From Sphaerisporangium sp. TRM90804 (GTDB lineage Bacteria; Actinomycetota; Actinomycetes; Streptosporangiales; Streptosporangiaceae): a DNA stretch of 64,000 nt. The notes under the pieces are model-generated. The model saw only the letters and a program-made list of their open reading frames with translations. It was not told where the DNA came from and ran no database searches. The stretch covers positions 310,001 through 374,000 of the forward strand of contig NZ_JARWAC010000011.1 in the NCBI RefSeq assembly GCF_029846175.1, read 5' to 3'. Numbering within the stretch: position 1 is the first letter of the stretch; each line of letters starts with the position of its first letter. A program made the position numbers and the translations under genes. Positions 1-64,000 of this stretch are shown piece by piece.

Positions 1-2498
1 CGGTCGATCTGGCCGGGACGTGGAGCTTCACTCCGGCGGGCCGGTCGACGACGTCGATCAGGGTGCCCGGAGGCGGCTGGTACAAGCAGGGTTTCACCGA
101 TGTGTCCCAGGCGGTGTACTCGCGTACGGTGACGGTGCCGGACTCGGGGCAGCCGCAGTCGGCGTGGATCGAGTTCGGCGCCGTGAACCACCAGGCGACC
201 TTGTCGGTGGACGGCCGGGTGGTCGCGACGCAGACCACGGCCTTCACTCCCTCGAAGTTCGACATCAGCGCCTACGCCGCTCCGGGCACCACTCATACGA
301 TCAGCGTCGATGTGAAGGGCCGCGGCGCGTTGAAGGCATCCAACGGCCGGTACCTGGTGCCCGACGCCGCCGACTGGTCCGAGGCGATACCGCAGGGGAT
401 CTTCCGCTCCGCGTTCCTGCGGGTGTACCCGGCGGTGTACGTCAGCGACACATTCGTGCGTACGTCGGTGGCGAACAAGACGTTGAGCTACGACGTGTCG
501 GTGCGTAACACGTCGGGCAGTTCCCGGTCGGTGACGTTGACCGGGTCGCTGTCGTCCGACAACGGAACGGCTTTCAGCTACCCTGACCTGCCCAGCCGTA
601 CGGTCACCGTGGCGGCCCGCTCGACCGCGACCGTGACCGTCGGGTCGGTCGCGTGGAACCTCGACCGCACCTCGTACTGGTGGCCCAACGTGCCGTACCG
701 GTCGGGGTACCGGGCGCAGCTGCACCGGCTGGCGGTGCATGCCGCCACCGATGACGGGCACACCAGCGACGCCACGTACCGGTTCGGGTTCCGGGAGGCC
801 ACCCAGAACGGTGACTACTACTACCTCAACGGCGTGCGCGTGAACTTCCGCGGCGACAACCTCCAGGGTGCCGACTACGACCGGGTCAACAACGGCGGCA
901 AGGGCGACGCCTACGACACCCTGCCCGGCTTCCTGCCCCCGTCGCCCGGCAACGGCGGCTGGCCGCAGGCGGTGGACAACTACCAACGGCTGAACTTCAA
1001 CGTGGTGCGCATCCACCAGGAGCCCGCGAGCCCGTACATGTTGGATGTCGCCGACGAGATGGGCCTGATGATCATCGGCGAGACCGCGATTCGCGGCTCC
1101 TCCGGCAAGCAGGACTGGATCGCCGGGCACGACAACATGGTCAACCACGCCCGTGCGCTGGTTCTGCGCGACCGCAACCACCCCGCGGTCATCCGCTGGA
1201 GTCAGGCCAACGAGCCGAACCAGAGCGGCCAGGATTCCGAACAGTTCGAGAAGGACCTGTACGCGGCGATGAACGGCGCCGACGGCACCCGGCCGATCAT
1301 TGTCGAGGTGGGCGTCGGCGGGAATGTCAGCTTCTATCCCGGGATGACGTACGCCAACTGGGCGGTGATCCCGCACTACGTCGACGGCTTCGGCAGGTAC
1401 GGGGAGGGCCTGATCACCGTGAATGGGCGGCCCGACGGCGAGGGCGAGTACATCTGGCCGGCATGCAACACCAAGCAGGGCTTCGAGTGGTTCGCCACGG
1501 CGACCCTGGCCAAGCGCGGCAAGGGCGCCACCGATCTGCGTCCGTACACGCTGCTGTCCGCCTGGGCCAGCGTCGTGCCCGGAGTGCGGACCACCGACTT
1601 CACCCCGGAGGAGGGCGGTCGCCCTGTCTACGGCGCGGACAACCTTTCGGACCCCTGGAGCAACCCGCAGTTCCAGCGCGTGCAGGCGGCGTTCAACCCG
1701 GTGGCCGCGGTCGACCTCCCCTACTGGTCGGCCTCCGGCGTCTCGGACTCGAACGGCACCTTCCCGCTGCCGCAGGCCGTGCCCACCTACGCCCGGAACG
1801 CCACGGTCACCCGCAACATCACCGTCTTCAACGACGACTTCGCCGACACTTCGGTGGGCTTCACCTGGACGGCGCGGCTCGACGCGCCGGACGGCGCGGT
1901 CGTCGCGTCCGGAAGCACGACCCTGACCGTCCCGCTCGGCTCGCGGGTCACCCAGCCGGTGTCCTTCACCACCCCGGCCACCGGCAACCGCGTGTACCTG
2001 CAGCTGTCGACCACGAAGTCCGGTAGCCCCGTCTTCACCGACGCGGTGGAGTACTTCAACCTCGGAAGCGGCGGAGGCGGACCCGAACCGGGCAACTACC
2101 GCATCGTCAACCGCAACAGCGGCAAGCCGCTCGCTGTCGCGGGCAACTCCACCGCGGACGGTGCCAAGGTGGTCCAGCAGACCGGCACCGCCACCTGGAC
2201 CATCGCCACGACCTCCGACGGCTCCTACACCCTCAAGTACGTCCCGAGTGGAAAGGTGCTCGACGTCAACGCCGGCAGCAGCACGGCCGGGCTGCAACTG
2301 CAGCAGTGGACGGCCAACGGCGGCACCAACCAGAGGTGGTATCTGCGGTCCACCGGCAACGGCTACTACACCATCGTCAGCCACGTCAGCGGACTGGTGG
2401 CGGACGTCTCCGGTGCGGCGACGAGCGACGGGGCGCAGGTCGTGCAGTGGGCCGCCAACGGCGGGGCCAACCAGCAGTGGCAACTGACCCGGACCTGA
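1..2498 (+). CDS. Secreted glycoside hydrolase family 2 enzyme with C-terminal ricin-type lectin domain (5' partial)
   Basis: The frame is open from base 3, so the true start and any signal peptide lie upstream of the window. The visible protein starts inside the GH2 sugar-binding (jelly-roll) domain. An Ig-like GH2 domain follows around bases 430-800, then the TIM barrel from about 800. The acid/base candidate is the glutamate of SQANEPN (about 1201-1220), and a second acidic motif, GEGEYIW, near 1437-1457 is a nucleophile candidate. An Ig-like region follows. A glycine-rich linker at about 2065-2090 leads into a CBM13/ricin B-type module that has two clear N-Q-x-W repeats and ends at the stop. 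In this family the barrel cleaves terminal beta-linked sugars and the lectin module binds polysaccharide. The exact substrate (galactoside, mannoside or glucosaminide) cannot be told. No sugar transporter or regulator lies next to it downstream. Confidence 0.88.
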   Translation, partial: VDLAGTWSFTPAGRSTTSIRVPGGGWYKQGFTDVSQAVYSRTVTVPDSGQPQSAWIEFGAVNHQATLSVDGRVVATQTTAFTPSKFDISAYAAPGTTHTISVDVKGRGALKASNGRYLVPDAADWSEAIPQGIFRSAFLRVYPAVYVSDTFVRTSVANKTLSYDVSVRNTSGSSRSVTLTGSLSSDNGTAFSYPDLPSRTVTVAARSTATVTVGSVAWNLDRTSYWWPNVPYRSGYRAQLHRLAVHAATDDGHTSDATYRFGFREATQNGDYYYLNGVRVNFRGDNLQGADYDRVNNGGKGDAYDTLPGFLPPSPGNGGWPQAVDNYQRLNFNVVRIHQEPASPYMLDVADEMGLMIIGETAIRGSSGKQDWIAGHDNMVNHARALVLRDRNHPAVIRWSQANEPNQSGQDSEQFEKDLYAAMNGADGTRPIIVEVGVGGNVSFYPGMTYANWAVIPHYVDGFGRYGEGLITVNGRPDGEGEYIWPACNTKQGFEWFATATLAKRGKGATDLRPYTLLSAWASVVPGVRTTDFTPEEGGRPVYGADNLSDPWSNPQFQRVQAAFNPVAAVDLPYWSASGVSDSNGTFPLPQAVPTYARNATVTRNITVFNDDFADTSVGFTWTARLDAPDGAVVASGSTTLTVPLGSRVTQPVSFTTPATGNRVYLQLSTTKSGSPVFTDAVEYFNLGSGGGGPEPGNYRIVNRNSGKPLAVAGNSTADGAKVVQQTGTATWTIATTSDGSYTLKYVPSGKVLDVNAGSSTAGLQLQQWTANGGTNQRWYLRSTGNGYYTIVSHVSGLVADVSGAATSDGAQVVQWAANGGANQQWQLTRT

Positions 2499-2536
2499 CC
2501 GGACGACCCGGTTCTCGCCTGCTGCCGCGGCGTCGA

Positions 2537-2578
2537 CCGCTACCCCTGGCCGCTCGGCCCTGCGGCCAGGGGTAGCGG
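2537..2578. terminator. 17-bp perfect stem-loop after the GH2 gene
   Basis: The arms at 2537-2553 and 2562-2578 are exact reverse complements with an 8-nt loop. It sits 38 bp after the GH2 stop codon and has no T-run, as is common for terminators in high-GC actinomycetes. Confidence 0.7.
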
Positions 2579-2707
2579 CGAGATCTCAACTCCGAACGTC
2601 GGCAAGCGACCACCACCGAGCACCTTGTCTCCGCTCCCATAGGTACGGGCCGGCAGACCACCGCAGTGAACGGCATCGAACCGCCTCGCTCGCGAGCGGT
2701 AGGCGCT

Positions 2708-2747
2708 CGTCATTGATCGAACCCCCATGGGGGTTCGATCAATGACG
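2708..2747. repeat. 40-bp perfect palindrome
   Basis: The sequence reads the same on both strands over 40 bp, centred between 2727 and 2728 on CCCCCATGGGGG, with outer arms CGTCATTGATCGAA. There is no loop. It may be a terminator or cruciform, or a dyad for a DNA-binding protein. The arms are less GC-rich than the surroundings. Confidence 0.75.
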
Positions 2748-2771
2748 GCTCAATGGACCGGCTCCCAGCCC

Positions 2772-2804
2772 AAAGGCCCCTAGCCATGATCGCCAGGGGC
2801 CTTT
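2772..2804. terminator. Terminator-like hairpin upstream of the UTRA gene
   Basis: A 10-bp stem (AAAGGCCCCT / AGGGGCCTTT) encloses a 13-nt loop and is flanked by A and T residues on either side, so it could act in either direction. Its right half, GATCGCCAGGGGCCTT, also occurs in the hairpin at 17953-17986, which follows a remnant of a gene related to the one starting at 3023. Confidence 0.65.
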
Positions 2805-3022
2805 AGCCAACACTCGCGCTAACCGCCAGAAGTGTGACTCCGCCGGGATATGGTCCTTCGCTCCGCTCAGGGCTGTTTCCGGGAGGGCTTCGCCCCCCGG
2901 CGAAGGGCTCCGCCCCTCGCGCTCCCCGTCCGCTTGCCGTCCCCGGCCTCCAGAGCCTGAGAAGTACAGTGAACGCGTACGGCGACTGCTGCTTGAGCCG
3001 CTAATGCCATGGGGAGTCGAGC

Positions 3023-3571
3023 ATGGTGCGTGACGCCTGGACGGACAGAGGCGACTCGGCGGCTTATGTTGCGCCGCGTGACAAAGGGCGTCCGGACGCG
3101 TGGACCGAGGAACTCGCCGAGGCCGGACGCGCGGGCTCACAGCGGCTCATCGAAGTCACGCAGATCCGGCCGCCGGTGAGGGTGGCCGAGGCCCTTGGTC
3201 TGTCTCCCCAGGACAAGGCCGTGGTGCGGCGCCGTGTGATGCTGGTCGACGGGGCGCCCATCGAACTCACCGATTCGTACTACCCATCGGCCCTGGCCAC
3301 CGGGACACCCCTGGCCGACGCACGGAAGATTCCCGGCGGCGCCCCCACAGCCCTGGCCGAGCTGGGCCACCGCCCTAAGGACGCCTTCGAGGAGATCACC
3401 GTCCGGCCCTCCACCGACGAGGAGGCCGACGCTCTCACCCTGGACAGGGGTGCGTTGGTCGTCGTGCTGTTCCGGATCGTGGTGGACGAGAGTGGACTAC
3501 CTTTCGAAGTCAGCGTGATGACGATGCGTCCGGAGGGTCGGCGGTTCCGCTACCGAGTCGGAATGGGCTGA
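3023..3571 (+). CDS. Stand-alone UTRA-domain protein (GntR/HutC-type ligand-binding domain without HTH)
   Basis: The 182-aa protein begins with a WTDRGDSAAYVAP motif. It then matches the UTRA ligand-binding fold of HutC-type GntR regulators, with landmarks VAEALGL, VVRRRVMLVDG, ELTDSYYP and RPSTDEEADAL. The winged-helix DNA-binding domain that should precede it is absent, and I see no HTH coding upstream in any frame before the hairpins. Such short UTRA proteins occur in actinomycetes. They may modulate a full-length GntR protein or be relics. A decayed relative lies at 17851-17948. No conserved operon partner is adjacent. Confidence 0.75.
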   Translation: MVRDAWTDRGDSAAYVAPRDKGRPDAWTEELAEAGRAGSQRLIEVTQIRPPVRVAEALGLSPQDKAVVRRRVMLVDGAPIELTDSYYPSALATGTPLADARKIPGGAPTALAELGHRPKDAFEEITVRPSTDEEADALTLDRGALVVVLFRIVVDESGLPFEVSVMTMRPEGRRFRYRVGMG

Positions 3572-3725
3572 CACAGTGACCAGGAAGACCGACGGCCGTC
3601 CGAGACATCAGCGGATCGCCGCCGAACCGCGAAGCTGTCATGCCCGGTGAACTCCTCCCGGCACCTCGCTACCGGTTTGTCATTTTCCTGATGGAGTCGG
3701 CGCAGAACGGGGCGGCGAGCATAGG

Positions 3726-4517
3726 TCAGGTCGTCAGCGCGGTGTGGAAGACGGCTTGGTGTCGCGCGATGTGCTCGGCGTCGGTGCGGTAGAGGGTGTC
3801 ATGGCCCGCCGCGACGTGGGCGGCGAATGCTTCGTTGCCCGCGTCGGCCTGATCGTGCATGTGATCGATCAGGTGGTCAAGCCGGGCTCGCGCGGTGTCG
3901 GATAGCGCGTTCCTGCCGGTGTCGCTGAGGCGGTAGGCGTCGGCGAACAGGCGTAGCCGGCGTGCCTGCTCCTCGACGGGAGCAATGCCGTCCTCGTGGT
4001 GCGGGTCGGCCAGGGGCACGAACCGGTAGGCCGCGTAGGCGACGTCCCAGATTCGCGGTCCGGGGTGGGCGGTGTCGAAATCGATGAACGCCACCGGGTG
4101 CCCATGACGGAAGACGCAGTTGTAGGGGGCGATATCACCGTGGCAGATCACCTCGGCGGGGCTTTGCGGGGTGAAGTACCAGCTTGCGTCGGCCGGTGCG
4201 ACGAAACCGGCGGTGGCGTCATGGTAATCCCGCAGCAGCACACCTACGGCGCACAGAGCGCTGTCCGATCGCGCGTACTCGGGCAGCGGGTGGTCGGGGA
4301 CCTCGCCGGGCAGGAAATCGAGGATTTCCCTGCCTTCACCATCGATTCCGTGGCCTGCGGGAGCGCCGGTGAAACCGACTGCCGCCAGGTGGTTCAGCAG
4401 TTCGTGGACGGCCGGCGTCCAGGGGCCGGTGGGCCGTCGCACCGTGGTGCCGATCCTGACGACGTGGTTGACGCCCCCGCCGGCCAGTTCCTCTTCGTCG
4501 CTCTGCGATGACGTCAC
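3726..4517 (-). CDS. Aminoglycoside phosphotransferase-family kinase
   Basis: The 263-aa protein carries the APH/choline-kinase catalytic loop HGDIAPYNCVF at about residue 125 and the metal-binding motif FIDFDTAHPGPR at about 143, so a functional ATP-dependent kinase fold is likely. The GTG start at 4517 has a GAAGGA ribosome-binding site eight bases upstream. The gene is monocistronic, and its C-terminus faces the 3' end of the UTRA gene. Members of this family phosphorylate aminoglycosides, macrolides, homoserine or other small hydroxyl compounds. The sequence does not tell which, and resistance should not be assumed. Confidence 0.85.
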   Translation of the reverse strand: MTSSQSDEEELAGGGVNHVVRIGTTVRRPTGPWTPAVHELLNHLAAVGFTGAPAGHGIDGEGREILDFLPGEVPDHPLPEYARSDSALCAVGVLLRDYHDATAGFVAPADASWYFTPQSPAEVICHGDIAPYNCVFRHGHPVAFIDFDTAHPGPRIWDVAYAAYRFVPLADPHHEDGIAPVEEQARRLRLFADAYRLSDTGRNALSDTARARLDHLIDHMHDQADAGNEAFAAHVAAGHDTLYRTDAEHIARHQAVFHTALTT

Positions 4518-4665
4518 TGTCGCGGATCCTTCAGGTCACTTCAGGCATGACGCCAGCCCTTCCGTGGTGCCTGGCGTGATACCGATCATCCCCAGCCATG
4601 ATCAAGCATGACAAGATCAGTGATTGTGTGGTCACTCCGCCGACCAGGCCGGCGAGGCGTTGGAG

Positions 4666-5166
4666 TCACTTGCTGTAGTTCTTCCCGAGGGGCTTGCCGG
4701 GGATGGGCTTTGCGATGAGGGCGACGGGGATGAAGAAGCAGATCTGGGCGATGGCCAGGGTCAGCGTCCAGAGGGCCTTTTCGTCGTAGTGGGCGGAGGC
4801 CTTGGCGTAGAGGTCGTCGGGGACGCGTTCGCCGGTTGGGGGCGGGGTGAGGACGGCTTCCACGAGTTGCAGGGCGACGCGTTCCGGGTCGGTGAAGTAG
4901 GGGGCGTCCTGCCAGGACGCTACGGCGGTGATGCGTTCCTCTGTCTCCCCGGCTTTGCGGAGGATCTCGGTCTGGCGGACGGTGTGGTACGTGCTGCCGA
5001 CCAGTTGGCCGGCGCGGAGGTGTACCAGGGTGATGGTGGTCTGGGGGATCGCACCGTTTCGGGTGGCCTTGGACATGGCTGCGGCGATCGCCGCCATCTC
5101 GGGGAAGAACTGGATGGGGTCGGGCAGACGTGACTGGAGGGTGTCCTGCTCGGTGGTGGTGGACAT
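4666..5166 (-). CDS. Carboxymuconolactone decarboxylase/AhpD-like protein lacking the CxxC pair
   Basis: The 166-aa protein begins at the ATG at 5166 behind AAAGGAAG; the frame is open further upstream without a better site. The helical CMD/AhpD pattern is clear (FFPEMAAIAAAMSKATRNGAIPQ, HLRAGQLVGSTYHTVRQTEIL, WQDAPYFTDPERVALQLVEAV). However, the usual redox CxxC after LVG is replaced by STYH, so peroxidase-like thiol chemistry is unlikely. The gene is divergent from an ECF41 sigma factor. Established knowledge of group ECF41 is that these sigma factors lie beside carboxymuconolactone decarboxylase, oxidoreductase or epimerase genes. An ECF41-type promoter (5361-5387) reads into this gene, so I infer that the sigma factor controls it. 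Confidence 0.85.
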   Translation of the reverse strand: MSTTTEQDTLQSRLPDPIQFFPEMAAIAAAMSKATRNGAIPQTTITLVHLRAGQLVGSTYHTVRQTEILRKAGETEERITAVASWQDAPYFTDPERVALQLVEAVLTPPPTGERVPDDLYAKASAHYDEKALWTLTLAIAQICFFIPVALIAKPIPGKPLGKNYSK

Positions 5167-5360
5167 CAAGAGGTCTTCCTTTCTCGATCTCAGGGTCGTC
5201 GTGAGGCTTGTGATCTGGTGGGGTTGGTTGGTCGCCAGCAGGTGTTCGGCCGCTGGACGATTCGGGGCCGGCCCGGGTCGGGTCGGGTCTTGGACGGTGA
5301 TCCGCATACCGGCCGGGGGGCTGAGCTTTTGCGGCGTGTTGGATGGTGTCTCGGTAGTCC

Positions 5361-5387
5361 GACGACACAGCCGCCGGGAATGTGAGG
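5361..5387 (-). promoter_or_regulatory. ECF41-type promoter for the CMD-like gene
   Basis: Read on the minus strand, CCTCACA (5381-5387) is followed by exactly 16 bases and then CGTC (5361-5364). The published ECF41 consensus is TGTCACA-N16-CGTC. Sequence identity with the promoter at 6493 continues for about 25 bases beyond the -10 element (GGACTAC, GAGACACC). The two -35 elements of this promoter and its divergent partner form an AATGTGAGG...CCTCACATT inverted repeat. Confidence 0.8.
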
Positions 5388-5398
5388 CGACGCGCCGA

Positions 5399-5425
5399 CC
5401 TCACATTTCCGGATGGTGTCTCGTC
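5399..5425 (+). promoter_or_regulatory. ECF41-type promoter for the sigma factor gene (autoregulation)
   Basis: CCTCACA (5399-5405), 16 bases and CGTC (5422-5425) repeat the element spacing of the other two sites. The start codon at 5469 lies 43 bases after the -10. The arrangement predicts that the sigma factor transcribes its own gene and, back to back, the CMD-like gene. Confidence 0.75.
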
Positions 5426-5468
5426 GGTCTGGTGAGGGCAGAACGCGACCGAGGGAGCCGGTGACACC

Positions 5469-6413
5469 GTGACCACCCCGTCCCAGCCAGGAGACGATCG
5501 GCTCGATCCGAGGTTGAGCGCGGTCATGCGGGAGCGGCGTCAGCTGATGGACCTCGCGTACCGGCTCCTCGGCTCGCTGGCCGACGCCGAGGACGTCATT
5601 CAGGAGACCTACGCCCGCTGGTACGCCATGTCCTGGCAGCAACGGGAGGCCATCGAGTCGCCCGGCGGCTGGCTTTCGAGGGTCGCCGGCCGCATCTGCC
5701 TCGACCAGCTCGGCTCGGCGCGGGCGCGGCGGGAGCTCTACGTGGGCGAGTGGATCCCCGAGCCGGTGCCCGATCGCACCGAGTGGATCGACGGGCCGTC
5801 GGACGGCACCACGGTGAACCCGGCCGACCGGGTCACCTTGGACGAGTCGGTCAACATGGCGTTCCTCGTCGTGCTCGAATCGATGACCCCCGCCGAGCGC
5901 GTCGCGTTCATCCTGCACGACGTCTTCCGCTTCCCCTTCGCCGAAGTGGCGGAGATCGTCGGCCGTACGCCCGCGGCCTGTCGCCAGCTGGCCTCCTCGG
6001 CTCGCCGCCGCGTTCGCGCGACACAGACTCCCGCGGCTTCGGCGGGCCGGCGCGCGGACGTCGTCAAGGCGTTCAAGCAGGCGTGGGAGGCCATGGACAT
6101 CGACGCCCTCATCGGCCTTCTCGACCCCGACGCCACGGTGGTCGCGGACGGCGGCGGCCTGGCCAGCGCCGTGCTCCGTCCGATCGAAGGCTGCGAGCAG
6201 GTCGTGCGCTACGCCGTCGACCTCGCCGGCAGGATGCCCGACCTGACGATCCTGGAGCGTACGGTCAACGGTCAGCCCGGGCTGGTGGCTCAGCGAGACG
6301 GCGTCACCGTCACGGTGATGGCGTTCGACGTCGTCGGCGACCGGATCAAGCACATCTGGGCGGTACGCAATCCCGAGAAGCTCAGGCCGTGGACGGTCGA
6401 GCCGCGGCACTAG
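5469..6413 (+). CDS. RNA polymerase ECF sigma factor, group ECF41 (SigJ-like, SnoaL-fused)
   Basis: This is a 314-aa sigma-70 family protein. Region 2 (about 20-85) contains DAEDVIQETYARWY, region 4 (about 130-185) contains FRFPFAEVAEIVGRTPAACRQLASSARRR, and a SnoaL/NTF2-like domain (about 195-314) is fused at the C-terminus. It carries all three ECF41 hallmarks: WIPEP at 95-99 (family WLPEP), DGGG at 227-230 and NPEKL at 301-305 (family NPDKL). In this group the fused domain replaces an anti-sigma factor and both promotes and restrains activity. The GTG at 5469 is the best start. Targets visible here are its own promoter, the divergent CMD-like gene and the membrane protein at 6594. The inducing signal is unknown. 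Confidence 0.93.
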   Translation: MTTPSQPGDDRLDPRLSAVMRERRQLMDLAYRLLGSLADAEDVIQETYARWYAMSWQQREAIESPGGWLSRVAGRICLDQLGSARARRELYVGEWIPEPVPDRTEWIDGPSDGTTVNPADRVTLDESVNMAFLVVLESMTPAERVAFILHDVFRFPFAEVAEIVGRTPAACRQLASSARRRVRATQTPAASAGRRADVVKAFKQAWEAMDIDALIGLLDPDATVVADGGGLASAVLRPIEGCEQVVRYAVDLAGRMPDLTILERTVNGQPGLVAQRDGVTVTVMAFDVVGDRIKHIWAVRNPEKLRPWTVEPRH

Positions 6414-6492
6414 GGTCACCCGGACGCGCGGCCGTCGAGGCGTCTCGACCGTCGCACCGCGGGCGCGATGACGCGCTCCGCTCGGCGCGTCG

Positions 6493-6519
6493 CCTCACGT
6501 TTACGGCCGTTGTGTCGTC
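6493..6519 (+). promoter_or_regulatory. Third ECF41-type promoter, upstream of the small membrane protein
   Basis: CCTCACG (6493-6499), 16 bases and CGTC (6516-6519) match the two promoters at 5361 and 5399. The flanks GCGCGTCG before the -35 and GGACTACTGAGACACC after the -10 are nearly the same as in the 5361 promoter, so this looks like a duplicated promoter segment. The start codon at 6594 follows 75 bases later. Confidence 0.78.
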
Positions 6520-6593
6520 GGACTACTGAGACACCGTCCACCACGCGGATCGGCGCCGTCTTCAACCCGTCGGCAGCCGTTAAGGAGCCACCC

Positions 6594-6965
6594 ATGTTGT
6601 CGCGTGCCGTGATCACCCTGCAGACCTTGGCCCTCTTCGCCGCGCCGGTCACCGCCGGACTGTTGTTGTCCTCGCCCGGCGGACGGGTGTTGCACAGCGC
6701 TTCGGCGTACGCGGTGTTCACCGTGGCGGTGGTGCACGTGGTCACCGCGGTCCTGGCGTGGCGGCCGGGCGGCGGCTCGCCCAGGCCCATCCTGTACGCG
6801 GCCGTGTTCCTGGGGCTCACGCTGGCGCAGATAGCGCTGGGCATCGCGCAGGTGAAGACCCTGCACGTCCCCTTGGGCGTGCTGATGTTCGGCATGAGCG
6901 TCCTTCAGCTCAGCCGGGTCTCGGCCGGTCGCCGCACGCGTGTGGCCGCCGTGAGTCAGGGGTAG
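6594..6965 (+). CDS. Small four-helix membrane protein, putative ECF41 target
   Basis: The 123-aa protein has the ATG at 6594 preceded by AAGGAG at 6582-6587. It has about four hydrophobic segments (residues 5-27, 37-57, 65-85 and 92-107) and a short basic C-terminal tail. No catalytic motif is visible. The repeated VVHVVTAVLAWRPGG and HVPLGVLMFGM histidines resemble small DUF-type cytochrome-like membrane proteins, but I cannot assign haem binding. It is placed directly behind an ECF41-type promoter and downstream of the sigma gene, so a role in the same envelope response is inferred. Confidence 0.75.
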   Translation: MLSRAVITLQTLALFAAPVTAGLLLSSPGGRVLHSASAYAVFTVAVVHVVTAVLAWRPGGGSPRPILYAAVFLGLTLAQIALGIAQVKTLHVPLGVLMFGMSVLQLSRVSAGRRTRVAAVSQG

Positions 6966-7096
6966 CGACGTTCACGCGTCACCCGGCCGTTCTGACCGCC
7001 TCAAGTCGTAGCCCGCCGTCGGACTGAGACGGCCGGCTGTCCGTCGGCGAGTGCGTATCTCGCGGACACGTCGGTCGTGGCGTGGTGTAGTGGTTC

Positions 7097-9931
7097 GTGG
7101 CGATGATGGCGCGCAGGTTCCTGCTCGTGACCGCGGGTTCGGCGCTCTTCTTCTCCGGGCTGTTCGGTCTGTCGGCGCTCGGCGAGCTGCTGTCGGCCAT
7201 GGGGAACCTTCCGGCTCGGGTGCTTCGTCGGGCTCTGGTCTTTCCCGGGCGGGGCGAGGCGCTGACGCCGGGCACGGTGGCGGCGCTGGTCGTCTTCGCG
7301 GTGGTGCTGGCGGTCGGGATGTACGCGGTGCTCCGGTGGGCGGATGTCGGTTGGTCCTGGCGGGGCTACGTGGGATCCGGGGCGCTGGTGGGGGCGCCCG
7401 CCGGGGTGCTGGCCGTCCTGGTGTGGGCGCTGGTGCGGGCGGGCGTCGAAGGCGCCGGGGAACCCGAGGGTTCGCCGGCCAGCCTGTTCTACGGGTCGCT
7501 GACCTACGCGCCCGCCTGGGGGGTGACGATGGGGGCGCTCACCGGCCTGGTCGTCTGGGTCTGGGATCCCGAGCTGCCCGCGGGTTCCGAGCGCGCCGCG
7601 CGTCCCTTCCAGGCCCGTGGCTGGGTGCTGCCGTCCCTGGTCGTCGGCTGGGCGCTGATCTGGAGTGTCATCGCCACGCGGCTGGGCCCTTCCGGCGCTC
7701 GTGACCAGCCCCTTCTCATCCCGTTGCGCTGGCTCGTCATCGACGACCGTCATCTCGGCGTGCTCGCGGTGGTGGTGGCCGCCGGGGTGGCGGGCGGGGT
7801 CGAGGCGCTGCTGCGCCGGCGATTACCCGTGGAAGGCAGGCCGGGCCGGGCCTTCGTCGTCGCGTGGATCGCGCTGTGCGCGGCTCCGCCCGCCTATGCG
7901 GCGGTCACGGCCATCGGCGACGGCATGCTCGATCTGTACGCCGCCGGCCCGCTGAACATCGGCTGGGTGGCGGAGTACGCCGAGGACACAGGAGCGGCGC
8001 TGGTGAGCGAACCCACCCGGATCGCGGTGCCCCCGCTGCTGCTGGCGCTCGTGGTCACGGCCATCCGGCTGCGCCTTCCCGCCCGGGAGCGGGTTCGCGC
8101 CGAGCCCGACCCCGTGCGCCCCGACCGGCGGTGGGCGCTGCTCGTGGCGGGCGCGGCCGTCCTGTACACGTACTTCCGCATAGCCGTCGCGTCGCTCTCA
8201 CCCGCCCCGGTCCGCCAGGCGGAGATCGTGGACGCGCCCCTGCTCAGCCGGGCCCTGTTCCTGCTCACCCCGCCGAGCCCCCCGGGGGACGAGGCCGCCC
8301 TGCTCTGGTTCTGGTCGGTGGCGGGCACCTTCCTGGTGCTGTCGGCCTTGCTCGGCTACGCGGCGGTACGCGGCCAGACGAACCGGATCCTCCCGGTCGG
8401 CGCGTACCTGACGCTGCTGGGCGGGCTCGCGCTGGCGGCCCAGCTCGCGTGGAACGGCGGCGGCACGATCGCCCGCGCGCTGACCGACCAGCGTCCGCCG
8501 ACCAGCGCGACGGTGAGCGAGGCCGCCGCGTTCACCGCCGTGTACGTGCCGTTCTGCGCCCTCGTGATGCTTCTCGTGCATGTCGCCGTCGGGTTCAGGG
8601 TCGTCCGCAGCGTCCTCGACCTGGGCAGCTTGGGGGAGGACGAGGATTTCGACAGGGTTTGGGACAAGCTGACCGCGGACTATGGGGTCTGGAAGCGGAA
8701 GACCGCCGCGTTCACGCCGAGCCGGGACGAACTCAGGTTGATGTCGGTGAAGGCCGCCGGCATCGCCGTGGTGGTCGCCGTGGTCGCGGGCGCGTTCCAG
8801 GGGTTCGGCGTCGGGCGGCCGGTGGGCCAGGTCACCGTGCCTGCTGACGGGTTCTTCCTCGCTCTCCCGTCGCTGCCCCTCGTGCCCGGCCCCCAGGGGG
8901 CCGACCTTCACTGGGTGCTGGAGATCATCACGGGGATGCTGTACGCCCTGTCGCTGGGCGGGCTGGTCTGGCTGGGCCTGCGCAGACTGAACGTGCGGGA
9001 GCGGCGTCTTTCGGCCGGTCTGGCCGTGTGGGGCCTGTCGGTGGTGGCCGGCGGGCTGGTGATGCTGGTCCGGGCGCTGCTTGAGGCGGCCCTGCTGGAC
9101 GGCGGTTTCGGCCCCGGCGACCTGGTTGAGGCGTATTCGGGGGTGGGGTGGCAGATGGGGCTGCTCGCCGGGATCCCGGTGGCCGTGGGCGTCATGATGC
9201 GGCCGGGGTGGGCGCCACGCGGGCCCGTCCTGCGGTACGGCGCCGCGCTGACGCTGGCGGTCGCGGCGGCGCCGCTGGCGCGCCTGGCCCAGGACGACGG
9301 ACAGGTCGCGATCGCCACGGCCACCTGGCGGGTGGAACACCGCGACCCGCAGCTCACCGTCGACGTGCGCCACCCTCTCGTGCAAGGCGGGGACGCCGGG
9401 GAGCGCGGCCGGATCGGCGCGGCGCTGAGCGCCCCGGTCAGGGAGTTGGTGGAGACGACGCTGGAGGACTACCGGCGGTATCCGCCGAGGCCCACGCCGG
9501 AGGGGGGGACGCACACCACGAACTCCGTGACGAGCCGGTTCACCGTGGTGCGCGACGACTCCACGGTGATCTCGATCCGGTACGTGTCCCTGGTGCGGAC
9601 GGTGGGCCTCCGCCCCCGCGAGATCGGGCACGCGGTCGACTTCGACCGCGCCTTCGGCAGGACGCTCACCACACGGGACGTCTTCACCGCCGCCGCCTTC
9701 TCGCGCACCGGCCGTGAGCGGCTGGCCGCCGCGCTCCGGCCGCACCTGCCGCCGAACCTTGCGGCGAGTCTGGGCAGTGTGGACGTCGACGACGGCCTGC
9801 TGCAGATCAACCTGGGGCGAGGCGCCGTCGAGTTCACCTTCGGGCGGCCCTACTTCTGCAACGCCTGCGAGACCTTCACGGTGCGGATGCCGCCGGAGCG
9901 GCTGCCCGGCCTGCTCCGCCGGAGCCGTTGA
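7097..9931 (+). CDS. Large polytopic membrane protein with RsiV/DUF3298-like C-terminal ectodomain
   Basis: The protein is about 944 aa. Many hydrophobic segments run from residue 7 to about 730, in two blocks separated by a hydrophilic stretch near 520-550 (LGEDEDFDRVWDKLTADYG). The last ~200 residues, after the final membrane segment, form a soluble domain. It has VISIRYVSLVRTVG, then FDRAFGRTLTTRDVF, then a conserved Cys pair in FCNACETF, which resembles the DUF3298 part of RsiV (lysozyme-sensing anti-sigma factor). Starts at GTG 7097 or ATG 7103/7106 are equally possible. The last 56 bases overlap the 3' end of the convergent NACHT gene. Its function is unknown; an envelope sensor or scaffold is inference. 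Confidence 0.75.
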   Translation: MAMMARRFLLVTAGSALFFSGLFGLSALGELLSAMGNLPARVLRRALVFPGRGEALTPGTVAALVVFAVVLAVGMYAVLRWADVGWSWRGYVGSGALVGAPAGVLAVLVWALVRAGVEGAGEPEGSPASLFYGSLTYAPAWGVTMGALTGLVVWVWDPELPAGSERAARPFQARGWVLPSLVVGWALIWSVIATRLGPSGARDQPLLIPLRWLVIDDRHLGVLAVVVAAGVAGGVEALLRRRLPVEGRPGRAFVVAWIALCAAPPAYAAVTAIGDGMLDLYAAGPLNIGWVAEYAEDTGAALVSEPTRIAVPPLLLALVVTAIRLRLPARERVRAEPDPVRPDRRWALLVAGAAVLYTYFRIAVASLSPAPVRQAEIVDAPLLSRALFLLTPPSPPGDEAALLWFWSVAGTFLVLSALLGYAAVRGQTNRILPVGAYLTLLGGLALAAQLAWNGGGTIARALTDQRPPTSATVSEAAAFTAVYVPFCALVMLLVHVAVGFRVVRSVLDLGSLGEDEDFDRVWDKLTADYGVWKRKTAAFTPSRDELRLMSVKAAGIAVVVAVVAGAFQGFGVGRPVGQVTVPADGFFLALPSLPLVPGPQGADLHWVLEIITGMLYALSLGGLVWLGLRRLNVRERRLSAGLAVWGLSVVAGGLVMLVRALLEAALLDGGFGPGDLVEAYSGVGWQMGLLAGIPVAVGVMMRPGWAPRGPVLRYGAALTLAVAAAPLARLAQDDGQVAIATATWRVEHRDPQLTVDVRHPLVQGGDAGERGRIGAALSAPVRELVETTLEDYRRYPPRPTPEGGTHTTNSVTSRFTVVRDDSTVISIRYVSLVRTVGLRPREIGHAVDFDRAFGRTLTTRDVFTAAAFSRTGRERLAAALRPHLPPNLAASLGSVDVDDGLLQINLGRGAVEFTFGRPYFCNACETFTVRMPPERLPGLLRRSR

Positions 9932-11975
9932 CGTCGCCCCGGAGGAACTCCTGGATCCGCTGGTGCCGGAACTGGTAGACCGGGCCGATTCGGCGAAGGA
10001 CGCCCAGTTCGTACAGGTCGTCGAGGAACGTCATCAGCCGCCAGGGCAGCCGGCCTCTCGCGGCCAGCACGGTGTGCGCCAGCATGTAGGGGAACCACGG
10101 GCCGGTGAGCAGCGTGCCGGCGCCGATGATGACGCCGAAGCTCGCACCCAGCAGCACGCCCAGCCGCGCCGCGCCGTCCACCTGGAGCGCCAGTTCGAGG
10201 AACAGGCCGATCACCAGCGCGCACAGCCCTCCGGTGACGACCCCGAGCCCGGCGCCGATGACCAGCCCCCGGTTCCGCGCGGCGCGCAGCGTCTCGGCGG
10301 GGCCGGTGTCGCCCGCGACCGAGACGGGGCGAAGGCTCCACGAGACCACGCCCCGGGTGAGCCCGGCCAGCAGGCCGCCCGCGATACCCCCGGCGAGGAT
10401 CCGGGTCGGGCCGACGTCCAGCCCGGCGACGACCCTGATCAGGTAGACCGCGGCGGCTCCGCCCATCGTCCCCGCGAGCAGCCCCTCCCACCCGCCGCGC
10501 ACCAGGTGCCGGCCCAGCGCCCCGACGCGGCCGGCCAGCTGGAAGGCCGGGCTGACGAGGGGGTTCTCCGCGCGCAGGTTCCTCATCACCGCCTGCAGGG
10601 AGAAGACGAAGGCGACCGTCACGCCCGTGGCGAGCCCGGCGATGCCGGTGGCCGTCGTGGCCACGGCCGCCATGGCGACGGCCGCGGCCACCGCCAGAAC
10701 CGCCACGACGACCGACGCGGCCAGCGTCTGGGCGCGCAGCGTCCGGTGCAGCCGCCACCAGGCGAAGTCGCTGCCGCCTGCGCGGGCCAGGAAGCGCAGC
10801 CAGCGAAGGACCTGGGAGTCGCTGTAGCGCAGCGGCGGGTCGGCGGCCGCCAGGACCGACGGCACGAGTGCGGCGATGAGATGGCGCTCGATCGACTCCT
10901 GGTCGGGAAGGGTGAGCAGCTCCGCCGGGTCGCCCTGGGCCAGGTAGACGCTACGGGCCAGCGAGACGCATAACGGGCTGAACAGCGCCTGGGTGAGCGG
11001 CTGGTGCGTTTGGCGGTCGAGTGCCGTGAAGACCGGCTTCCAGCGCCGGCTCGCCCTGCCCGGCGGTATCGATCTGCGCAGATACTCCACGGCGTCGTGC
11101 GGCCGCACCGGCTGCGCCTCCACGACGAAGGCCGCCGTGAGGACGTCCCCGGACTCGACGGCCGTCTCGTACTCCGCCGCGCGGCAGGTGACGATCAAGG
11201 GGGCGTCCCCGGGGATGGCCCGGTTGATCTGGGTGAGCGCCGGCCCGGCCAAGTGGGCGGGCAGCTCGTCGAGCCCGTCGAGTATCGGCAGCAGGCGGCC
11301 GGACGCGAGCAGTCGCCCACCCATGTCGGGGCCGAAGTCCGGGGCGCCGCTGATCGAGGGATGGTCGATCGTGATCCGCCTGGCGATCCAGGCCGCCAGC
11401 CCTTCCTGAAGGGGGTCCCACGAGGCGAGGGACAGCAGCACGGGCACCGGGTGGCCCGGCTCGGACTCGCGGGCCAGCTCCAGCGTCAGCAGGAGCGCCA
11501 GCGTGCTCTTGCCCGACGCGGGCGGCCCGATGGCGGCCATGCGCCTCCGGGGCAGCCGCAGGAAGGCCTGTGCCAGGTGGGGGACGTCGTCGCTGCTGCC
11601 GATCACCGAGCCGCCGATGACGTCGTGGTGGTCGGAGATCTCCCTGCCTGTCGGCTTCCACATCACGCGCAGCGGGCCGGGGTCGACCAGCCCGCGGCTC
11701 GCCGCCTCCGATCGCCAGCGGACGTGCACGACGCTTCTGAGCAACGCCGCGGCCCGGTCGAGCTGCTCCGGACCCGGCGGATGGCGGCGCGACCGCGCGG
11801 CCCAGGTGGTCAGGCTGGCGCCCAGTGCCGTCAGGCCCAGCACTCCGGAGAGCTGGTTGGCGTAGTCGAGGCCTTTGACGATCATCACCGTGACGACCAG
11901 CGTGGCCACGACGCCGACCACGAGCACCGAAGCCGGCAGGCGCCAGTCTCCCGCCCTCTCGCGTCGTCGTCCCAT
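9876..11975 (-). CDS. Membrane-anchored NACHT-type STAND NTPase
   Basis: The protein is 699 aa from the ATG at 11975; the frame is open further upstream but that stretch is not conserved-looking. Two N-terminal hydrophobic helices (about 16-56) precede a NACHT NTPase with Walker A GPPASGKST at 150-158, Walker B LLPILDGLDELP at 228-239 and a CRAAEYE sensor-like motif. A LARSVY/YSDSQVLRWLRFLA helical segment follows. Five or six hydrophobic, glycine-rich segments then span about 420-640, before a cytosolic tail with DLYELGVLRRIGPVYQFRHQRIQEFL, a winged-helix-like ending common in such proteins. Similar proteins are abundant in actinomycetes, and some STAND proteins act in defence. There is no effector domain other than the membrane part. 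It is convergent with, and overlaps, the 7097 gene. Confidence 0.82.
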   Translation of the reverse strand: MGRRRERAGDWRLPASVLVVGVVATLVVTVMIVKGLDYANQLSGVLGLTALGASLTTWAARSRRHPPGPEQLDRAAALLRSVVHVRWRSEAASRGLVDPGPLRVMWKPTGREISDHHDVIGGSVIGSSDDVPHLAQAFLRLPRRRMAAIGPPASGKSTLALLLTLELARESEPGHPVPVLLSLASWDPLQEGLAAWIARRITIDHPSISGAPDFGPDMGGRLLASGRLLPILDGLDELPAHLAGPALTQINRAIPGDAPLIVTCRAAEYETAVESGDVLTAAFVVEAQPVRPHDAVEYLRRSIPPGRASRRWKPVFTALDRQTHQPLTQALFSPLCVSLARSVYLAQGDPAELLTLPDQESIERHLIAALVPSVLAAADPPLRYSDSQVLRWLRFLARAGGSDFAWWRLHRTLRAQTLAASVVVAVLAVAAAVAMAAVATTATGIAGLATGVTVAFVFSLQAVMRNLRAENPLVSPAFQLAGRVGALGRHLVRGGWEGLLAGTMGGAAAVYLIRVVAGLDVGPTRILAGGIAGGLLAGLTRGVVSWSLRPVSVAGDTGPAETLRAARNRGLVIGAGLGVVTGGLCALVIGLFLELALQVDGAARLGVLLGASFGVIIGAGTLLTGPWFPYMLAHTVLAARGRLPWRLMTFLDDLYELGVLRRIGPVYQFRHQRIQEFLRGDVNGSGGAGRAAAPAASAP

Positions 11976-12126
11976 GCCCCCGATCGTCCCGCACGCCTTC
12001 GTCGATGGGAATCGCCGTGTCCCGGGGACCGGCAGCCGTCCCGGCGAGCTCGTCCCGGCCTTTCGGCCACCGGCGGGGGAGCGGCACGGATCGGTCGCCC
12101 CCGCCCGCGCGGGATCGACACCCCCG

Positions 12127-12795
12127 CTAAAGCGGGTGCCCCTGGGAGCGACGGCTCCTGAGCAGGAGTTCCACCGCCTCCGGGGCATGGGTGACCATGT
12201 GGTCCGCGTTGTGACGGCTTCCGGCGGAACCGTGGTTGATCCAGATGGTGCGCAGGCCGGCGTCGCGACCGCCCGCGATGTCCTTGGCGAGGTCGTCGCC
12301 TACCATCCAGCCGCCGTCGTCCAGCGATGCTCCGCACCGGCGGGCGGCGATCTCGAAGAGGGCGGCGTCGGGCTTGCGGACGCCTTCGGCGCCTGACAGG
12401 GCCCAGCCGTCGACCACGTCGGCCAGGCCGGTTCGGCGGATCTTGGCGGACTGGTTGTCGGCGGCGCCGTTGGTGACGATGCCCACGCGCCAGCCGTCGG
12501 CTCTCAGCGATGAGAGGCCGTCGAGGATCTCGGCGGGGCAGTGGACGAGGGAGGGAATGCGGCGGCGGTAGGCGGCCCACAGGTCGTCGACCGGGGCGGG
12601 CAGGGTGAAGTGGGCGCGGACCTGCGTGAAGAACGCTTGCCGGTGGGGGAGGTCTTGGCTGTCGAGGGCGGTCAGCCAGTCGGCCGCGCCGGGGCCGAGG
12701 CGGTGGTCGTCGGCGAACTCCGCCGCCCACAGCCGGAACGCGGCTCGGAGATCGATGAGGGTGTCGTCGAGGTCGAAGAGCGCGAGCCGTTGCAC
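12127..12795 (-). CDS. HAD-superfamily hydrolase
   Basis: The protein is 222 aa from the GTG at 12795, which has GGAGA about 15 bases upstream. The open frame extends to 12990, but that extension runs across a tRNA remnant and is not protein-like. The HAD motifs are complete: DLDDTLID near residue 8 (nucleophile and acid Asp), IVTNG (motif II Thr), RKPD (motif III Lys) and VGDDLAKDI (motif IV). The helical cap inserted after motif I fits subfamily IA phosphatases. It most likely removes phosphate from a small metabolite; the substrate is unknown. Confidence 0.85.
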   Translation of the reverse strand: MQRLALFDLDDTLIDLRAAFRLWAAEFADDHRLGPGAADWLTALDSQDLPHRQAFFTQVRAHFTLPAPVDDLWAAYRRRIPSLVHCPAEILDGLSSLRADGWRVGIVTNGAADNQSAKIRRTGLADVVDGWALSGAEGVRKPDAALFEIAARRCGASLDDGGWMVGDDLAKDIAGGRDAGLRTIWINHGSAGSRHNADHMVTHAPEAVELLLRSRRSQGHPL

Positions 12796-12820
12796 GGGTC
12801 GCCAGGCTACTTCTCCAAGG

Positions 12821-12866
12821 GCCGGCGTGAGACCGTAGGTCAGGGGTTCGATTCCCCCCGCCGGCT
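12821..12866 (+). other. tRNA 3'-end remnant (T-arm and acceptor strand)
   Basis: GTAGGTCAGGGGTTCGATTC followed by CCCCCGCCGGCTT carries the invariant T-loop TTCGATT (12847-12853), a near-complete T stem and a 7-nt 3' acceptor strand, CGCCGGC (12859-12865). GCCGGCG at 12821-12827 could pair with that strand, but the D and anticodon arms are missing, so no functional tRNA can form. The wording resembles actinobacterial tRNA-Thr 3' halves (from memory, not checked). Such 3' fragments are typical attachment-site scars of integrated elements. No integrase is visible. Confidence 0.6.
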
Positions 12867-13231
12867 TCTCTCCGAGGGCCTCGGCCACGGTCGCCGGCGG
12901 CCTTTGGCCGGTTGAACGTTTCAGCGCTGCGGCGCGGGGTCCTTTCGGTCGCCGCTCGGCTCGCCGGGCCGGCGGGCGGTCGCCGTTCACCCAGGTTGAG
13001 GCGGTCGTCGGTGCGGCGCGTCAGCGGTCGCCGCGCGGCGGGTGATCACAGCGCGTCTCACACGGTGAACGCCGTGGCGGGGGACCGATCGCGACCCGTC
13101 CACTCAATCGATTAATTTCGGGAGGCTCGGTCGGTGGCGCGCCGCGTGGCGTGCCGCTGAATCCGGCCCCCGACCGGCACCCTCGACGCGGGCGGCGGCT
13201 GTCTGACGTCGTTCTCCGAAAGGACTTCCCG
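12867..13231. other. Gene-free stretch before the CBM2 gene
   Basis: I see no gene here. It contains short GC-rich inverted repeats (TCCGAGGGCCTCGG near 12871; GCCGGCGGCCTTTGGCCGG near 12894) and a locally AT-richer patch, ACTCAATCGATTAATTTCGG (13101-13120), that could hold the -10 element of the CBM2-lactonase gene at 13232. Confidence 0.4.
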
Positions 13232-14695
13232 ATGAGACGGAGTCTCGCCCCTGTCGCGGCCGCCGGGCTGGCCGCCGCGCTGGTCGTCGGCGGTGGGATC
13301 GCGGCGGTGACGGGGCCGGCGGCGGCGGCCGCCGGGTGCAAGGTGACGTACAAGATCGTCAGTCAGTGGGGTGGCGGCTTCCAGGGTGACGTGGCCATCA
13401 CCAACCTCGGCGACCCGGTCAGCGGTTGGAAGCTGGAGTTCGACTTCCCCGACTCGGGCCAGAGGATCGAGTCCGGCTGGAACGCCACGTGGACGCAGTC
13501 CGGCGCACGCATGACCGCCACCAACGCGTCCCACAACGGCTCCATCGCCACCAACGCCACGGTCAGCGGCATCGGATTCACCGGAAGGCTCACCGGCGCC
13601 AACCCTCTGCCCAACACCTTCTGGCTCAACGGGTTCATGTGCAGTGGGCCCGTGACCCTCACCCCCACTCCGACGCCGACCGCGACGCCGACACCCACGC
13701 CGACCCCGACACCCACGCCGACCCCCACCCCGACACCTACGCCCACCACCTCGCCGGGCACGCCGCGTCCCGGCGTCGGGCCGTGCACGCCGGGCACGAC
13801 CTACCCCAACCCGCTGCCGGCGGCGTCGGTGACCGCCACGAAGATCCGGGACGGGTTCAACTTCCTGGAGGGCCCGGCCTGGGACGCGACCACCCAGACC
13901 CTGCTGCTGTCGTCGATGCGCGACGGCACCGGGCCGGAGGGCGTCCAGCCCTCGGACGTGCTGCGGTTCACCGAGCCGAACACCTTCGAGACCTTCATCG
14001 CCGGCGCCGGCGGCAACGGCCTGGCGCTCAGCCGGGACGGCGGCACGCTGCTGGCCGCGACGCACGACCAGCGCAGCGTCTCCTCCTTCAGCCTGGCCGA
14101 CCGGACGAGGGGCGTGGTGGCCTCCTCCCACCAGGGCCGCGCCTTCAACTCGCCGAACGACCTCACCGTCGGCGCCGACGGCACCGTCTACTTCACCGAC
14201 CCCGACTTCCAGCGCGCGAACCGGCCGGACCAGATGTCGGGCCGCACCGGCGTGTTCCGGGTCAAGGACGGCGTCGTCTCGCTGATCGACGACACCATCC
14301 GGCAGCCGAACGGCATCGTGCTCTCCCCCGACGGCAGGACGCTCTACGTCGGCGGCAACGGCACGGGTCGGGTCTACAAGTGGCCGGTCAACGCCGACGG
14401 CAGCGTCGGCGCGCGTGCCGACTTCGCGTCCCTGTCGGGTTCGGACGGCGCGACCATCGACTGCGCCGGCAACCTCTACCAGGCCTCCTTCAGCGACGGC
14501 AGAGTCCACGTGTACGCGCCGTCCGGCGTGAAGCTCGGCACCATATCCGCAGGGCTGAACACCACCAACGTCGCCTTCGGCGGCCCCGACGGCCAGACGC
14601 TGTACATCACCTCGGGCACGCCCTCCCGGGGCGGGAACAGCGGAAACTTCGGCCTCTACCGCGTCCACCTGAACGTCCCCGGCTGGCCGTACTGA
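13232..14695 (+). CDS. Secreted CBM2 - SMP-30/gluconolactonase-like fusion protein
   Basis: The protein is 487 aa from the ATG at 13232, behind GAAAGGA. A Sec signal peptide of about 32 residues ends at AAAAA. A family 2 carbohydrate-binding module (about 34-135) follows, bounded by two Cys and with the aromatic residues expected for binding crystalline cellulose or chitin. A pure Thr-Pro linker (bases 13661-13760) connects it to a six-bladed SMP-30/gluconolactonase-type propeller (about 185-487), with EGPAWD, SPNDLTVGADGTVYFTDP and QPNGIVLSPDGRTLYV. Family members are metal-dependent lactonases. The fusion implies action on lactones or sugars released at a polysaccharide surface, which is inferred. 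Confidence 0.88.
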   Translation: MRRSLAPVAAAGLAAALVVGGGIAAVTGPAAAAAGCKVTYKIVSQWGGGFQGDVAITNLGDPVSGWKLEFDFPDSGQRIESGWNATWTQSGARMTATNASHNGSIATNATVSGIGFTGRLTGANPLPNTFWLNGFMCSGPVTLTPTPTPTATPTPTPTPTPTPTPTPTPTPTTSPGTPRPGVGPCTPGTTYPNPLPAASVTATKIRDGFNFLEGPAWDATTQTLLLSSMRDGTGPEGVQPSDVLRFTEPNTFETFIAGAGGNGLALSRDGGTLLAATHDQRSVSSFSLADRTRGVVASSHQGRAFNSPNDLTVGADGTVYFTDPDFQRANRPDQMSGRTGVFRVKDGVVSLIDDTIRQPNGIVLSPDGRTLYVGGNGTGRVYKWPVNADGSVGARADFASLSGSDGATIDCAGNLYQASFSDGRVHVYAPSGVKLGTISAGLNTTNVAFGGPDGQTLYITSGTPSRGGNSGNFGLYRVHLNVPGWPY

Positions 14696-14750
14696 CCTTC
14701 GCCGCTGCCTGTATCTGTATCGACGGACGGTGGAAGGGCCGCCGAAGTCC

Positions 14751-14790
14751 CCGGTGTGAGACGTCCGGCCGGCCGGACGCCTCACACCGG
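14751..14790. terminator. 20-bp near-perfect inverted repeat after the CBM2 gene
   Basis: The arms CCGGTGTGAGACGTCCGGCC and its reverse complement abut at 14770/14771 with a single mismatch. It is placed 56 bp after the stop codon at 14695 and is the likely transcription terminator. Confidence 0.7.
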
Positions 14791-14859
14791 AGGTCGCATC
14801 GGGCCGGCGGGGACAGGTTTCCGTCGAAGGGGTTACATCGGCACTCACCTTCGGGTCGA

Positions 14860-16149
14860 ATGCTTGGTGTGACCTCACGGCAAGCGCGGCGGCGGCGGAT
14901 CTTGGTCTGGTCGGCCGGCGTGGTCGTCGTCACCGTCGCCGCCGTGGCCCCGTATCTGCTCGCGGGGGCGTCTGACCCCGGCTGGTGGCGGCCGGTTCTG
15001 GAGTGGCTTCCTCCTCACCTGGTGCCGCCGTACTCCACGGCGGATCTTCCTGCCCTGGTGCTCACCATGCTCGCGGCCGTCGCCCTCCTGGTCGGCGCCG
15101 GTTGCCGGTTCGCGGGCAGACGGCGTCGCAGCCCCGGCGAGCGGCCGCTCGGGCCGGAGGAGATCGAGGACGGCCCGCCTGAGGAACCTTTCGTGGCGCT
15201 CGCCGCCGAACGGGGGATGCGTCTTCAGCGGGTGAGCACCTGGGGGCTGGTACTGGGGTTGCTGCTGCTCACGGGCAGCCTGGTCTACGACGACGCCAGG
15301 TCCGTGGAGACCTCGCGAGACGAGCGGAGCGTCGACTACGGCCAAGCCGTGGAGCGGCTCGGCTCCGGGAGGATCGAGGTCCGCCTGGACGCGATCCACA
15401 CGCTGCGGCGCCTGGCGCGGGACTCCGAGCGAGATCGGGTGGCGACCGTCGACGTCATGGCCGCGTACGTGCGCGAGCACGCTTCGATGGCGGAGGCCGG
15501 GCCGCCCGGGCAGCCGGCCACCGATGTGCAGATGGCCCTGACCGTGCTCGGCAGCGTCTACGACGCGCCGACCACCGAGCTCGGGCACGCCTGGGTCTGC
15601 GGCTGCGACCTGCCGCGCATCCGTGTTCCGGGCGCGAATCTGAGCGGCCTGAACCTCGGCACCGCCGTGCTGACGCGGGCGAACCTGCGGGGGGCCTCCC
15701 TGAATGGGGCCAACCTTGCCTATACCGACCTGTCCGGCGCCGACCTGCACGGGGCGTATCTGGACAGCGCCGACCTGCCGCACGCGGTGCTGTTCATGGC
15801 GGACCTCAGCGAGGCCGACCTGAGCGGCGCCGACCTGCGCGGGGTCGATCTGTTCAAGGCGGACCTGAGGGCGGCGGACCTGGGCTCGGCCGACCTGAGC
15901 GGGGTCGACCTGTTCGAGGCGGACCTGCGCGGGGCGGATCTGCGCGGCGTGAACCTGAGCGGGGCAAGCCTGCGCGGGGCGGACCTGCGCACGGCGGATC
16001 TGCGCGAGGCGATCCTGCGCGGGGTGGACCTGAAGGGGGCGGACCTCAAGGGCGCTGACCTGACGGGAGCGGACCTGACCGGCGCGAATCCGAACGCGGC
16101 CGAGACCGACGACGAGACCAGGCTCCCCGCAGGGGCCCCCGGGACGTGA
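14860..16149 (+). CDS. Membrane-anchored pentapeptide-repeat protein
   Basis: The protein is about 429 aa from the ATG at 14860; GTG at 14869 is an alternative and neither has a clear ribosome-binding site. Residues 14-35, about 60-85 and about 125-145 are hydrophobic, so the protein sits in the membrane. A helical stretch (YGQAVERLGSGRIEVRLDAIHTLRRLARDSERD) resembles the linker seen in other actinomycete pentapeptide membrane proteins. From about residue 258 there are roughly 32 tandem A(D/N)LxG repeats (bases 15630-16090), which form a right-handed quadrilateral beta-helix. A cysteine motif, WVCGCDLP, starts the repeat domain. Its function is unknown. Confidence 0.85.
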   Translation: MLGVTSRQARRRRILVWSAGVVVVTVAAVAPYLLAGASDPGWWRPVLEWLPPHLVPPYSTADLPALVLTMLAAVALLVGAGCRFAGRRRRSPGERPLGPEEIEDGPPEEPFVALAAERGMRLQRVSTWGLVLGLLLLTGSLVYDDARSVETSRDERSVDYGQAVERLGSGRIEVRLDAIHTLRRLARDSERDRVATVDVMAAYVREHASMAEAGPPGQPATDVQMALTVLGSVYDAPTTELGHAWVCGCDLPRIRVPGANLSGLNLGTAVLTRANLRGASLNGANLAYTDLSGADLHGAYLDSADLPHAVLFMADLSEADLSGADLRGVDLFKADLRAADLGSADLSGVDLFEADLRGADLRGVNLSGASLRGADLRTADLREAILRGVDLKGADLKGADLTGADLTGANPNAAETDDETRLPAGAPGT

Positions 16150-16263
16150 GTGGGCGCAGTCCCGCGAAAGAAATCTCGCGGTGGACGTCGAGAACCCGCG
16201 CGCGGTTTCGTCCCTGGAGCGAACACGGCCACAATGGGCCGCGACGCACTGAGGAGATACACG

Positions 16264-16671
16264 ATGGCCAAGTACCTGCTGCTCAAGCACTACCGGGGCG
16301 CGCCGGCGGCGGTCAACGACGTGTCGATGGAGAAGTGGACGCCGGAGGAGGTCTCGGCCCACGTGAAGTACATGCAGGACTTCGCCGACCGGCTTGAGGG
16401 CACCGGCGAGTTCGTCGACGGTCAGGCGCTCTCCCCGGAGGGCACCTTCGTCCGCTACGACGGCGAGGGACGGCCGCCGGTCACCGACGGCCCGTTCGCC
16501 GAGACCAAGGACCTGATCGCCGGCTGGATGGTGATCGACGTCGACTCCTACGAGCGGGCGCTCGAGCTGGCCGGCGAGCTGTCCGCGGCTCCGGGGGCGG
16601 CCGGGGAGCCGATCCACGAGTGGCTCGAGCTGCGCCCGTTCCTGACCGAGCCCCCGACCATCACGGAGTGA
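16264..16671 (+). CDS. YCII-related DGPF-domain protein
   Basis: The 135-aa protein begins with MAKYLLLKHYRG and contains the diagnostic VTDGPFAETKDLIAGWMVID. GAGGAGAT lies about six bases before the ATG. The sigma factor gene starts only three bases after its stop codon. DGPF proteins are the standard genomic partner of ECF42 sigma factors. Their biochemical role is not established, although the YCII fold suggests a small-molecule enzyme or binding role. Confidence 0.93.
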   Translation: MAKYLLLKHYRGAPAAVNDVSMEKWTPEEVSAHVKYMQDFADRLEGTGEFVDGQALSPEGTFVRYDGEGRPPVTDGPFAETKDLIAGWMVIDVDSYERALELAGELSAAPGAAGEPIHEWLELRPFLTEPPTITE

Positions 16672-16674
16672 CGC

Positions 16675-17823
16675 ATGGTGGATGAGGCCGAGCTGCGGAC
16701 CCTCACCCCCACCGTGATCGGCATCCTCGTCCGCCGCGGAGCCGACTTCGCGGCGGCCGAGGACGCCGTGCAGGACGCCCTGGTCGAGGCCGTGCGCGTG
16801 TGGGCGGACGACCCGCCGCGGGACCCCAAGGGCTGGCTGGTCACCGTGGCCTGGCGCAAGTTCCTCGACGCCGCCCGGGCCGACGCCTCCCGGCGGCACC
16901 GCGAGGAGCGCGTCGAGGGCGAGCCCCTGCCCGGGCCGGGCGAGGCGGTGGACGACACCCTCCAGCTGTACTTCCTGTGCGGGCACCCGTCCCTGACACC
17001 GGCGTCGGCCGTCGCGCTCACGTTGCGCGCGGTCGGCGGCCTGACCACGCGTCAGATCGCTCAGGCCTACCTGGTGCCGGAGGCGACCATGGCCCAGCGG
17101 ATCAGCAGGGCCAAGCGGACCGTCGCGGGCGTCCGGTTCAACCAGCCCGGTGACGTCGCCACGGTGCTGCGCGTGCTCTACCTGGTCTTCAACGAGGGCT
17201 ACTCCGGCGACGTCGACCTCGCCGGTGAGGCGATCCGGCTCACCCGCCAGCTCGCGGCCAGGATCGATCATCAGGAGGTCGCGGGCCTGCTCGCGCTCAT
17301 GCTGCTCCACCACGCCCGGCGTCCGGCGCGCACCGGCCCAGGCGGCAGGCTCGTGCCGCTCGCCGAGCAGGACCGAAGCCTGTGGGACACCCGCCTGATC
17401 GCCGAGGGCGTCGACGTGCTCCAGACGGCCCTCGCCCGCGACCGCCTGGGCGAGTTCCAGGCCCAGGCCGCCATCGCCGCGCTCCACGCCGACGCCCGGA
17501 AGGCCGAGGAGACCGACTGGGTGCAGATCGTCGAGTGGTACGACGAACTGGTGCGCCTCACCGGCAGCCCGGTGGCCCGCCTCAACCGGGCCGTCGCGGT
17601 CGGCGAGGCCGACGGCCCGCGGGCCGGCCTGGCCGCCCTGGCGGGGCTCGACCCCGCCCTGCCCCGCTACGTCGCCGTCGAGGCGTACCTGCGCGAGCGT
17701 GACGGTGACCCGGTGACCGCGGCCCGGCTCTACGCCGAAGCCGCCCGAGCGGCGGCCAGCCTCCCCGAATGCGAGCACCTCACAAGACAGGCCGCACGCC
17801 TGAACGGGCGGCTGCGCGGATGA
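16675..17823 (+). CDS. RNA polymerase ECF sigma factor, ECF42-like with TPR-type C-terminal extension
   Basis: The 382-aa protein has sigma region 2 at about 10-75 (ADFAAAEDAVQDALVEAV) and region 4 at about 110-165 (LTTRQIAQAYLVPEATMAQRISRAKR). A long helical C-terminal domain (about 175-382) contains DVATVLRVLYLVFNEGYSGD, LNRAVAVGEADGPRAGLAAL and helical TPR-like pairs, as in group ECF42. No anti-sigma gene is present, which fits the group. Coupling with the preceding DGPF gene (three-base gap) is the usual ECF42 arrangement. Target promoters cannot be told here. Confidence 0.93.
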   Translation: MVDEAELRTLTPTVIGILVRRGADFAAAEDAVQDALVEAVRVWADDPPRDPKGWLVTVAWRKFLDAARADASRRHREERVEGEPLPGPGEAVDDTLQLYFLCGHPSLTPASAVALTLRAVGGLTTRQIAQAYLVPEATMAQRISRAKRTVAGVRFNQPGDVATVLRVLYLVFNEGYSGDVDLAGEAIRLTRQLAARIDHQEVAGLLALMLLHHARRPARTGPGGRLVPLAEQDRSLWDTRLIAEGVDVLQTALARDRLGEFQAQAAIAALHADARKAEETDWVQIVEWYDELVRLTGSPVARLNRAVAVGEADGPRAGLAALAGLDPALPRYVAVEAYLRERDGDPVTAARLYAEAARAAASLPECEHLTRQAARLNGRLRG

Positions 17824-17850
17824 GCACGGGGTCGTGATGACGGGGATCCG

Positions 17851-17948
17851 TGGACGGATGCCGGCGACCCGGTGGCCTACCTGACCCCAGGCGTATGGGA
17901 CGGCCGGAGGCGTGGACCGAGGAGTTGGCCCACACCGGACGGACCGAC
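17851..17948 (+). pseudogene. Decayed fragment of a stand-alone UTRA gene
   Basis: Frame 1 from 17851 reads WTDAGDPVAYLTPG and frame 3 from 17895 continues with MGRPEAWTEELAHTGRTD. Joined, they match WTDRGDSAAYVAPRDKGRPDAWTEELAEAGR, the start of the UTRA gene at 3023, with a frameshift in between. The rest of the domain is missing, and the fragment runs directly into the hairpin at 17953. Confidence 0.7.
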
Positions 17949-17952
17949 ATGG

Positions 17953-17986
17953 CGAAGCCCCTGGCGTTGATCGCCAGGGGCCTTCG
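17953..17986 (+). terminator. Rho-independent-type terminator
   Basis: A 10-bp core stem, GCCCCTGGCG / CGCCAGGGGC, with a 5-nt loop extends through one bulge to 14-15 bp and is followed by GTTT. It terminates the ECF42 transcript (or did so for the lost UTRA gene) before the convergent gene at 18053. Confidence 0.8.
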
Positions 17987-18052
17987 GTTTCTGCCCGGCT
18001 CAGGGGCCGCTACAGCCCGGGGCGCTGGTGTGGTGCGTTTCTGTGGGTGTGG

Positions 18053-19501
18053 TCATGGCTGGGGCATCGGGAGGCAGGGTGGGGTCTGGAAGGTGACGCC
18101 GTCCAGGAAGTTGCCGGCTGTCGGGGTGCCGCCTGCGGCTGAGACGGACTCGAAGGCGAAGCGGGTGGTGGTCTGGCCGGGCGGGACGATGTAGACCCCG
18201 GTGTAGTGGCCCCAGGCGGTGTTGCCGTCGGTGAGGTCGGGGGTAGTGGTTCCGGTGGGGGTCTGCGCCGTGGTCGCTCCGGGGGCGCCGATGAGTACGC
18301 GCATCACGTCGGTGCCCAGGCGGCCTCGGTGGTACAGCGACCAGGTCATCGGGGTGCCCGGGACGGTGGGCAGGTCCTGGTAGAGGGTGGAGACCTGGTT
18401 GGCGTTGAGTTCGGCGAACTGCCCGCCGTCGGCCGCCGGGATGCCCATGCCGGTGCCGTTCCAGAGCTCCAGCTTGCGGTCGGTGGCGGTGGTGTGCCAG
18501 CCGATGGCCGGGTTGGTTGAGGCGTCGGGCAGGTTGTAGTCGACCGTGGCGACCGGCGGGGCCTCGAAGCTGCCGTTGGTCAGGCTGACCGGGGTGTAGG
18601 GGCAGGTGACGGCCACGGTGACCGTGGCGGTGCTGGTTCCGCAGGCGGTGGTGACGGTGTAGGTGAAGGTGTCGGTGCCGCTGAGTCCCGCGGACGGTGT
18701 GTAGATCACCTGGTTGCCGGAGATCCGCACGGTGCCGTTGCGAGGCTGGGTGACGCCGCTGACCGTGGGCGCCGTGCCGGTGTCGTTGGCCAGCACGGGC
18801 ACGGTGACGGCGGTGTCCTGCCTGGTGGTGGCGGTGTCGTTGACGGCGGTGGTGGGCGAGATGGACTGCCCGGCGACGATCTGGATCGGCGGGGCGGCCG
18901 TGTTGTTCCCGAGCTGGCCCGGAGCCGCGATGACGCTGCTGATGCCGGTCGGCCTGATGGTCATGCTTCGCCCGATGGTGCCCTGCTTGACGCGGAAGGT
19001 GATGACCTTCGGGGCGGGGTCGGTCTTGGTGCCCGACGAGGGGATCGTCAGGGTGGTGCCGCCGATGCCGCCGGCTCCGGACTCGCTGACGACGTCGGCG
19101 TTGGCCAGCAGTGACGAGACGTCCCAGGTGGTGGTGTAACGGGAGACCAGCAGCGGCCACTTGGCCGTGCGGTGCGCCATCGTGAGGGTGAAGGTGCCGC
19201 CCGGTGCGATCTGCCCGCCCCACAGGGACGGGGAGGTGTCGACCGAGATCGCCCCGTTGCCCAGCTGCATGCCGAACGCGTTCTTCCAGTAGTAGATGAC
19301 AGGGTAGGTCGCCTGCCCCGGCCGGACACAGGGCGTGTTGGCGGGTCGCGCGCCGGCCTGCCGCACGGCCGCCTGCGCGGACGTATCCGCGGCCTGGGCG
19401 GACGTACCCGCCGCCGCCTGCGTGCCCGATGCGGCCAGCAGCGCCGACAGGGCGCAGGTCAGCGCGGTGAGGGCGGATCTAGAACGTTGCGAAATCAACA
19501 C
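18053..19501 (-). CDS. Secreted protein with Ig-like (tandem cadherin-type) domain and C-terminal jelly-roll-like domain
   Basis: The protein is 482 aa from the GTG at 19501 behind GGAGTGGGAG. A signal peptide ([17 protein letters not shown]) is followed by an Ala/Gln-rich stretch. An N-terminal beta-rich region (about 60-210) of unknown type comes next. A bacterial Ig-like domain (about 220-305) follows, with [22 protein letters not shown] and [22 protein letters not shown]. The final domain starts [20 protein letters not shown] and resembles a carbohydrate- or collagen-binding-type galactose-binding fold. No catalytic motif is recognised. The middle domain type is common in surface and adhesion proteins. 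Confidence 0.8.
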
Positions 19502-19779
19502 TGAACTCCCACTCCGGGTGGCCTCGTAGATCAACTCCACGACGCTACTGCGTGTGATCGATCAACGTCGCAACGTGTCGGCTCGGGTGGTCATCGTGTC
19601 GCGGACGCGGGCGGGCTCCGGTAGGGCGGCCTCACGTACGTGGCGTCTCCGCACACGGTGAGGCGTCCGGGGCGACGAGGAGCCGCACACTCCCCAGACG
19701 TCGTTCCCGCTCGATCGGTTCGCCGGCCCTCGGCGGGGTCAGCCGGCTTCGGCCGGCGGTCCCGAGGGCGGGCCCTGCC

Positions 19780-20343
19780 TCACCGGACGATCCGGTAGGT
19801 CAGGTGGGTGGCGTCGGGGGTGGTGACGGTGGTCAGCGGGTCGAGCTTGAGGGCCGTGCCGAGCTGGTCGAACAGTGAGGTCCCGGACGTCAGCACGATC
19901 GGCGCGACGTGCAGCCGCAGCTCGTCGACGAGACCGGCCCCCAGCGCCTGCTGGATGACGCCGGCCCCGCCCATGATGTGGACCCGCTTGTCGCCGGCGG
20001 CCTCGGCCGCCCGGGCGACCGCTTCCTCGATGCCGCCGGTGACGAAGGTGAAGGTGGTGTCGCCCTTCACCACGGGCTCGTGCGCCCGGTGGGTGACCAC
20101 GAACACCGGCTTGTGGAAGAAGCCGTCCTCGCCCCAGCCGCCGGTGTCGTCGTACACCTTCCGGCTGGTGATCACGGCGCCGGTCGCGGCGAAGGTGGCG
20201 GCGAGCAGCTTCTGCCCTTCCTCGTGGCCGAGCCAGGCGTGCAGGATCTCGCCGTCGTCGCCGAGGCCGGGCCGCTCGTCCACGCCCGGGCCGGTGATGT
20301 AGCCGTCCACGGACATCGATATGTCGGCTTCGATGAGGGCCAT
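19780..20343 (-). CDS. Dihydrofolate reductase-family protein (RibD C-terminal domain)
   Basis: The 187-aa protein begins with ADISMSVDGYITGPG, typical of RibD_C/DHFR-like reductases, and contains the NADPH-binding segments GAVITSRKVYDDTGGW and KRVHIMGGAGVIQQALGAGLVDEL. The ATG at 20343 has AAGGAAGGA upstream; the open frame extends further but is not conserved-looking. Proteins of this kind occur outside riboflavin synthesis, and there is no rib gene near. It is probably an NADPH-dependent reductase of unknown substrate. Confidence 0.87.
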   Translation of the reverse strand: MALIEADISMSVDGYITGPGVDERPGLGDDGEILHAWLGHEEGQKLLAATFAATGAVITSRKVYDDTGGWGEDGFFHKPVFVVTHRAHEPVVKGDTTFTFVTGGIEEAVARAAEAAGDKRVHIMGGAGVIQQALGAGLVDELRLHVAPIVLTSGTSLFDQLGTALKLDPLTTVTTPDATHLTYRIVR

Positions 20344-20566
20344 GAGGGCCGTCCTTCCTTGTGGCCGGCGATGAGGCTCGGACGGGCAGCGGGGGCTGCG
20401 GGGGGCCGAACCCATCGGTCCGCACGGGATCTTCTCGTTGCCATCGTGCCGGGCCGGACGGCGCCGGGCGGTCGAACGGCGGGGATGACTCTTCGATCAG
20501 CGGGTCCTTAGGGGGAGGGATCGTCTTGATCGGCGGATCCCGTCCTCGGGGAGAGGATCGTCACGT

Positions 20567-20613
20567 AAGCAACTCATGTTGACTATCTCCGAGTTAGTCA
20601 ACTAATGTTGCTT
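20567..20613 (+). promoter_or_regulatory. Promoter with two CAACTnATGTTG boxes and an overall dyad
   Basis: TTGACT (20579-20584), an 18-bp spacer and TAATGT (20603-20608) form a good promoter, with the ATG of the next gene eight bases after the -10. That predicts a leaderless transcript. Two copies of CAACTnATGTTG (20570-20581 and 20599-20610, 29 bp apart) overlap the -35 and -10 respectively. The whole block is a dyad, AAGCAAC-GTTGACTA / TAGTCAAC-GTTGCTT. The HTH protein encoded next is the natural candidate to bind here. Confidence 0.75.
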
Positions 20614-20615
20614 GC

Positions 20616-20852
20616 ATGCCCGCGAGTGACATCCCCGTCCCCCAGGACCCCGCCGACGCCCTCGCGGCCGTGGTGGCGTTGCGGCGCCTGGCCGACCACC
20701 TGGAGGACGCCGCCGTCGAGCAGGCGATGCGCGCCGGCTGGGCCTGGCCGCAGGTCGCCGAGGCGCTCGGTGTGACCCGTCAGGCGGTGCACGGGAAGCA
20801 TGCCAAGCGGCTCATCGCCGCCGGCGTCAAGCTGAGGAGACGCTCACCGTGA
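20616..20852 (+). CDS. Small helix-turn-helix protein
   Basis: The 78-aa protein has an amphipathic helix (DALAAVVALRRLADHLEDAAVEQAM) and an HTH, WPQVAEALGVTRQAVHGKHAKRL (about residues 46-68), of the kind found in small Clp-N-associated regulators. No other domain is present. Its stop overlaps the start of the Clp-N gene by four bases, so the two are co-translated. The paired operator in its own promoter suggests autoregulation. Confidence 0.82.
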   Translation: MPASDIPVPQDPADALAAVVALRRLADHLEDAAVEQAMRAGWAWPQVAEALGVTRQAVHGKHAKRLIAAGVKLRRRSP

Positions 20853-21328
20853 ACGCGTTCGACAGGTATCTCCACACGGTCATCACGGAGGGGGCGGTCG
20901 AGGCGCGGCGGCAGGGGTCCGCCACGGTCGAGGCGCAGCACCTCCTGCTGGCCGTCGCGGCCCAGGAGGGCACCGCGCCGCAGCGGGTCCTGGCCTCGGC
21001 CGGCCTCGACCACCCGGCGATCGTGGCCGCTCTCGACCGGGAGTTCCACCACAGCCTCGCGGCGGTCGGGGTGTCCCGCGGCTCGTTCGGCCTCTCTCGC
21101 ACGGGCGGAACGTCCAAGCCGCCGGCCCTCGGCGCCACCGCCAGGCTGTCCCTTGAGCGGGCCTTCGGCGCGGCCTCCCGCAAGAAGGATCTGCGGCCGG
21201 CGCACGTACTGCTCGGAATCCTGCGGGGCGAGGTCGGCACGGTGGCACGCGCCCTGGCCCTGGCCGGCGTCGACCGCACCGACCTGCTGGCCCGCGTCCA
21301 AGGCGCCGTCACCGACGGCCCCGAGTGA
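20849..21328 (+). CDS. Clp N-terminal domain protein
   Basis: The 159-aa protein starts at a GTG that overlaps the HTH gene. It has two Clp-N repeats (FDRYLHTVITEGAVEARRQGSATVEAQHLLLAVAAQEG and ARLSLERAFGAASRKKDLRPAHVLLGILRGEVG) and no AAA+ module, so it is not a ClpC/ClpA ATPase. In actinomycetes such Clp-N-only proteins are found paired with small HTH proteins. A role as adaptor, substrate sensor or ligand-binding partner of the HTH protein is plausible but unproven. Confidence 0.88.
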   Translation: MNAFDRYLHTVITEGAVEARRQGSATVEAQHLLLAVAAQEGTAPQRVLASAGLDHPAIVAALDREFHHSLAAVGVSRGSFGLSRTGGTSKPPALGATARLSLERAFGAASRKKDLRPAHVLLGILRGEVGTVARALALAGVDRTDLLARVQGAVTDGPE

Positions 21329-21417
21329 CAGGCGGGCGCTCTCTTCACCGCTCCACGGGACGCCGCTCCGCGCTCGCGCACCTCTCTCCAGCCACCCCCA
21401 ACCATGACGGGACCGCC

Positions 21418-22458
21418 ATGACGACCTCCGACGCCTCCGCGACCGACCGCGACCGAGGCCATGCCGGCATCCAGCGCGCGCTCGACCGGGCCGTGGCCGA
21501 CGGCGGCGGCCCCGGCGTGGTCGCCGAACTCAGGGACGCCGATACGCCACCGTGGTTCGGCGCCGCGGGGGTGGCCGACCTGACGACCGGCCGCGGGCGC
21601 GGCCCGGGCGAGCACTTCCGCATCGGAAGCCTCACCAAGGCGTTCACCGGCACGGTGGTCCTGCAACTGGCGGCCGAGGCCGGGCTGACCCTGGACGACA
21701 CGGTCGCCAAGTGGCTGCCGGGCGTGGTGGAGCAGTACATCCCCGGCGCGGACGGCGCCGAGATCTCCGTCAGACGGCTGCTCAACCACACCAGCGGCCT
21801 CCCGGACGCCCTGCCCGGCGAGGAGCCCCCACCCGCCGAGGAACCCGGCGCGCGCTTCATCTACTCCAAGATCAACTACACCCTCGCCGGGATGATCGTC
21901 GAGGGGGTGACGGGCTCGACGCTCGCCGACGAGATCGACCGCCGCATCGCCCGCCCGCTGCGTCTGACGGGCACCTACCTCCCGGCCGCCGAGACGACGA
22001 TCCGCGACCCGCACCCCCGCCACTACTCCAGGCTGGGCGAGACCGGCCCCGAAGCGGAGATCCACGACGTGACCGAGATGGACGTGAGCTGGGCCTGGGC
22101 CGCCGGCGGGATGGTCTCCACGACCTCCGACCTGCACCGCTTCCTGAGCGCCCTGCTGCGCGGCCGCCTCCTGCCGCCCGCCGAGCAGAAGGAGATGTTC
22201 ACCACCGTCTCGACGGAGGGCGCCGACTGGGTCCCCGACACCGCGTACGGCCTCGGCGTCTACTCCCAGCGGCTCCCGTGCGGCGTCACGCTCTGGGGCG
22301 GCGGCGGCTCCATCCCCGGCTCGACGTCCTACGCGATGGGCGACCGCCAGGGCGCCCATCTGCTGGTGAGCAACCTGAACGGCGACTGGAACGACTACCT
22401 GGAGACCTTCACCGACCTCTTCGAGACGTGCTTTCGCCCGGCGCCCCCCCGATCGTGA
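21418..22458 (+). CDS. Beta-lactamase/DD-peptidase-family serine hydrolase
   Basis: The 346-aa protein has the penicillin-binding fold. GSLTKAFTG (residues 70-78) supplies the SxxK nucleophile. FIYSKINYTLAG occupies the YxN position but reads YSK, and WGGGGSIPGS stands where HxG/KTG would be. There is no signal peptide or lipobox, so it is probably cytoplasmic. That argues for an esterase or amidase rather than a cell-wall DD-peptidase. The start at 21418 gives the first family-like residues. The gene is monocistronic between the Clp-N gene and the large unknown operon. Confidence 0.83.
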   Translation: MTTSDASATDRDRGHAGIQRALDRAVADGGGPGVVAELRDADTPPWFGAAGVADLTTGRGRGPGEHFRIGSLTKAFTGTVVLQLAAEAGLTLDDTVAKWLPGVVEQYIPGADGAEISVRRLLNHTSGLPDALPGEEPPPAEEPGARFIYSKINYTLAGMIVEGVTGSTLADEIDRRIARPLRLTGTYLPAAETTIRDPHPRHYSRLGETGPEAEIHDVTEMDVSWAWAAGGMVSTTSDLHRFLSALLRGRLLPPAEQKEMFTTVSTEGADWVPDTAYGLGVYSQRLPCGVTLWGGGGSIPGSTSYAMGDRQGAHLLVSNLNGDWNDYLETFTDLFETCFRPAPPRS

Positions 22459-22550
22459 CGGTGAGCCACCGACAGTGTCGTCCGGGCACTGGGCACCCCG
22501 CCGGAGCGGTGTTAATTTGGGGATTTTCCTGACGGACTCGGGAGGCAGGC

Positions 22551-25500
22551 ATGCCCGACCACAACTCGCCGCGTCCGCCGGGGAACCACGACGACGCGCT
22601 GCCCGCCCTTCAGATCACCCGGCATTTCGACTTCGGGCAGTTCGTCTTCCTGCACTCGGAGTTCGAGGACGCGCGGGAAGAGCCGCAGCAGGTCGTGATC
22701 GACCCCACCGGCGGCAAGTACGCGGCCTACCACGAGTGGCTGGTCAAGGTGGGAAAGATCGAGCTGGCCAAGGTGGGTCCCCGGCCGCCGGAGCAGGTCC
22801 CGCATGAGCTGCGCGATCCCCTGGGCGGGCTGTCGCTGGACCGGCTCGTCGAGGGGCGCGAGCCTACCGCCTGGGCGCCGACCGAGCTCGTGATCGATTC
22901 GGCTCATCTCAAGGAGGTCGTGAGCACGAAGCAGGTCCCCTTCGAGGACAAGACGATCGTGCTGGAGCTCGACGAGCAGGCGGTGGCCTCCCTGAGCGCG
23001 GGCCGCAAGACCCTGGTCATGGCCGGGCCTCATGACGGCGGCACCCAGCCGTTCCTGGTGGAGCTGGCCGTCGACGTGCCGCTGGTGCAGCTGAGCGAGC
23101 CGAGCGTCGACAGGCTGCTCGCCGACGGCCGGGTCGACCAGGGCGCCGTCGTCCACGACGTCGAGCTGCACGAGAGCGTGACGCGAGCCCTGCTGGACGG
23201 CCGGCCGGCCGTCGCGTGGACGAAGGGGAGACAGGCCAGGCTCCTGCGGCTTGAGCCGCCGAGCAGGGGCGAGCGGGTGACGGCCGCCGAGGTCGTGGTG
23301 GACGACATGGCGGGCTTCCTGACCCGGCCCCTGGTGCCCGGCACCGATGGGCGTCCCGTCTCCGTCACCCTGTCGAGCGCGCACGTGAGCGCCCTTCGCC
23401 TGGACGGCACCGCCACCGTCACCGTCGGGGACGACCAGGTCACGCTGGTCGACGGGCGCCGGGAGGCCGCCGCGGCGCTCGACGGGCGGCGCCTGGCCAA
23501 CCGTGCGCTGGCCGATCGGATCCATCTGAAGGACCCGGCACCCGTCCAGGTCCTGGCGGACGGCGTGGCCAAGTGGACGAAGATCAGCGGGGCGCCCCCC
23601 GCGCCGGCCAATCCGATCGGGCTGCCCGTCGCGGTGTTCCTGCCCTGGCGGCAGACGTGGGCGCTGACCGGTTTCAGCCAGGGCGACCTGCGCAGCAGCC
23701 TGGCGCTGGCACCGCAGGAGGAGATGACCATCGAGGTGTCGAGCTGGGAGCGGCGGCTGCGCACCCTCGACCAGTCGTCCCAGACCGACGTCGAGCAGTC
23801 CTTCGAAAGCGTCCAGACCCAGCGCGACACCGACGACGTCTTCTCCGAGCTGACCAACCGGCACGACTTCGCGTGGCAGCTCGAAGGCTCGGTGGACGCC
23901 ACCTACAGCACCGGGAACGGGTCGATCACCGTGGGGGCCGGTGGGCAGGTGAGCGACACCAGCCATCTCCAGTCGATCGCCCGGGTCACCCAGCAGCGTG
24001 TCAAGGAGTCGACCCAGAAGTCCGCCGCCCGGGTCAGGGCGATCCGGACGACGCGCATCACCGACGCCGTCGAGACCGGCGAGCAGACCCGGGTCACCCG
24101 CAAGATCAAGAACGCCAACTTCTCCCGCACGCTCACCCTGGACTTCTTCGAGACCCTGGCCCACTACAGGGTCACGCTCGCCCCCCGGCCCGAGCGGATG
24201 ATGCTCGTCGCGCTGCTGCCCAACCCGCTGGCCACCAAGGAGTTCACCCGCGAGCTGGTGCGCCGGCACGAGTCGACGCTCCAGCGGGCGCTGCTCGACG
24301 GCTCCCTCAGCGAGGGGTTCGCCGCCTGCCGTAAGACCCGCGCCTACGAGAAGGCCAAGGAGATCATCTCTGATCTCGCCGCTCTTGGCGGCCAGGTCGA
24401 CAGCGCCGCCGACGGCCTCGGCAAGGGGAAGCGGGGCTCGGGCGTTCCCGTGCCCACCGCGCAGGAGAAGGCCGTGGTGGAGCTCCTCACGCACATCGCC
24501 GCCGCCTACAAGAAGTTCGAAGGCGCGACCCCGGACGCCGCGCTCAAGAGGATTCCCCCGGGTCAGACCATCCAGGACGAGGAGCGTGCGGACGCCCAGC
24601 ACTGGCTGTTCCTGCGGCTGGCCGGCAAGTACCTGCCCAGCGTGGTCGCGGGACTCGCGGGCCTCCCGAAGGTGCCGGCGATCACCGACGCCGAACCGCT
24701 CGTGGCCGTCATTCCCGCGCCCGGTTCGGCCACCACGCTCGAATCGCTCAACGACAAGTCCGACTGGGACAAGGAGCAGGCCGGCCTCGGCGTCAAGATC
24801 GGCGACCATGTCGGACGGGTCGACTGGAACTGGTCCAGCGGGCGGGCAAGGGAAGAGGGCCTCTACACCGCCGGTGACGGCGGGATCTCCGGCCTGCTCG
24901 GACGGCTGCAGCAGTCCTACGGCGCCTACCTGGCCAAGCGTTCCCAAGGCGACATGGAGGCCGAGAAGGAGGTCGTGATTGCCCAGGCGAACGCCCAGCA
25001 GGATCGGCTGAGCACCGCCGACCAGCTCGCGATGGCCTTCCCCCTGGACGAGCTGGCCGCCGCGCGGGAACGCGAAGAGGCGCTGCTCAGCCATCTCAAC
25101 GAGCACCCCGACCACTACAGCTTCGCGCTGTTCCAGGGGCTCTCGCCGGCCGAGCAGGCCCGTCACATCGAGGCCGGCTCCAAGGGGGCGCTCAAGGTCG
25201 GCATGTTCGAGCCCCGGGTGATCGCCGTCAACGGCCCCCACCTGGCGGTGCCGCTGGCGCCGCAGCCGGCCGGTGAGTTGCGCGACTTCGTCGAGGTGCT
25301 GCGCACCGGCTTCCGGGACGCCTTCGGCGGCACCGCCGACACCCCGGACGAGCTGGTCTTCCCCACCCCGGGCCTGACCATCAGCACCCGGCTGGGTGAG
25401 CGCACCACCGCCGAGGACTACGTCGAGCGTTCGCGGGCCGCCGAACTGCGCCGCCTGGTCGCCGAGGCCCGCGCGGCCGAGCTGGAGGCCGACCGGCGCA

Positions 25501-25589
25501 GAGCACGCATCAAGCGTGGGGACCTCGAAGATCCGGAGCTGTCGGAGACTCCCTTCAAAGTGAGCCTTGAGCAGCCGGGCGACGACTGA
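22551..25589 (+). CDS. Large uncharacterised protein, first gene of a three-gene coupled operon
   Basis: The protein is 1012 aa with GGGAGG six bases before the ATG. I do not recognise a named family. There is no signal peptide or membrane segment. Residues 1-340 are beta-rich. Residues 357-395 contain LPWRQTWALTGFSQGDLRSS then LALAPQEEMTIEVSSWERR. Residues 395-530 are Ser/Thr- and charge-rich (SFESVQTQRDTDDVFSELTN, then STGNGSITVGAGGQVSDTS, then RTTRITDAVETGEQTRVTRK), an alternating pattern reminiscent of long amphipathic beta-hairpins. A helical segment at about 800-850 and a charged C-terminal coiled-coil (about 960-995) follow. Its stop shares a TGATG with the next start. Confidence 0.8.
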   Translation: MPDHNSPRPPGNHDDALPALQITRHFDFGQFVFLHSEFEDAREEPQQVVIDPTGGKYAAYHEWLVKVGKIELAKVGPRPPEQVPHELRDPLGGLSLDRLVEGREPTAWAPTELVIDSAHLKEVVSTKQVPFEDKTIVLELDEQAVASLSAGRKTLVMAGPHDGGTQPFLVELAVDVPLVQLSEPSVDRLLADGRVDQGAVVHDVELHESVTRALLDGRPAVAWTKGRQARLLRLEPPSRGERVTAAEVVVDDMAGFLTRPLVPGTDGRPVSVTLSSAHVSALRLDGTATVTVGDDQVTLVDGRREAAAALDGRRLANRALADRIHLKDPAPVQVLADGVAKWTKISGAPPAPANPIGLPVAVFLPWRQTWALTGFSQGDLRSSLALAPQEEMTIEVSSWERRLRTLDQSSQTDVEQSFESVQTQRDTDDVFSELTNRHDFAWQLEGSVDATYSTGNGSITVGAGGQVSDTSHLQSIARVTQQRVKESTQKSAARVRAIRTTRITDAVETGEQTRVTRKIKNANFSRTLTLDFFETLAHYRVTLAPRPERMMLVALLPNPLATKEFTRELVRRHESTLQRALLDGSLSEGFAACRKTRAYEKAKEIISDLAALGGQVDSAADGLGKGKRGSGVPVPTAQEKAVVELLTHIAAAYKKFEGATPDAALKRIPPGQTIQDEERADAQHWLFLRLAGKYLPSVVAGLAGLPKVPAITDAEPLVAVIPAPGSATTLESLNDKSDWDKEQAGLGVKIGDHVGRVDWNWSSGRAREEGLYTAGDGGISGLLGRLQQSYGAYLAKRSQGDMEAEKEVVIAQANAQQDRLSTADQLAMAFPLDELAAAREREEALLSHLNEHPDHYSFALFQGLSPAEQARHIEAGSKGALKVGMFEPRVIAVNGPHLAVPLAPQPAGELRDFVEVLRTGFRDAFGGTADTPDELVFPTPGLTISTRLGERTTAEDYVERSRAAELRRLVAEARAAELEADRRRARIKRGDLEDPELSETPFKVSLEQPGDD

Positions 25590-27049
25590 TGGCCGGCGGG
25601 ACCACCTTGGGCGGCACCGGCGAGCCCGAGGTCGCGCGGCATCGTGACGGGCCCGCCGACGCCGCCTCGGTGCTGGTCGTGGTGGATCCCGGACCGGACA
25701 AGCCCCGAAGCGCCCAGGCCTCGCGCGAGCGGGACCACCTGGCCTACCGGGCGCCGCCGCGGCGTCCCCTGGTCACCGTCAACGGACGGCTGTACGAGCT
25801 GCCCCACGACGACGAGGCGGCCCTGCTCGACTTCCTGACCATGGCGTATCTCGTCTACGGCTGGGGCCCGATCGTCGCCGTCGGCCGGGAGCTGGCGCAG
25901 ATGCGCTTACTCAAGCTGCATCCCGGCCGGGGCGCGGCGTCCCCGCTGAGCCTGCGCATCGTCGACGTGGGACTGACGGAGATCTCACAGTGGATCCTCG
26001 CCTACGAGAAGGCCGCCCTGGAGTTCCGGCTGGAGGTGCTGCGCAAGGCCCGGAGCCTGGAGGACACGGCCAGGGACATCGTCCTGACGATGCTGCGGCG
26101 CAGCGCCGGGCGGGTCGTGGACGAGGCGATGCGCTACTTCCAGTGGAAGTCGCGCGACGGTGCGGTGGCGGCGCTCCAGGCCCTGCCCGCGGCCGAGATC
26201 CAGGAGGACGAGGAGGCGGTGCGCGACCTGCGCGACCGCCTGGAACGCCTCGCGCCGTCCGCCAGAACCGTTCAGGAGCTGAACCGGGAAGCGCAGGAGG
26301 AGGAGGCGGGACAGAGACGGTCTCTCGGCCGCGACCAGGTCGGCATCGTCTCGCCGACGAGGGTCGCCAAGCTGGAGAAGACGCGCGAGGCCGGTCGCCG
26401 GGCGCGCGACGCCTACGTGAAAGCCCTGTTCGACGAGGCGGCGGGCGCCGCCGTGCTCTTCCGCTTCGACCTGGAGTCCGTGGTGACGGCGGTCGACAAG
26501 CCGGCGGAGCTGAGCGGTCTCGTGTTCACCCGGCTCCAGGGCACGTGGAACGCAACCCAACGGCTCTACGAGCCCCTGCGCGCCAGACGCCCCGCCAGGG
26601 TCGTCGGCGAGCAGGACGTACGCGGGGGCGGCCTGCCCGAGCGGCTCATCGCGGCGAAGATCGGCGACTCGGTCTGGACGCACCGGAAGGTGGTCGCCGC
26701 CGCCCTGGACCGGCTGCCGGTGATCGACCGCGACCTTTACGAGCGCATGCTGGACAATCTCGCCGCCGCGCAGGCCGATGAGGAGATCGCCGGCACCCGC
26801 CTGGGCGTCCTGCGGGATCTCGGCCTCGGCGCGCTGACCATCGCGCTCACCGTCGTCTGCCCGCCGGCCGGCATCGCGCTGGACGTCGGCCTGTCGGTGG
26901 GCGACGTCGTCTCCACCGTCGCCGAGTACCTGGAGACGGCCGCCGAGAGCCTGTCCGATCTCGACCCGCGCGAGTGCCTGGCGGACGTCGAGCCGTCGGC
27001 CGTGCCGATCATCCTGTCGGTGGCGGGCGCGCTGCTGAGCGTCGGCTGA
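25589..27049 (+). CDS. Uncharacterised protein with coiled-coil middle and hydrophobic C-terminal segment
   Basis: The protein is 486 aa. The start codon overlaps the previous stop (TGATG), so the two are translationally coupled. Residues 1-60 are disordered-looking. The middle (about 120-330) is highly charged and helical, with likely coiled-coil around VRDLRDRLERLAPSARTVQE and VAKLEKTREAGRRARDAYVK. Residues about 410-445 form a long Gly/Ala/Val stretch, LGALTIALTVVCPPAGIALD, continuing VGLSVGDVV. Such stretches can insert into membranes and are frequent before toxin domains in polymorphic toxins, but no toxin domain follows here. I cannot assign a function. Confidence 0.78.
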   Translation: MAGGTTLGGTGEPEVARHRDGPADAASVLVVVDPGPDKPRSAQASRERDHLAYRAPPRRPLVTVNGRLYELPHDDEAALLDFLTMAYLVYGWGPIVAVGRELAQMRLLKLHPGRGAASPLSLRIVDVGLTEISQWILAYEKAALEFRLEVLRKARSLEDTARDIVLTMLRRSAGRVVDEAMRYFQWKSRDGAVAALQALPAAEIQEDEEAVRDLRDRLERLAPSARTVQELNREAQEEEAGQRRSLGRDQVGIVSPTRVAKLEKTREAGRRARDAYVKALFDEAAGAAVLFRFDLESVVTAVDKPAELSGLVFTRLQGTWNATQRLYEPLRARRPARVVGEQDVRGGGLPERLIAAKIGDSVWTHRKVVAAALDRLPVIDRDLYERMLDNLAAAQADEEIAGTRLGVLRDLGLGALTIALTVVCPPAGIALDVGLSVGDVVSTVAEYLETAAESLSDLDPRECLADVEPSAVPIILSVAGALLSVG

Positions 27050-28317
27050 TGGCTCCCAAGATCCCCGCGCGGATCCAGGAGCTGACCCAGTGGCTCGACA
27101 AGATGCACCACGTGGATCCCGACCTGATCGAGGAGCTGATCCTCAGCACGTCCCAGATCAGGTTGTTCCGCAAGGGCGCCCGTGGGGTCGAGACCGACCT
27201 GCTGATCGAACCGGTGATCCGCGCGCTCGGCGAAGACCTGCTGCGGGAGCATTCGGCGCTGGTGCCCCTGATGAAGGGCGTCTACAAGCAGTTCCAGCTC
27301 GCCGTCCGCCATCCGGGCAAGGCGTCGTTCGCCGTGGACGAGCTCCTGGAGCTGCGGCGCGCGTGGCAGCCCCTGAAGGCGGAGCTGAGCAGGAGCGAGG
27401 TCGAGGACGCGGGCGAGTTCGCCCGGTGGTTCGACCAGGAGGTGGAGGAGATGACGGCGATCGTCCGGCGCGGCGGGACGCCGGGGCGCGCCCCGCGCAA
27501 AGGTGTTCAGGCGGCCCCCCGGAAGGTCAGCCGGGAGGACGCGCGCGCCGCGTACAAGGTCTTCACCGGCGCGATGGCGGACTCCTCACCCGCCACGTTC
27601 GTCCTGATGCAGCAACTCAGCTTCTTCTTCCGGCCGAGCGACCCGATCTGGCTCTCCATGGCGGAGGCGGTCGCTTCGACCGGCGTGAAGAACGTCGACG
27701 CGCTGGCCGTCAGAATCCAGGGGATCCTCGGCGAGGGGCTGGCACTTCGCCATCCGTGGGTCTTGCATCTGATGTCCGAAGGCGCCAGACGGGCGCAGAG
27801 ACTGGCGGGTCTGCTCGGCCCGGAATGGAAGATCGTCTTCGTGGAGGGGGCGGCCTACGCGAGCAAGACCTCAGGCGCCGGGCTGGGGCAGCTCTACGAC
27901 GGCTCGATCTGGATCGTCCGGAAAGGGCAGGGCGGGGAGCCGCTGGAGGCCGCGCCGGTCTGGGTGCTGGAGGTCAAGAGCGGGCGGGTGTCGGAGGCGA
28001 TGAGGCAGATCGCCAAGGGCTTCGTGCGGGAGCTGGACAAGACGGTCCGGTTGCCCCGGCCGGACGGCTCGACCGCCGAGTGCACCGTCAGGAGCCTGCG
28101 CGCCCTGCTCGGGGACAAGGCCGATCTGGTCAAGGACGAGATCGGCGAGGCCTCGACCCAGCGGGTGCTCGTCGCGCCACGCGCCCCCGGCGACCGCTCC
28201 GTGCGGCACCTGCCGAAGGGGGTGGCGGTCGACTACATCATGTCGTTCATGTCCCAGCGGGATATGCGGACCGTGTCGCGGGCCTTGGCGGCGGCCCATG
28301 CGAAGGTTGCCCGGTAG
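27049..28317 (+). CDS. Uncharacterised protein with PD-(D/E)XK nuclease-like core
   Basis: The protein is 422 aa. Its start again overlaps the previous stop (TGATG). The N-terminal half is helical with no recognised motif (residues 1-150), and residues 165-250 are helical. In the C-terminal part LYDGSIWIV (Asp284) is followed by PVWVLEVKSG (Glu308-x-Lys310) and then AMRQIAKGF (Gln320). That is the D...ExK...Q order of the restriction-endonuclease-like fold. It is therefore a candidate DNA or RNA nuclease. What directs it, and how its two partner proteins contribute, is unknown. Confidence 0.78.
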   Translation: MAPKIPARIQELTQWLDKMHHVDPDLIEELILSTSQIRLFRKGARGVETDLLIEPVIRALGEDLLREHSALVPLMKGVYKQFQLAVRHPGKASFAVDELLELRRAWQPLKAELSRSEVEDAGEFARWFDQEVEEMTAIVRRGGTPGRAPRKGVQAAPRKVSREDARAAYKVFTGAMADSSPATFVLMQQLSFFFRPSDPIWLSMAEAVASTGVKNVDALAVRIQGILGEGLALRHPWVLHLMSEGARRAQRLAGLLGPEWKIVFVEGAAYASKTSGAGLGQLYDGSIWIVRKGQGGEPLEAAPVWVLEVKSGRVSEAMRQIAKGFVRELDKTVRLPRPDGSTAECTVRSLRALLGDKADLVKDEIGEASTQRVLVAPRAPGDRSVRHLPKGVAVDYIMSFMSQRDMRTVSRALAAAHAKVAR

Positions 28318-28338
28318 GCGTGGTGCGGCCGCCCGTCG

Positions 28339-29079
28339 TCAGCGGTCCGGCGGGATGCGGTAGACGGACACGTGGGAGCGGCTGTCGGCGGTGAAGGGGG
28401 CGCCGGACCAGTCGCCGTGCCTGGTCTCCAGTTCGAAGCCGGCGAGCTGGGCCATGAGGTCGAGTTCGGCGGGCCAGATGTAGCGGTGCGGGCTGCGGGA
28501 CAGCCGGGCCTGCCTGCCGTCGTCGAACTGGAAGTGGTGCGACACGACGTGCTGCAGCAGGACGTCGTAGGTGTCAAGGCCGATGTATCCGGGCTCGCAC
28601 TGCCACACCGTGGCCTGGCGGCCCGGCGGGAGCTGGCGCAGCTCGGGGACCCACAGCTCGATCACGAACCGGCCGCCGGGCGTGAGGTGGCGGGCGGCGT
28701 TGCGGAAGCACGCGACCTGCTCGGCCTGGGTGAGCAGGTTGGAGATCGTGTTGTAGACGAGGTAGACGAGCGTGTACGTCCCGGGCGCGGTGGCGGTCGC
28801 CATGTCGCCGGCGACCACCGGGATCGCCGTCTCGTCGGCCTTCTCGCGCAGCCGGTCGAGCATCGCGGGTGACAGCTCGATGCCGGTGACGGGCACGCCC
28901 CGCCCGGCGAGCGGGACGGCCACGCGGCCGGTCCCGACGGCGAACTCCAAAGCCCGCCCGTCGCCGGCGAGCGCGGCCAGGCGGTCCACGGCCGGCCCAA
29001 CGACCTCGGGCGCGAACATGCCGGTGCCCGGCGTGTCATAGCGCCGGGCGGTGTCGGCGTCCCAGATCTCCTGTTCCAT
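28339..29079 (-). CDS. SAM-dependent class I methyltransferase
   Basis: The protein is 246 aa from the ATG at 29079, which has GTGGGGG just upstream; ATG 29097 is an alternative. It starts EIWDADTARRYDTPGTGMF. SAM-binding motif I is LEFAVGTGRVAVPLAGRGVP, followed by GIELSPAMLDRLREKA, and then GDMATATAPGTYTLVYLVYNTI and LTPGGRFVIELWVP complete the Methyltransf_25-type core. Its substrate is unknown. It is convergent with the three-gene unknown operon, 21 bp away. Confidence 0.88.
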   Translation of the reverse strand: MEQEIWDADTARRYDTPGTGMFAPEVVGPAVDRLAALAGDGRALEFAVGTGRVAVPLAGRGVPVTGIELSPAMLDRLREKADETAIPVVAGDMATATAPGTYTLVYLVYNTISNLLTQAEQVACFRNAARHLTPGGRFVIELWVPELRQLPPGRQATVWQCEPGYIGLDTYDVLLQHVVSHHFQFDDGRQARLSRSPHRYIWPAELDLMAQLAGFELETRHGDWSGAPFTADSRSHVSVYRIPPDR

Positions 29080-29131
29080 GTCCCCCACGATCGTCATGAG
29101 GCGCACGGACTGTCCAACGATTTTGCGGCGG

Positions 29132-29911
29132 TCACGCGTCTCTGCGGGTGATCAGGAGGGCCGCCACGACGAGCGGCACCACCGCGTAGGCGGCCAGGAG
29201 CGCCGCGGCCACCGGAGGCGGCAGCAGCGCCCCGTAGACCGAATGGGTCAGGTCGGCGCCCGTGATCTGGCCCGGCAGCGCGGGCAGCATCACGGAGCCG
29301 AGTCGCTCGCTCCACGGCTCCGGCAGGTTCCCGGCGATCATCGGCAGCAGGTAGACCAGCACCACGATCGAGGCGATCGCCCCCGCCGACGACCGCAGGA
29401 TCGCGCCGAAGCCCAGCCCGGCCAGCGCGAACACCATCACCGACACGCCCGAGGCGAGCATCATGGGCGCCTTCTCCGCGAACGGCGCGAGGTAGACGCC
29501 GCCGAACCGATCGCCGATCATGGCGCGGCTGACGAAGTAGGTCGCGAACACGACCACCGGCCCGACCGCCAGCGCCACGGCTCCGACGATCGCGGCCTTG
29601 GCCGCGAGTACCCTCCGGCGCCGCGGCTCCGCGGTGAAGGTGAGACGAATCGTCCCGGTGACGTACTCGGAGGTGATCGCCAGCACGCCCAGCACGCCCA
29701 TGCACAGCTGCGGCACCAGGAGGGTGACCAGCTCGATCTCGGCTATGCGGGCCGTCGCCCGCCGCTCGGGCGAGGCGCCGTCGAAGACGTTCACCGCCGA
29801 CCAGGCGACCACGACGCCGAGCAGGATGCCCGCGAGGGCGGCGGCGACGGCGATGCCGGTCGAGCGGATCGAGCGGAGCTTCAGCCATTCGGCCGACAGG
29901 ACGGCGCTCAC
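29132..29911 (-). CDS. ABC-2 type transporter permease
   Basis: The 259-aa protein has six hydrophobic segments. It begins with SAEWLKLRSIRSTGIAVAAA, the usual start of actinomycete ABC-2 permeases, and ends in ITRRDA. VLAITSEYVTGTIRLTFTAE is the conserved first cytoplasmic loop. Its GTG start overlaps by four bases the stop of a short upstream frame that looks like the remnant of the cognate ATPase. No intact ATPase gene is adjacent, so the permease may be orphaned or served in trans. The divergent two-component pair probably regulated the transporter. Confidence 0.87.
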   Translation of the reverse strand: MSAVLSAEWLKLRSIRSTGIAVAAALAGILLGVVVAWSAVNVFDGASPERRATARIAEIELVTLLVPQLCMGVLGVLAITSEYVTGTIRLTFTAEPRRRRVLAAKAAIVGAVALAVGPVVVFATYFVSRAMIGDRFGGVYLAPFAEKAPMMLASGVSVMVFALAGLGFGAILRSSAGAIASIVVLVYLLPMIAGNLPEPWSERLGSVMLPALPGQITGADLTHSVYGALLPPPVAAALLAAYAVVPLVVAALLITRRDA

Positions 29912-30111
29912 CGTCCGCTCCCGTGTCGCGGGCCGGACGCGGCGGGGCCCGGACGGGCGTCCTCGGGCGGGGCGTCCCGGGAGGCCGGCTCGGTGCCGGC
30001 GACCGGCTGTCCTCGCCCGACGACCGCCGGCTGACGGCAGGGCGGTTCACCGAGGGCCGTCGTGGGTCCCTGGCGCTTGGGCGGCTGGTGGGCTTCGATC
30101 ACGCGCTTCAC
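29908..30111 (-). pseudogene. Probable ABC transporter ATPase remnant with a large internal deletion
   Basis: From the GTG at 30102 the frame reads VIEAHQPPKRQGPTTALGEP, which closely follows the usual opening of drug-exporter-type ATPases (MIEAHQLTKRYGxTTAL). Walker A, the signature motif and Walker B are all absent, and only about 45 more codons remain. The frame ends in a TGA that overlaps the permease start by four bases (GTGA), exactly where an ATPase gene would couple to its permease. Confidence 0.5.
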
Positions 30112-30243
30112 GGTTTCGCACGCCGGTGCCCCGGCGCGTCGGACCGAGGGCTGGACGCCGGGTCCGTGCGGGGGCTGACGTGGGCGGCGGCATCAGACCA
30201 CGGGATGACGTCGCCGCCCCCGGCCCGTGGATATCGTCATGAC

Positions 30244-31416
30244 GTGGACCATCCGCCCCTCGGCCGCCGGTCGCTGATCGGGCTCGACTGCCTGGCGGCC
30301 GCCCTCTACACGGCCGTCACGCTGCCGGCCGATCTGGGGCTGGTTCCCTGCCTGGTCGTGGCGGGCGTCGGGCTCCCCGTCGCGGTGCGGCGGCTGTGGC
30401 CGCTTCCGGTCTTCTGCGTCGTCCTGGCCATGTCGGCGGTGGCGATGTCCCTCGGTGTGCTGCGCGACCCGTTCGTCGCGGCGGCCTTCGCGCTCTACAC
30501 GGTCGCGGTCGGCCGGCCGTCCCGCCGGCAGGTGTCCACCTCCGCGATGGGCACGCTCAGCGCCGCCGGCCTGCTGGCCGTGGCGACGATCGGCCTGTCC
30601 GTGCCCGAGACGCCGTCCTGGTGGATGAACCGTCTCGGGCTGCTCCCCGGCGGCCTGGTGGCCCTGGGCGGGGCCCTGACCGTGGGCCGTGCCGTGCGGG
30701 ACAGGCGGGCTTTCATGGCCCGCTCCGCCGAGCAGCTCGCCCAGCGGGCGGTGGCCCGGGAGCAGCTGCGCATCGCGCGTGAGCTGCACGACATCGTCGC
30801 GCACAGCATGAGCGTGATCGCGGTCAAGGCGGGCATCGCCAACCACGTCGCCGAGGCCAGGCCGCAGGAGGCGCGCGACGCCCTGGCCGTCATCGAGACC
30901 ACCAGCCGCGGCGCGCTGGTCGAGCTCCGCCACATGCTCGACGTCCTGCGCACCGCCGCCGGCCCGGCCCACGCGGACCCCGCCAAGCCGTCCGGCCCGG
31001 GGACGCCCGCCCAGGCGGGCCTCGCTCCCGCGCCGGGGCTCGCCGGGCTGCCCGGCCTGGTCGAACGCGCGGGAATGGCGGGGGTGCGGGTCGACCTGAA
31101 GGTGGACGCGGACGAACTGCCCGAGGGGGTGGAGCTGTCGGTCTACCGGATCGTCCAGGAGGCCCTCACCAACGTCGTCAAGCACGCCGCCCCGGCCCGC
31201 TGCGCGGTGACCGTCACCTCCGACGGCCGCGAGGTGGGCGTCGAGGTCACCGACGACGGGCCCGGCACGCGCACCCTGCCCGCGTCCCCGGACGGTCACG
31301 GCCTGATCGGGATGCGCGAGCGTGTCACCCTTTACGGCGGAACCTTCACCGCCGGGCCACGCCCCCAGGGCGGGTTCCGGGTATCCGTCCGGCTTCCGTA
31401 TGGGGAGGTTTCGTGA
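30244..31416 (+). CDS. Two-component sensor histidine kinase (NarL/HisKA_3 type)
   Basis: The protein is 390 aa from the GTG at 30244. A TATCGT eight bases upstream would make the mRNA leaderless; ATG 30205 is the alternative. Four or five membrane segments lie in residues 10-150. The dimerisation/phosphoacceptor motif is ARELHDIVAHSMSVIAVKAG (His182). HATPase_c follows, with VYRIVQEALTNVVKHA and VTDDGPG, then GHGLIGMRERVTLYGGTF. It is partnered with the response regulator downstream. The divergent ABC permease is the likely regulated target. Confidence 0.92.
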   Translation: MDHPPLGRRSLIGLDCLAAALYTAVTLPADLGLVPCLVVAGVGLPVAVRRLWPLPVFCVVLAMSAVAMSLGVLRDPFVAAAFALYTVAVGRPSRRQVSTSAMGTLSAAGLLAVATIGLSVPETPSWWMNRLGLLPGGLVALGGALTVGRAVRDRRAFMARSAEQLAQRAVAREQLRIARELHDIVAHSMSVIAVKAGIANHVAEARPQEARDALAVIETTSRGALVELRHMLDVLRTAAGPAHADPAKPSGPGTPAQAGLAPAPGLAGLPGLVERAGMAGVRVDLKVDADELPEGVELSVYRIVQEALTNVVKHAAPARCAVTVTSDGREVGVEVTDDGPGTRTLPASPDGHGLIGMRERVTLYGGTFTAGPRPQGGFRVSVRLPYGEVS

Positions 31417-31500
31417 TCCGTACCTCCGGCACCGGGCCGCGTTCTCGGGGCGGTTCGCGGGTGTCCGTCCGGCTTCTGTACGGGGAGGCCTCGTGATCCG
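31332..31500 (+). repeat. 81-bp tandem duplication at the kinase/regulator junction
   Basis: The block ending TCCGTCCGGCTTCCGTATGG, GGAGGTTTCGTGATCCG (GTG at 31412) recurs as TCCGTCCGGCTTCTGTACGG, GGAGGCCTCGTGATCCG (GTG at 31493), exactly 81 bp (27 codons) later. The first copy encodes the kinase C-terminus. The second is a diverged copy of that C-terminus lying between the genes and supplying the regulator's ribosome-binding site and start codon. Confidence 0.8.
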
Positions 31501-32152
31501 CGTGCTCGTCGCCGACGACCAGGCGTTGCTCCGGGGGAGTTTCAAGGTGCTGGTCGAGACCGCCCCGGGGCTCGTCGTGGTCGGGGAGGCGAGTACCGGG
31601 GCCGAGGCCGTACAGCTGGCCCGGCGCGAGCGGCCCGACGTCGTGCTGATGGACGTCCGGATGCCCGAGATGGACGGCATCGAGGCGACCCGCCGCATCT
31701 GCGGCGAGCCGGAGACGTCCGGAGTGCGGGTGCTCATGCTCACCACGTTCGACCTCGACGTCTACGTCTACGGGGCGCTCCGCGCGGGCGCCAGCGGCTT
31801 CCTGCTCAAGGACACCCCGCCCGCCGGCCTGTTGTCGGCCATCGAGGTCGTCGCCTCCGGCGAGGCGCTTCTCGCCCCGACCGTGACCCGCCGCCTGATC
31901 GCCGAGTTCGCCCGCCGTGCCGACCCGCCCCGCCGCGTCGCGCTGGACGGCGTCACCGAGCGCGAGCGGGAGGTCCTGGGCCTGATCGCCCGCGGCCTGT
32001 CCAACACCGAGCTCGCCGCCCATCTGCAGCTCAGCCTCGCCACCGTGAAGACCCACATCGGCCGCCTGCTCACCAAGCTCGACGCCCGCGACCGCGCCCA
32101 ACTGGTCATCGCCGCCTACGAGTCCGGCACGGTCAGCGTCTCCCGCGACTGA
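31493..32152 (+). CDS. NarL/LuxR-family response regulator
   Basis: The protein is 219 aa from the GTG at 31493. The receiver domain has the acidic pair ADD (8-9), the phosphoacceptor Asp54 in VLMDVRMPEMDG, the Thr in LTTFD and the Lys in LLKDTPP. A LuxR-type HTH follows (about 150-210), with VTEREREVLGLIARGLSNTE then LSLATVKTHIGRLLTKL. It forms a pair with the kinase at 30244. Its start region is the second copy of a tandem duplication. Confidence 0.94.
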   Translation: MIRVLVADDQALLRGSFKVLVETAPGLVVVGEASTGAEAVQLARRERPDVVLMDVRMPEMDGIEATRRICGEPETSGVRVLMLTTFDLDVYVYGALRAGASGFLLKDTPPAGLLSAIEVVASGEALLAPTVTRRLIAEFARRADPPRRVALDGVTEREREVLGLIARGLSNTELAAHLQLSLATVKTHIGRLLTKLDARDRAQLVIAAYESGTVSVSRD

Positions 32153-32463
32153 GCCCCTTCGGGCGGACCGCTCCGGACGCCCTTGCGGCGGGCCCGTCGG
32201 CGTGAGAAAGCGGTGGCCCGCCCGAACGCGCGATGATCTTCATGGCGGCGTCGCGCTCTACGCGAGGGGCGGCTCGGCGGCCGAAGGCGCCGTGGTGCGC
32301 CCTCGCTGACCAGCGGCTTCTCGGTCTGACCGACCGGTGTCCTGCTCGCAGTCCGTCATGGGGCATCACGGTAGCGAGGGAGCCGGTCGCCGTCCGCGCG
32401 ACATCACTCCGTACGCTGTATAATATACATTGTACGGAGTTTGGGACGACAGGAAGGACGCGG
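32153..32463. other. Gene-free stretch ahead of the NTF2-like gene
   Basis: The first 250 bases show no gene on either strand. The last 60 bases hold the regulated promoter at 32406-32440 and a GGAAGG ribosome-binding site for the gene at 32464. Operators of this type are often bound by a divergently encoded TetR-family repressor, but no such gene or remnant is visible here. Confidence 0.5.
32406..32440 (+). promoter_or_regulatory. Promoter embedded in a concentric double dyad
   Basis: ACTCCGTAC (32406-32414) and GTACGGAGT (32432-32440) are a perfect 9-bp inverted repeat. Inside it TGTATA-A-TATACA (32417-32429) is a second perfect inverted repeat with the same centre, 32423. A consensus -10, TATAAT (32419-32424), lies in the inner dyad, while no good -35 is seen. 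A dimeric, probably TetR-like repressor or an activator binding here would control the promoter tightly. Confidence 0.8.
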
Positions 32464-32889
32464 GTGTACGAGCCGAGCGACGAGGAACTGAAGAGCATCG
32501 AGGCGTGGTTCGCGGAGTACGACTCGCTGGCCGACCGCGGCGCCATCGAGCGGCTCGCCGATCTGGCGGTCTTCCCGATGAACCTGGTCACCGACGTGCC
32601 CGGCGCCTACGCGGCCGTGCGCCAGTGGTCGCGGGAGGAGTACGTCGAGGCGATGCGGGAGACCATGGGCGAGGGTACGGCCGGGCTCGGCCTCCGGTCG
32701 AAGCGCACGCCGCGCTTCATCAGCCAGAACCTGGTGCTGGTGGAGACCACGGCGACGATGACCATCGAGAACGAGCCCCAGACCATGCACTACGCCGACC
32801 TCCTGGTGCGCACCGAGGGCGGATGGGCGTTCCAGACGATGGTCCAGGGAGGCTGGGGCACGGGCTGGCCCCCCGCGAAACGCGGCTGA
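32464..32889 (+). CDS. SnoaL/NTF2-like small protein
   Basis: The protein is 141 aa from the GTG at 32464, behind AGGAAGG. The pattern ELKSIEAWFAEYDSLADRGA, FPMNLVTDVP, RQWSREEYVEAM, then VLVETTATMTIENEPQTMHY and ADLLVRTEGGWAFQTMVQGG, is that of a cone-shaped NTF2-like (SnoaL/DUF4440-type) fold. Such proteins are small enzymes or binding proteins. The gene is monocistronic behind a strongly regulated promoter, which suggests an inducible detoxification or stress function (inferred). Confidence 0.75.
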   Translation: MYEPSDEELKSIEAWFAEYDSLADRGAIERLADLAVFPMNLVTDVPGAYAAVRQWSREEYVEAMRETMGEGTAGLGLRSKRTPRFISQNLVLVETTATMTIENEPQTMHYADLLVRTEGGWAFQTMVQGGWGTGWPPAKRG

Positions 32890-32934
32890 CCTCGCACGCC
32901 GCAGACGGCGCGCCGTGCGGCCGGTGCGGCCGTG

Positions 32935-33528
32935 TCAGGTCGCCGGGATGGGGGCGGCGTTGAGGCAGGGGCGGCACATGGGGACGTTCACCAGGCCGGC
33001 GGTGGGGGTCTCGCAGGGGAGTACGCCGACGGCCGTGCCCTCGCAGATGCCCGCGCGGTCGCCGTGCCGGTGCCGGCACAGGCAGTTGCACGCCTGGTGG
33101 ACTTCTCCGTGCTCGCTCGCCCCGATGACGGCGTGTCCCTCGGCGGTGTTGGCGAACTCCACCATTCGCAGTACGGCCGGTGACCGCGCCCACTGGGCGA
33201 CCCCGTGCAACAACGCCGCGGCGACGGGGCGGGCCTGCCGCGGCGCGGCCTGCCCCGCCACGGCACGCTCCGCCGGCCTCCGCGCGGCCCCGGGGTTCGC
33301 GTGGCCTTCCGCCGGCCTTCGCGTGGCCCCCGGCTCCTCGGGGGTTTCGATCGTGCTCCGCGCGGCCCCGCGTTCCACGAAGCCTTCGGCTGGTCTGCGC
33401 GCGGGCCCGGGGGTGGCGGGGTCGGGGCGCTTGGGGGGTGTGGCGGTCCACACCATGGCGTCTTCGCTGCCGTGCCAGTCGGCGATGACGTCGTCTATCG
33501 CCGCCAAGGTGTCCTCGGGGTCCCGCAT
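32935..33528 (-). CDS. Uncharacterised protein with Pro/Ala-rich repeats and a Cys-rich C-terminus
   Basis: The protein is 197 aa from the ATG at 33528; ATG 33552 is also possible. It starts DPEDTLAAIDDVIADWHGSE and DAMVWTATPP. It then has a low-complexity stretch with recurring PG-x(2-3)-RRPAEG units (about residues 40-100). A conserved-looking end follows: AALLHGVAQWARSPAVLRMV, then CNCLCRHRHGDRAGICEG and MCRPCLNAAP. The eight clustered cysteines suggest a metal-binding (zinc or Fe-S) site. I do not recognise the family. Confidence 0.65.
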   Translation of the reverse strand: MRDPEDTLAAIDDVIADWHGSEDAMVWTATPPKRPDPATPGPARRPAEGFVERGAARSTIETPEEPGATRRPAEGHANPGAARRPAERAVAGQAAPRQARPVAAALLHGVAQWARSPAVLRMVEFANTAEGHAVIGASEHGEVHQACNCLCRHRHGDRAGICEGTAVGVLPCETPTAGLVNVPMCRPCLNAAPIPAT

Positions 33529-33755
33529 GGCTTGATTCTCGCGCACGAGCAAGATCCAGTGGAGGTGTCAGCGGTCACGTTCCACGGCCGGTTCCGCACG
33601 CGTTGAGCCCGGCGCCGGCGCGGTCACAGCCCGGGCGTCGTACGGTTACAGCGGGGCGCCGGAGGGCCCCGGGGCAAGGCGCACGCTCGGTGTGGTTCCC
33701 GGTGTCGCGGGAGGCTGCTCAGAGAGTGAGTGCGTCTCGCCGACGGGGAGGCGGT

Positions 33756-34694
33756 TCAGAGGGTGGGGTGGATCTCGCCGACGGGAAGGCCGCCGCCCAG
33801 CACCGGGACGGTCGTGTACGCCTCGGCTCCGGTGACGTCCGCGCCCAGGGCGGACAGGGCGGCGAGGGCGATGGCGGACGTGGCGCGCGGGCCGCCGTCG
33901 ATGACCTTCACGGCGACGGCGTGCCCGTGCGGCGTGGCCGCGACCAGGACGCCTTCGGCGCCGCCCTTCACGATCGAGCCCGGGAGCGCGCGCATCAGCT
34001 CGGTGTTGAGGTGGCCGGTGCCGCCGACGTACTCGGGGTGGCGGTGCATCGCGTCGGCGACCGCGCGCTCGGGGCTGCCCGGCGCGGCGGTCGCGAGGGA
34101 GCGGACGGCTCGGGCCAGGCCGGTGAGGGTCATCGCGAACAGGGGCGCGCCGCAGCCGTCGACCGCCGTGTGCGGGGTCTTCTCGCCCGACAGGTCCTGG
34201 ACGGCCGTGCGGACCCGCTGCTGCAGCGGGTGGCCGGGGTCGAGGTAGGACGCGGTGTCCCAGCCCGACGCGGCGCAGGCCGCCAGCATCGCGGCGTGCT
34301 TGCCCGAGCAGTTCATGCGCACCCGGGAGGCGCTCTCACCCGAGCGGATCAGGGCGGCCCGGGTCGCCCCGTCCTCCGGCCAGTCGGCCGGGCAGCGCAG
34401 GGCGGAGAGGTCCAGCCCCGCCTCGTGGAGCATCCCGGTGACCAGCGTGACGTGGAGGTCCTCGCCGGTGTGGCTGCCCGCCGCGATCGCCAGGCTCGGG
34501 CCCGCCAGCGGTGCGCCGGAGGTGAGGCAGGCCAGGGCCTGGAAGGGCTTGGCCGACGAGCGCGGGAGCATGGGGGCGTCGGGCGCGCCCAGGGCGAGCG
34601 CGAGGCGGCCGTCCGGAGCCAGGCCGGCGACGCTGCCGAAGTGGACGCTCTCGGTGAAACCCGACCGGACGACCTCCGCCAGGGGCGCGTACAT
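33756..34694 (-). CDS. L-asparaginase (AnsA/L-asparaginase II type)
   Basis: The protein is 312 aa from the ATG at 34694, with AAAGG eight bases upstream. The motifs of the Rhizobium-type asparaginase family are present: PRSSAKPFQAL (Ser-x-x-Lys), AAGSHTGEDLHV, RMNCSGKHAAMLAAC and VDGCGAP. This is not the classical threonine-dyad family. The enzyme hydrolyses asparagine to aspartate and ammonia. It lies downstream of an amino-acid ABC uptake operon on the same strand after a 208-bp gap, so the pair probably imports and deamidates asparagine or a related amide. Confidence 0.9.
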   Translation of the reverse strand: MYAPLAEVVRSGFTESVHFGSVAGLAPDGRLALALGAPDAPMLPRSSAKPFQALACLTSGAPLAGPSLAIAAGSHTGEDLHVTLVTGMLHEAGLDLSALRCPADWPEDGATRAALIRSGESASRVRMNCSGKHAAMLAACAASGWDTASYLDPGHPLQQRVRTAVQDLSGEKTPHTAVDGCGAPLFAMTLTGLARAVRSLATAAPGSPERAVADAMHRHPEYVGGTGHLNTELMRALPGSIVKGGAEGVLVAATPHGHAVAVKVIDGGPRATSAIALAALSALGADVTGAEAYTTVPVLGGGLPVGEIHPTL

Positions 34695-34902
34695 ACTGGG
34701 GCCTTTCTGGTTCACTGCGCGTTACTCACGTCACATACGGCACTTACGGCGACGAGGGCCGGGGCCGCGTCCATGCCGGGGTCCTTCGGGGCGCGCGGCG
34801 GTCCTGCGGACGGCCTCGGCCGGGGGAGCGTACCCGTCGCGGCAGGGGAGGTTCGCGGGACGGCCTCGGCCGGCGGCTCGTGCGTCTCGGGGCGAACGAG
34901 CC

Positions 34903-35757
34903 TCATGCCCGCGCCTGCCGGGACTCCAGCGTGCGGGCCAGTTTGGACAGCGACGCGTTGACCACGAGGTAGACGAGCGCGACGACGATGTACGTCTGGA
35001 TGAGCAGGTGGTTGTAGTTGGCCAGCACCTTGCCGCTGTACAGCAGCTCGGCGTAGCTGACCACGAAGCCGAGGGAGGTGTCCTTGAGCAGGCCGACCGA
35101 CTGGCTGACGATCGACGGGAGCACCCGTCGGGCGGCCTGCGGCAGCACGATCATGCGCATCGTCCGGCCGCGGGTCAGGCCGATCGCCAGCCCGGCCTCG
35201 GTCTGGCCGCGGTCGACCGACAGGACGCCGGCGCGGAAGATGCCGGCGAACGCCGCCGCGTTGGAGACCGCGAGCGGCACGACCAGCTTCCAGAACAGCG
35301 GCAGGTCCAGGCCGTACCTGGGCAGGGCGAACAGCACCACGTACACCAGCAGCAGCGCGGGGACCGTCCGCACGACCTCGATGTACGCCGCCGACGCCCA
35401 GCGCACGGGCCGCCGCGACGACAGCCGGCCGAGCGCGAGCACCAGCCCGCCGGCCATGGCCAGCGCGGCCGACACCACGGCCGCCAGCAGGGTGGACCAC
35501 AGCCCGTTCAGCAGGTAGCGCCACATGGGCCAGGTCGCGTACGGCTGCCAGCGGGCCGCGTCGAGCTGGCCGGCGGCGGCGAACTGGCGCACGGCGAGCA
35601 GCAGCAGCGCGAGCACGGCGAGCGAGGCGACGACGGTGGCGACGCGGATGCGGCGCCGCGCGCGCGGCCCCGGCTCGTCGAACAGCAGGCGGGCGGGCGC
35701 GCCCCCCTTCGCCGCGGCGAGCCCCTTCCCCCGGGCGAAGGCCATGAGGTTCGTCAT
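34903..35757 (-). CDS. Polar amino-acid ABC transporter permease (HisM/GltK type)
   Basis: The 284-aa protein has five or six membrane segments and the permease EAA-type motif RAGVLSVDRGQTEAGLAIGL, followed by VLPQAARRVLPSIVSQ. Its ATG overlaps the stop of the preceding permease by four bases. The N-terminal ~40 residues are a basic cytoplasmic extension. It forms the heterodimeric channel with the 35754 gene product. The asparaginase gene follows. Confidence 0.92.
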   Translation of the reverse strand: MTNLMAFARGKGLAAAKGGAPARLLFDEPGPRARRRIRVATVVASLAVLALLLLAVRQFAAAGQLDAARWQPYATWPMWRYLLNGLWSTLLAAVVSAALAMAGGLVLALGRLSSRRPVRWASAAYIEVVRTVPALLLVYVVLFALPRYGLDLPLFWKLVVPLAVSNAAAFAGIFRAGVLSVDRGQTEAGLAIGLTRGRTMRMIVLPQAARRVLPSIVSQSVGLLKDTSLGFVVSYAELLYSGKVLANYNHLLIQTYIVVALVYLVVNASLSKLARTLESRQARA

Positions 35758-36398
35758 CGGACGATCGCCAGCCTGCGCTCCAGCACGCCGGTGACGTAGC
35801 CGGCGACCGACGCCAGGAGCATGTACGCCACGCCCGCCCCCACGAAGATCGGGATCGGCTGCGCCTCGATGAGGTTGACCCGGTTGGCGGCGGCGGTCAG
35901 CTCCACGACGCCGACGGCGGCGGCCAGCGAGGTGTTCATCGTGAGCATGATGACGATGTTCCCGAGGGGCTGGACGACGGTGGCGAGCGCCTGGGGCAGC
36001 ACCACGTGCCGCAGGGACGCGGTGAAGGTCAGCCCGAGGGCGCGCGCCGCCTCACCCTGCCCGGCGGCGACCGAGTTGATCCCCGACCGCAGCGCCTCGG
36101 CGACGTAGGCCGCCTGGTAGAGCGCGATCACCACCACGGCGGTGGTGAACAGCCCCGCCTGGACGCCGATCTCCGGCAGTCCGAAGACGGCCAGGATCAG
36201 CAGGACCAGGAGGGGGATGTTCTGCAGCGTCTCGACGTAGACCGTCCCGGCGGCGCGCAGCACGGGAACCGGGCTGACACGCGCCGTGGCCACGACGGCG
36301 CCGATCGCGAACGCCCCCGCGAGCGCGAGCAGCGTGAGCCGCAGTGTGACGACCAGGCCGTCCCACAGTGCCGGGAGGTTGCCGGACAGGGCGTCCAT
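35754..36398 (-). CDS. Polar amino-acid ABC transporter permease (GluC/GltJ type)
   Basis: The 214-aa inner-membrane permease has five membrane segments. The cytoplasmic loop EALRSGINSVAAGQGEAARA, followed by VVLPQALATVVQPLGN, contacts the ATPase. It lies between the binding protein (13-bp gap) and the second permease (four-base overlap). No ATP-binding subunit gene is in this operon or elsewhere in the window, so a shared ATPase encoded elsewhere must be assumed. Confidence 0.92.
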   Translation of the reverse strand: MDALSGNLPALWDGLVVTLRLTLLALAGAFAIGAVVATARVSPVPVLRAAGTVYVETLQNIPLLVLLILAVFGLPEIGVQAGLFTTAVVVIALYQAAYVAEALRSGINSVAAGQGEAARALGLTFTASLRHVVLPQALATVVQPLGNIVIMLTMNTSLAAAVGVVELTAAANRVNLIEAQPIPIFVGAGVAYMLLASVAGYVTGVLERRLAIVR

Positions 36399-36411
36399 CG
36401 GGGACGGCCGC

Positions 36412-37365
36412 CTACGATCCGGGGACCGAGCCGATGGCGGGCGGCGCCGGGGCCTCGCCCTGCACGACCGTGCCGATCGAGTTCTTCCACGCCTGCTGCC
36501 ACAGGCCGGCGTCCTGGATCTTCTTCAGCCAGCCGTTGACGAACGTCTTCATCTGGTCGTCGGCGTGCTTGAGGCCGATGCCGTACGGGTCGGTCGTGAA
36601 CGGCTCGCCGACCACCTGCAGGTCGGGGTCGCTCTTGCCGTTGGCGACCAGGAGCGACTGGTCCTGCACGTAGGCGACGCCCCGGCCCTGCTTGAGCGCC
36701 TGCACGCACTCGGGGTCGCTGCCGAAGGTGACGATCTCGGCGTTGGGCGCGACCTTCTTGATGGCGGGGATGGCCGGGGTGTTGGCGCCGGCGATGACGG
36801 TCTTGCCGTCCAGGTCCTCGGGCTTGGTGATGCCCGTGATGCCCTTCTTGACCGCCACGGCGAGGCCGGAGGTGTAGTACGGGCCGGCGAAGGCGACCTG
36901 CTCCGCCCGCTCCGGGGTGATCGTGTAGGTCTGGAAGACCACGTCGACGGTGCCGTTGGAGAGCAGCGCCTCGCGCGTCTCCGACGCCGAGTTGACGATC
37001 TTCACCTTGGGCCGGCCGATGATGTACTTGGCCAGCATCTTGCCGAGGTCGGCGTCGAAGCCCTCGACCTGCCCGGTCACGGGGTTCTGCTGCGAGAGCA
37101 GGGGCGCGTCGAGCGAGCCGCCGACGATCAGCTCGCCGCGCTGCTTGATCTTCTCCATCGTCGAGCCGGGAAGGATCTCCGAGGCCGCGGCGACCGGGGC
37201 GTTCGCGAAGGCGTCGGCGGCGGCCGTCTCGGGGGCGCCCGCGCCGGGGGGTACGGCGGGGGAGCCGCCCTCGGCCGAGCACGCGGCCATTGCACTCATC
37301 GACACGACGGCAGCCACGGTCAGCGCCGCGCGGCGCATGCGTGACAGTGCGGGAGCGTGCACCAT
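36412..37365 (-). CDS. Polar amino-acid ABC transporter substrate-binding lipoprotein
   Basis: The protein is 317 aa from the ATG at 37365, which has GGAATGGAG six bases upstream; ATG 37377 is an alternative. The signal peptide ends in a lipobox, MSAMAAC (Cys29). The SBP_bac_3 fold follows, with IKQRGELIVGGSLDAPLLSQ, VEGFDADLGKMLAKYI, FAGPYYTSGLAVAVKKG and VAYVQDQSLLV. This family binds glutamate, aspartate, asparagine or similar. It is the first gene of the operon and is divergent from a ROK regulator. Confidence 0.92.
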   Translation of the reverse strand: MVHAPALSRMRRAALTVAAVVSMSAMAACSAEGGSPAVPPGAGAPETAAADAFANAPVAAASEILPGSTMEKIKQRGELIVGGSLDAPLLSQQNPVTGQVEGFDADLGKMLAKYIIGRPKVKIVNSASETREALLSNGTVDVVFQTYTITPERAEQVAFAGPYYTSGLAVAVKKGITGITKPEDLDGKTVIAGANTPAIPAIKKVAPNAEIVTFGSDPECVQALKQGRGVAYVQDQSLLVANGKSDPDLQVVGEPFTTDPYGIGLKHADDQMKTFVNGWLKKIQDAGLWQQAWKNSIGTVVQGEAPAPPAIGSVPGS

Positions 37366-37410
37366 CACCAACTCCATTCCTCGCAGAGCCGCCCTTGGGG
37401 ACGGCCTTAC

Positions 37411-37436
37411 CATTCGACTTCATTCGGAATCGAATG
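37411..37436. promoter_or_regulatory. CATTCG inverted-repeat operator candidate
   Basis: CATTCGA (37411-37417) and TCGAATG (37430-37436) are a perfect inverted repeat, and an additional CATTCG (37421-37426) pairs with the same right arm four bases away. It lies between the divergent amino-acid importer and the ROK gene, 46 bp before the binding-protein start. Confidence 0.6.
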
Positions 37437-37465
37437 TTTACGGACTTTAGGGGCCGATATCGACG

Positions 37466-37493
37466 TAAGTCAACACATTGCCGGATTAAGTCA
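37466..37493. promoter_or_regulatory. TAAGTCA direct repeat upstream of the ROK gene
   Basis: TAAGTCA occurs at 37466-37472 and 37487-37493, exactly 21 bp (two helical turns) apart and ten bases before the ROK start codon. The spacing suits two bound proteins on one DNA face. Confidence 0.5.
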
Positions 37494-37502
37494 CGCCGTG
37501 GT

Positions 37503-38660
37503 ATGCATCTCCCTGTGCCAGGCAAAGGTGAGCTCCTCCGACTCGTCGCCCTCGGCCACGCGGAGTCACGCGCCGATCTCGCCAGGCATTCCGGCCTCGC
37601 CCCGTCGAGCGTCTCGCTGCGGGTCGAGGAGCTGATCGAGGCCGGGCTGCTCCAGGAGGAGGGCGCGGGAGCCTCCAGGGGAGGCCGGCGTCCCCGGCGA
37701 CTGCGGCTGGCGCCCCAGGCCGGGCTCCTGGCGATCGCCGACCTCGGCAGCCACCACGTCCGCCTCGGTCTCGCCGACCTCAGCGGCACGCCGCTCGCCG
37801 TCGTCGAGCACCCCTGCGACATAGCGGCCGGCGCCGAGCCCACGCTCGACTGGATCTGCGACCGGCTGGAGGAGCTGGTCGCGGCGCGGGGCGACGGGCT
37901 GCCCGTGCGCGGCGTGGGCATCGGCGTCCCCGGCCCCGTCGACCCGGCCGAGGGCACGGTCATCTCGCCTTCGCGCATGCCGGGCTGGAGCGAGTACCCG
38001 GTCCGCGCGCACCTGTCGGCCCGTTTCGGCGTCCCGATCCTCGTCGAGAACGACGCCAACCTGATGGCCGCGGGGGAGTACCTGGCCTGGCCCGGCTGCG
38101 AGAACCTCATGGTCCTCAAGGTCGGCACCGGCATAGGGTGCGGGATCATCGCCGGCGGCCGGCTGCACCGGGGCCGCGGGGCGGCCGGCGACATCAGCCA
38201 CGTCCGCGTACGCGCGGACGCCTCGGTGATGTGCTCGTGCGGCCACTCCGACTGCCTGGAGGCGTACGCCAGCGGCGCCGCGCTGATGGCCGCGCTGGCC
38301 GCCCAGGGCGTCGAGGTCGCCCACCCCTCGCGCATCGCCGACCTGGCCGCCGACGGCGTGCCGCAGGCCACCAACCTCGTGCGCGGCGCGGGCCGCCTCA
38401 TCGGCGACGTGCTCACCGCGCTGGTCAACTTCTTCAACCCCGACGCCGTGGTCATCGGGGGCAGCCTGTCGGCCGCCGAACAGCTCATCGCCGCCGTCCG
38501 CGGCGCGGTCTACGAACGCTGCCTGCCCCTGGCGACCCGGGACCTGAAGATCGACGTCACCCGCGCCGGCCCCGACGCCGCCATCCTCGGCGCCGGCTCC
38601 CTCCTGCTGGACGCCGTCCTCGCCGACGCCTGGGTGGAGCAGACCGCCCCCCGCCCCTGA
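37503..38660 (+). CDS. ROK-family transcriptional regulator
   Basis: The protein is 385 aa from the ATG at 37503. An N-terminal winged HTH (LLRLVALGHAESRADLARHS then GLAPSSVSLRVEELIEAGLL) is joined to a ROK/sugar-kinase-like domain with GVGIGVPGPVD and VENDANLMAAGEY, then VLKVGTGIGCGIIAGG. It retains the zinc-type motif CSCGHSDCLEAYASG, which usually marks regulators and glucokinases. The position divergent from the amino-acid importer suggests it represses that operon in response to a sugar or sugar phosphate, which is an inference. Confidence 0.9.
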   Translation: MHLPVPGKGELLRLVALGHAESRADLARHSGLAPSSVSLRVEELIEAGLLQEEGAGASRGGRRPRRLRLAPQAGLLAIADLGSHHVRLGLADLSGTPLAVVEHPCDIAAGAEPTLDWICDRLEELVAARGDGLPVRGVGIGVPGPVDPAEGTVISPSRMPGWSEYPVRAHLSARFGVPILVENDANLMAAGEYLAWPGCENLMVLKVGTGIGCGIIAGGRLHRGRGAAGDISHVRVRADASVMCSCGHSDCLEAYASGAALMAALAAQGVEVAHPSRIADLAADGVPQATNLVRGAGRLIGDVLTALVNFFNPDAVVIGGSLSAAEQLIAAVRGAVYERCLPLATRDLKIDVTRAGPDAAILGAGSLLLDAVLADAWVEQTAPRP

Positions 38661-38672
38661 GGCCGGGGGGCG
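38645..38672. terminator. Hairpin overlapping the ROK stop codon
   Basis: CGCCCCCCG (38645-38653) pairs with CGGGGGGCG (38664-38672) over a 10-nt loop containing the TGA stop. It could end both the ROK transcript and the convergent one. Confidence 0.65.
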
Positions 38673-38757
38673 AGGGCCCGGCCGTCAGTAGGCGACGGTG
38701 AAGCGGCGGCGGTGGTGCTTGGGGGTTTCGATCTCGTCCAGGAGGGCCGGGAGACGG

Positions 38758-39408
38758 TCAGCCGGCCCTCGTGGCCGCGTGCTCCCGGGCGGTGCGCAGG
38801 GCGCCGAGGAACGCCTCGACGGGCTGCGCGCCGGAGATGCCGTAGGTGCGGTCGAGCACGAAGAAGGGCACGCCGGTCGCGCCGAGCGCCCGCGCCTGGT
38901 TGACGTCCTCCATGACCTCGCGGCTGTACGCGTCGCCGGCCAGCACGCGGCGGGCCTCCCCGGCCGGGACGCCGACCTCCGCGCCGAGCCGGACGAGCGT
39001 CTCGGCGTCGTCGACGACCTCGCCCTCGACCAGGTTGGCGCGCATGAGCCGCTCGTGCATCTCGGCGCCGATGCCGTGCGTCTTGGCGAGGTGGGTCAGC
39101 CGGTGGGCGTCGAAGGTGTTGGCCATGACCGACCGGTCGAAGTCGTACGCCAGGCCCTCCTCGGCCGCCAGCGCCTTGACGTGCTCGGTCATCCCGCGGA
39201 CCTGCGCGGCGGTGGCCCCGGTCTTCCTGGCGAGCGCCTCGTAGACGGGCTGTCCGAGCCCCTTCGGAAACGAGGGGTCGAGCTGGAAGCTGCGCCACTC
39301 CACCTCGACGTCGCCGGCGTGCTCGAACCCGGCCAGCGCCTTCTCCAGCCGCCGCTTGCCGAGGTAACACCAGGGGCACACGATGTCGGACCACACCTCG
39401 ACCCGCAT
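38758..39408 (-). CDS. DsbA-family oxidoreductase (FrnE-like)
   Basis: The protein is 216 aa from the ATG at 39408. It begins with a thioredoxin-fold strand, MRVEVWSDIVCPWCYLGKRR, with the CPWC active site at 11-14, and then carries the FrnE markers FQLDPSFPKG, ANTFDAHRL and GATGVPFFVLDRTYGISGAQ, with the cis-Pro loop GVPFF. It is cytoplasmic, as no signal peptide is present. FrnE-type proteins are thiol isomerase-like and are linked to oxidative stress in some bacteria. It follows a 43-codon gene with 14 bases between them. Confidence 0.92.
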   Translation of the reverse strand: MRVEVWSDIVCPWCYLGKRRLEKALAGFEHAGDVEVEWRSFQLDPSFPKGLGQPVYEALARKTGATAAQVRGMTEHVKALAAEEGLAYDFDRSVMANTFDAHRLTHLAKTHGIGAEMHERLMRANLVEGEVVDDAETLVRLGAEVGVPAGEARRVLAGDAYSREVMEDVNQARALGATGVPFFVLDRTYGISGAQPVEAFLGALRTAREHAATRAG

Positions 39409-39422
39409 CGGCCCGCCCCCGC

Positions 39423-39554
39423 TCACAGCGGGCAGCCTTCGCCCGAGCACGCCGGGGCGTCCTCGGATCCCAGCGTCACCAGCCCCGGCGCCGCGGCGAC
39501 CGGCTCCTCGGCCACGGCGTACGGCCATGCCGCCGCCGGTGTGGACTCGCGCAT
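39423..39554 (-). CDS. 43-aa peptide with C-terminal CxxxxC, upstream of the DsbA-like gene
   Basis: A near-perfect ribosome-binding site, AAGGAGGT, sits five bases before the ATG at 39554. The product, MRESTPAAAWPYAVAEEPVA then AAPGLVTLGSEDAPACSGEG and CPL, ends 14 bases before the FrnE start. The ending GSEDAPAC-x4-CPL resembles short actinomycete peptides ending DAPVC-x3-C-x-hydrophobic (from memory). Two cysteines next to a dithiol oxidoreductase suggest it is a redox substrate or partner (inferred). Confidence 0.7.
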   Translation of the reverse strand: MRESTPAAAWPYAVAEEPVAAAPGLVTLGSEDAPACSGEGCPL

Positions 39555-39566
39555 CAAGACCTCCTT

Positions 39567-39587
39567 GGTTACTTCTTGTGCGTAACC
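39567..39587. promoter_or_regulatory. GGTTAC-N9-GTAACC operator between divergent genes
   Basis: The perfect 6-bp inverted repeat lies immediately upstream of the peptide gene's ribosome-binding site and 45 bp before the HxlR gene. HxlR regulators bind such dyads next to divergently transcribed oxidoreductase genes, so it is the likely binding site of the 39632 gene product. Confidence 0.6.
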
Positions 39588-39631
39588 CCATGATGCGTGA
39601 GTATTGAGGTCAGGCGGAAGGAGGCACTTTC

Positions 39632-40084
39632 ATGTCAGTCACGCACCCCCATGTGCCCAAGGCCCTCGCGGACGACTCCGAGCCCGGCGCCTCCCCGTCG
39701 TCGTCAGCCGTGGCCGCCGGCTTCGAGCTCACCGACGACTGCCCCGTGCGCGACGTCCTCGACCGGGTCGGCGACAAGTGGAGCGTGCTGATCATCGTCC
39801 ACCTCGGCCGCCAGCCCTACCGCTTCGGCGAGCTCCACCGCGCCGTCGAGGGCATCAGCCAGCGCATGCTCACGCTCACCCTGCGCGCCCTGGTACGCGA
39901 CGGCCTGGTGTCCCGCACCCCGTACGCGACCGTCCCGCCCCGCGTCGACTACGAGCTCACCGAACTGGGCCGAACCCTCCTGATCCCGCTCTCGGCCCTC
40001 AACACCTGGGCCACCACCCACCGAGACGCCATCCGCACCGCCCGCGAACGCCACGACCGGGAGGCCGGCGCCGCCGACTCCTGA
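39632..40084 (+). CDS. HxlR-family transcriptional regulator
   Basis: The protein is 150 aa behind AAGGAGG. The winged-helix HxlR signature is clear: CPVRDVLDRVGDKWSVLIIV then HLGRQPYRFGELHRAVEGIS, QRMLTLTLRALVRDGLVSRT and YELTELGRTL. The first Cys (DDCPV) matches the redox-sensing Cys conserved in HxlR/HypR/QorR proteins, so thiol or electrophile sensing is plausible. It is divergent from the peptide-FrnE pair and shares their operator region. Confidence 0.92.
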   Translation: MSVTHPHVPKALADDSEPGASPSSSAVAAGFELTDDCPVRDVLDRVGDKWSVLIIVHLGRQPYRFGELHRAVEGISQRMLTLTLRALVRDGLVSRTPYATVPPRVDYELTELGRTLLIPLSALNTWATTHRDAIRTARERHDREAGAADS

Positions 40085-40144
40085 GGCCGGCGTCCGGCCC
40101 GCCGGCGACCGCATGGGGCCGGCGGGGCCCGGCCGGCCGTCGCG

Positions 40145-41062
40145 TCAGGGGGTGCGCAGTTCGGTGATGAAGGCCTCGGCGGTGTCGAGGAGTTCGGCGC
40201 GGGAGGACGTGGTGGTCTGGGGGTCGATGAAGACCTCGTCGGCGCCTGCATCGGCCGTGGTCCTGAGGTACTCGCAGATCTGCGGGACGGTGCCGGTGGC
40301 GGGGGCGCGGTCGGCGCCGGCGGGGCGGTCGGTGACCTCGGTGTTGGCCCGCAGGACCAGGCGCAGGCTCGACGGGTCGCGGCCGGCCTTCTCGGCGGCG
40401 GCCTGGGCCATGCCCCACAGGGCCGTGAGGTAGGGGAGCGGCATGGCGGCGCCGAGCCAGCCGTCGGCGCGGCGCCCCACCCGTTCGAGGGCGCCGGGGG
40501 AGAATCCGCCGAGCAGGATCGGCGGGCGCGGCTTCTGACGGGGTTTGAGGCCGACATGGGACGGCGGCACCGTCCACCTGGGCCCGTCGTGCTCGACCAC
40601 CTCGGACGTCCAGAGCTTCTCCATCAGGTCGAGCGTCTCCTCCAGCCGCGCGCCCCGGTGCTCCCACGGCACGCCGACGGCGGTGTACTCGTCGCGCAGC
40701 CAGCCGAGGCCGATGCCCACGTCGAGCCGCCCGTCGCTGAGCAGGTCGAGCGAGGTCAGGCTGCGGGCGAGCATGATCGGCGGCTGCCACAGCGCGTTGA
40801 GCGTGCTCGTGCCGAGCCGCACCCGGCGGGTGGCGAGGGCGGCGAGGGTCAGCGCCGACAGCGGGTCGAAACACGTGGCGTACTGCGGCGGCATGACGCC
40901 GTCCACGCTGGGATACGGGTCGCTCGGCGACAGCGGGCCGATGACGCGGTCGCCGGCCCACAGGCTGTCGTAGCCCATGTCCTCCAGGTCGCGACTGACC
41001 TCGGTGATGAGGCCGGGATCGGCGAAGACGCCGTACTGGGGTACGGCGAACCCGATGCGCAT
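40145..41062 (-). CDS. LLM-class F420-dependent oxidoreductase
   Basis: The 305-aa luciferase-like protein begins MRIGFAVPQYGVFADPGLIT and contains DLEDMGYDSLWAGDRV, RVRLGTSTLNALWQPPIMLA, SDGRLDVGIGLGWLRDEYTA and PPILLGGFSPGALERVGRRA. These fit the F420-binding TIM-barrel family of actinomycetes (TIGR03619-like). The electron acceptor substrate is unknown. It is monocistronic and convergent with the HxlR gene. Confidence 0.9.
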   Translation of the reverse strand: MRIGFAVPQYGVFADPGLITEVSRDLEDMGYDSLWAGDRVIGPLSPSDPYPSVDGVMPPQYATCFDPLSALTLAALATRRVRLGTSTLNALWQPPIMLARSLTSLDLLSDGRLDVGIGLGWLRDEYTAVGVPWEHRGARLEETLDLMEKLWTSEVVEHDGPRWTVPPSHVGLKPRQKPRPPILLGGFSPGALERVGRRADGWLGAAMPLPYLTALWGMAQAAAEKAGRDPSSLRLVLRANTEVTDRPAGADRAPATGTVPQICEYLRTTADAGADEVFIDPQTTTSSRAELLDTAEAFITELRTP

Positions 41063-41171
41063 GCGGTGGCTCCCTCGACTCGGTGACGCTGCCGGGACGC
41101 CGCGGCCCTGTGCCGGCGGCCGTGCGCGGCGTCCCGGACGACACTAGATCAACGCCGGGGCCGGTCGTCCG

Positions 41172-41193
41172 TATTCACCTGGCGGTCACCCCG
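41172..41193 (+). promoter_or_regulatory. PHO-box-like direct repeat
   Basis: TATTCACCTGG and CGGTCACCCCG are two consecutive 11-bp units. ATTCACC and GGTCACC repeat with an exact 11-bp period, matching the GTTCACC direct-repeat units bound by PhoP in Streptomyces. They lie about 89 bp before the start of a secreted phosphoesterase, a natural target for phosphate-starvation control. Confidence 0.6.
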
Positions 41194-41281
41194 GAACCGT
41201 CGGCGCGTCAGCCCGAAGTACGTGGAGCTGCCTAACGTCCGAGGGGCCCCCAGAACACAACCGAATAGGGGAAGGCCCCGA

Positions 41282-42670
41282 ATGTTCAGACGCACCACCG
41301 GGATCACCGCGGTTCTCGCGGCCGCGGGTCTGGTCGCCGGCACCGTCGTCGCGGTCGTGGGTGACGCCACGGTCGCGTCGGCGGCGACCACCGTCGCCGC
41401 GACGGCGGACACCTACGTCGACGACTCCGCGACCGGCACCAACCACGGCACGTCCGGGCAGCTCGGCGTGGACGGCTCGCCCGTCAAGCGGATGTTCCTG
41501 AGGTTCGACGTCTCGGGGGTGTCCGGGACGGTCACCGCCGCGAAGCTGCGAGTCCACACCGACGACGTCTCGGGCGCCGAGAGCGGCAGCGGCGGGACGT
41601 TCAGGGCCATGAGCACCACCACGTGGTCGGAGACCGGCGTCACCTGGAACAACCAGCCCGCCATCGACGGCGCCACCCTCGGCTCGATCGGCTCGGTGAC
41701 GCGCAACGCCTGGTACGAGGTCGACGTGACCGCCCACGTCAAGGGCAACGGCGCCTACAGCTTCGGCGTCACCTCCTCCAGCACCGACGGCGCCGACTTC
41801 GACGCGCGGGAGACCGGCTCCACCGCGCCGCAGCTCGTGATCACCACGGGCTCCACGACGCCGCCGCCCTCGGGAGACCCGGTGCTGGTCGGCGCGGGCG
41901 ACATCGCCAACTCCGGCTCGGGTGACACCGCGACCGCCAACCTGCTGGACGGCATCCCCGGCACGGTGTTCACCACCGGCGACGACGCCTACAACAACGG
42001 CTCGGCGTCGGACTTCGCCAACTACTACGCGCCCACCTGGGGCCGGCACAGGTCGCGCACGCGCCCGGTGCCGGGCAACCACGAGTACAACACCTCCGGC
42101 GCCTCGGGCTACTACGGCTACTTCGGCGCGGCGGCCGGCGACCCGAGCAAGGGGTACTACTCCTACGACCTGGGCAACTGGCACGTCGTGGCGCTGAACT
42201 CCAACTGCTCGGCGATCGGCGGCTGCGGCGCCGGCTCGGCGCAGGAACGCTGGCTGCGCTCCGACCTCGCCGCCGCCGGCAAGCCATGCACGATCGCCTA
42301 CTGGCACCACCCGCGCTTCACCTCCGGCGCCAACCACGCGCCCTACACGGCGGTGGGGCCGCTGGTGCAGGCGCTGTACGACTACAACGCCGAGGTCATC
42401 GTCACCGGCCACAACCACCACTACGAGCGGTTCGCGCCGATCAACCCCGCCGGGCAGCTCGACAACGCGCGCGGCATCCGGCACTTCGTCGTCGGGACGG
42501 GCGGCGCCGGTTTCTACGGGTTCGGCACGATCCTGGCCAACAGCCAGGTGCGCAACAACAACACCTTCGGCGTGATCAAGTTCACCCTGCATTCGAGCGG
42601 CTACACCTGGCAGTTCGTGCCCCAGGCCGGCAAGTCCTTCACCGACGGCGGCACCACCGCCTGCCACTGA
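41282..42670 (+). CDS. Secreted metallophosphoesterase with N-terminal DNRLRE-type domain
   Basis: The protein is 462 aa. After a signal peptide ending VASA comes a beta-sandwich domain (about 35-185) with DTYVDDSATGTNHGTSGQLG, KRMFLRFDVSG and TWNNQPAIDGATLGS, typical of secreted DNRLRE modules. A short Pro/Thr linker follows. The calcineurin-like phosphoesterase (about 200-460) has metal-ligand motifs GAGDIA, TGDDAYNNG, PGNHEY, YWHHPRF and VTGHNHHYERF. It probably hydrolyses extracellular phosphate esters. The upstream PHO-box-like repeat supports this. Confidence 0.9.
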   Translation: MFRRTTGITAVLAAAGLVAGTVVAVVGDATVASAATTVAATADTYVDDSATGTNHGTSGQLGVDGSPVKRMFLRFDVSGVSGTVTAAKLRVHTDDVSGAESGSGGTFRAMSTTTWSETGVTWNNQPAIDGATLGSIGSVTRNAWYEVDVTAHVKGNGAYSFGVTSSSTDGADFDARETGSTAPQLVITTGSTTPPPSGDPVLVGAGDIANSGSGDTATANLLDGIPGTVFTTGDDAYNNGSASDFANYYAPTWGRHRSRTRPVPGNHEYNTSGASGYYGYFGAAAGDPSKGYYSYDLGNWHVVALNSNCSAIGGCGAGSAQERWLRSDLAAAGKPCTIAYWHHPRFTSGANHAPYTAVGPLVQALYDYNAEVIVTGHNHHYERFAPINPAGQLDNARGIRHFVVGTGGAGFYGFGTILANSQVRNNNTFGVIKFTLHSSGYTWQFVPQAGKSFTDGGTTACH

Positions 42671-42690
42671 CGGCAGACGTCGGCCCGCTC

Positions 42691-42722
42691 CGCGTCCGGC
42701 GTGCCCGCGCACGCCGGGCGCG
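42691..42722. terminator. Hairpin terminator after the phosphoesterase gene
   Basis: GCGTCCGGCGTG (42692-42703) pairs with CACGCCGGGCGC (42710-42721) with one G-T wobble and a 6-nt loop, 21 bp after the stop codon. Confidence 0.65.
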
Positions 42723-42752
42723 GCACCCCCACCTCGGGAAGGTGTGCGCCCT

Positions 42753-44039
42753 GTGTACCTGTCCACGATCGGCCGCCCCGGGGGCGGCGCCGCCCCCGTC
42801 GCCGCCGGCCCGGCCGCGCGGCGCCGGTGGACGGTGGTCGGCGGCAACGTGTTCGCGCTCGGCACCGTCAGCCTCGTCACCGACGTCTCCTCGGAGATGG
42901 TCACCGCGATCCTGCCCCTCTACCTCGTCGTCGGGCTGCAGCTCAGCCCGGCCGCGTACGGCGTCATCGACGGCGCCTACACCGGCGCCACGGCGCTGCT
43001 CCGGCTGGCGGGCGGTTACCTCGCCGACCGCGTGCGGCGGCGCAAGGCCGTGGCCGGCGTCGGTTACGGCCTGTCGGCGGTCGCCAAGCTGGGGCTGCTC
43101 GCCGCCGGCGGCTCCATCGCCGGGATCGGGCTGGCGATCACCGCGGACCGCGCGGGCAAGGGGCTGCGCACCGCGCCCCGGGACGCCCTGATCACGCTCT
43201 CGACCCCGCCCGCGCACCTCGGCCGGGCCTTCGGGGTGCACCGAATGATGGACGGCGTCGGCGCCTTCGCCGGGCCGCTGGTCGCGCTCGCCGTGCTGGC
43301 GGTGGCCGGACAGCGCTACGACGCGGTCTTCGTCACGAGCTTCTGCGTCGCGGCGTTCGGCGTCGTGATCCTCGTGCTGTTCGTCCGCGACCACCGGGGG
43401 CCGGCCGCGCCGCCGTCCGCCGCCGTGGTGTCGCCGCGACGGGCGGCCGGGCTGCTGCGCGTCCCCGGCCTGCGGCGGCTGCTGGTGGCGGCGTGCGCGC
43501 TCGGCCTGGCGACCATCGGGGACGGCTTCGTGTACCTGCTGCTCCAGCGCCGCGAGGAGCTGTCCCTCGGGTGGTTCCCGGTGCTGGCCGTCGGGACCAG
43601 CCTGGCGTACCTGCTGCTCGCCGCGCCGCTGGGGGCGCTGGCCGACCGGGTCGGGCGGCTGTGGGTGACGCTGGGCGGCTACGGCGCGCTCATCCTGGTG
43701 TACCTCGCGCTGCTCGGGCCGGTGGGCGGGTGGCCGCTCGTCGTCGCCGTGCTCGCCCTGTACGGCGTGTTCTACGCGGCCACCGACGGCGTGCTCATGG
43801 CGCTGGCCGGGCCGCTCATCCCCGAGGGGCTGCGGACGACCGGCCTCGCGCTGGTGCAGACCGGGCAGGCCCTGGCCTACCTCGGCTCCTCGGTGCTGTT
43901 CGGCCTCGCCTGGCAGTTCTGGGGGCCCGCCGTCGCGGTCGGGCTGGCCGTGGCCCTCGCGCTCGTCGCGGTGGCGGCGACGTTCGCGCTGCTCTTCGGG
44001 ACGACCGGCGGGCGCGGCCCTCTGGAGGCCGCCGCATGA
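42753..44039 (+). CDS. MFS transporter
   Basis: The protein is 428 aa from the GTG at 42753, which has GGGAAGG ten bases upstream; GTG 42744 is too close to that site. Twelve membrane segments are apparent. The loop 2-3 signature is GGYLADRVRRRKAVAGVGYG, and the loop 8-9 equivalent is GALADRVGRLWVTLGGYG. SLVTDVSSEMVTAILPLYLV is typical of a subfamily seen in many bacteria, in which ADRAGKGLRTAPRDALI is also conserved. Its substrate is unknown. Its stop overlaps the next start by four bases (ATGA). Confidence 0.88.
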   Translation: MYLSTIGRPGGGAAPVAAGPAARRRWTVVGGNVFALGTVSLVTDVSSEMVTAILPLYLVVGLQLSPAAYGVIDGAYTGATALLRLAGGYLADRVRRRKAVAGVGYGLSAVAKLGLLAAGGSIAGIGLAITADRAGKGLRTAPRDALITLSTPPAHLGRAFGVHRMMDGVGAFAGPLVALAVLAVAGQRYDAVFVTSFCVAAFGVVILVLFVRDHRGPAAPPSAAVVSPRRAAGLLRVPGLRRLLVAACALGLATIGDGFVYLLLQRREELSLGWFPVLAVGTSLAYLLLAAPLGALADRVGRLWVTLGGYGALILVYLALLGPVGGWPLVVAVLALYGVFYAATDGVLMALAGPLIPEGLRTTGLALVQTGQALAYLGSSVLFGLAWQFWGPAVAVGLAVALALVAVAATFALLFGTTGGRGPLEAAA

Positions 44040-45250
44040 GCGCCCCGGAACCCACGCCCCCGCCGGACGGGCCCGCTCAGCAGGCCACGCCCGTGGAGGC
44101 GGTCACGCCGGTCGAACCGGTCACGCGGGAGAATCCGAGCCCTACGACCGGCTCGGCCGAACCCGGCGCCCCGGCGCAATCCGGTGGCCCGGCCGGAGGC
44201 GGTGGCCCGGCCGAACCCGGCGTCCCCGCCGAAGGCGGTGGCCCGGGTGGGCTGGGTGGGCTGGGGCGGCTGGTGCTCGCCGCGGGGGCGGCCGTCGTGC
44301 TGGCCGGAGCCGTGGTCGTGTACCTCCTCATCACCCGGGCCGGCGGTCCCCCGCCCCCACCCGGGCCGGGCCCGGACGGGGGCGCCCGGCCCGGCGCCGG
44401 CGGGGCGAGCCTGCGCGTCCTGAGCAACGGCGTGCTGTCGGCCGTCCCGCTCCAGAGGCCGGACGGCCCGAGGACCCTCACCGCGCAGCGGTGCGACCGC
44501 GCCTACGCCGCCGCGGGCACCATCGGCTGCCTGCGCCCGGTCGACCCGCTCGGCGGCACGCGGCTCGCCGTGCTCGACCGCGACCTGCGCGAGCGCCGGT
44601 CGATCCCGCTGACCGGTTTCCCCAACCGGCTGCGCGTGTCGGCGAGCGGCCGGATGGTCGCCTGGACGCTGTTCGTCGACGGGCACTCCTACGCCGCCAG
44701 CGGGTACTCCACCCGCGCCGGCATCCTGGACACCCGCACCGGCGCGCTGGCCGGCTCCCTGGAGGAGTTCGCCCTCACCGTCGACGGCCGGCCGTACCGG
44801 GCCGCCGACGTCAACGTGTGGGGGGTGACCTTCGCGGGCGACGACAACCGCTTCTACGCGACCATGTCGACCGGCGGCCACCGCTACCTGGTCGAGGGCG
44901 ACTTCACGGCCAGGACGCTGCGCACCGTGGCCGATCGGGTGGAGTGTCCCTCGCTCTCCCCGGACGGCACCCGCATCGCGTTCAAGGCCGCCGTCGGCGG
45001 AGACCCCGCCCGAGGCTGGCGCCTCTCGGTGATGGACGTGGCGACCGGCGAGGTGCTCGCGCTGGCCGAGACACGCAGCGTCGACGACCAGGCCGCCTGG
45101 CTCGACGACCGGACCCTCGCCTACGGGCTGCAGCGCAGCGACGGCGTCAACGACGTGTGGGCCGTCCCGGCCGACGGCACCGGCCGGCCGCGGCTGCTGG
45201 TGCCCGGGGCCAACTCCCCCTCGGTGGAGGCGCCGCCCGGCGGGCCGTGA
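44036..45250 (+). CDS. Single-pass membrane protein with TolB/WD40-like beta-propeller
   Basis: The protein is 404 aa. A Pro/Gly/Ala-rich cytoplasmic segment (1-75) with degenerate AEPG/GGPA repeats precedes one transmembrane helix (about 80-102). After a Gly/Pro linker comes an extracytoplasmic beta-propeller (about 130-404) with LRVSASGRMVAWTLFVDG, CPSLSPDGTRIAFKAAVGGD and AWLDDRTLAYGLQRSDGVND. There are no catalytic motifs. It is translationally coupled to the MFS gene, so it may be an accessory or sensor of that transporter (inferred). Confidence 0.83.
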   Translation: MSAPEPTPPPDGPAQQATPVEAVTPVEPVTRENPSPTTGSAEPGAPAQSGGPAGGGGPAEPGVPAEGGGPGGLGGLGRLVLAAGAAVVLAGAVVVYLLITRAGGPPPPPGPGPDGGARPGAGGASLRVLSNGVLSAVPLQRPDGPRTLTAQRCDRAYAAAGTIGCLRPVDPLGGTRLAVLDRDLRERRSIPLTGFPNRLRVSASGRMVAWTLFVDGHSYAASGYSTRAGILDTRTGALAGSLEEFALTVDGRPYRAADVNVWGVTFAGDDNRFYATMSTGGHRYLVEGDFTARTLRTVADRVECPSLSPDGTRIAFKAAVGGDPARGWRLSVMDVATGEVLALAETRSVDDQAAWLDDRTLAYGLQRSDGVNDVWAVPADGTGRPRLLVPGANSPSVEAPPGGP

Positions 45251-45371
45251 CGCCGCCGGCCGGGGCGGTGCGCCGAAGGCGGGGGCCGGTGCCCCGGGTT
45301 CAGGCCGGGAGGTATGGCGCCCGCCACCGCCTGGGACGGTGCGGTGCCCGGCACCACATGCGGCGGTGCGG

Positions 45372-45403
45372 CGCCCGCCACCGCGTGGGGGCGGTGGCGG
45401 GCG
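45372..45403. terminator. Bidirectional 13-bp hairpin
   Basis: CGCCCGCCACCGC (45372-45384) and GCGGTGGCGGGCG (45391-45403) are exact complements with a 6-nt loop, placed between two convergent genes. The left-arm sequence also occurs as a direct repeat about 56 bp upstream (CGCCCGCCACCGC at 45316-45330). Confidence 0.75.
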
Positions 45404-45413
45404 GTGGGGCGGG

Positions 45414-46535
45414 TCAGCCGGTGCCGAGGGTGCGCAGGGCCGGCAGGGCGCGGTCGTCGTAGCCGAACAGGGCCTGGTTCTCCCAGCCGTTGCCGGAGGA
45501 GGGGTCGGCGGGGTCCCAGCCGTTGCCGCGGACGCCGGTCCAGGTGGACTCCCAGTAGAAGACGCCCAGGCCGCGGCCGTTGGGGACGGCGCGCACGATG
45601 TCCAGGATGCGGCGGGTCATCGCGGCCTGGCCGCTGGTGGTGGCGGGGTAGCCCGGGTAGGGCTCCGCCGAGCCGATGATGTTGGCCCAGCCGTCGTCGT
45701 CGGCGGTGGTGAACGGGTACGCGGTCTCGGCCACGATCACCGGCTTGCCGTACCTGTTGGCCACGTCGTTCAGGTTGTACTGGAACGCCTCCAGCGTGCC
45801 GTGCCAGAACGGGTAGTACGACAGCGCGATGACGTCGTAGCGCACGCCGTGGGTGGCGGCGGTGTCGAACCACCAGCGGTACAGGCCGTTGTCGGCGCCG
45901 TCGGCCAGGTGCAGCACGACCTTGGTCGAGCTCGACACCGCCTTGACCGCGTCGTAGCCGGCGTTGAGCAGCCCGGCCATGCCCGGCCAGTTGTCGTAGC
46001 GGCCGTCCGGCCACAGCAGCCCGCCGTTGAGCTCGTTGCCGACCTGCACCATGTCGGCCGTGGTGCCCTGCGCCTTCAGCGCGCCCAGCACGTCGGCAGT
46101 GTGGTTGTAGACGGCCTGCTTGAGCTGGTTGAACGACAGGGACGCCCAGGCGGCCGGCTTGTTCTGCTTGGAGGGGTCGGCCCAGGAGTCGGAGTAGTGG
46201 AAGTCGACGAGCAGGCCCATGCCGAGCGCCTTGGCCCGCCGGGCGACGCTCAGCACCTGCGTCTTGGTGTTGTAGCCGTCGGCCGGGTTCACCCAGACCT
46301 TGAGCCGGATGTGGTTGACGCCGCCGTCGCGCAGGATCGTCAGGGCGTCGCCGCGCCGGCCGTCGGCGTACCGGTAGACGCCGCCGAGCGCCTCCGACTT
46401 GGCCAGGCTGGACACGTCGGTGCCGCGGACGACCGGCGCGCGGGGCGCCGAGCTCCCGTGCGCCGTGCCACCGGGGGCGGTCAGCGCGACGGCGGCGAGT
46501 AACGCCGCCAGCAGCGCAGGCAGGGGCCTTCGCAT
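45414..46535 (-). CDS. Secreted arabinogalactan endo-beta-1,4-galactanase (GH53)
   Basis: The protein is 373 aa from the ATG at 46535, behind GGAGGC. A signal peptide ends near AHGSS. The GH53 TIM barrel has GTDVSSLAKSEALGG, IRLKVWVNPADGYN, VDFHYSDSWADPSKQNKPAA, VQVGNELNGGLLWP (acid/base Glu about 168) and VIVAETAYPF (nucleophile Glu about 270). It cuts beta-1,4-galactan outside the cell. It lies 28 bp downstream of the GH42 beta-galactosidase, beside a sugar importer, and is predicted to be under the LacI regulator. Confidence 0.95.
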   Translation of the reverse strand: MRRPLPALLAALLAAVALTAPGGTAHGSSAPRAPVVRGTDVSSLAKSEALGGVYRYADGRRGDALTILRDGGVNHIRLKVWVNPADGYNTKTQVLSVARRAKALGMGLLVDFHYSDSWADPSKQNKPAAWASLSFNQLKQAVYNHTADVLGALKAQGTTADMVQVGNELNGGLLWPDGRYDNWPGMAGLLNAGYDAVKAVSSSTKVVLHLADGADNGLYRWWFDTAATHGVRYDVIALSYYPFWHGTLEAFQYNLNDVANRYGKPVIVAETAYPFTTADDDGWANIIGSAEPYPGYPATTSGQAAMTRRILDIVRAVPNGRGLGVFYWESTWTGVRGNGWDPADPSSGNGWENQALFGYDDRALPALRTLGTG

Positions 46536-46563
46536 GGTCTGTGCCTCCAATCGGGTGTAACCG

Positions 46564-48555
46564 TCAGTGCCGTACGACCGTGACGCCGCCCGCGGGGACG
46601 GTGACGGTGCCGCCGTGCCCGGTGCCGCCGAGCACGGCGGTGCCGGTGACGCCGGGGACCGTGACGGGGGAGTCGCCGTGATTGATCACGAACGTGTGGG
46701 CTCCCCGGCGCACGAGCTCCACCGTCTCGGGCAGGTCGCGCCGCCTGGCCACGCCCGCGCCGTCGAGCACGGCGCCGAGCAGCTCGCGCAGCCCGCTCGC
46801 GGGGGCGGTGCCGTCCAGGGCGGTGGCCACGTACCAGGCGCTGCCCGCGCCGAGCGGGTGCCGGGTCACCGCGGGGTGGCCGGCGTCGGGGCCGGTCGCG
46901 AACGCGCGCACCGCTTCGGCGCCCGCCGGGCGCACCCGCTCGGACCAGACGCGTCCCTGCTCGCCGCCGTCGAGCCGCACGGTGCCGTGCTCGGGCAGGG
47001 GGTGGAACTCCTCGACCCGCACGCCGAGCACGTCGCGCAGCACGCCGGGGTACGGCCCGGGGTGGGTGACGTCGTGCTCGTCGACGATGCCGGAGAAGTA
47101 GGAGACGACCAGGTGGCCGCCGGCCTCGACGTACCGGTGGAGGTTCTTGGCGGCGGCCTCGGTCAGCAGGTAGGAGCTGGGGGCCACCACCAGCCGGTAT
47201 CCGGAGACGTCGCCCGCGGGGTGGGCGAAGTCGACCGTGACGTGCTCGCGCCACAGCGCCTCGTAGTACGCCTCCATCCGCTCCCGGTACGACAGGTCGA
47301 CGGACGGGCGCCATTCGAGTTCGAGCGCCCAGTACGACTCCCAGTCCCACAGCAGCGCGACCTCGGCGCTCACCGCCGACCCGCGCACCCCGGCGAGCCG
47401 GCGCAGGTCGTCGCCGAGCCCGACGACGTCGCGCCACAGGTCGGAGTCGGTGCCCGCGTGCGGCACCATCGCGGAGTGGAACTTCTCCGCGCCCTGGCGT
47501 GAGGCGCGCCACTGGAAGAACATCACCGAGTCCGAGCCCCTGGCCACGTGCGTGAGGCTGTTGCGGCGCATCTCGCCGGGGCGTTTGGCCAGGTTGCGGG
47601 GCTGCCAGTTGACCGCGCCCGTCGAGTGCTCCATCAGCATCCACGGCCGCCCGCCCGCGACCGAGCGGGTGAGGTCGGCGGCCATGGCCAGCTCGATGTG
47701 CCCGTCGGGGCGCGCGGCGGTCAGGTAGTGGTCGTTGGCGACGACGTCGACCTCGCCGGCCCACCGCCAGTAGTCCATGGGCTTGCAGGCGGGGATCATG
47801 AAGTTGGTGGTGATCGGGCGGTCGCTGTGCGGGCGGATGGCCTCGCGCTCGCGCCGGAAGTTCGCCAGGTGCGCGTCCACGCTGAAGCGCGCGTAGTCGA
47901 GCTGGAGCCCGGTGAGCTGGCCGACGGCGCCGGCGCGCGGCGGCTCGACCTCCTCGAACGAGCCGTAGGTCAGCCCCCAGAACGTGGTGCCCCAGGCGGC
48001 GTTCAGCCGCTGGACCTCGCCGTCGTAGCGCGCGCGCAGCCAGCCGCGGAACGCGGCGGCGGAGGTCTCGCAGTAGCACTGGGCGTTCGTCCAGCCGTAC
48101 TCGTTGTGCACGTGCCACATGGCCACGGCCGGGTGGTCGCCGTAACGCTCGGCCAGTCTGCGGGCGATGCGCTCGGAGGCGGCGGCGTAGTCGGGCGAGC
48201 TGGGGCAGAAGCCGTGCCGCGACGCGCCGCCGGTGACGTGCCCCTCACGGTCGACCAGCCGGGAGCCGGGATGGTTCCTCCTGAACCAGGCGGGCGGAGA
48301 GCTGGTCGGGGTGGCGAGGTCGATCCGGACGCCGCCGGCGTGCAGCAGGTCGATGACGCGGTCGAGCGCCGAGAAGTCGTAGGTGCCTTCGGCGGGTTCG
48401 AGCAGGCTCCAGTTGAAGATGCCGAGGCTGACCAGCGTGACGCCGGCCTCCCGCATCAGGCGCACATCCTCGTGCCAGATCTCTTCCGGCCACTGCTCGG
48501 GGTTGTAGTCGCCCCCGTAGGCGAGGCCTTCAGGCAGCTCGGGATAGCCGGGCAC
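46564..48555 (-). CDS. Beta-galactosidase (GH42)
   Basis: The protein is 663 aa from the GTG at 48555, behind GAGGGGG. The open frame extends to 48594 but would overlap the operator region. It starts GLAYGGDYNPEQWPEEIWHE, the classic GH42 N-terminus. The acid/base Glu is in WHVHNEYGW (about 152) and the nucleophile Glu in WMLMEHSTGAVNW (about 309). The trimerisation domain (about 390-590) and a small C-terminal beta domain follow. There is no signal peptide, so it releases galactose from imported galacto-oligosaccharides in the cytoplasm. It forms an operon with GH53. Confidence 0.95.
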   Translation of the reverse strand: MPGYPELPEGLAYGGDYNPEQWPEEIWHEDVRLMREAGVTLVSLGIFNWSLLEPAEGTYDFSALDRVIDLLHAGGVRIDLATPTSSPPAWFRRNHPGSRLVDREGHVTGGASRHGFCPSSPDYAAASERIARRLAERYGDHPAVAMWHVHNEYGWTNAQCYCETSAAAFRGWLRARYDGEVQRLNAAWGTTFWGLTYGSFEEVEPPRAGAVGQLTGLQLDYARFSVDAHLANFRREREAIRPHSDRPITTNFMIPACKPMDYWRWAGEVDVVANDHYLTAARPDGHIELAMAADLTRSVAGGRPWMLMEHSTGAVNWQPRNLAKRPGEMRRNSLTHVARGSDSVMFFQWRASRQGAEKFHSAMVPHAGTDSDLWRDVVGLGDDLRRLAGVRGSAVSAEVALLWDWESYWALELEWRPSVDLSYRERMEAYYEALWREHVTVDFAHPAGDVSGYRLVVAPSSYLLTEAAAKNLHRYVEAGGHLVVSYFSGIVDEHDVTHPGPYPGVLRDVLGVRVEEFHPLPEHGTVRLDGGEQGRVWSERVRPAGAEAVRAFATGPDAGHPAVTRHPLGAGSAWYVATALDGTAPASGLRELLGAVLDGAGVARRRDLPETVELVRRGAHTFVINHGDSPVTVPGVTGTAVLGGTGHGGTVTVPAGGVTVVRH

Positions 48556-48580
48556 CGCGTTCCCCCTCGGTGGATCTGCT

Positions 48581-48596
48581 CTGTGAACGTGCACAG
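48581..48596. promoter_or_regulatory. LacI-type operator O1
   Basis: CTGTGAACGTGCACAG is a 16-bp near-palindrome with one asymmetric position (compare O2). It is 26 bp upstream of the GH42 start, where a bound repressor would block the leftward transcript. Confidence 0.85.
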
Positions 48597-48664
48597 TAGA
48601 ACACGAAGCGGCGATTCGGGACAGACCTCATGAAAGGTTCAGTTAACAAGGCCGTAACGGGTCA

Positions 48665-48708
48665 TTGACAGGCCAGAGCATGGGCTCCCACTCTGTGAAC
48701 GTTCACAG
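48665..48708 (+). promoter_or_regulatory. Promoter with LacI-type operator O2
   Basis: A consensus -35, TTGACA (48665-48670), is followed about 18 bases later by a weak -10 candidate (CACTCT). The perfect 16-bp palindrome CTGTGAACGTTCACAG (48693-48708) overlaps the -10/start region. Its sequence matches O1, 112 bp away. The LacI protein at 51910 is the expected ligand. Confidence 0.82.
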
Positions 48709-48744
48709 AAAGCCGCACCGGCGAACCCCGCCTCGGAGGAACGT

Positions 48745-50058
48745 ATGCGCATGAACCGTCTCGCGGCCACGATGGCCGCGGTTCTCGCCACGGCCTTGGC
48801 CGCCGGCTGCTCCGGCGGCGGTTCCTCCGCGGAGCCCGCCCCGCAGACGACCACGGCCGCCGCGGGCCCGGTGAAGCTGGTCTACTGGACCTGGGCCCCC
48901 AACATGGACAAGATCGCGGCCGCGTGGAACGCGAAGAACCCCGACATCCAGGTGACGGTCAGCAAGCAGGCCGGCGGGGACGACGCCGCCGCGAAGTTCC
49001 TCACCGCCGCCAAGGCGGGCAATCCGCCCGACCTGGTGCAGGCGGAGTACCAGATGCTGCCGTCCTTCGTCGCGGCCGACGCGGTCGCCGACCTCAGCGC
49101 CGAGATCGCGTCGGCCAAGGCTGAGTTCTCCGAGGGCATCTGGCGCATGGTCACCCTCGGCACCGAGGGCGTCTACGCCCTGCCGCAGGACAGCGGCCCG
49201 ATGATGCTCTACTACCGCCAGGACCTGCTGAAGAAGTACGGCGTCGAGGTGCCGAAGACGTGGGAGCAGTACGCGCAGGCCGCCCGCACCGTGCGCGAGA
49301 AGGACCCGAAGGTGTTCCTCGGCACCTTCTCCAGCAAGGACCCCGGCGCGTTCGCCGGCCTGGCCCAGCAGGCCGGCGCCCAGTGGTGGTCGATCGCGGG
49401 CGAGTCGTGGAAGGTCGCCGTCGACGACCCCGCGACCAGGAAGGTGGCCGACTACTGGGGCGGGCTCGTGAAGGAGGGCGTGATCGACGACCAGCCCTAC
49501 TTCACGCCCGAGTGGAACAAGGCGCTCAACGACGGCACCCTGCTGAGCTGGCCGTCGGCCGTGTGGGGGCCGGGCGTGCTGTCGACCAACGCCCCCAAGG
49601 GCAAGGGGAAGTGGGCGATCGCCCCGCTGCCGCAGTGGAGCGAGGGCGAGAACTTCAGCGGCTTCTGGGGAGGCTCCTCGACCGCCGTCGCGGAGAAGTC
49701 CCCCAACCGCGCGGCCGCCGTCAAGTTCGCCACCTGGCTCAACACCGACCCCGAGGCGGTCGGCATGCTGGTGAGCGAGGCCGCCATCTATCCGGCGGTG
49801 AGCGACGCGGGCAGCCGGCTCGGCAGCGCGCCCGAGTACTTCTCCAACCAGGAGGACTTCTGGCAGCAGGCCACCACGATCGCGGCGACCGCGCGCGGGT
49901 TCACCTTCGGCCCCAACGTGAACGTCGCCTACAGCGCGTGGAAGGACGCCTTCGACAAGGCCGTCCGCGACAAGTCGTCCTTCTCCTCGGCCCTCGCCAC
50001 CGTGCAGGAGTCGACCGTCGCCGACATGCGCAAGTCCGGCTTCCAGCTCGCCCGATGA
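48745..50058 (+). CDS. Sugar ABC transporter substrate-binding lipoprotein
   Basis: The protein is 437 aa from the ATG at 48745, behind GGAGGA. A lipoprotein signal has lipobox LAAGC (Cys22). The SBP_bac_1 fold follows: KLVYWTWAPNMDKIAAAWNA then KNPDIQVTV, NPPDLVQAEYQMLPSFVAAD, YALPQDSGPMMLYYRQDLLK and GFWGGSSTAV. Family members bind oligosaccharides; given GH53 and GH42, galacto-oligosaccharides are inferred. It is the first gene of the rightward operon. Confidence 0.94.
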   Translation: MRMNRLAATMAAVLATALAAGCSGGGSSAEPAPQTTTAAAGPVKLVYWTWAPNMDKIAAAWNAKNPDIQVTVSKQAGGDDAAAKFLTAAKAGNPPDLVQAEYQMLPSFVAADAVADLSAEIASAKAEFSEGIWRMVTLGTEGVYALPQDSGPMMLYYRQDLLKKYGVEVPKTWEQYAQAARTVREKDPKVFLGTFSSKDPGAFAGLAQQAGAQWWSIAGESWKVAVDDPATRKVADYWGGLVKEGVIDDQPYFTPEWNKALNDGTLLSWPSAVWGPGVLSTNAPKGKGKWAIAPLPQWSEGENFSGFWGGSSTAVAEKSPNRAAAVKFATWLNTDPEAVGMLVSEAAIYPAVSDAGSRLGSAPEYFSNQEDFWQQATTIAATARGFTFGPNVNVAYSAWKDAFDKAVRDKSSFSSALATVQESTVADMRKSGFQLAR

Positions 50059-51014
50059 GCGCTCGGCCCGCCGCGCTCAGCGCTCCGGAACGGCTACCGG
50101 AACCCGCGCCCCGGCGGCGCCGCGCCCCGGCGCGCGAGCGGCGCGCCACCGCCGCGCCGTACCTGTTCCTGGCCCCGGCGATGCTGCTGTTCACGCTGTT
50201 CCTGGCGGTGCCGATCGGCTACACCGTCTACCTGAGCGTGCGCGGCACCAAGGTGTCCGGCCTCGGCCTCGGCAAGGGCGCGCGCCGGGAGATCTTCACC
50301 GGCCTGGACAACTACACGGCGGCGATCGGCGACGGCGAGCTGTGGGCGGGGTGGCTGCGGGTGCTCGGCTACGGCCTGCTCGTGCTCGCCGTGATGCTCA
50401 CGCTGGCCCTGCTGTTCGCGCTGCTGCTCGACTCGGCGCGCGTACGGCTCGCCCGGTTCTCGCGCGTCGCGATCTTCCTGCCGTACGCGGTGCCGGGGGT
50501 GGCGGCCACGCTGCTGTGGGGGTTCCTCTACCTGCCCAGCCTGAGCCCGATCCGCCAGGTGCTCGACGTCGACCTGCTGGGCACCGGCACGGTGATGGTG
50601 TCGATGGCCAACATCGCGGTGTGGGGAGGCGTGGGCTTCAACATGCTCGTGCTCTACACGGCGCTGCGCGCGGTGCCGTCGAGCTACTACGAGGCCGCGC
50701 GCATCGACGGCGCCTCGGAGGTCCAGATCGCGCTGCGAATCAAGGTGCCGATCCTGCTGCCCGCGATCATCCTGACCACCGTGTTCTCGATCATCGCGAC
50801 CGTGCAGGTGTTCACCGAGCCCACCGCGCTGCGCCCGCTGACCAACACGATCAGCTCGACCTGGAGCCCGCTGATGAAGGTGTACCGGGACGCGTTCGTG
50901 ACCGGCGACCTGTACTCGGCCGCCGCCACGTCGATCGTGATCGCCGTGATCTCGCTGGTGCTGTCGTTCGGATTCCTACGCGTCGTCCGCGACCGCGCCT
51001 ATGGGGAGGGCTGA
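50055..51014 (+). CDS. Sugar ABC transporter permease (MalF-type)
   Basis: The 319-aa protein overlaps the binding-protein stop by four bases. Six membrane segments follow a basic N-terminal tail. The EAA loop reads SSYYEAARIDGASEVQIALR. It is coupled to the second permease through a TGATG overlap at 51012-51016. Confidence 0.95.
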   Translation: MSARPAALSAPERLPEPAPRRRRAPARERRATAAPYLFLAPAMLLFTLFLAVPIGYTVYLSVRGTKVSGLGLGKGARREIFTGLDNYTAAIGDGELWAGWLRVLGYGLLVLAVMLTLALLFALLLDSARVRLARFSRVAIFLPYAVPGVAATLLWGFLYLPSLSPIRQVLDVDLLGTGTVMVSMANIAVWGGVGFNMLVLYTALRAVPSSYYEAARIDGASEVQIALRIKVPILLPAIILTTVFSIIATVQVFTEPTALRPLTNTISSTWSPLMKVYRDAFVTGDLYSAAATSIVIAVISLVLSFGFLRVVRDRAYGEG

Positions 51015-51889
51015 TGGCCGCCACCACCGTGCCGGGGCGGACGGCGGCGCCGCGCGCCTCCCGGGCCGGCGCCGTCGTGCCCACCGCGATCCTGCTGCTC
51101 GGCGCGCTGTACTGCCTGCTGCCGGTGAGCTGGGTGGTCGTGGCCGCGACCAAGTCGAAGGCCGAGCTGTTCTCCACCTCGACCTTCGTGCCCGGCACGG
51201 GGCTGCTGTCCAACATCGCCGACCTGGCCGCCTACCGCGACGGGGTCTTCTGGCTGTGGCTGGCCAACACCGTCCTGTACGCCGGAGGCGGCGCGCTGCT
51301 GTCGACGGCGGTCTCCACCGTGTCGGGGTACGCGCTGGCGAAGTACGCCTTCCCGGGCCGCAACCTGATCTTCACCGTGCTGATCGGGGGCGTCCTGGTG
51401 CCCGCCGTCGTGCTCGCGATCCCGCAGTACCTGCTGTTCTCGTCCTTCGGCCTCGCCGACACCTACTGGTCGGTGCTGTTGCCGCAGATCCTCAGCCCGT
51501 ACGGCGTCTACCTGGCCAGGATCTACGCGGCGGCGGCCGTGCCGGACGCGCTGCTGGAGGCCGCGCGCATCGACGGCGCCGGGCACTGGCTGCTGATGCG
51601 CAAGGTGGCGCTGCCGCTCATGCTGCCCGGCATGGTGACGATCTTCCTGTTCCAGTTCACGGCCATCTGGAACAACTTCCTGCTGCCGTTCATCATGCTG
51701 GGCGACGACGCGAAGTTCCCGCTGACGGTCGGCCTCTACACTCTGCTCGCGGCGGGCGCCAACCAGCCGGCCCTGTACAACCTGATCATCACCGGGACGC
51801 TCATCTCGCTCGTCCCGCTCGTCGCGCTCTTCCTCACCATGCAGCGCCACTGGCGCACCGACCTGGCCGGAGGGGCGCTGAAGTCGTAA
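51014..51889 (+). CDS. Sugar ABC transporter permease (MalG-type)
   Basis: The 291-aa protein has six membrane segments and the EAA loop DALLEAARIDGAGHWLLMRK. No ATPase gene follows. In actinomycetes this importer class commonly uses a shared MsiK-type ATPase encoded elsewhere, which would explain the absence. Confidence 0.95.
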   Translation: MAATTVPGRTAAPRASRAGAVVPTAILLLGALYCLLPVSWVVVAATKSKAELFSTSTFVPGTGLLSNIADLAAYRDGVFWLWLANTVLYAGGGALLSTAVSTVSGYALAKYAFPGRNLIFTVLIGGVLVPAVVLAIPQYLLFSSFGLADTYWSVLLPQILSPYGVYLARIYAAAAVPDALLEAARIDGAGHWLLMRKVALPLMLPGMVTIFLFQFTAIWNNFLLPFIMLGDDAKFPLTVGLYTLLAAGANQPALYNLIITGTLISLVPLVALFLTMQRHWRTDLAGGALKS

Positions 51890-51909
51890 CCTCGGGGAGA
51901 ATCCACGGT

Positions 51910-52908
51910 ATGAAACGGCCGACGATCCACGACGTCGCGGCGGCCGCGGGGGTCTCGCGGGGCACCGTCTCCCGCGTGCTCAACGGCGATCGATACGTCA
52001 GCACCGCCTCGCGCATGGCCATCGAGCGCGCCATCGCCGAGACCGGCTACATCCTCAACCGCACCGCGCGCAGCCTGGTCACCCAGCGCACCGGCTCGGT
52101 GGTCATGGTGCTGTCAGAACCGCACGAGAAGCTCTTCGAGGACCCCAACTACAGCACGACGATCCGCACCGCGATCCGAGGGCTGGCCACGCGCGACGTC
52201 TCGCTCGTGCTGATGATGGCCGGCGACGACGGCGACCGCGAGCGCGTGATCCGCTACGTGCGCGGCGGCCACGCCGACGGCGTGTTCCTGCTGTCCACGC
52301 ACGCGGGCGACCGCATGGTCGACGTGCTGGTGGAGCTCGGCGTGCCCGCGGTGGCGCAGGGCGCGGTGATCGGGCGCGAGAGCCAGATCCCCTACGCGGC
52401 GGCCGACGACCGCGAGGGCGCGCGCCAGATGACCCGCTACCTGGTCGAGCAGGGCCGCCGCAGGATCGCGACGATCACCGGGCCGATGGACACGCCCGGC
52501 GGCATCCAGCGGCTTGAGGGCTTCACCGACGTGCTCGGCCGCAAGGCGTCCAAGAAGCTGATCACGCACGGCGACTGGACGCAGCTCAGCGGCGAGAGCG
52601 GCATGGCGCGCCTCCTCCAGGACACCCCCGACCTCGACGCGGTGTTCGTGGCCTCCGACCTGATGGCCGCCGGCGCGCTGTCCACGCTGCGCATGGCGGG
52701 CCGCCGGGTGCCCGAGGACGTCGCGGTGGGCGGCTTCGACGACTCCTCGGTGGCCGTCTCCACGCATCCGCCGCTGACCACGATCCGCCAGCCGGTGGCC
52801 CGCGCCGCCGAGGAGGCCGTGCGCCTGCTGCTCGCCCAGATCGACGGGCAGCGTCCGGACGGGCCGGTGATACTGCCCACCACGCTGGTCGTCCGGGAGT
52901 CGGCCTGA
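51910..52908 (+). CDS. LacI-family transcriptional regulator of the galactan locus
   Basis: The protein is 332 aa behind GGGGAGA. The LacI HTH (RPTIHDVAAAAGVSRGTVSR then VLNGDRYVS) and hinge (LNRTARSLVTQRTGSV) precede a periplasmic-binding-protein-like effector domain ending with VGGFDDSSVAVSTHPPLTTI. It is the last gene of the rightward operon, 20 bp after the MalG-type gene. The paired CTGTGAACGTkCACAG operators sit in front of both arms of the locus, so a galactose- or galactobiose-relieved repressor is inferred. Confidence 0.94.
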   Translation: MKRPTIHDVAAAAGVSRGTVSRVLNGDRYVSTASRMAIERAIAETGYILNRTARSLVTQRTGSVVMVLSEPHEKLFEDPNYSTTIRTAIRGLATRDVSLVLMMAGDDGDRERVIRYVRGGHADGVFLLSTHAGDRMVDVLVELGVPAVAQGAVIGRESQIPYAAADDREGARQMTRYLVEQGRRRIATITGPMDTPGGIQRLEGFTDVLGRKASKKLITHGDWTQLSGESGMARLLQDTPDLDAVFVASDLMAAGALSTLRMAGRRVPEDVAVGGFDDSSVAVSTHPPLTTIRQPVARAAEEAVRLLLAQIDGQRPDGPVILPTTLVVRESA

Positions 52909-52981
52909 CCACACGGTGATCGGCGGGGTCGCCGTCACGCCCCGGATGTTCGGCCGTTCGAGGCGCGCCGCATCAGGGACG

Positions 52982-55330
52982 TCAGCCGGACGAGGCCGGT
53001 CCGGCCGGTTTCGCCAGCTTCGCCAGCATGGGCGGCAGGGCCTCGTGGTGGACGACCGTCAGGCGCCGGGTGGCCCGGGTGACGGCGACGTACAGGTCCT
53101 GCCCACCCTTGGGCGACTGGGCGAGGATCTCGTCGGGCGCGACGACGACCACCGAGTCGAACTCCAGCCCCTTCGACCTGGCCACGGTCAGCACCACCGA
53201 CGGGCGGTCCAGCGCGTCGGGGGTCAGCACGGACGCCGCGTCCGGCAGCAGGGCCGCGATCTCGTCGTGCCGGGCGTCGGGGGCCAGGACGGCCAGCCGG
53301 CCGTCGCCGATCTCGGCCAGCTCCGACCGCACCAGGGCCGGAAGCACCCGGGGGAGGTCGGCGCGGCCGACCGGCACGGCGCGCGGCGGGTCGCCGTCGT
53401 CGCGCACCGACAGCGGGGGCGCCTGGCCGGGCGCCACCGCCGCCAGCACGTCGGCGGCCACCTCCATGATCTCGGCGGGCGTCCGGTAGTTGACGAGCAG
53501 CCGGGCCTCGCGCCAGCGGCCCTTCAGGTAGGGGTCGAGCATCTCGGCCCACGACCCCGCGCCGGCCGCCGAGCCGGTCTGGGCGACGTCGCCGACCACG
53601 GTCAGCGACCGCGTCGGGATGCGCCGCATGATCGTGCGCCAGGCCATCGCGGACAGCTCCTGCGCCTCGTCCACGATGACGTGCCCGTACGCCCATTCGC
53701 GGTCGCGTGCCGCCCTCTCGGCCGTGGTCGGGACGGGGCCGTCCGACTCGTGCCGGTCGGCGAGCCGGGCCGCGTCCGTCATGTCCAGCTCGGCGACGCC
53801 GGTGATCTCCAGCACGCCGCGCGCGTACCGCTCCTCGGCGCGGCGACGGCGCTCGGCCCGCCGCCGCGCCTCCTTGGCCGCCGTGTCGTCCTCGCCGAGG
53901 ATCTCGGCCGCCTCGTCCAGCAGCGGGACGTCGCCGGTGGTCCACGGCGCGTCGAGCGGCCGCAGCAGGGCTTTCCACTCCTCGTCGCCCAGCAGCGGGC
54001 GCCCCGGGTCGTCCGGGTGCGGGACGGAGGCCGCCGAGCGCAGGGCGCCGGGGTCGGCGAGCAGTTCGGAGATCAGCCGCTCGGGCGTCAGCGCCGGCCA
54101 CAGGCCGTCCAGGGCCCGGCGCACCGGCGGCTGGCTCCACAGCGCGGCCCGCGCGTGGCGCAGCTCCTCCGCGTCCAGCTCGTGGTCGAGCCGCCGGGCC
54201 TCGTCGTGGGCGAGGGCGGTGAGCGCCTCGTCGACGAAGAGCTTGCGCGCGATGTTGTGCGGGTTGCGCACGGCGCGGGCCCGGTCGCGGGCGCGGACGG
54301 CGGTGGCGTGGTCCAGCGTCAGCGCCATCCGTTCCACCACGACCTCGACGCCGCCCCTGATCGACGTCTTGACGTCGATCAGGATCTCCAGGTCGCCGTC
54401 CGGCAGGCGCTGGCGGTCGCGCACGGCCGCCTTGACGAGCGCGACCATGCGCGGGTCGCCCTTGACGGCCGCCGCGGCCCGATCGTCGTCGGCGGTGGCG
54501 CGCACGCCCGGGTGCAGCTCGCCCACCGTGGTCAGCACCACGTCGGTCTCGCCGAGCGAGGGCAGCACCTGGCCGATGTAGCGCAGGAAGACGGCGTTGG
54601 GGCCGACGACGAGCACGCCACGCTTCGCCAGCGTGTCGCGGTGCGCGTAGAGCAGGTAGGCGGCGCGGTGCAGGGCGGCCACGGTCTTGCCCGTGCCGGG
54701 CCCGCCCTGGACGACCAGGGCGCCGGCCAGGCCGGAGCGGATCACCTGGTCCTGCTCGGCCTGGATGGTGGCGACCACGTCGCCCATGCGCCCGGTGCGG
54801 CCGCGACGGAGCGCGGCCATGAGCGCGGCCTCGCCGACCAGCGCGCGCCGGTCGGGCTCGCTCATGCGCGCGAGGTCGAACACCTCGTCGTCGAGGCCGA
54901 CGACGGTGCGGCCCCGGGTGTGCACATGCCTGCGGCGCACCAGGGGGCCGGGGTCGCTCGGCGTCGCGGTGTAGAACGGGCGGGCGGCGGGGGCGCGCCA
55001 GTCGATGAGGACCAGCTCGTTGCCGGCGTCGCGCAGGCCGACGCGGCCGATGTAGTACGTCTCGCCGTCGGTGTCGTCGATCCTGCCGAAGCACAGCCCG
55101 CGTTCGACGCCGGAGAGCTGGGCGACGCGCCGGGCGTGCTCGCCGGCCGACACCTCGCGTTCCACGCGGGCCTGGCGCGTGCCGCCCGGGGCTCCGCGCC
55201 CGTGCTCCTCGCTCAGTGCGGTCTCGGCGCGGGCGCGCGCGGCGTCCAGACGGGTGTACACCAGGGAGACATGCCGTTGTTCGGTTCGCAGGGCTTCGGC
55301 ACGAGCGGAGTCGATATCGCGACGCTCCAT
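52982..55330 (-). CDS. HelD/HelR-like UvrD-fold ATPase (RNA polymerase-associated)
   Basis: The 782-aa protein starts with a long charged helical N-terminus (about 1-75; SARAEALRTEQRHVSLVYTR) as in HelD proteins, which reach into RNA polymerase channels. GRIDDTDGETYYIGRVGLRD and LIDWRAPAARPFY are characteristic. Walker A is GGPGTGKTVAALHRA (about 208), Walker B VIVDEAQELSAMAWR, followed by VVGDVAQTGSAAGAGSW and YVAVTRATRRLTVVHH. Actinobacterial members remove stalled polymerase, and HelR confers rifamycin tolerance. Which subclass this is cannot be settled here. A minus-strand -35 candidate, TTGACG, lies at 55388-55393. Confidence 0.85.
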   Translation of the reverse strand: MERRDIDSARAEALRTEQRHVSLVYTRLDAARARAETALSEEHGRGAPGGTRQARVEREVSAGEHARRVAQLSGVERGLCFGRIDDTDGETYYIGRVGLRDAGNELVLIDWRAPAARPFYTATPSDPGPLVRRRHVHTRGRTVVGLDDEVFDLARMSEPDRRALVGEAALMAALRRGRTGRMGDVVATIQAEQDQVIRSGLAGALVVQGGPGTGKTVAALHRAAYLLYAHRDTLAKRGVLVVGPNAVFLRYIGQVLPSLGETDVVLTTVGELHPGVRATADDDRAAAAVKGDPRMVALVKAAVRDRQRLPDGDLEILIDVKTSIRGGVEVVVERMALTLDHATAVRARDRARAVRNPHNIARKLFVDEALTALAHDEARRLDHELDAEELRHARAALWSQPPVRRALDGLWPALTPERLISELLADPGALRSAASVPHPDDPGRPLLGDEEWKALLRPLDAPWTTGDVPLLDEAAEILGEDDTAAKEARRRAERRRRAEERYARGVLEITGVAELDMTDAARLADRHESDGPVPTTAERAARDREWAYGHVIVDEAQELSAMAWRTIMRRIPTRSLTVVGDVAQTGSAAGAGSWAEMLDPYLKGRWREARLLVNYRTPAEIMEVAADVLAAVAPGQAPPLSVRDDGDPPRAVPVGRADLPRVLPALVRSELAEIGDGRLAVLAPDARHDEIAALLPDAASVLTPDALDRPSVVLTVARSKGLEFDSVVVVAPDEILAQSPKGGQDLYVAVTRATRRLTVVHHEALPPMLAKLAKPAGPASSG

Positions 55331-55573
55331 GAGTGTGATATACTCCTACCGGGAGAGCTGTGCAGGATGAGACTGTAGGTAGTCGAACGTCAAAGCCTAA
55401 CAGCCTTCACCCATGCACATCCACCCTCGCGGCCCCCCGGGCGCGGAAGATCGTCCCTGCGACACCACTCCCCGGGCTTCCCGCCCTCCCGCCGCGCGCG
55501 GTCGCGTGTCCGCCGCCGGCCCGCCGATGAGGGAAGAGTCCTTCGGGCCGTCACCCGTGTGACGGCGCCCAGC

Positions 55574-55945
55574 TCAGGACGCCTTGAGGGCGGCCGTCGC
55601 CTCCTCCGTCGTCCCGTACACCTCGAAGTGGTGGTCGAGGTTCGTGATGGTCAGCAGCCGGGAGATCATGCCCGGGACCACCACCAGCGCCAGCCTGCCG
55701 CCGGCGTCGCGCACCCTGGTGAGGGTGCCCACGAGCAGACCCAGCCCCAGCGAGTCGCAGAACGTGGTGCGGGTCATGTCGAGCACCAGCAACGGCGGCC
55801 GGCTCCGCTCCACGGCGGCGTCCAGTTCGGCGCGCAGTCTGGGCACCGCGTTCATGTCGAGCTCGCCCGCGATGCGGACGATCACGCACGGCCCTTCCTG
55901 CGATTCTTGGATGTCGAGTCCTGTCTCTCGAGTCGGGTAAGCCAC
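55574..55945 (-). CDS. STAS-domain anti-sigma factor antagonist
   Basis: The protein is 123 aa from the GTG at 55945, which has GGAGGT seven bases upstream; the ATG at 55951 is too close to that site. The SpoIIAA-like fold is clear: VIVRIAGELDMNAVPRLRAE, LLVLDMTRTTFCDSLGLGLL (phosphorylatable Ser65) and NLDHHFEVYGTTEEATAAL. Such proteins bind an anti-sigma kinase in unphosphorylated form. The partner kinase and sigma factor are not in the window. Confidence 0.9.
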   Translation of the reverse strand: MAYPTRETGLDIQESQEGPCVIVRIAGELDMNAVPRLRAELDAAVERSRPPLLVLDMTRTTFCDSLGLGLLVGTLTRVRDAGGRLALVVVPGMISRLLTITNLDHHFEVYGTTEEATAALKAS

Positions 55946-56085
55946 CGTCATCACCTCCGATGCGAACTCGTTACCCCGACAAAAAGGTAATAAGCCCGCA
56001 GGCTCAAATAAGCCCGAGGGCCGGGTCACGCCAAGGGCGTGTTTGGCCTTCGGCCCGTCGGTCACCGGTTACATAATGAAGTGCA

Positions 56086-57888
56086 ATGAAGACGGAAAGT
56101 GATCGGCGTGTCGACGTCAGCATCGTGGTGCCCGTCCACAACTGCCGCCCCTATCTCGATCGGTGCCTCACCTCGCTGCTGGCACAGTCCGTCAGCAAGG
56201 AGATCGTCGTCGTCGACGACGGCTCGACCGACGGCAGCCGTGATCTTCTCGCCGACTACGCGCTGAGACATCCGGAGATACGGGTGTTCCACCAGCCGGC
56301 CTCGGGCGGCGCCGCCCGCCCCCGCAACCGCGCCATCGCGCACGCCGGCGGCCGGTACGTCTTCTTCTGCGACGCCGACGACCACCTCGGGCCCGAGGCG
56401 TTGCTCCGCATGCTCGCCATGGCCGACCGCAACGGCTCCGACATCGTGCTCGGCAAGATCATCGGTCACGGCCGCAAGGTGCCCTCGTCGATGTTCCGCG
56501 AGAACCGCGACCGCGCGCCGCTCGGCGAGACCACCGTCTACAACTCCCTCGCCTGCTTCAAGCTCTTCCGCCGCGAGCTGCTCACCCGGCACCGCATCCG
56601 CTTCGACGAGTCGCTGCGCGTCGGGGAGGACATGGTGTTCTCCGTCCACGCCTACTGCCACGCCCAGACCATCTCGGTCGTGGCCGACCACGACTGCTAC
56701 AACCTGGTCGCCCGCCCCGACGGCGGCAGCATCATGCAGGAGCCCGGCAGCCGCGACCCCCTCGCCTGGCTGCGCATGGTGCGCGTCCCGGTCGAGCTCA
56801 TGCTGCGCCACGTGCACGAGGGCCCGCTGCGCGACCACCTGCTGCGGCGGCACTTCCGCTTCGACATCCTGGCCCAGCTCGGCGAGCCGTTCCTGGCGGC
56901 CGGCCCGGCGACGCGGCTGGCCATCGCCGGCGAGGTGGCCGAGCTGTGCGCGCTGTGGATGACCGACGGCGCCTTCGAGCGGTTGCGGCCCATCGACCGC
57001 CTGCGCGCCACCTCGCTCGGCGACGTCGACCGGCTCGCGCGGCTGGCGCGGGTCGAGGCGGCCGGGGTGCGGTGCCGGCTCACCGGCCTCGCGTGGGCGG
57101 GCGACCGCCTGGAGGTCGCGGGCACCGCCTCGCTGACCGACTCCTGGAACGGCGTCACGGTCGGCCTCCTGCTGCGGGAACGTTCCACCACCGCCGAGCG
57201 CCGCGTCCCGGTGACCTCGGTGGCCGACGTCTTCGCCGGCGGAGTGGAGGTGTCGCGGCTGCCGCCCGGCGTGTGGGACGTCTACGTCGTGCTCGCCTGC
57301 GAGGGCGTCCGCCGCACGGCCAGGTTCGGCACCGACCGCGCCCCGTCCGTCCAGGCGCCCGGGCCCCGGCTGGCGGCGGCGGTCGCCGTCCCCTACTTCA
57401 CCCGCCCGTACGGCAACCTCAGCATCGACGTCGGCGGCCACGTGGTCGCCGTCCCCGGCTCCGTGCGCCTGGCACGCGCCTCGTGGGCGCCCAAGGGGGT
57501 GCTGACCATCGAGGGCACGGTCACGGTCGGTGACGGGCGCGCCGCCGCGCGCACCGTGCGCGACGTCGTCTGGCGCGAGCGGGCCTCCGGCGCCGAGCGC
57601 CGCGCGCCCGCCTCCCCGCTGGGCGCGGCGCGGTTCACCGCCACGGTCACCCTCGACGGCCCCGGCGTCTGGGAGGCCGGCCTGGAGCTCGACCTCGGCG
57701 GCCCGCCCGTGCGCTACCCCGTCCAGGTGGGCGACGCCGAGCTCGGCCCCGGCGTGGCCTGGTGGCGGGGCCGCCGCCGCTGGACGGCGCTGGCGCGCGC
57801 CTCGAAGGTCCGCCGCAAGCTCGTGGTGTCGGTGCTGGCCAGAGGCCCGAGGGCGGTCGTCCGCCGCTCCATGCGCATCGGACGCTGA
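56086..57888 (+). CDS. Family 2 glycosyltransferase with C-terminal beta-rich extension
   Basis: The protein is 600 aa. A CATAAT box (56072-56077) eight bases before the ATG predicts a leaderless transcript. The GT-A domain occupies residues 10-230 with VSIVVPVHNCRPYLDRCLTS, VVVDDGSTDGSRDLL, SGGAARPRNRAIAHAGG and FFCDADDHLG (DxD). Residues 300-560 form two similar beta-sandwich-like repeats (AGDRLEVAGTASLTDSWNGV and APKGVLTIEGTVTVGDGRAA), and a basic tail closes the protein. This resembles actinomycete enzymes of cell-wall glycopolymer (teichoic-acid-type) synthesis, but the acceptor is unknown. Confidence 0.88.
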   Translation: MKTESDRRVDVSIVVPVHNCRPYLDRCLTSLLAQSVSKEIVVVDDGSTDGSRDLLADYALRHPEIRVFHQPASGGAARPRNRAIAHAGGRYVFFCDADDHLGPEALLRMLAMADRNGSDIVLGKIIGHGRKVPSSMFRENRDRAPLGETTVYNSLACFKLFRRELLTRHRIRFDESLRVGEDMVFSVHAYCHAQTISVVADHDCYNLVARPDGGSIMQEPGSRDPLAWLRMVRVPVELMLRHVHEGPLRDHLLRRHFRFDILAQLGEPFLAAGPATRLAIAGEVAELCALWMTDGAFERLRPIDRLRATSLGDVDRLARLARVEAAGVRCRLTGLAWAGDRLEVAGTASLTDSWNGVTVGLLLRERSTTAERRVPVTSVADVFAGGVEVSRLPPGVWDVYVVLACEGVRRTARFGTDRAPSVQAPGPRLAAAVAVPYFTRPYGNLSIDVGGHVVAVPGSVRLARASWAPKGVLTIEGTVTVGDGRAAARTVRDVVWRERASGAERRAPASPLGAARFTATVTLDGPGVWEAGLELDLGGPPVRYPVQVGDAELGPGVAWWRGRRRWTALARASKVRRKLVVSVLARGPRAVVRRSMRIGR

Positions 57889-58086
57889 CCCCCGCCCGCC
57901 TCACCCCGGAGGCCGGGCCCGACCCCTACCCGGGCCCGATCGCCCCCGTGCCCGACCGGCCCGAGCGCCCCTCAGAAGAACGGAGGGCCGCGCGCGACGG
58001 GCCGCCCATGGGACGTCACGCGCGGCGATCGCGGCGCCGGGCGGGAAGTCGTGCGCGCGGCGATCACTGTTGTTCATCTTCGCGTA

Positions 58087-58112
58087 TTGCCACTCTCTTG
58101 CAGCTACAAGAG
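58087..58112 (+). promoter_or_regulatory. Nur-like box and overlapping dyad upstream of cbiM
   Basis: TTGCCA-N5-TTGCAG (58087-58103) resembles the Streptomyces Nur (nickel-responsive Fur family) box, TTGCAA-N5-TTGCAA as I recall it. Overlapping it, CTCTTG-N6-CAAGAG (58095-58112) is a perfect dyad. The site is 44 bp before the CbiMN start. Metal-responsive repression is inferred. Confidence 0.5.
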
Positions 58113-58155
58113 CATGGCCTACAGTTGGCCCTATTCGCTCCACCGGAGGCTGGCA

Positions 58156-59193
58156 GTGCACGTTCCAGACGGATTCTTCAACGCTCCCGTGTCCCTCGTC
58201 GCCGGCGCCGTGGCGGCCACGGGGATCGGTGTTTGTCTTCGCCGCGCCAGGCGTGAGCTCGACGACCGCACGGCGCCGATGGCGGGCCTGGTGGCCGCCT
58301 TCATCTTCGCCGTCCAGATGCTGAACTTCCCCGTGGCCGCCGGCACCAGCGGCCACCTGCTGGGCGGCGCGCTGGCCGCCGTGCTGGTGGGGCCCTATAC
58401 CGCGGTGCTCTGCGTGGCGGTGGTGCTGATCGTCCAGGCGTTCTTCTTCGCCGACGGCGGCATCACCGCGCTCGGCGTCAACATCACCCTCATGGCGATC
58501 GTCACCACCGTCGTCGGCTGGGTGATCTTCCGCCTGATCGTCCGCGCCGCGCCGCGCGGCCGCGCCGTCGTCGCCGTCGCGGCCTTCGTGGGCGCGGCCC
58601 TGTCGGTGCCGGCCTCGGCGCTGGCGTTCACCGCGCTGTTCTGGCTCGGCGGCACCGCCCCGATCGACGTCACCTCCGTGGCGGTCGCCATGGGCGGCGT
58701 GCACGTGCTGATCGGGCTGGGCGAGGGCGCGATCACCGCGCTGACCGTCAGCAGCGTGCTGGCCGTCCGCCCCGACCTCGTGTACGGCGCGCGCGGGCTC
58801 ACCGCCCCGCTGCGGCTGCGCACCGCCGACGGCGATGTGCGCGAGGTCACCCCGGAGGCCGAGCCCGCCCCGGCGGCGCGCGGCGCGCGGCCGTTCCTCG
58901 TCGGCGGCGCGCTGGTCGCGGTGCTGCTCGCGGGCGTGGTCTCCTTCTACGCCTCCGGCAGCCCCGACGGCCTTGAGCGGGTCGCGGGCGACAAGGGCTT
59001 CAACGCCAACGAGCAGGAGCACGCCCTGGGCGGCTCGCCCTTCGCCGACTACGGCGTCTCCGGAGTCGAGAACGAGCGGCTGGCCGTGGGCGTCGCGGGC
59101 GTCGCGGGCGTCGCGGTCACGATCGTCGCGGGCGGCGCGATCTTCTACGCCGTCCGGCGGCGCGGCCAGGACCGCGAGCGGGCGAAGGCCTAG
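58156..59193 (+). CDS. cbiM: Cobalt/nickel ECF transporter CbiM-CbiN fusion
   Basis: The protein is 345 aa from the GTG at 58156, behind GGAGG; the open frame reaches 58051 without a good site. The mature N-terminus, VHVPDGFFNAPVSLVAG, supplies the His at position 2 that coordinates metal in CbiM/NikM. FNFP-like QMLNFPVAAGTSGHLLGG is conserved. Seven membrane segments follow. From about residue 250 a CbiN-like module (FLVGGALVAVLLAGVVSFYA, SPDGLERVAGDKGF, SPFADYGV) is fused. Whether the metal is Co or Ni cannot be told from sequence. First gene of the MN-Q-O operon. Confidence 0.92.
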   Translation: MHVPDGFFNAPVSLVAGAVAATGIGVCLRRARRELDDRTAPMAGLVAAFIFAVQMLNFPVAAGTSGHLLGGALAAVLVGPYTAVLCVAVVLIVQAFFFADGGITALGVNITLMAIVTTVVGWVIFRLIVRAAPRGRAVVAVAAFVGAALSVPASALAFTALFWLGGTAPIDVTSVAVAMGGVHVLIGLGEGAITALTVSSVLAVRPDLVYGARGLTAPLRLRTADGDVREVTPEAEPAPAARGARPFLVGGALVAVLLAGVVSFYASGSPDGLERVAGDKGFNANEQEHALGGSPFADYGVSGVENERLAVGVAGVAGVAVTIVAGGAIFYAVRRRGQDRERAKA

Positions 59194-59957
59194 TGGGGGC
59201 GGGGGGCCACCACCAGCTCTACCGGCCGGGCGGCACGGTCGTCCACCGGCTGGCGCCGCAGTGCAAGCTGCCGGCCGTGGCCGCCTTCGCGGTGGTGGTG
59301 GTGGCGACCCCGCGCGAGGCCTTCTGGGCGTTCGGGGTGTACGCGCTGCTGCTGGCCGCGGTGGCCGCCGTCGCCCGGGTGCCGGCCGGGTTCCTGCTGC
59401 GGCGCATGGTGATCGAGCTGCCGTTCGTGCTGTTCGCCTTCCTGCTGCCGGTCATCGGGCTGGGGGAGCGCGTCGACGTGCTCGGCCTCTCGCTCAGCGC
59501 CGAGGGCCTGTGGGCGGCGTGGAACATCCTGGCCAAGGCGACCCTGGGGGTGGTGGCGAGCATCCTGCTGGCCGCCACCACCGAGCCGCGCATGATGCTG
59601 CTCGGCGCGCAGCGGCTGCGCCTGCCGCCGCTGCTGGTGCAGATCGCCATGTTCATGCTGCGCTACATGGACGTGATCCTCGACGAGATGCGCCGCATGC
59701 GCGTCGCCCGGGAGTCGCGGGGCTTCGTCGCCCGCGACGTGCGGCACCTGCCGGCCCTCGCCAAGTCGGCGGGCGCGATGTTCATCCGCTCGTACGAGAG
59801 GGGCGAGCGGGTCCATCTGGCGATGCTCAGCAGGGGCTACAGCGGCTCGATGCCCGTGATCGACGACCTGGCGGCGCCGCTGGGAAGCTGGGTCACGGCC
59901 GCGCTGCTGCCCACCGCCGCCCTGGCGACCGCCGTCCTGTCCTGGAGCCTCACATGA
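59193..59957 (+). CDS. cbiQ: ECF transporter transmembrane protein CbiQ
   Basis: The 254-aa protein starts at a GTG overlapping the CbiMN stop by one base (TAGTG). Four to five membrane segments are present. The coupling-helix motifs are RRMRVARESRGF and RGERVHLAMLSRGYSG, both with the Ala-Arg-Gly-type pattern that docks to the ATPase. Confidence 0.92.
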   Translation: MGAGGHHQLYRPGGTVVHRLAPQCKLPAVAAFAVVVVATPREAFWAFGVYALLLAAVAAVARVPAGFLLRRMVIELPFVLFAFLLPVIGLGERVDVLGLSLSAEGLWAAWNILAKATLGVVASILLAATTEPRMMLLGAQRLRLPPLLVQIAMFMLRYMDVILDEMRRMRVARESRGFVARDVRHLPALAKSAGAMFIRSYERGERVHLAMLSRGYSGSMPVIDDLAAPLGSWVTAALLPTAALATAVLSWSLT

Positions 59958-60700
59958 CCCCGACCCCGCCCTCCCTGCGCGTCAGCGAGCTGGCGTACGC
60001 GTACCCCGACGGCACGCAGGCGCTGTTCGGCGTGGACATCACGATCGGCGCCGGCGAGCGCGTCGCGCTGCTCGGCCCGAACGGGGCGGGCAAGACCACG
60101 CTCGTCATGCACCTGAACGGCATCCTGACCGCCGGGCACGGCACCGTGGAGGTGGCCGGGCTGCCGGTGCGCAAGGACACCATGAAGGAGATCCGCCGCC
60201 GGGTGGGCCTGGTGTTCCAGGATCCCGACGACCAGCTCTTCATGCCCACCGTGCGCGAGGACGTCGCCTTCGGGCCGGCCAACCTGGGCATGCGCGGGCC
60301 CGAGCTGGAGGAGCGGGTGACGGAGGCGTTGGAGCTGGTGGGCCTGCCGGGCATCGCCGACCGGCCGCCGCACCACCTGTCGTTCGGGCAGCGCCGCAGG
60401 GTCGCGGTGGCCACGGTGCTGGCGATGCGGCCGGAGATCCTCGTGCTCGACGAGCCGTCCTCCAACCTCGACCCCGCATCGCGGCGCGAGCTGGCGGAGG
60501 TCCTGCGGTCGCTGGACGTGACCGTGCTGATGGTGACGCACGACCTGCCCTACGCCATGGAGCTGTGCGAGCGCTCGCTGATCCTGTCCGACGGTGTGAT
60601 CGCGGCCGACGGCGCCACCCGCGAGATCCTGGCCGACCCCGAGCTGCTGGCCAAGCACCGCCTGGAGCTGCCGTTCGGCTTCGTCGCCGGTATGCGCTGA
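59954..60700 (+). CDS. cbiO: ECF transporter ATPase CbiO
   Basis: The 248-aa protein overlaps the CbiQ stop by four bases. Walker A is GPNGAGKTT (41-49), the Q-loop is VFQDPDDQLFMPTVREDVAF (typical of ECF ATPases), and Walker B is ILVLDEPSSNLDP with the H-loop VTHDLPYAME. The ABC signature reads LSFGQ instead of LSGGQ, a common variant in this subfamily. Confidence 0.94.
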   Translation: MTPTPPSLRVSELAYAYPDGTQALFGVDITIGAGERVALLGPNGAGKTTLVMHLNGILTAGHGTVEVAGLPVRKDTMKEIRRRVGLVFQDPDDQLFMPTVREDVAFGPANLGMRGPELEERVTEALELVGLPGIADRPPHHLSFGQRRRVAVATVLAMRPEILVLDEPSSNLDPASRRELAEVLRSLDVTVLMVTHDLPYAMELCERSLILSDGVIAADGATREILADPELLAKHRLELPFGFVAGMR

Positions 60701-60765
60701 TCTTGGGACGAGGAGGCATCGGTCACATGATTGCGAAGTAAAGTGGGGCCGCGAGGAGGTTGCGA

Positions 60766-61107
60766 ATGAAGCTGCGGCTCGCACGGCGGGCGTTCGGTGA
60801 TGCCGTCGTCGTGGCTGTCGAGGGCGAGCTCGACCTGTTCACCGCGCCGTTCCTGCGCGAGGAGGTCCGCGACGCCATCAAGAAGGACAGCAACCACCTC
60901 GTGCTCGACCTCGGCGAGCTCTCTTTCATGGACTCCAGCGGGCTGTCGGTGCTGATCGAGGCGTGGCGGCTGGCCACCGGCGAGGGCGGCGGCGTCACGC
61001 TCGCGGCCCCGCAGGCGCCGGTCGCGCGCATCCTGCGCACCACCGGCCTCGACCGGCGCATCAAGGTCTACCCGGACGTCGACGCCGCCGTGTCGGCCGG
61101 GATTTGA
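60766..61107 (+). CDS. STAS-domain anti-sigma factor antagonist
   Basis: The protein is 113 aa from the ATG at 60766, with GAGGAGG six bases upstream. It has VVVAVEGELDLFTAPFLREE, HLVLDLGELSFMDSSGLSVL (Ser57/58) and ARILRTTGLDRRIKVYPDVD, a complete SpoIIAA-like fold. It is the second such protein in the window and is unrelated in position to any kinase or sigma gene. Regulation by phosphorylation is expected from the family. Confidence 0.92.
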   Translation: MKLRLARRAFGDAVVVAVEGELDLFTAPFLREEVRDAIKKDSNHLVLDLGELSFMDSSGLSVLIEAWRLATGEGGGVTLAAPQAPVARILRTTGLDRRIKVYPDVDAAVSAGI

Positions 61108-61154
61108 GCCACCCCTAGTAGAACTTCATTCGGTTGCCCGTTAGGGTCCGGGAT

Positions 61155-61928
61155 ATGGACCTGAACGGAGCAGCAGCAATCATCTCTGGCGGTGCGAGCG
61201 GCCTCGGCGAGGCCACGGCCCGCGAGCTCGCCGGCACCGGCGCGACCGTCGTGATCGCCGACCTCAACACCGAGCGCGGCAAGGCCCTCGCGGACGAGCT
61301 CGGCGGCGTCTTCGTGCACACCGACGTCTCGGACGAGGCGTCGGTCCAGGCGGCCGTGGAGGCCGCCGTGGCGACCGGCAGGCCGCTGCGCGCGGTCGTC
61401 AACAGCGCCGGCATCGGCTGGGCGTCGCGGACGGTCGGGCGCGACGGCGCGCCGCACGACCTGGCCAGCTACCGCAAGGTGATCGACGTCAACCTGATCG
61501 GCACCTTCAACCTCATGCGCATCGGCGCCGCCGCCATGGCCAAGACCGAGCCCGCCGACGCCGACAACGCCCGCGGCGTCGTGATCAACACCGCCTCGGT
61601 GGCCGGCATCGAGGGCCAGACCGGCCAGGTGGCCTACTCGGCGTCCAAGGGCGGCATCATCGGCATGACCCTGCCGGCCGCGCGCGACCTCGCGGCGGTG
61701 GGCGTCCGGGTGCTGACCATCTGCCCGGGCATCATCGACACCCCGATCTACGGCTCGGGCCCCGAGGCGGACGCCTTCAAGGCCAAGCTGTCGGCGCCGG
61801 TGCCGTTCCCCAAGCGCATGGGGCGCGCGTCCGAGTTCGCCCACCTCGTGCGGGCGCTCATCGAGAACGACTACATGAACGGCGAGGTCGTCCGCTTCGA
61901 CGGCGGCATCCGGTTCCAGCCCAAGTGA
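61155..61928 (+). CDS. Short-chain dehydrogenase/reductase (3-hydroxyacyl-CoA dehydrogenase-like)
   Basis: The protein is 257 aa. TAGGGT seven bases before the ATG suggests a leaderless mRNA. The Rossmann motif is SGGASGLGEATARELAGTGA, followed by NSAG, the catalytic Ser148 and the pair Tyr161-x3-Lys165 (VAYSASKGG). ICPGIIDTPIYG and FPKRMGRASEFAHLVRALIE resemble type II 3-hydroxyacyl-CoA dehydrogenases (HSD10-like). The next gene is a crotonase, so the pair probably performs consecutive beta-oxidation steps. Confidence 0.9.
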   Translation: MDLNGAAAIISGGASGLGEATARELAGTGATVVIADLNTERGKALADELGGVFVHTDVSDEASVQAAVEAAVATGRPLRAVVNSAGIGWASRTVGRDGAPHDLASYRKVIDVNLIGTFNLMRIGAAAMAKTEPADADNARGVVINTASVAGIEGQTGQVAYSASKGGIIGMTLPAARDLAAVGVRVLTICPGIIDTPIYGSGPEADAFKAKLSAPVPFPKRMGRASEFAHLVRALIENDYMNGEVVRFDGGIRFQPK

Positions 61929-61949
61929 GCTCCCGCATCGGAGGTAAGG

Positions 61950-62714
61950 GTGTCTGACGAGGTTCTCGTCGAGGTGTCTGACGGCATCGCCGTCATCACG
62001 ATCAACCGGCCGCAGGTCAGGAACGCCGTCAACGGCGCCGTCGCGCGCGGCGTGGTCGCGGCCGTGGACGAGCTGGAGCAGCGCAAGGACGTCTCCGTGT
62101 ACGTCCTCACGGGCGCCGGCGGCACGTTCTCGGCCGGGATGGACCTCAAGGGGTTCCTGTCCGGCGACTTCCCCGTCGTGGAGGGGCGGGGCTTCGGCGG
62201 GATCGCCGAGTCGCCGCCGAAGAAGCCCGTCGTCGCGGCGGTCGAGGGGTACGCCCTCGCGGGCGGGTTCGAGATGGTGCTCTCCTGCGACGTCGTGGTG
62301 GCCTCGCAGGAGGCGAAGTTCGGGCTTCCCGAGCCCAAGCGCGGGCTGGTCGCGGGCGCCGGCGGCGTCATGCGGCTGCCCCGCCGCATCCCGTACCACG
62401 TCGCGATGGAGATGGCGCTGACCGGCGACCACTACTCCGCGGCGCGGCTGTACGAGCTGGGCCTGGTCAACCGGGTGACCCCGCCGGGCGAGGCGCTGAC
62501 GGCCGCCAGGGAGATCGCCGCCAGGATCGCGGCGAACGCGCCGCTGGCGCTGCTGGCGACCAAGCGGGTCATCGTGGAGTCGGCCGACTGGTCGCGCGAG
62601 GAGATGTTCGCGAAGCAGGCGAAGATCATCAATCCGGTGTTCGGGTCCAAGGACGCGATGGAGGGCGCCGCGGCGTTCGCCGAGAAGCGCGCGCCGAAGT
62701 GGGCGGGCGAGTGA
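61950..62714 (+). CDS. Enoyl-CoA hydratase/isomerase (crotonase family)
   Basis: The protein is 254 aa from the GTG at 61950, behind GGAGG. The crotonase fold shows INRPQVRNAVNGAVARGVVA and the first oxyanion loop SAGMDLKGFLSGD. The second oxyanion region is AVEGYALAGGFEMVLSCDVV, followed by FGLPEPKRGLVAGAGGVMRL with Glu at the usual catalytic position. It is 22 bp after the SDR gene and presumably co-transcribed. A hairpin with a GAGGGC/GCCCTC core follows at about 62737-62758. Confidence 0.92.
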   Translation: MSDEVLVEVSDGIAVITINRPQVRNAVNGAVARGVVAAVDELEQRKDVSVYVLTGAGGTFSAGMDLKGFLSGDFPVVEGRGFGGIAESPPKKPVVAAVEGYALAGGFEMVLSCDVVVASQEAKFGLPEPKRGLVAGAGGVMRLPRRIPYHVAMEMALTGDHYSAARLYELGLVNRVTPPGEALTAAREIAARIAANAPLALLATKRVIVESADWSREEMFAKQAKIINPVFGSKDAMEGAAAFAEKRAPKWAGE

Positions 62715-62909
62715 GCCGCCCGCGTCCAGCCGCCTGAGGGCGGGACTTCCCGGCCCTCGGCCAGGCCGTCGTGCGCGGAGGGCGCATGCCGTCTACCCTG
62801 CGGGGGACGGCGTGCGCTTTTCCGGCTACGTGAAATAGCGGGTTAAACATCCATCGCGTACGGTAAAAGGAACGGCATAGCACGTTCCAGGCATGACAAG
62901 AGGAGAGCG

Positions 62910-63551
62910 ATGGGCGGCTACGCGACCCCACTGGCGCCGGGGGGCCGATCGTCCGGCGATGCGGTCAAACGGCGCATGGTCGGCCTGGCGACGGGAGCGC
63001 TGGGGGCCGCGATCGTCGTCTCGCTCCTGGTGGCGGTCGAGTGGGCGGTGGAGATCGCCGACTACGTCCTGCCGCTGAACCTCGACATGTACGGAATCGT
63101 CTCCCACGACGTGGACGGACTGGCCGGCATCTTCGCGGCGCCGTTCCTGCACGCGGGCTTCTCCCACCTGATGGCGAACACCGTGCCGCTGGCGATCCTG
63201 GGGTTCCTGGCCGCGCTGCGGGGCCTGGGGCGCTTCTTCGTGGCCAGCGTGATCATCATTCTGGTCAGCGGGCTCGGCATCTGGTTCCTGAGCCCCCCGG
63301 GGGTCACGGTGGGCGCCAGCGGCCTGGTCTTCGGCTACTTCGGCTACGTCGTGACGCGCGGGCTGTTCGACCGGCACCTGCTCGACATCGTGCTCGGCAT
63401 CGGCGTGGCCGTCCTGTACTACTCGCTGATCTGGGGAGTGCTGCCGGGCCAGCCCGGCATCTCGTGGCAGGGCCACCTGTTCGGCCTCATCGGCGGCGTG
63501 CTGGCCGCCTGGATGCTGCGCCGCAGGCGGCGAACCCCAGCGATCGGTTGA
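62910..63551 (+). CDS. Rhomboid-family intramembrane serine protease
   Basis: The 213-aa protein has AGAGGAG upstream. Six membrane segments are present. The catalytic pair is Ser137 in VGASGLVFGYFG and His189 in SWQGHLFGLIGG. The HxxxN oxyanion motif is FSHLMANTVPL (His86, Asn90). All rhomboid active-site features are therefore present, so it is probably an active protease of unknown substrate. It is monocistronic, with an AT-rich stretch downstream. Confidence 0.9.
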   Translation: MGGYATPLAPGGRSSGDAVKRRMVGLATGALGAAIVVSLLVAVEWAVEIADYVLPLNLDMYGIVSHDVDGLAGIFAAPFLHAGFSHLMANTVPLAILGFLAALRGLGRFFVASVIIILVSGLGIWFLSPPGVTVGASGLVFGYFGYVVTRGLFDRHLLDIVLGIGVAVLYYSLIWGVLPGQPGISWQGHLFGLIGGVLAAWMLRRRRRTPAIG

Positions 63552-63668
63552 TATCTCTCACTCCACCAGATAAATCGCAGAGCGCTCTTTATGACAATTT
63601 GCATGTGATATCTAGGTGATAAGGATCTTTACTGGTCCTGACAGGCTTGCCTGGGGGAGAATGACGGC
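63552..63668 (+). promoter_or_regulatory. AT-rich promoter region of the BlaI/MecI-type gene
   Basis: Bases 63560-63640 are markedly AT-richer than the surroundings and contain TATGACA (63590-63596) and GTGATATCTAGGTGATAAGG, in which GTGATA recurs 12 bp apart. This is a plausible promoter and repressor-binding region for the gene at 63669; the exact elements are uncertain. Confidence 0.45.
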
Positions 63669-64000
63669 GTGAACAACCTGGGGTCCTTGGAGCGCGCCAT
63701 CATGGAGGTGCTCTGGGATTCCACGCGCCCCATGCTGGTACGTGAGCTGCAGGGCGCCCTCAACGCCGACGCCGACAAGCTGCTCGCCTACACCACCGTG
63801 CAGACCGTCGCCGAGCGCCTGGTCAAGAAGGGCCTGCTCAGCCGCACGCCCGAACGCAAGGCCTTCCGGTACGCCGCGAGCCACTCGCGCGACGAGCACG
63901 TGACCGCCGTGATGCTGGAGGCGCTCGCCGAGAGCCCCGACCGCGCGCCGGTGCTGTCGCGCTTCGCGCAGAGCGTCGACATCGACGACGCCCTGCGCCT
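63669..64000 (+). CDS. BlaI/MecI-family transcriptional repressor (3' truncated by window end)
   Basis: From the GTG at 63669 (GGGGGAGA nine bases upstream) the frame stays open to the window end, about 110 codons. It reads VNNLGSLERAIMEVLWDSTR, then PMLVRELQGALNADADKLLA, YTTVQTVAERLVKKGLLSRT and PERKAFRYAASHSRDEHVTA. This is the complete winged helix of the BlaI/MecI family plus the start of its dimerisation helix. Its usual partner, a BlaR1/M56 metallopeptidase, would lie just beyond the window. Confidence 0.9.
   Translation, partial: MNNLGSLERAIMEVLWDSTRPMLVRELQGALNADADKLLAYTTVQTVAERLVKKGLLSRTPERKAFRYAASHSRDEHVTAVMLEALAESPDRAPVLSRFAQSVDIDDALR

Follow-up and report, generated by a model that had tools for sequence, protein, structure and literature searches.

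Polymorphic and colicin-like nuclease toxins are among the described systems closest to the three-gene operon (P1-P2-P3) that we analyzed in a window of 64,000 nucleotides (the whole stretch of DNA considered here) from Sphaerisporangium sp. TRM90804. As in these toxins, one copy of the operon (locus L008) joins a helical hydrophobic part to a nuclease-like part in a single gene, but in four of the five loci the payload is on a separate gene, no immunity gene is seen, and no known trafficking domain is present. Lectin-like bacteriocins reportedly do not require an immunity factor (PMC6465234); one relative of a module in P1 matches the putidacin L1 lectin family of these bacteriocins, whereas P1 itself lacks a lectin match. 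Family 1 encapsulins (PMC8346489) come into view through a shell-family gene that adjoins the operon in a single species, but such a gene was not found beside the four other copies, nor was a cargo tag. Extracellular contractile injection systems are similar in their large multi-domain proteins and in the swappable enzymes seen among the relatives, but the sheath gene is absent from three of four host genomes.

Organization and conservation of the operon

The operon comprises three long genes with two TGATG overlaps, at positions and with sizes that agree with those in an earlier note on this DNA:

22551..25589, forward strand: P1, a soluble, acidic protein (1012 aa, pI 5.4) for which no membrane stretch is predicted
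25587..25591, forward strand: TGATG overlap of P1 and P2
25589..27049, forward strand: P2, 486 aa, helical-looking
27047..27051, forward strand: TGATG overlap of P2 and P3
27049..28317, forward strand: P3, 422 aa, basic (pI 9.6), nuclease-like in its C-terminal half

The mechanically called P3 reading frame starts at GTG 26974, and the coupled start at ATG 27049 yields the 422-aa protein. The GC fraction at third codon positions of the three genes is 0.91-0.93, the value of 0.91 being that of the longer P3 frame. Because other short overlaps occur in the window, overlap alone carries little weight; the P1-P2-P3 order, conserved in four other loci, is the stronger evidence.

Relatives of P1 (33-68% identity, matching along most of its length) were detected in four other actinobacterial loci, in two Streptomyces, one other actinomycete, and a Miltoncostaea megaplasmid (L008), and in all four P1 is followed by P2 and P3 slots. 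The order is P1-P2-P3 in four loci including the window and P1-(P2P3) in L008, where P2 and P3 are probably fused into one gene. Judged by sequence comparison, the three-gene set is real, and the proposal in the earlier note of an undescribed three-gene system is supported, the order being kept in the four other loci. At the P1/P2 junction, TGATG is also found in S. mesophilus (L025) and L106, with gaps of 12 nt in L063 and 65 nt in L008; at the P2/P3 junction, it is also found in L106 and L063, with GTGA in S. mesophilus and the apparent fusion in L008. Thus, 1- or 4-nt overlaps are present at seven of the eight junctions across the four unfused loci. Gene pairs with such overlaps often encode subunits of heteromeric complexes (PMC10666635).

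The identity of the P2 and P3 slots was assessed with profiles against a background of 93 proteins. The P2 slot of S. mesophilus and the N-terminal half of the L008 gene outscored the entire background with the P2 profile, as did the P3 slot of S. mesophilus and the C-terminal half of the L008 gene with the P3 profile, in the latter case by a narrow margin (25.1 and 24.8 vs 23.8 for the best background protein). Scores against the wrong slots fell within the background range, and hhalign probabilities in the slot comparisons were 1-10%. A P3 profile search of 392 Streptomyces-genus genomes matched a single genome, which also carries P1, and missed the P3 of S. mesophilus. The set is rare and patchy, a distribution that implies transfer, and it has apparently moved horizontally. 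A Tn3 transposase gene is located near the L063 operon.

Several additional candidates were examined. The weak P1 match in genome G026 was attributed to chance, the protein resembling, by eye, an AMP-dependent ligase, and a 425-aa gene adjoining a module protein in G006/G008 was rejected since, despite a P3-like start, it does not match P3. In G375, there is a weak P3 match (E 1.5e-4, aa 52-154) on contig C117, and a module protein is encoded on contig C52.

A putative nuclease motif in P3

The earlier note reported a D...ExK arrangement in P3, which we locate at D284 and E308-K310 and which is exact in the closest relative (L106):

27898..27900, forward strand: D284 of the G.GL.QLYD motif of P3
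27970..27978, forward strand: E308-V-K310 of P3
28006..28008, forward strand: Q320 of P3, the same in all rows of alignments A13 and A17 (four rows each, without S. mesophilus)

The triplet is EVK in the window and L106, QFK in L063, QVK in L008, and ESR in S. mesophilus, and is preceded by D at a distance of 19-25 residues (spacing counted by eye). The pattern D-x(19-25)-(E/Q)xK thus occurs in four of the five P3 copies, with D shifted in L008, and a Q follows 10-12 residues further in the same four. Near QFK, L063 does not align stably: A13 and A17 show K310 as invariant, whereas A18 does not. P3 may share this pattern, together with the downstream Q, with the RecB/Cas4-like branch of the PD-(D/E)XK superfamily, but differs in having no match to Pfam, NCBIfam, PHROG, or PDB profiles and in the ExR of S. 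mesophilus, whose P3 may be inactive. The motif suggests that P3 is nuclease-like, and as such it would be the payload, a nuclease of the PD-(D/E)XK kind.

The statement in the earlier note that none of the three proteins belongs to a nameable family stood in searches of Pfam, NCBIfam, PADLOC, and PHROGs (best E 0.033). Against PDB chains, no match was found below E 0.2 for P3 or below E 0.7 for P2, and searches of P3 against nuclease families (Pfam, NCBIfam, PHROG, and PDB) gave no significant profile match. This absence of a nuclease match anywhere, the shortness of PD-(D/E)XK motifs, and the ExR in one locus are compatible with an ordinary metabolic or structural operon that lacks a name, in which the ExK resemblance would be accidental. 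We consider this explanation unlikely, given that four of the five copies, although diverged, have both D and (E/Q)xK (D shifted in one) and that the patchy distribution is unlike that of housekeeping genes.

P2 and the central module of P1

A membrane-insertion-like C-terminal stretch of the second gene product, as described in the earlier note, corresponds to two segments and is likewise present in the four other P2 slots, so that a hydrophobic stretch occurs in all five:

26801..26881, forward strand: hydrophobic stretch of P2 (aa 405-431), mean hydropathy at least 1.5
26987..27043, forward strand: terminal hydrophobic stretch of P2 (aa 467-485), mean hydropathy at least 1.5

P2 accordingly has the appearance of a membrane-active protein; it could be a helical adaptor whose C-terminal stretches touch or cross the membrane, acting in direct contact with P3.

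P1, which would serve as a large soluble carrier or scaffold, contains the following regions:

22926..23468, forward strand: three divergent copies (A, B, and C) of a ~50-aa repeat (P1 aa 126-306), by hhalign
23640..24185, forward strand: undescribed ~180-aa module (P1 aa 364-545) common to other large proteins
23865..23948, forward strand: Gly/Ser/Thr-rich beta-alternating tongue (P1 aa 439-466), by column-averaged hydropathy
25083..25433, forward strand: conserved C-terminal region HLN.H..YY..LFQ ... FEPRV..NG..LAVPL ... PTPG (P1 aa 845-961)

In hhalign comparisons, repeat A matched B with a probability of 92% (E 5e-7) and C with 40%, and B matched C with 22%; three controls with another block stayed below 1%. 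Other large bacterial and haloarchaeal proteins also contain the module, including dozens of unnamed ones from actinobacteria and examples from a cyanobacterium, proteobacteria, and haloarchaea. Its hydropathy profile was averaged by column over 59 rows, retained after removal of duplicates, weak matches, and matches covering fewer than 150 profile positions. The windows starting at residues 439, 446, and 453 stood out with p of 0.001, 0.024, and 0.041 (uncorrected for 34 windows), which suggests a layout of helix, Gly/Ser/Thr-rich beta-alternating tongue, and helix. The S/T-rich alternating region noticed previously in P1 is located inside this conserved module. The module might be membrane active or engage a target; membrane action within the proposed complex is suggested by hydropathy only.

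Domains accompanying the module were tallied with Pfam and NCBIfam in 35 chosen proteins, some of which are truncated where a short locus ends. Tectonin was found in five of these, Peptidase_C70 (AvrRpt2-like protease) in three, OmpA in two, and DUF2272 and the lectin-like bacteriocin domain (putidacin L1 lectin family) in one each. Helix-hairpin-helix (ComEA-like) domains in three proteins and type II secretion domains in one, as well as the at least 13 of 35 proteins that have no Pfam match, do not point to antagonism. The C-terminal region of P1 is partly common to giant protease and hydrolase-like proteins. Two colinear regions are common to P1 and two giant proteins of genome G036, one bearing a C70 protease, which indicates that, in other proteins, an enzyme is linked in cis to a similar core.

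Encapsulin and contractile injection genes

The P1 gene of S. mesophilus is preceded, at a distance of 3 nt, by the end of a gene of the encapsulin family (PF04454, E 3.6e-23), whose product shares ~28% identity with annotated encapsulins. This arrangement would fit an encapsulin-type shell that has P1-P3 as its cargo or partners and whose gene was lost in most lineages. That scenario is highly improbable, considering that the shell gene is beside the operon in one of five loci, that none was found in the genome of the window, that the PF04454 gene of G976 is on another contig, and that none of 12 proteins matched the C-terminal cargo-loading peptide pattern used here. Encapsulin partnership as a general rule was rejected on the distribution of the shell gene. 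Contractile injection was likewise rejected as a general route because the sheath gene (PF04984) is absent from three of four host genomes, that of the window included; it was detected in S. mesophilus, on another contig.

Genomic neighborhood and proposed function

As stated in the earlier note, no phage-tail, CRISPR, or secretion genes were found beside the operon, here among ten neighbors scanned. In none of the five loci is there an immunity gene directly downstream on the same strand, the next called or annotated gene lying on the other strand (by heuristic gene calls and, for L008, an incomplete plasmid gene table), and inspection by eye revealed no signal peptide. For comparison with PADLOC (E up to 1e-4), we compiled 54 neighbor proteins from the five loci, to the exclusion of one locus-end gene each of L106, L008, and S. 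mesophilus (the latter two because of stops in the reference), the encapsulin of S. mesophilus, and some of the neighbors in the window. Matches to 44 families were obtained in some of the 54 proteins, these counts being given without a background set. Among the 25 families listed of the 44, mostly matched by one neighbor protein each, PDC-S19 was a strong match (9e-84, one protein), mad3 was matched by two proteins, and HamB/BrxH helicases, mad2, mad8, PDC-M23B, AriA, and SngC by one each. P1, P2, and P3 themselves matched no PADLOC family.

Some of these observations are consistent with intracellular defense against phages or plasmids of the abortive infection type, in which P1 would sense, P2 would anchor at the membrane, and P3, once activated, would cut nucleic acid. 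The set is rare and patchy, megaplasmid-borne in L008 and, in L063, located close to a Tn3 transposase gene; it includes a nuclease-like subunit with no immunity gene or export signal seen; and some neighbors match PADLOC models, PDC-S19 strongly. We nevertheless regard defense as somewhat unlikely: the three proteins lack PADLOC matches, no complete known defense system was recognized beside the operon among the 25 of 44 families listed, and several module relatives bear lectin-type, protease, or OmpA domains. Of the earlier interpretation, the undescribed system, the nuclease-like P3, and the membrane-active-looking P2 stand, but a defense setting is not established; a cell-surface assembly, also proposed there, received no direct support, OmpA domains being found in 2 of 35 module relatives.

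Our preferred, still tentative, reading is that the three proteins form a heteromeric effector complex, with P1 as the carrier, P2 as the membrane adaptor, and P3 as the nuclease-like payload, most likely used in antagonism. Antagonism is slightly favored over phage defense, a leaning that comes from the domain company of the P1 module, whereas the lack of a visible signal peptide and of a secretion gene adjoining the operon speaks against it. A nuclease payload carried to another cell would act antagonistically, and the producer might be kept safe by the complex itself rather than by an immunity protein. That the proteins form a complex, that P3 acts as a nuclease, that the membrane is acted on, and that the role is antagonistic are all inferences. 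If this reading is correct, the operon encodes a new multi-subunit nuclease effector, the large subunit of which has a module common to dozens of unnamed large proteins. More broadly, the module might be the core of an undescribed bacterial and haloarchaeal family of membrane-active carriers with exchangeable payloads (protease, hydrolase, or lectin in cis, the P2-P3 nuclease in trans, and an encapsulin-type shell in one species), although we deem this improbable. Solving one module protein would provide a first functional handle on the whole group, and the claims on interaction and catalysis are open to direct testing, owing to the seemingly fused P2-P3 gene and to the closely related Streptomyces copy.

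In three scans of viral contigs, nothing related to P1 or to its module was detected. An unannotated human-faecal record labeled "Bacteriophage sp." contains a 23% match to the module.

Organization of the operon

The operon at window positions 22551-28317 is a real, conserved three-gene system that is apparently mobile and falls outside all of the family libraries used. It consists of the following genes:

22551-25589, + strand, P1 (1012 aa)
25589-27049, + strand, P2 (486 aa)
27049-28317, + strand, P3 (422 aa)

P1-P3 most likely represent one heteromeric effector complex, one subunit of which is nuclease-like, and antagonism is only slightly favored over defense; we consider it fairly probable that the three proteins form a complex. 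Searches of the literature on encapsulins, Streptomyces mesophilus and lectin-like bacteriocins yielded no account of the operon; it may have been published under other names.

As the earlier note claimed, both junctions, P1/P2 and P2/P3, are TGATG overlaps, with all three genes in the same direction, and none of the proteins belongs to a nameable family: the best E-value for P1, P2 and P3 across Pfam, NCBIfam, PADLOC and PHROGs was 0.033, and P1 had no match better than E 0.16 in PDB. Short gene overlaps of the TGATG sort are described in one report as common in prokaryotes (PMC6728339), and four further called gene pairs in the window overlap by 1 or 4 nt, so that an overlap by itself is weak proof. 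A purine-rich site, GGGAGG, is visible by eye 5' of P1, and a consensus search found no sigma-70-type promoter for the operon. Two genes lie upstream of P1: one codes for a Clp_N protein, and the other, for a beta-lactamase-family hydrolase, ends 92 nt before P1; together with the gene for a 78-aa protein, they occupy positions 20616-22458 and are joined by 4-nt overlaps. A methyltransferase gene and an ABC-2 permease gene lie 3' of P3 on the opposite strand.

Conservation of gene content and order

Relatives of P1 over most of its length were identified in an 816-kb plasmid of Miltoncostaea oceani (L008, 33% identity), in S. mesophilus (L025, 35%), in a genome of the window's class (G489, locus L063, 35%) and in a genome of the same genus as S. 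mesophilus (G976, locus L106, 68%); L105/G1071 and L025 are one contig, counted once. Compared with the window, L106 encodes a P2 with 48% identity and a P3 with 43% identity over one piece, and a small test, run with no correction for composition, gave L063 E-values of 6e-15 for P2 and 9e-7 for P3. In L025 and L008, the slots for P2 and P3 are too divergent for plain comparison, and hhalign probabilities were low (1-10% vs 0.1% for one wrong pair); we therefore scored three-row profiles of P2 and P3 against a background set, namely 93 further proteins called across 17 sequences. The P2 profile scored 31.7 with the L025 slot and 27.7 with the N-terminal half of the gene in L008, the highest background score being 24.2; the P3 profile scored 25.1 with the L025 slot and 24.8 with the C-terminal half of the gene in L008, the highest background score being 23.8. 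Wrong-slot scores, 13.9-16.6, were within background. This test is calibrated, yet modest, the margin being narrow for P3. Because these scores exceed background, the most fitting interpretation of the 947-aa gene of Miltoncostaea is a P2-P3 fusion, and the three-gene order, the conservation of which the earlier note proposed to check, is best read as kept in all five loci.

The P1/P2 junction is TGATG in the window, L106 and L025, and a gap of 12 nt in L063 and 65 nt in L008; the P2/P3 junction is TGATG in the window, L106 and L063, GTGA in L025 and an apparent fusion in L008. The membrane-insertion-like C-terminal stretch previously claimed for P2 recurs as a hydrophobic stretch in the C-terminal third of all five P2 slots, located ahead of the P3 part in the apparently fused L008 gene. 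Judged by hydropathy alone, contact with a membrane would suit P2.

Distribution and mobility

Because the searches with P1 profiles scored only the top two or three candidates of each genome, the resulting counts are lower bounds. Relatives over most of the length of P1 were present in at least 2 of 394 genomes of the class (G000 and G489; any match in 8), at least 1 of 250 genomes of the family (G000; any match in 21) and at least 2 of 392 genomes of the genus holding S. mesophilus (any match in 25). In ten congeners of the window, any match was limited to a ~180-aa central module of P1 (aa 364-545). A scan of 84,980 species genomes with two short patterns returned one relative. Of the 392 Streptomyces-genus genomes, G976, a P1 carrier, was the sole one matched by the P3 profile, which missed the S. 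mesophilus P3.

Given that P1 of G976 is 68% identical to the window copy and only 35% to the S. mesophilus copy, the simplest reading would be horizontal transfer. In L063, a Tn3 transposase is encoded ~2.4 kb upstream of the operon, and a tyrosine recombinase-like gene was recognized by eye downstream.

P3, a candidate nuclease-like subunit

Invariant columns are scarce in the aligned C-terminal half of P3; they include K310 and Q320 in two four-row alignments without L025 (A13 and A17), and K310 is not invariant in the three-row alignment A18. Read sequence by sequence, P3 contains the motif G-x-G-(L/F)...(L/F)-(Y/R)-D, followed 19-25 residues on by a tripeptide, namely EVK in the window and L106, QFK in L063, QVK in L008 (with a shifted D and an altered glycine motif) and ESR in L025. 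We take this D...(E/Q)xK arrangement to be the PD-(D/E)XK enzyme pattern; in these enzymes, Q in place of E is tolerated, but R in place of K is not usual. The motif region was recognized as a domain by none of the family libraries used. On balance, P3 is likely to descend from a nuclease; activity appears plausible for the window protein and doubtful for that of S. mesophilus.

Genomic context of the five loci

Among the 54 neighbors of the five loci, 44 PADLOC families found matches, with no background set for comparison; the best 25 of these 44, listed with members unnamed, included PDC-S19 (strong, one protein), mad3 (two proteins) and, in one protein each, HamB/BrxH helicases, mad2, mad8, PDC-M23B, AriA and SngC. 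The neighbor matching PDC-S19 is presumably the product of the DUF3644 gene in L008. In all five loci, the first gene called or annotated downstream of P3 lies on the opposite strand, and thus, there is no obvious immunity gene directly after P3. Contractile injection as a general route is ruled out because the sheath family PF04984 is missing in the window genome, G976 and G489; S. mesophilus encodes it on another contig.

In S. mesophilus, an encapsulin-family (PF04454) gene (L025:6804-7934) ends 3 nt before P1 and encodes a protein ~28% identical to annotated encapsulins on plasmids. A similar protein was not found over 9 kb in the other loci, and PF04454 genes are absent from the window genome; the S. 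mesophilus gene could have been inserted by chance or could reflect a special partnership.

P1 and its module family

The N-terminal third of P1 contains three divergent ~50-aa repeats. The central module is represented by 59 rows after removal of duplicates, mainly from actinobacteria but also including one cyanobacterium, two proteobacteria and one haloarchaeon; there is a further match in a second Haladaptatus plasmid. Column-averaged hydropathy suggests a strand, a helix, a Gly/Ser/Thr-rich tongue, a helix and a strand. Pfam matches among 35 module proteins were to tectonin (5), Peptidase_C70 (AvrRpt2-like; 3), helix-hairpin-helix (3), OmpA (2), DUF2272 (1) and type II secretion domains (1); at least 13 of the 35 had no Pfam match. 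In a separate tally, one of the 35 matched the putidacin-type lectin-like bacteriocin family. The C-terminal region of P1 is partly common to two giant proteins of G036, one with a terminal C70 protease. Thus, a core similar to that of P1 appears to carry a fused enzyme elsewhere, whereas here the enzyme-like subunit would be a separate gene product; it is mainly for this reason that we lean toward an effector carrier. That the module is pore-forming or translocating is a guess.

Tandem pairs of giant module proteins are encoded at L064:7701-17563, L065:1499-11224 and L018:6642-16661, the larger member (1774-1863 aa) showing a weak PETase-like match in L018 and the smaller (1353-1368 aa) containing a C-terminal AvrRpt2-like protease in L018 and L064; a ~100-aa gene separates the two in L064 and L065. 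A haloarchaeal plasmid protein (L012:7647-11357) combines the module with a C-terminal DUF2272 domain, and the N-terminus of another module protein (L070:8620-10779) resembles, by eye, a bulb-type mannose-binding lectin. In two genomes of the window's own genus (L019:9936-13911 and L020:7059-11061), a 425-aa protein, near-identical in both, is encoded after a module protein; its L019 copy is without a significant Pfam match. The module protein and the 425-aa protein are possibly another two-gene system.
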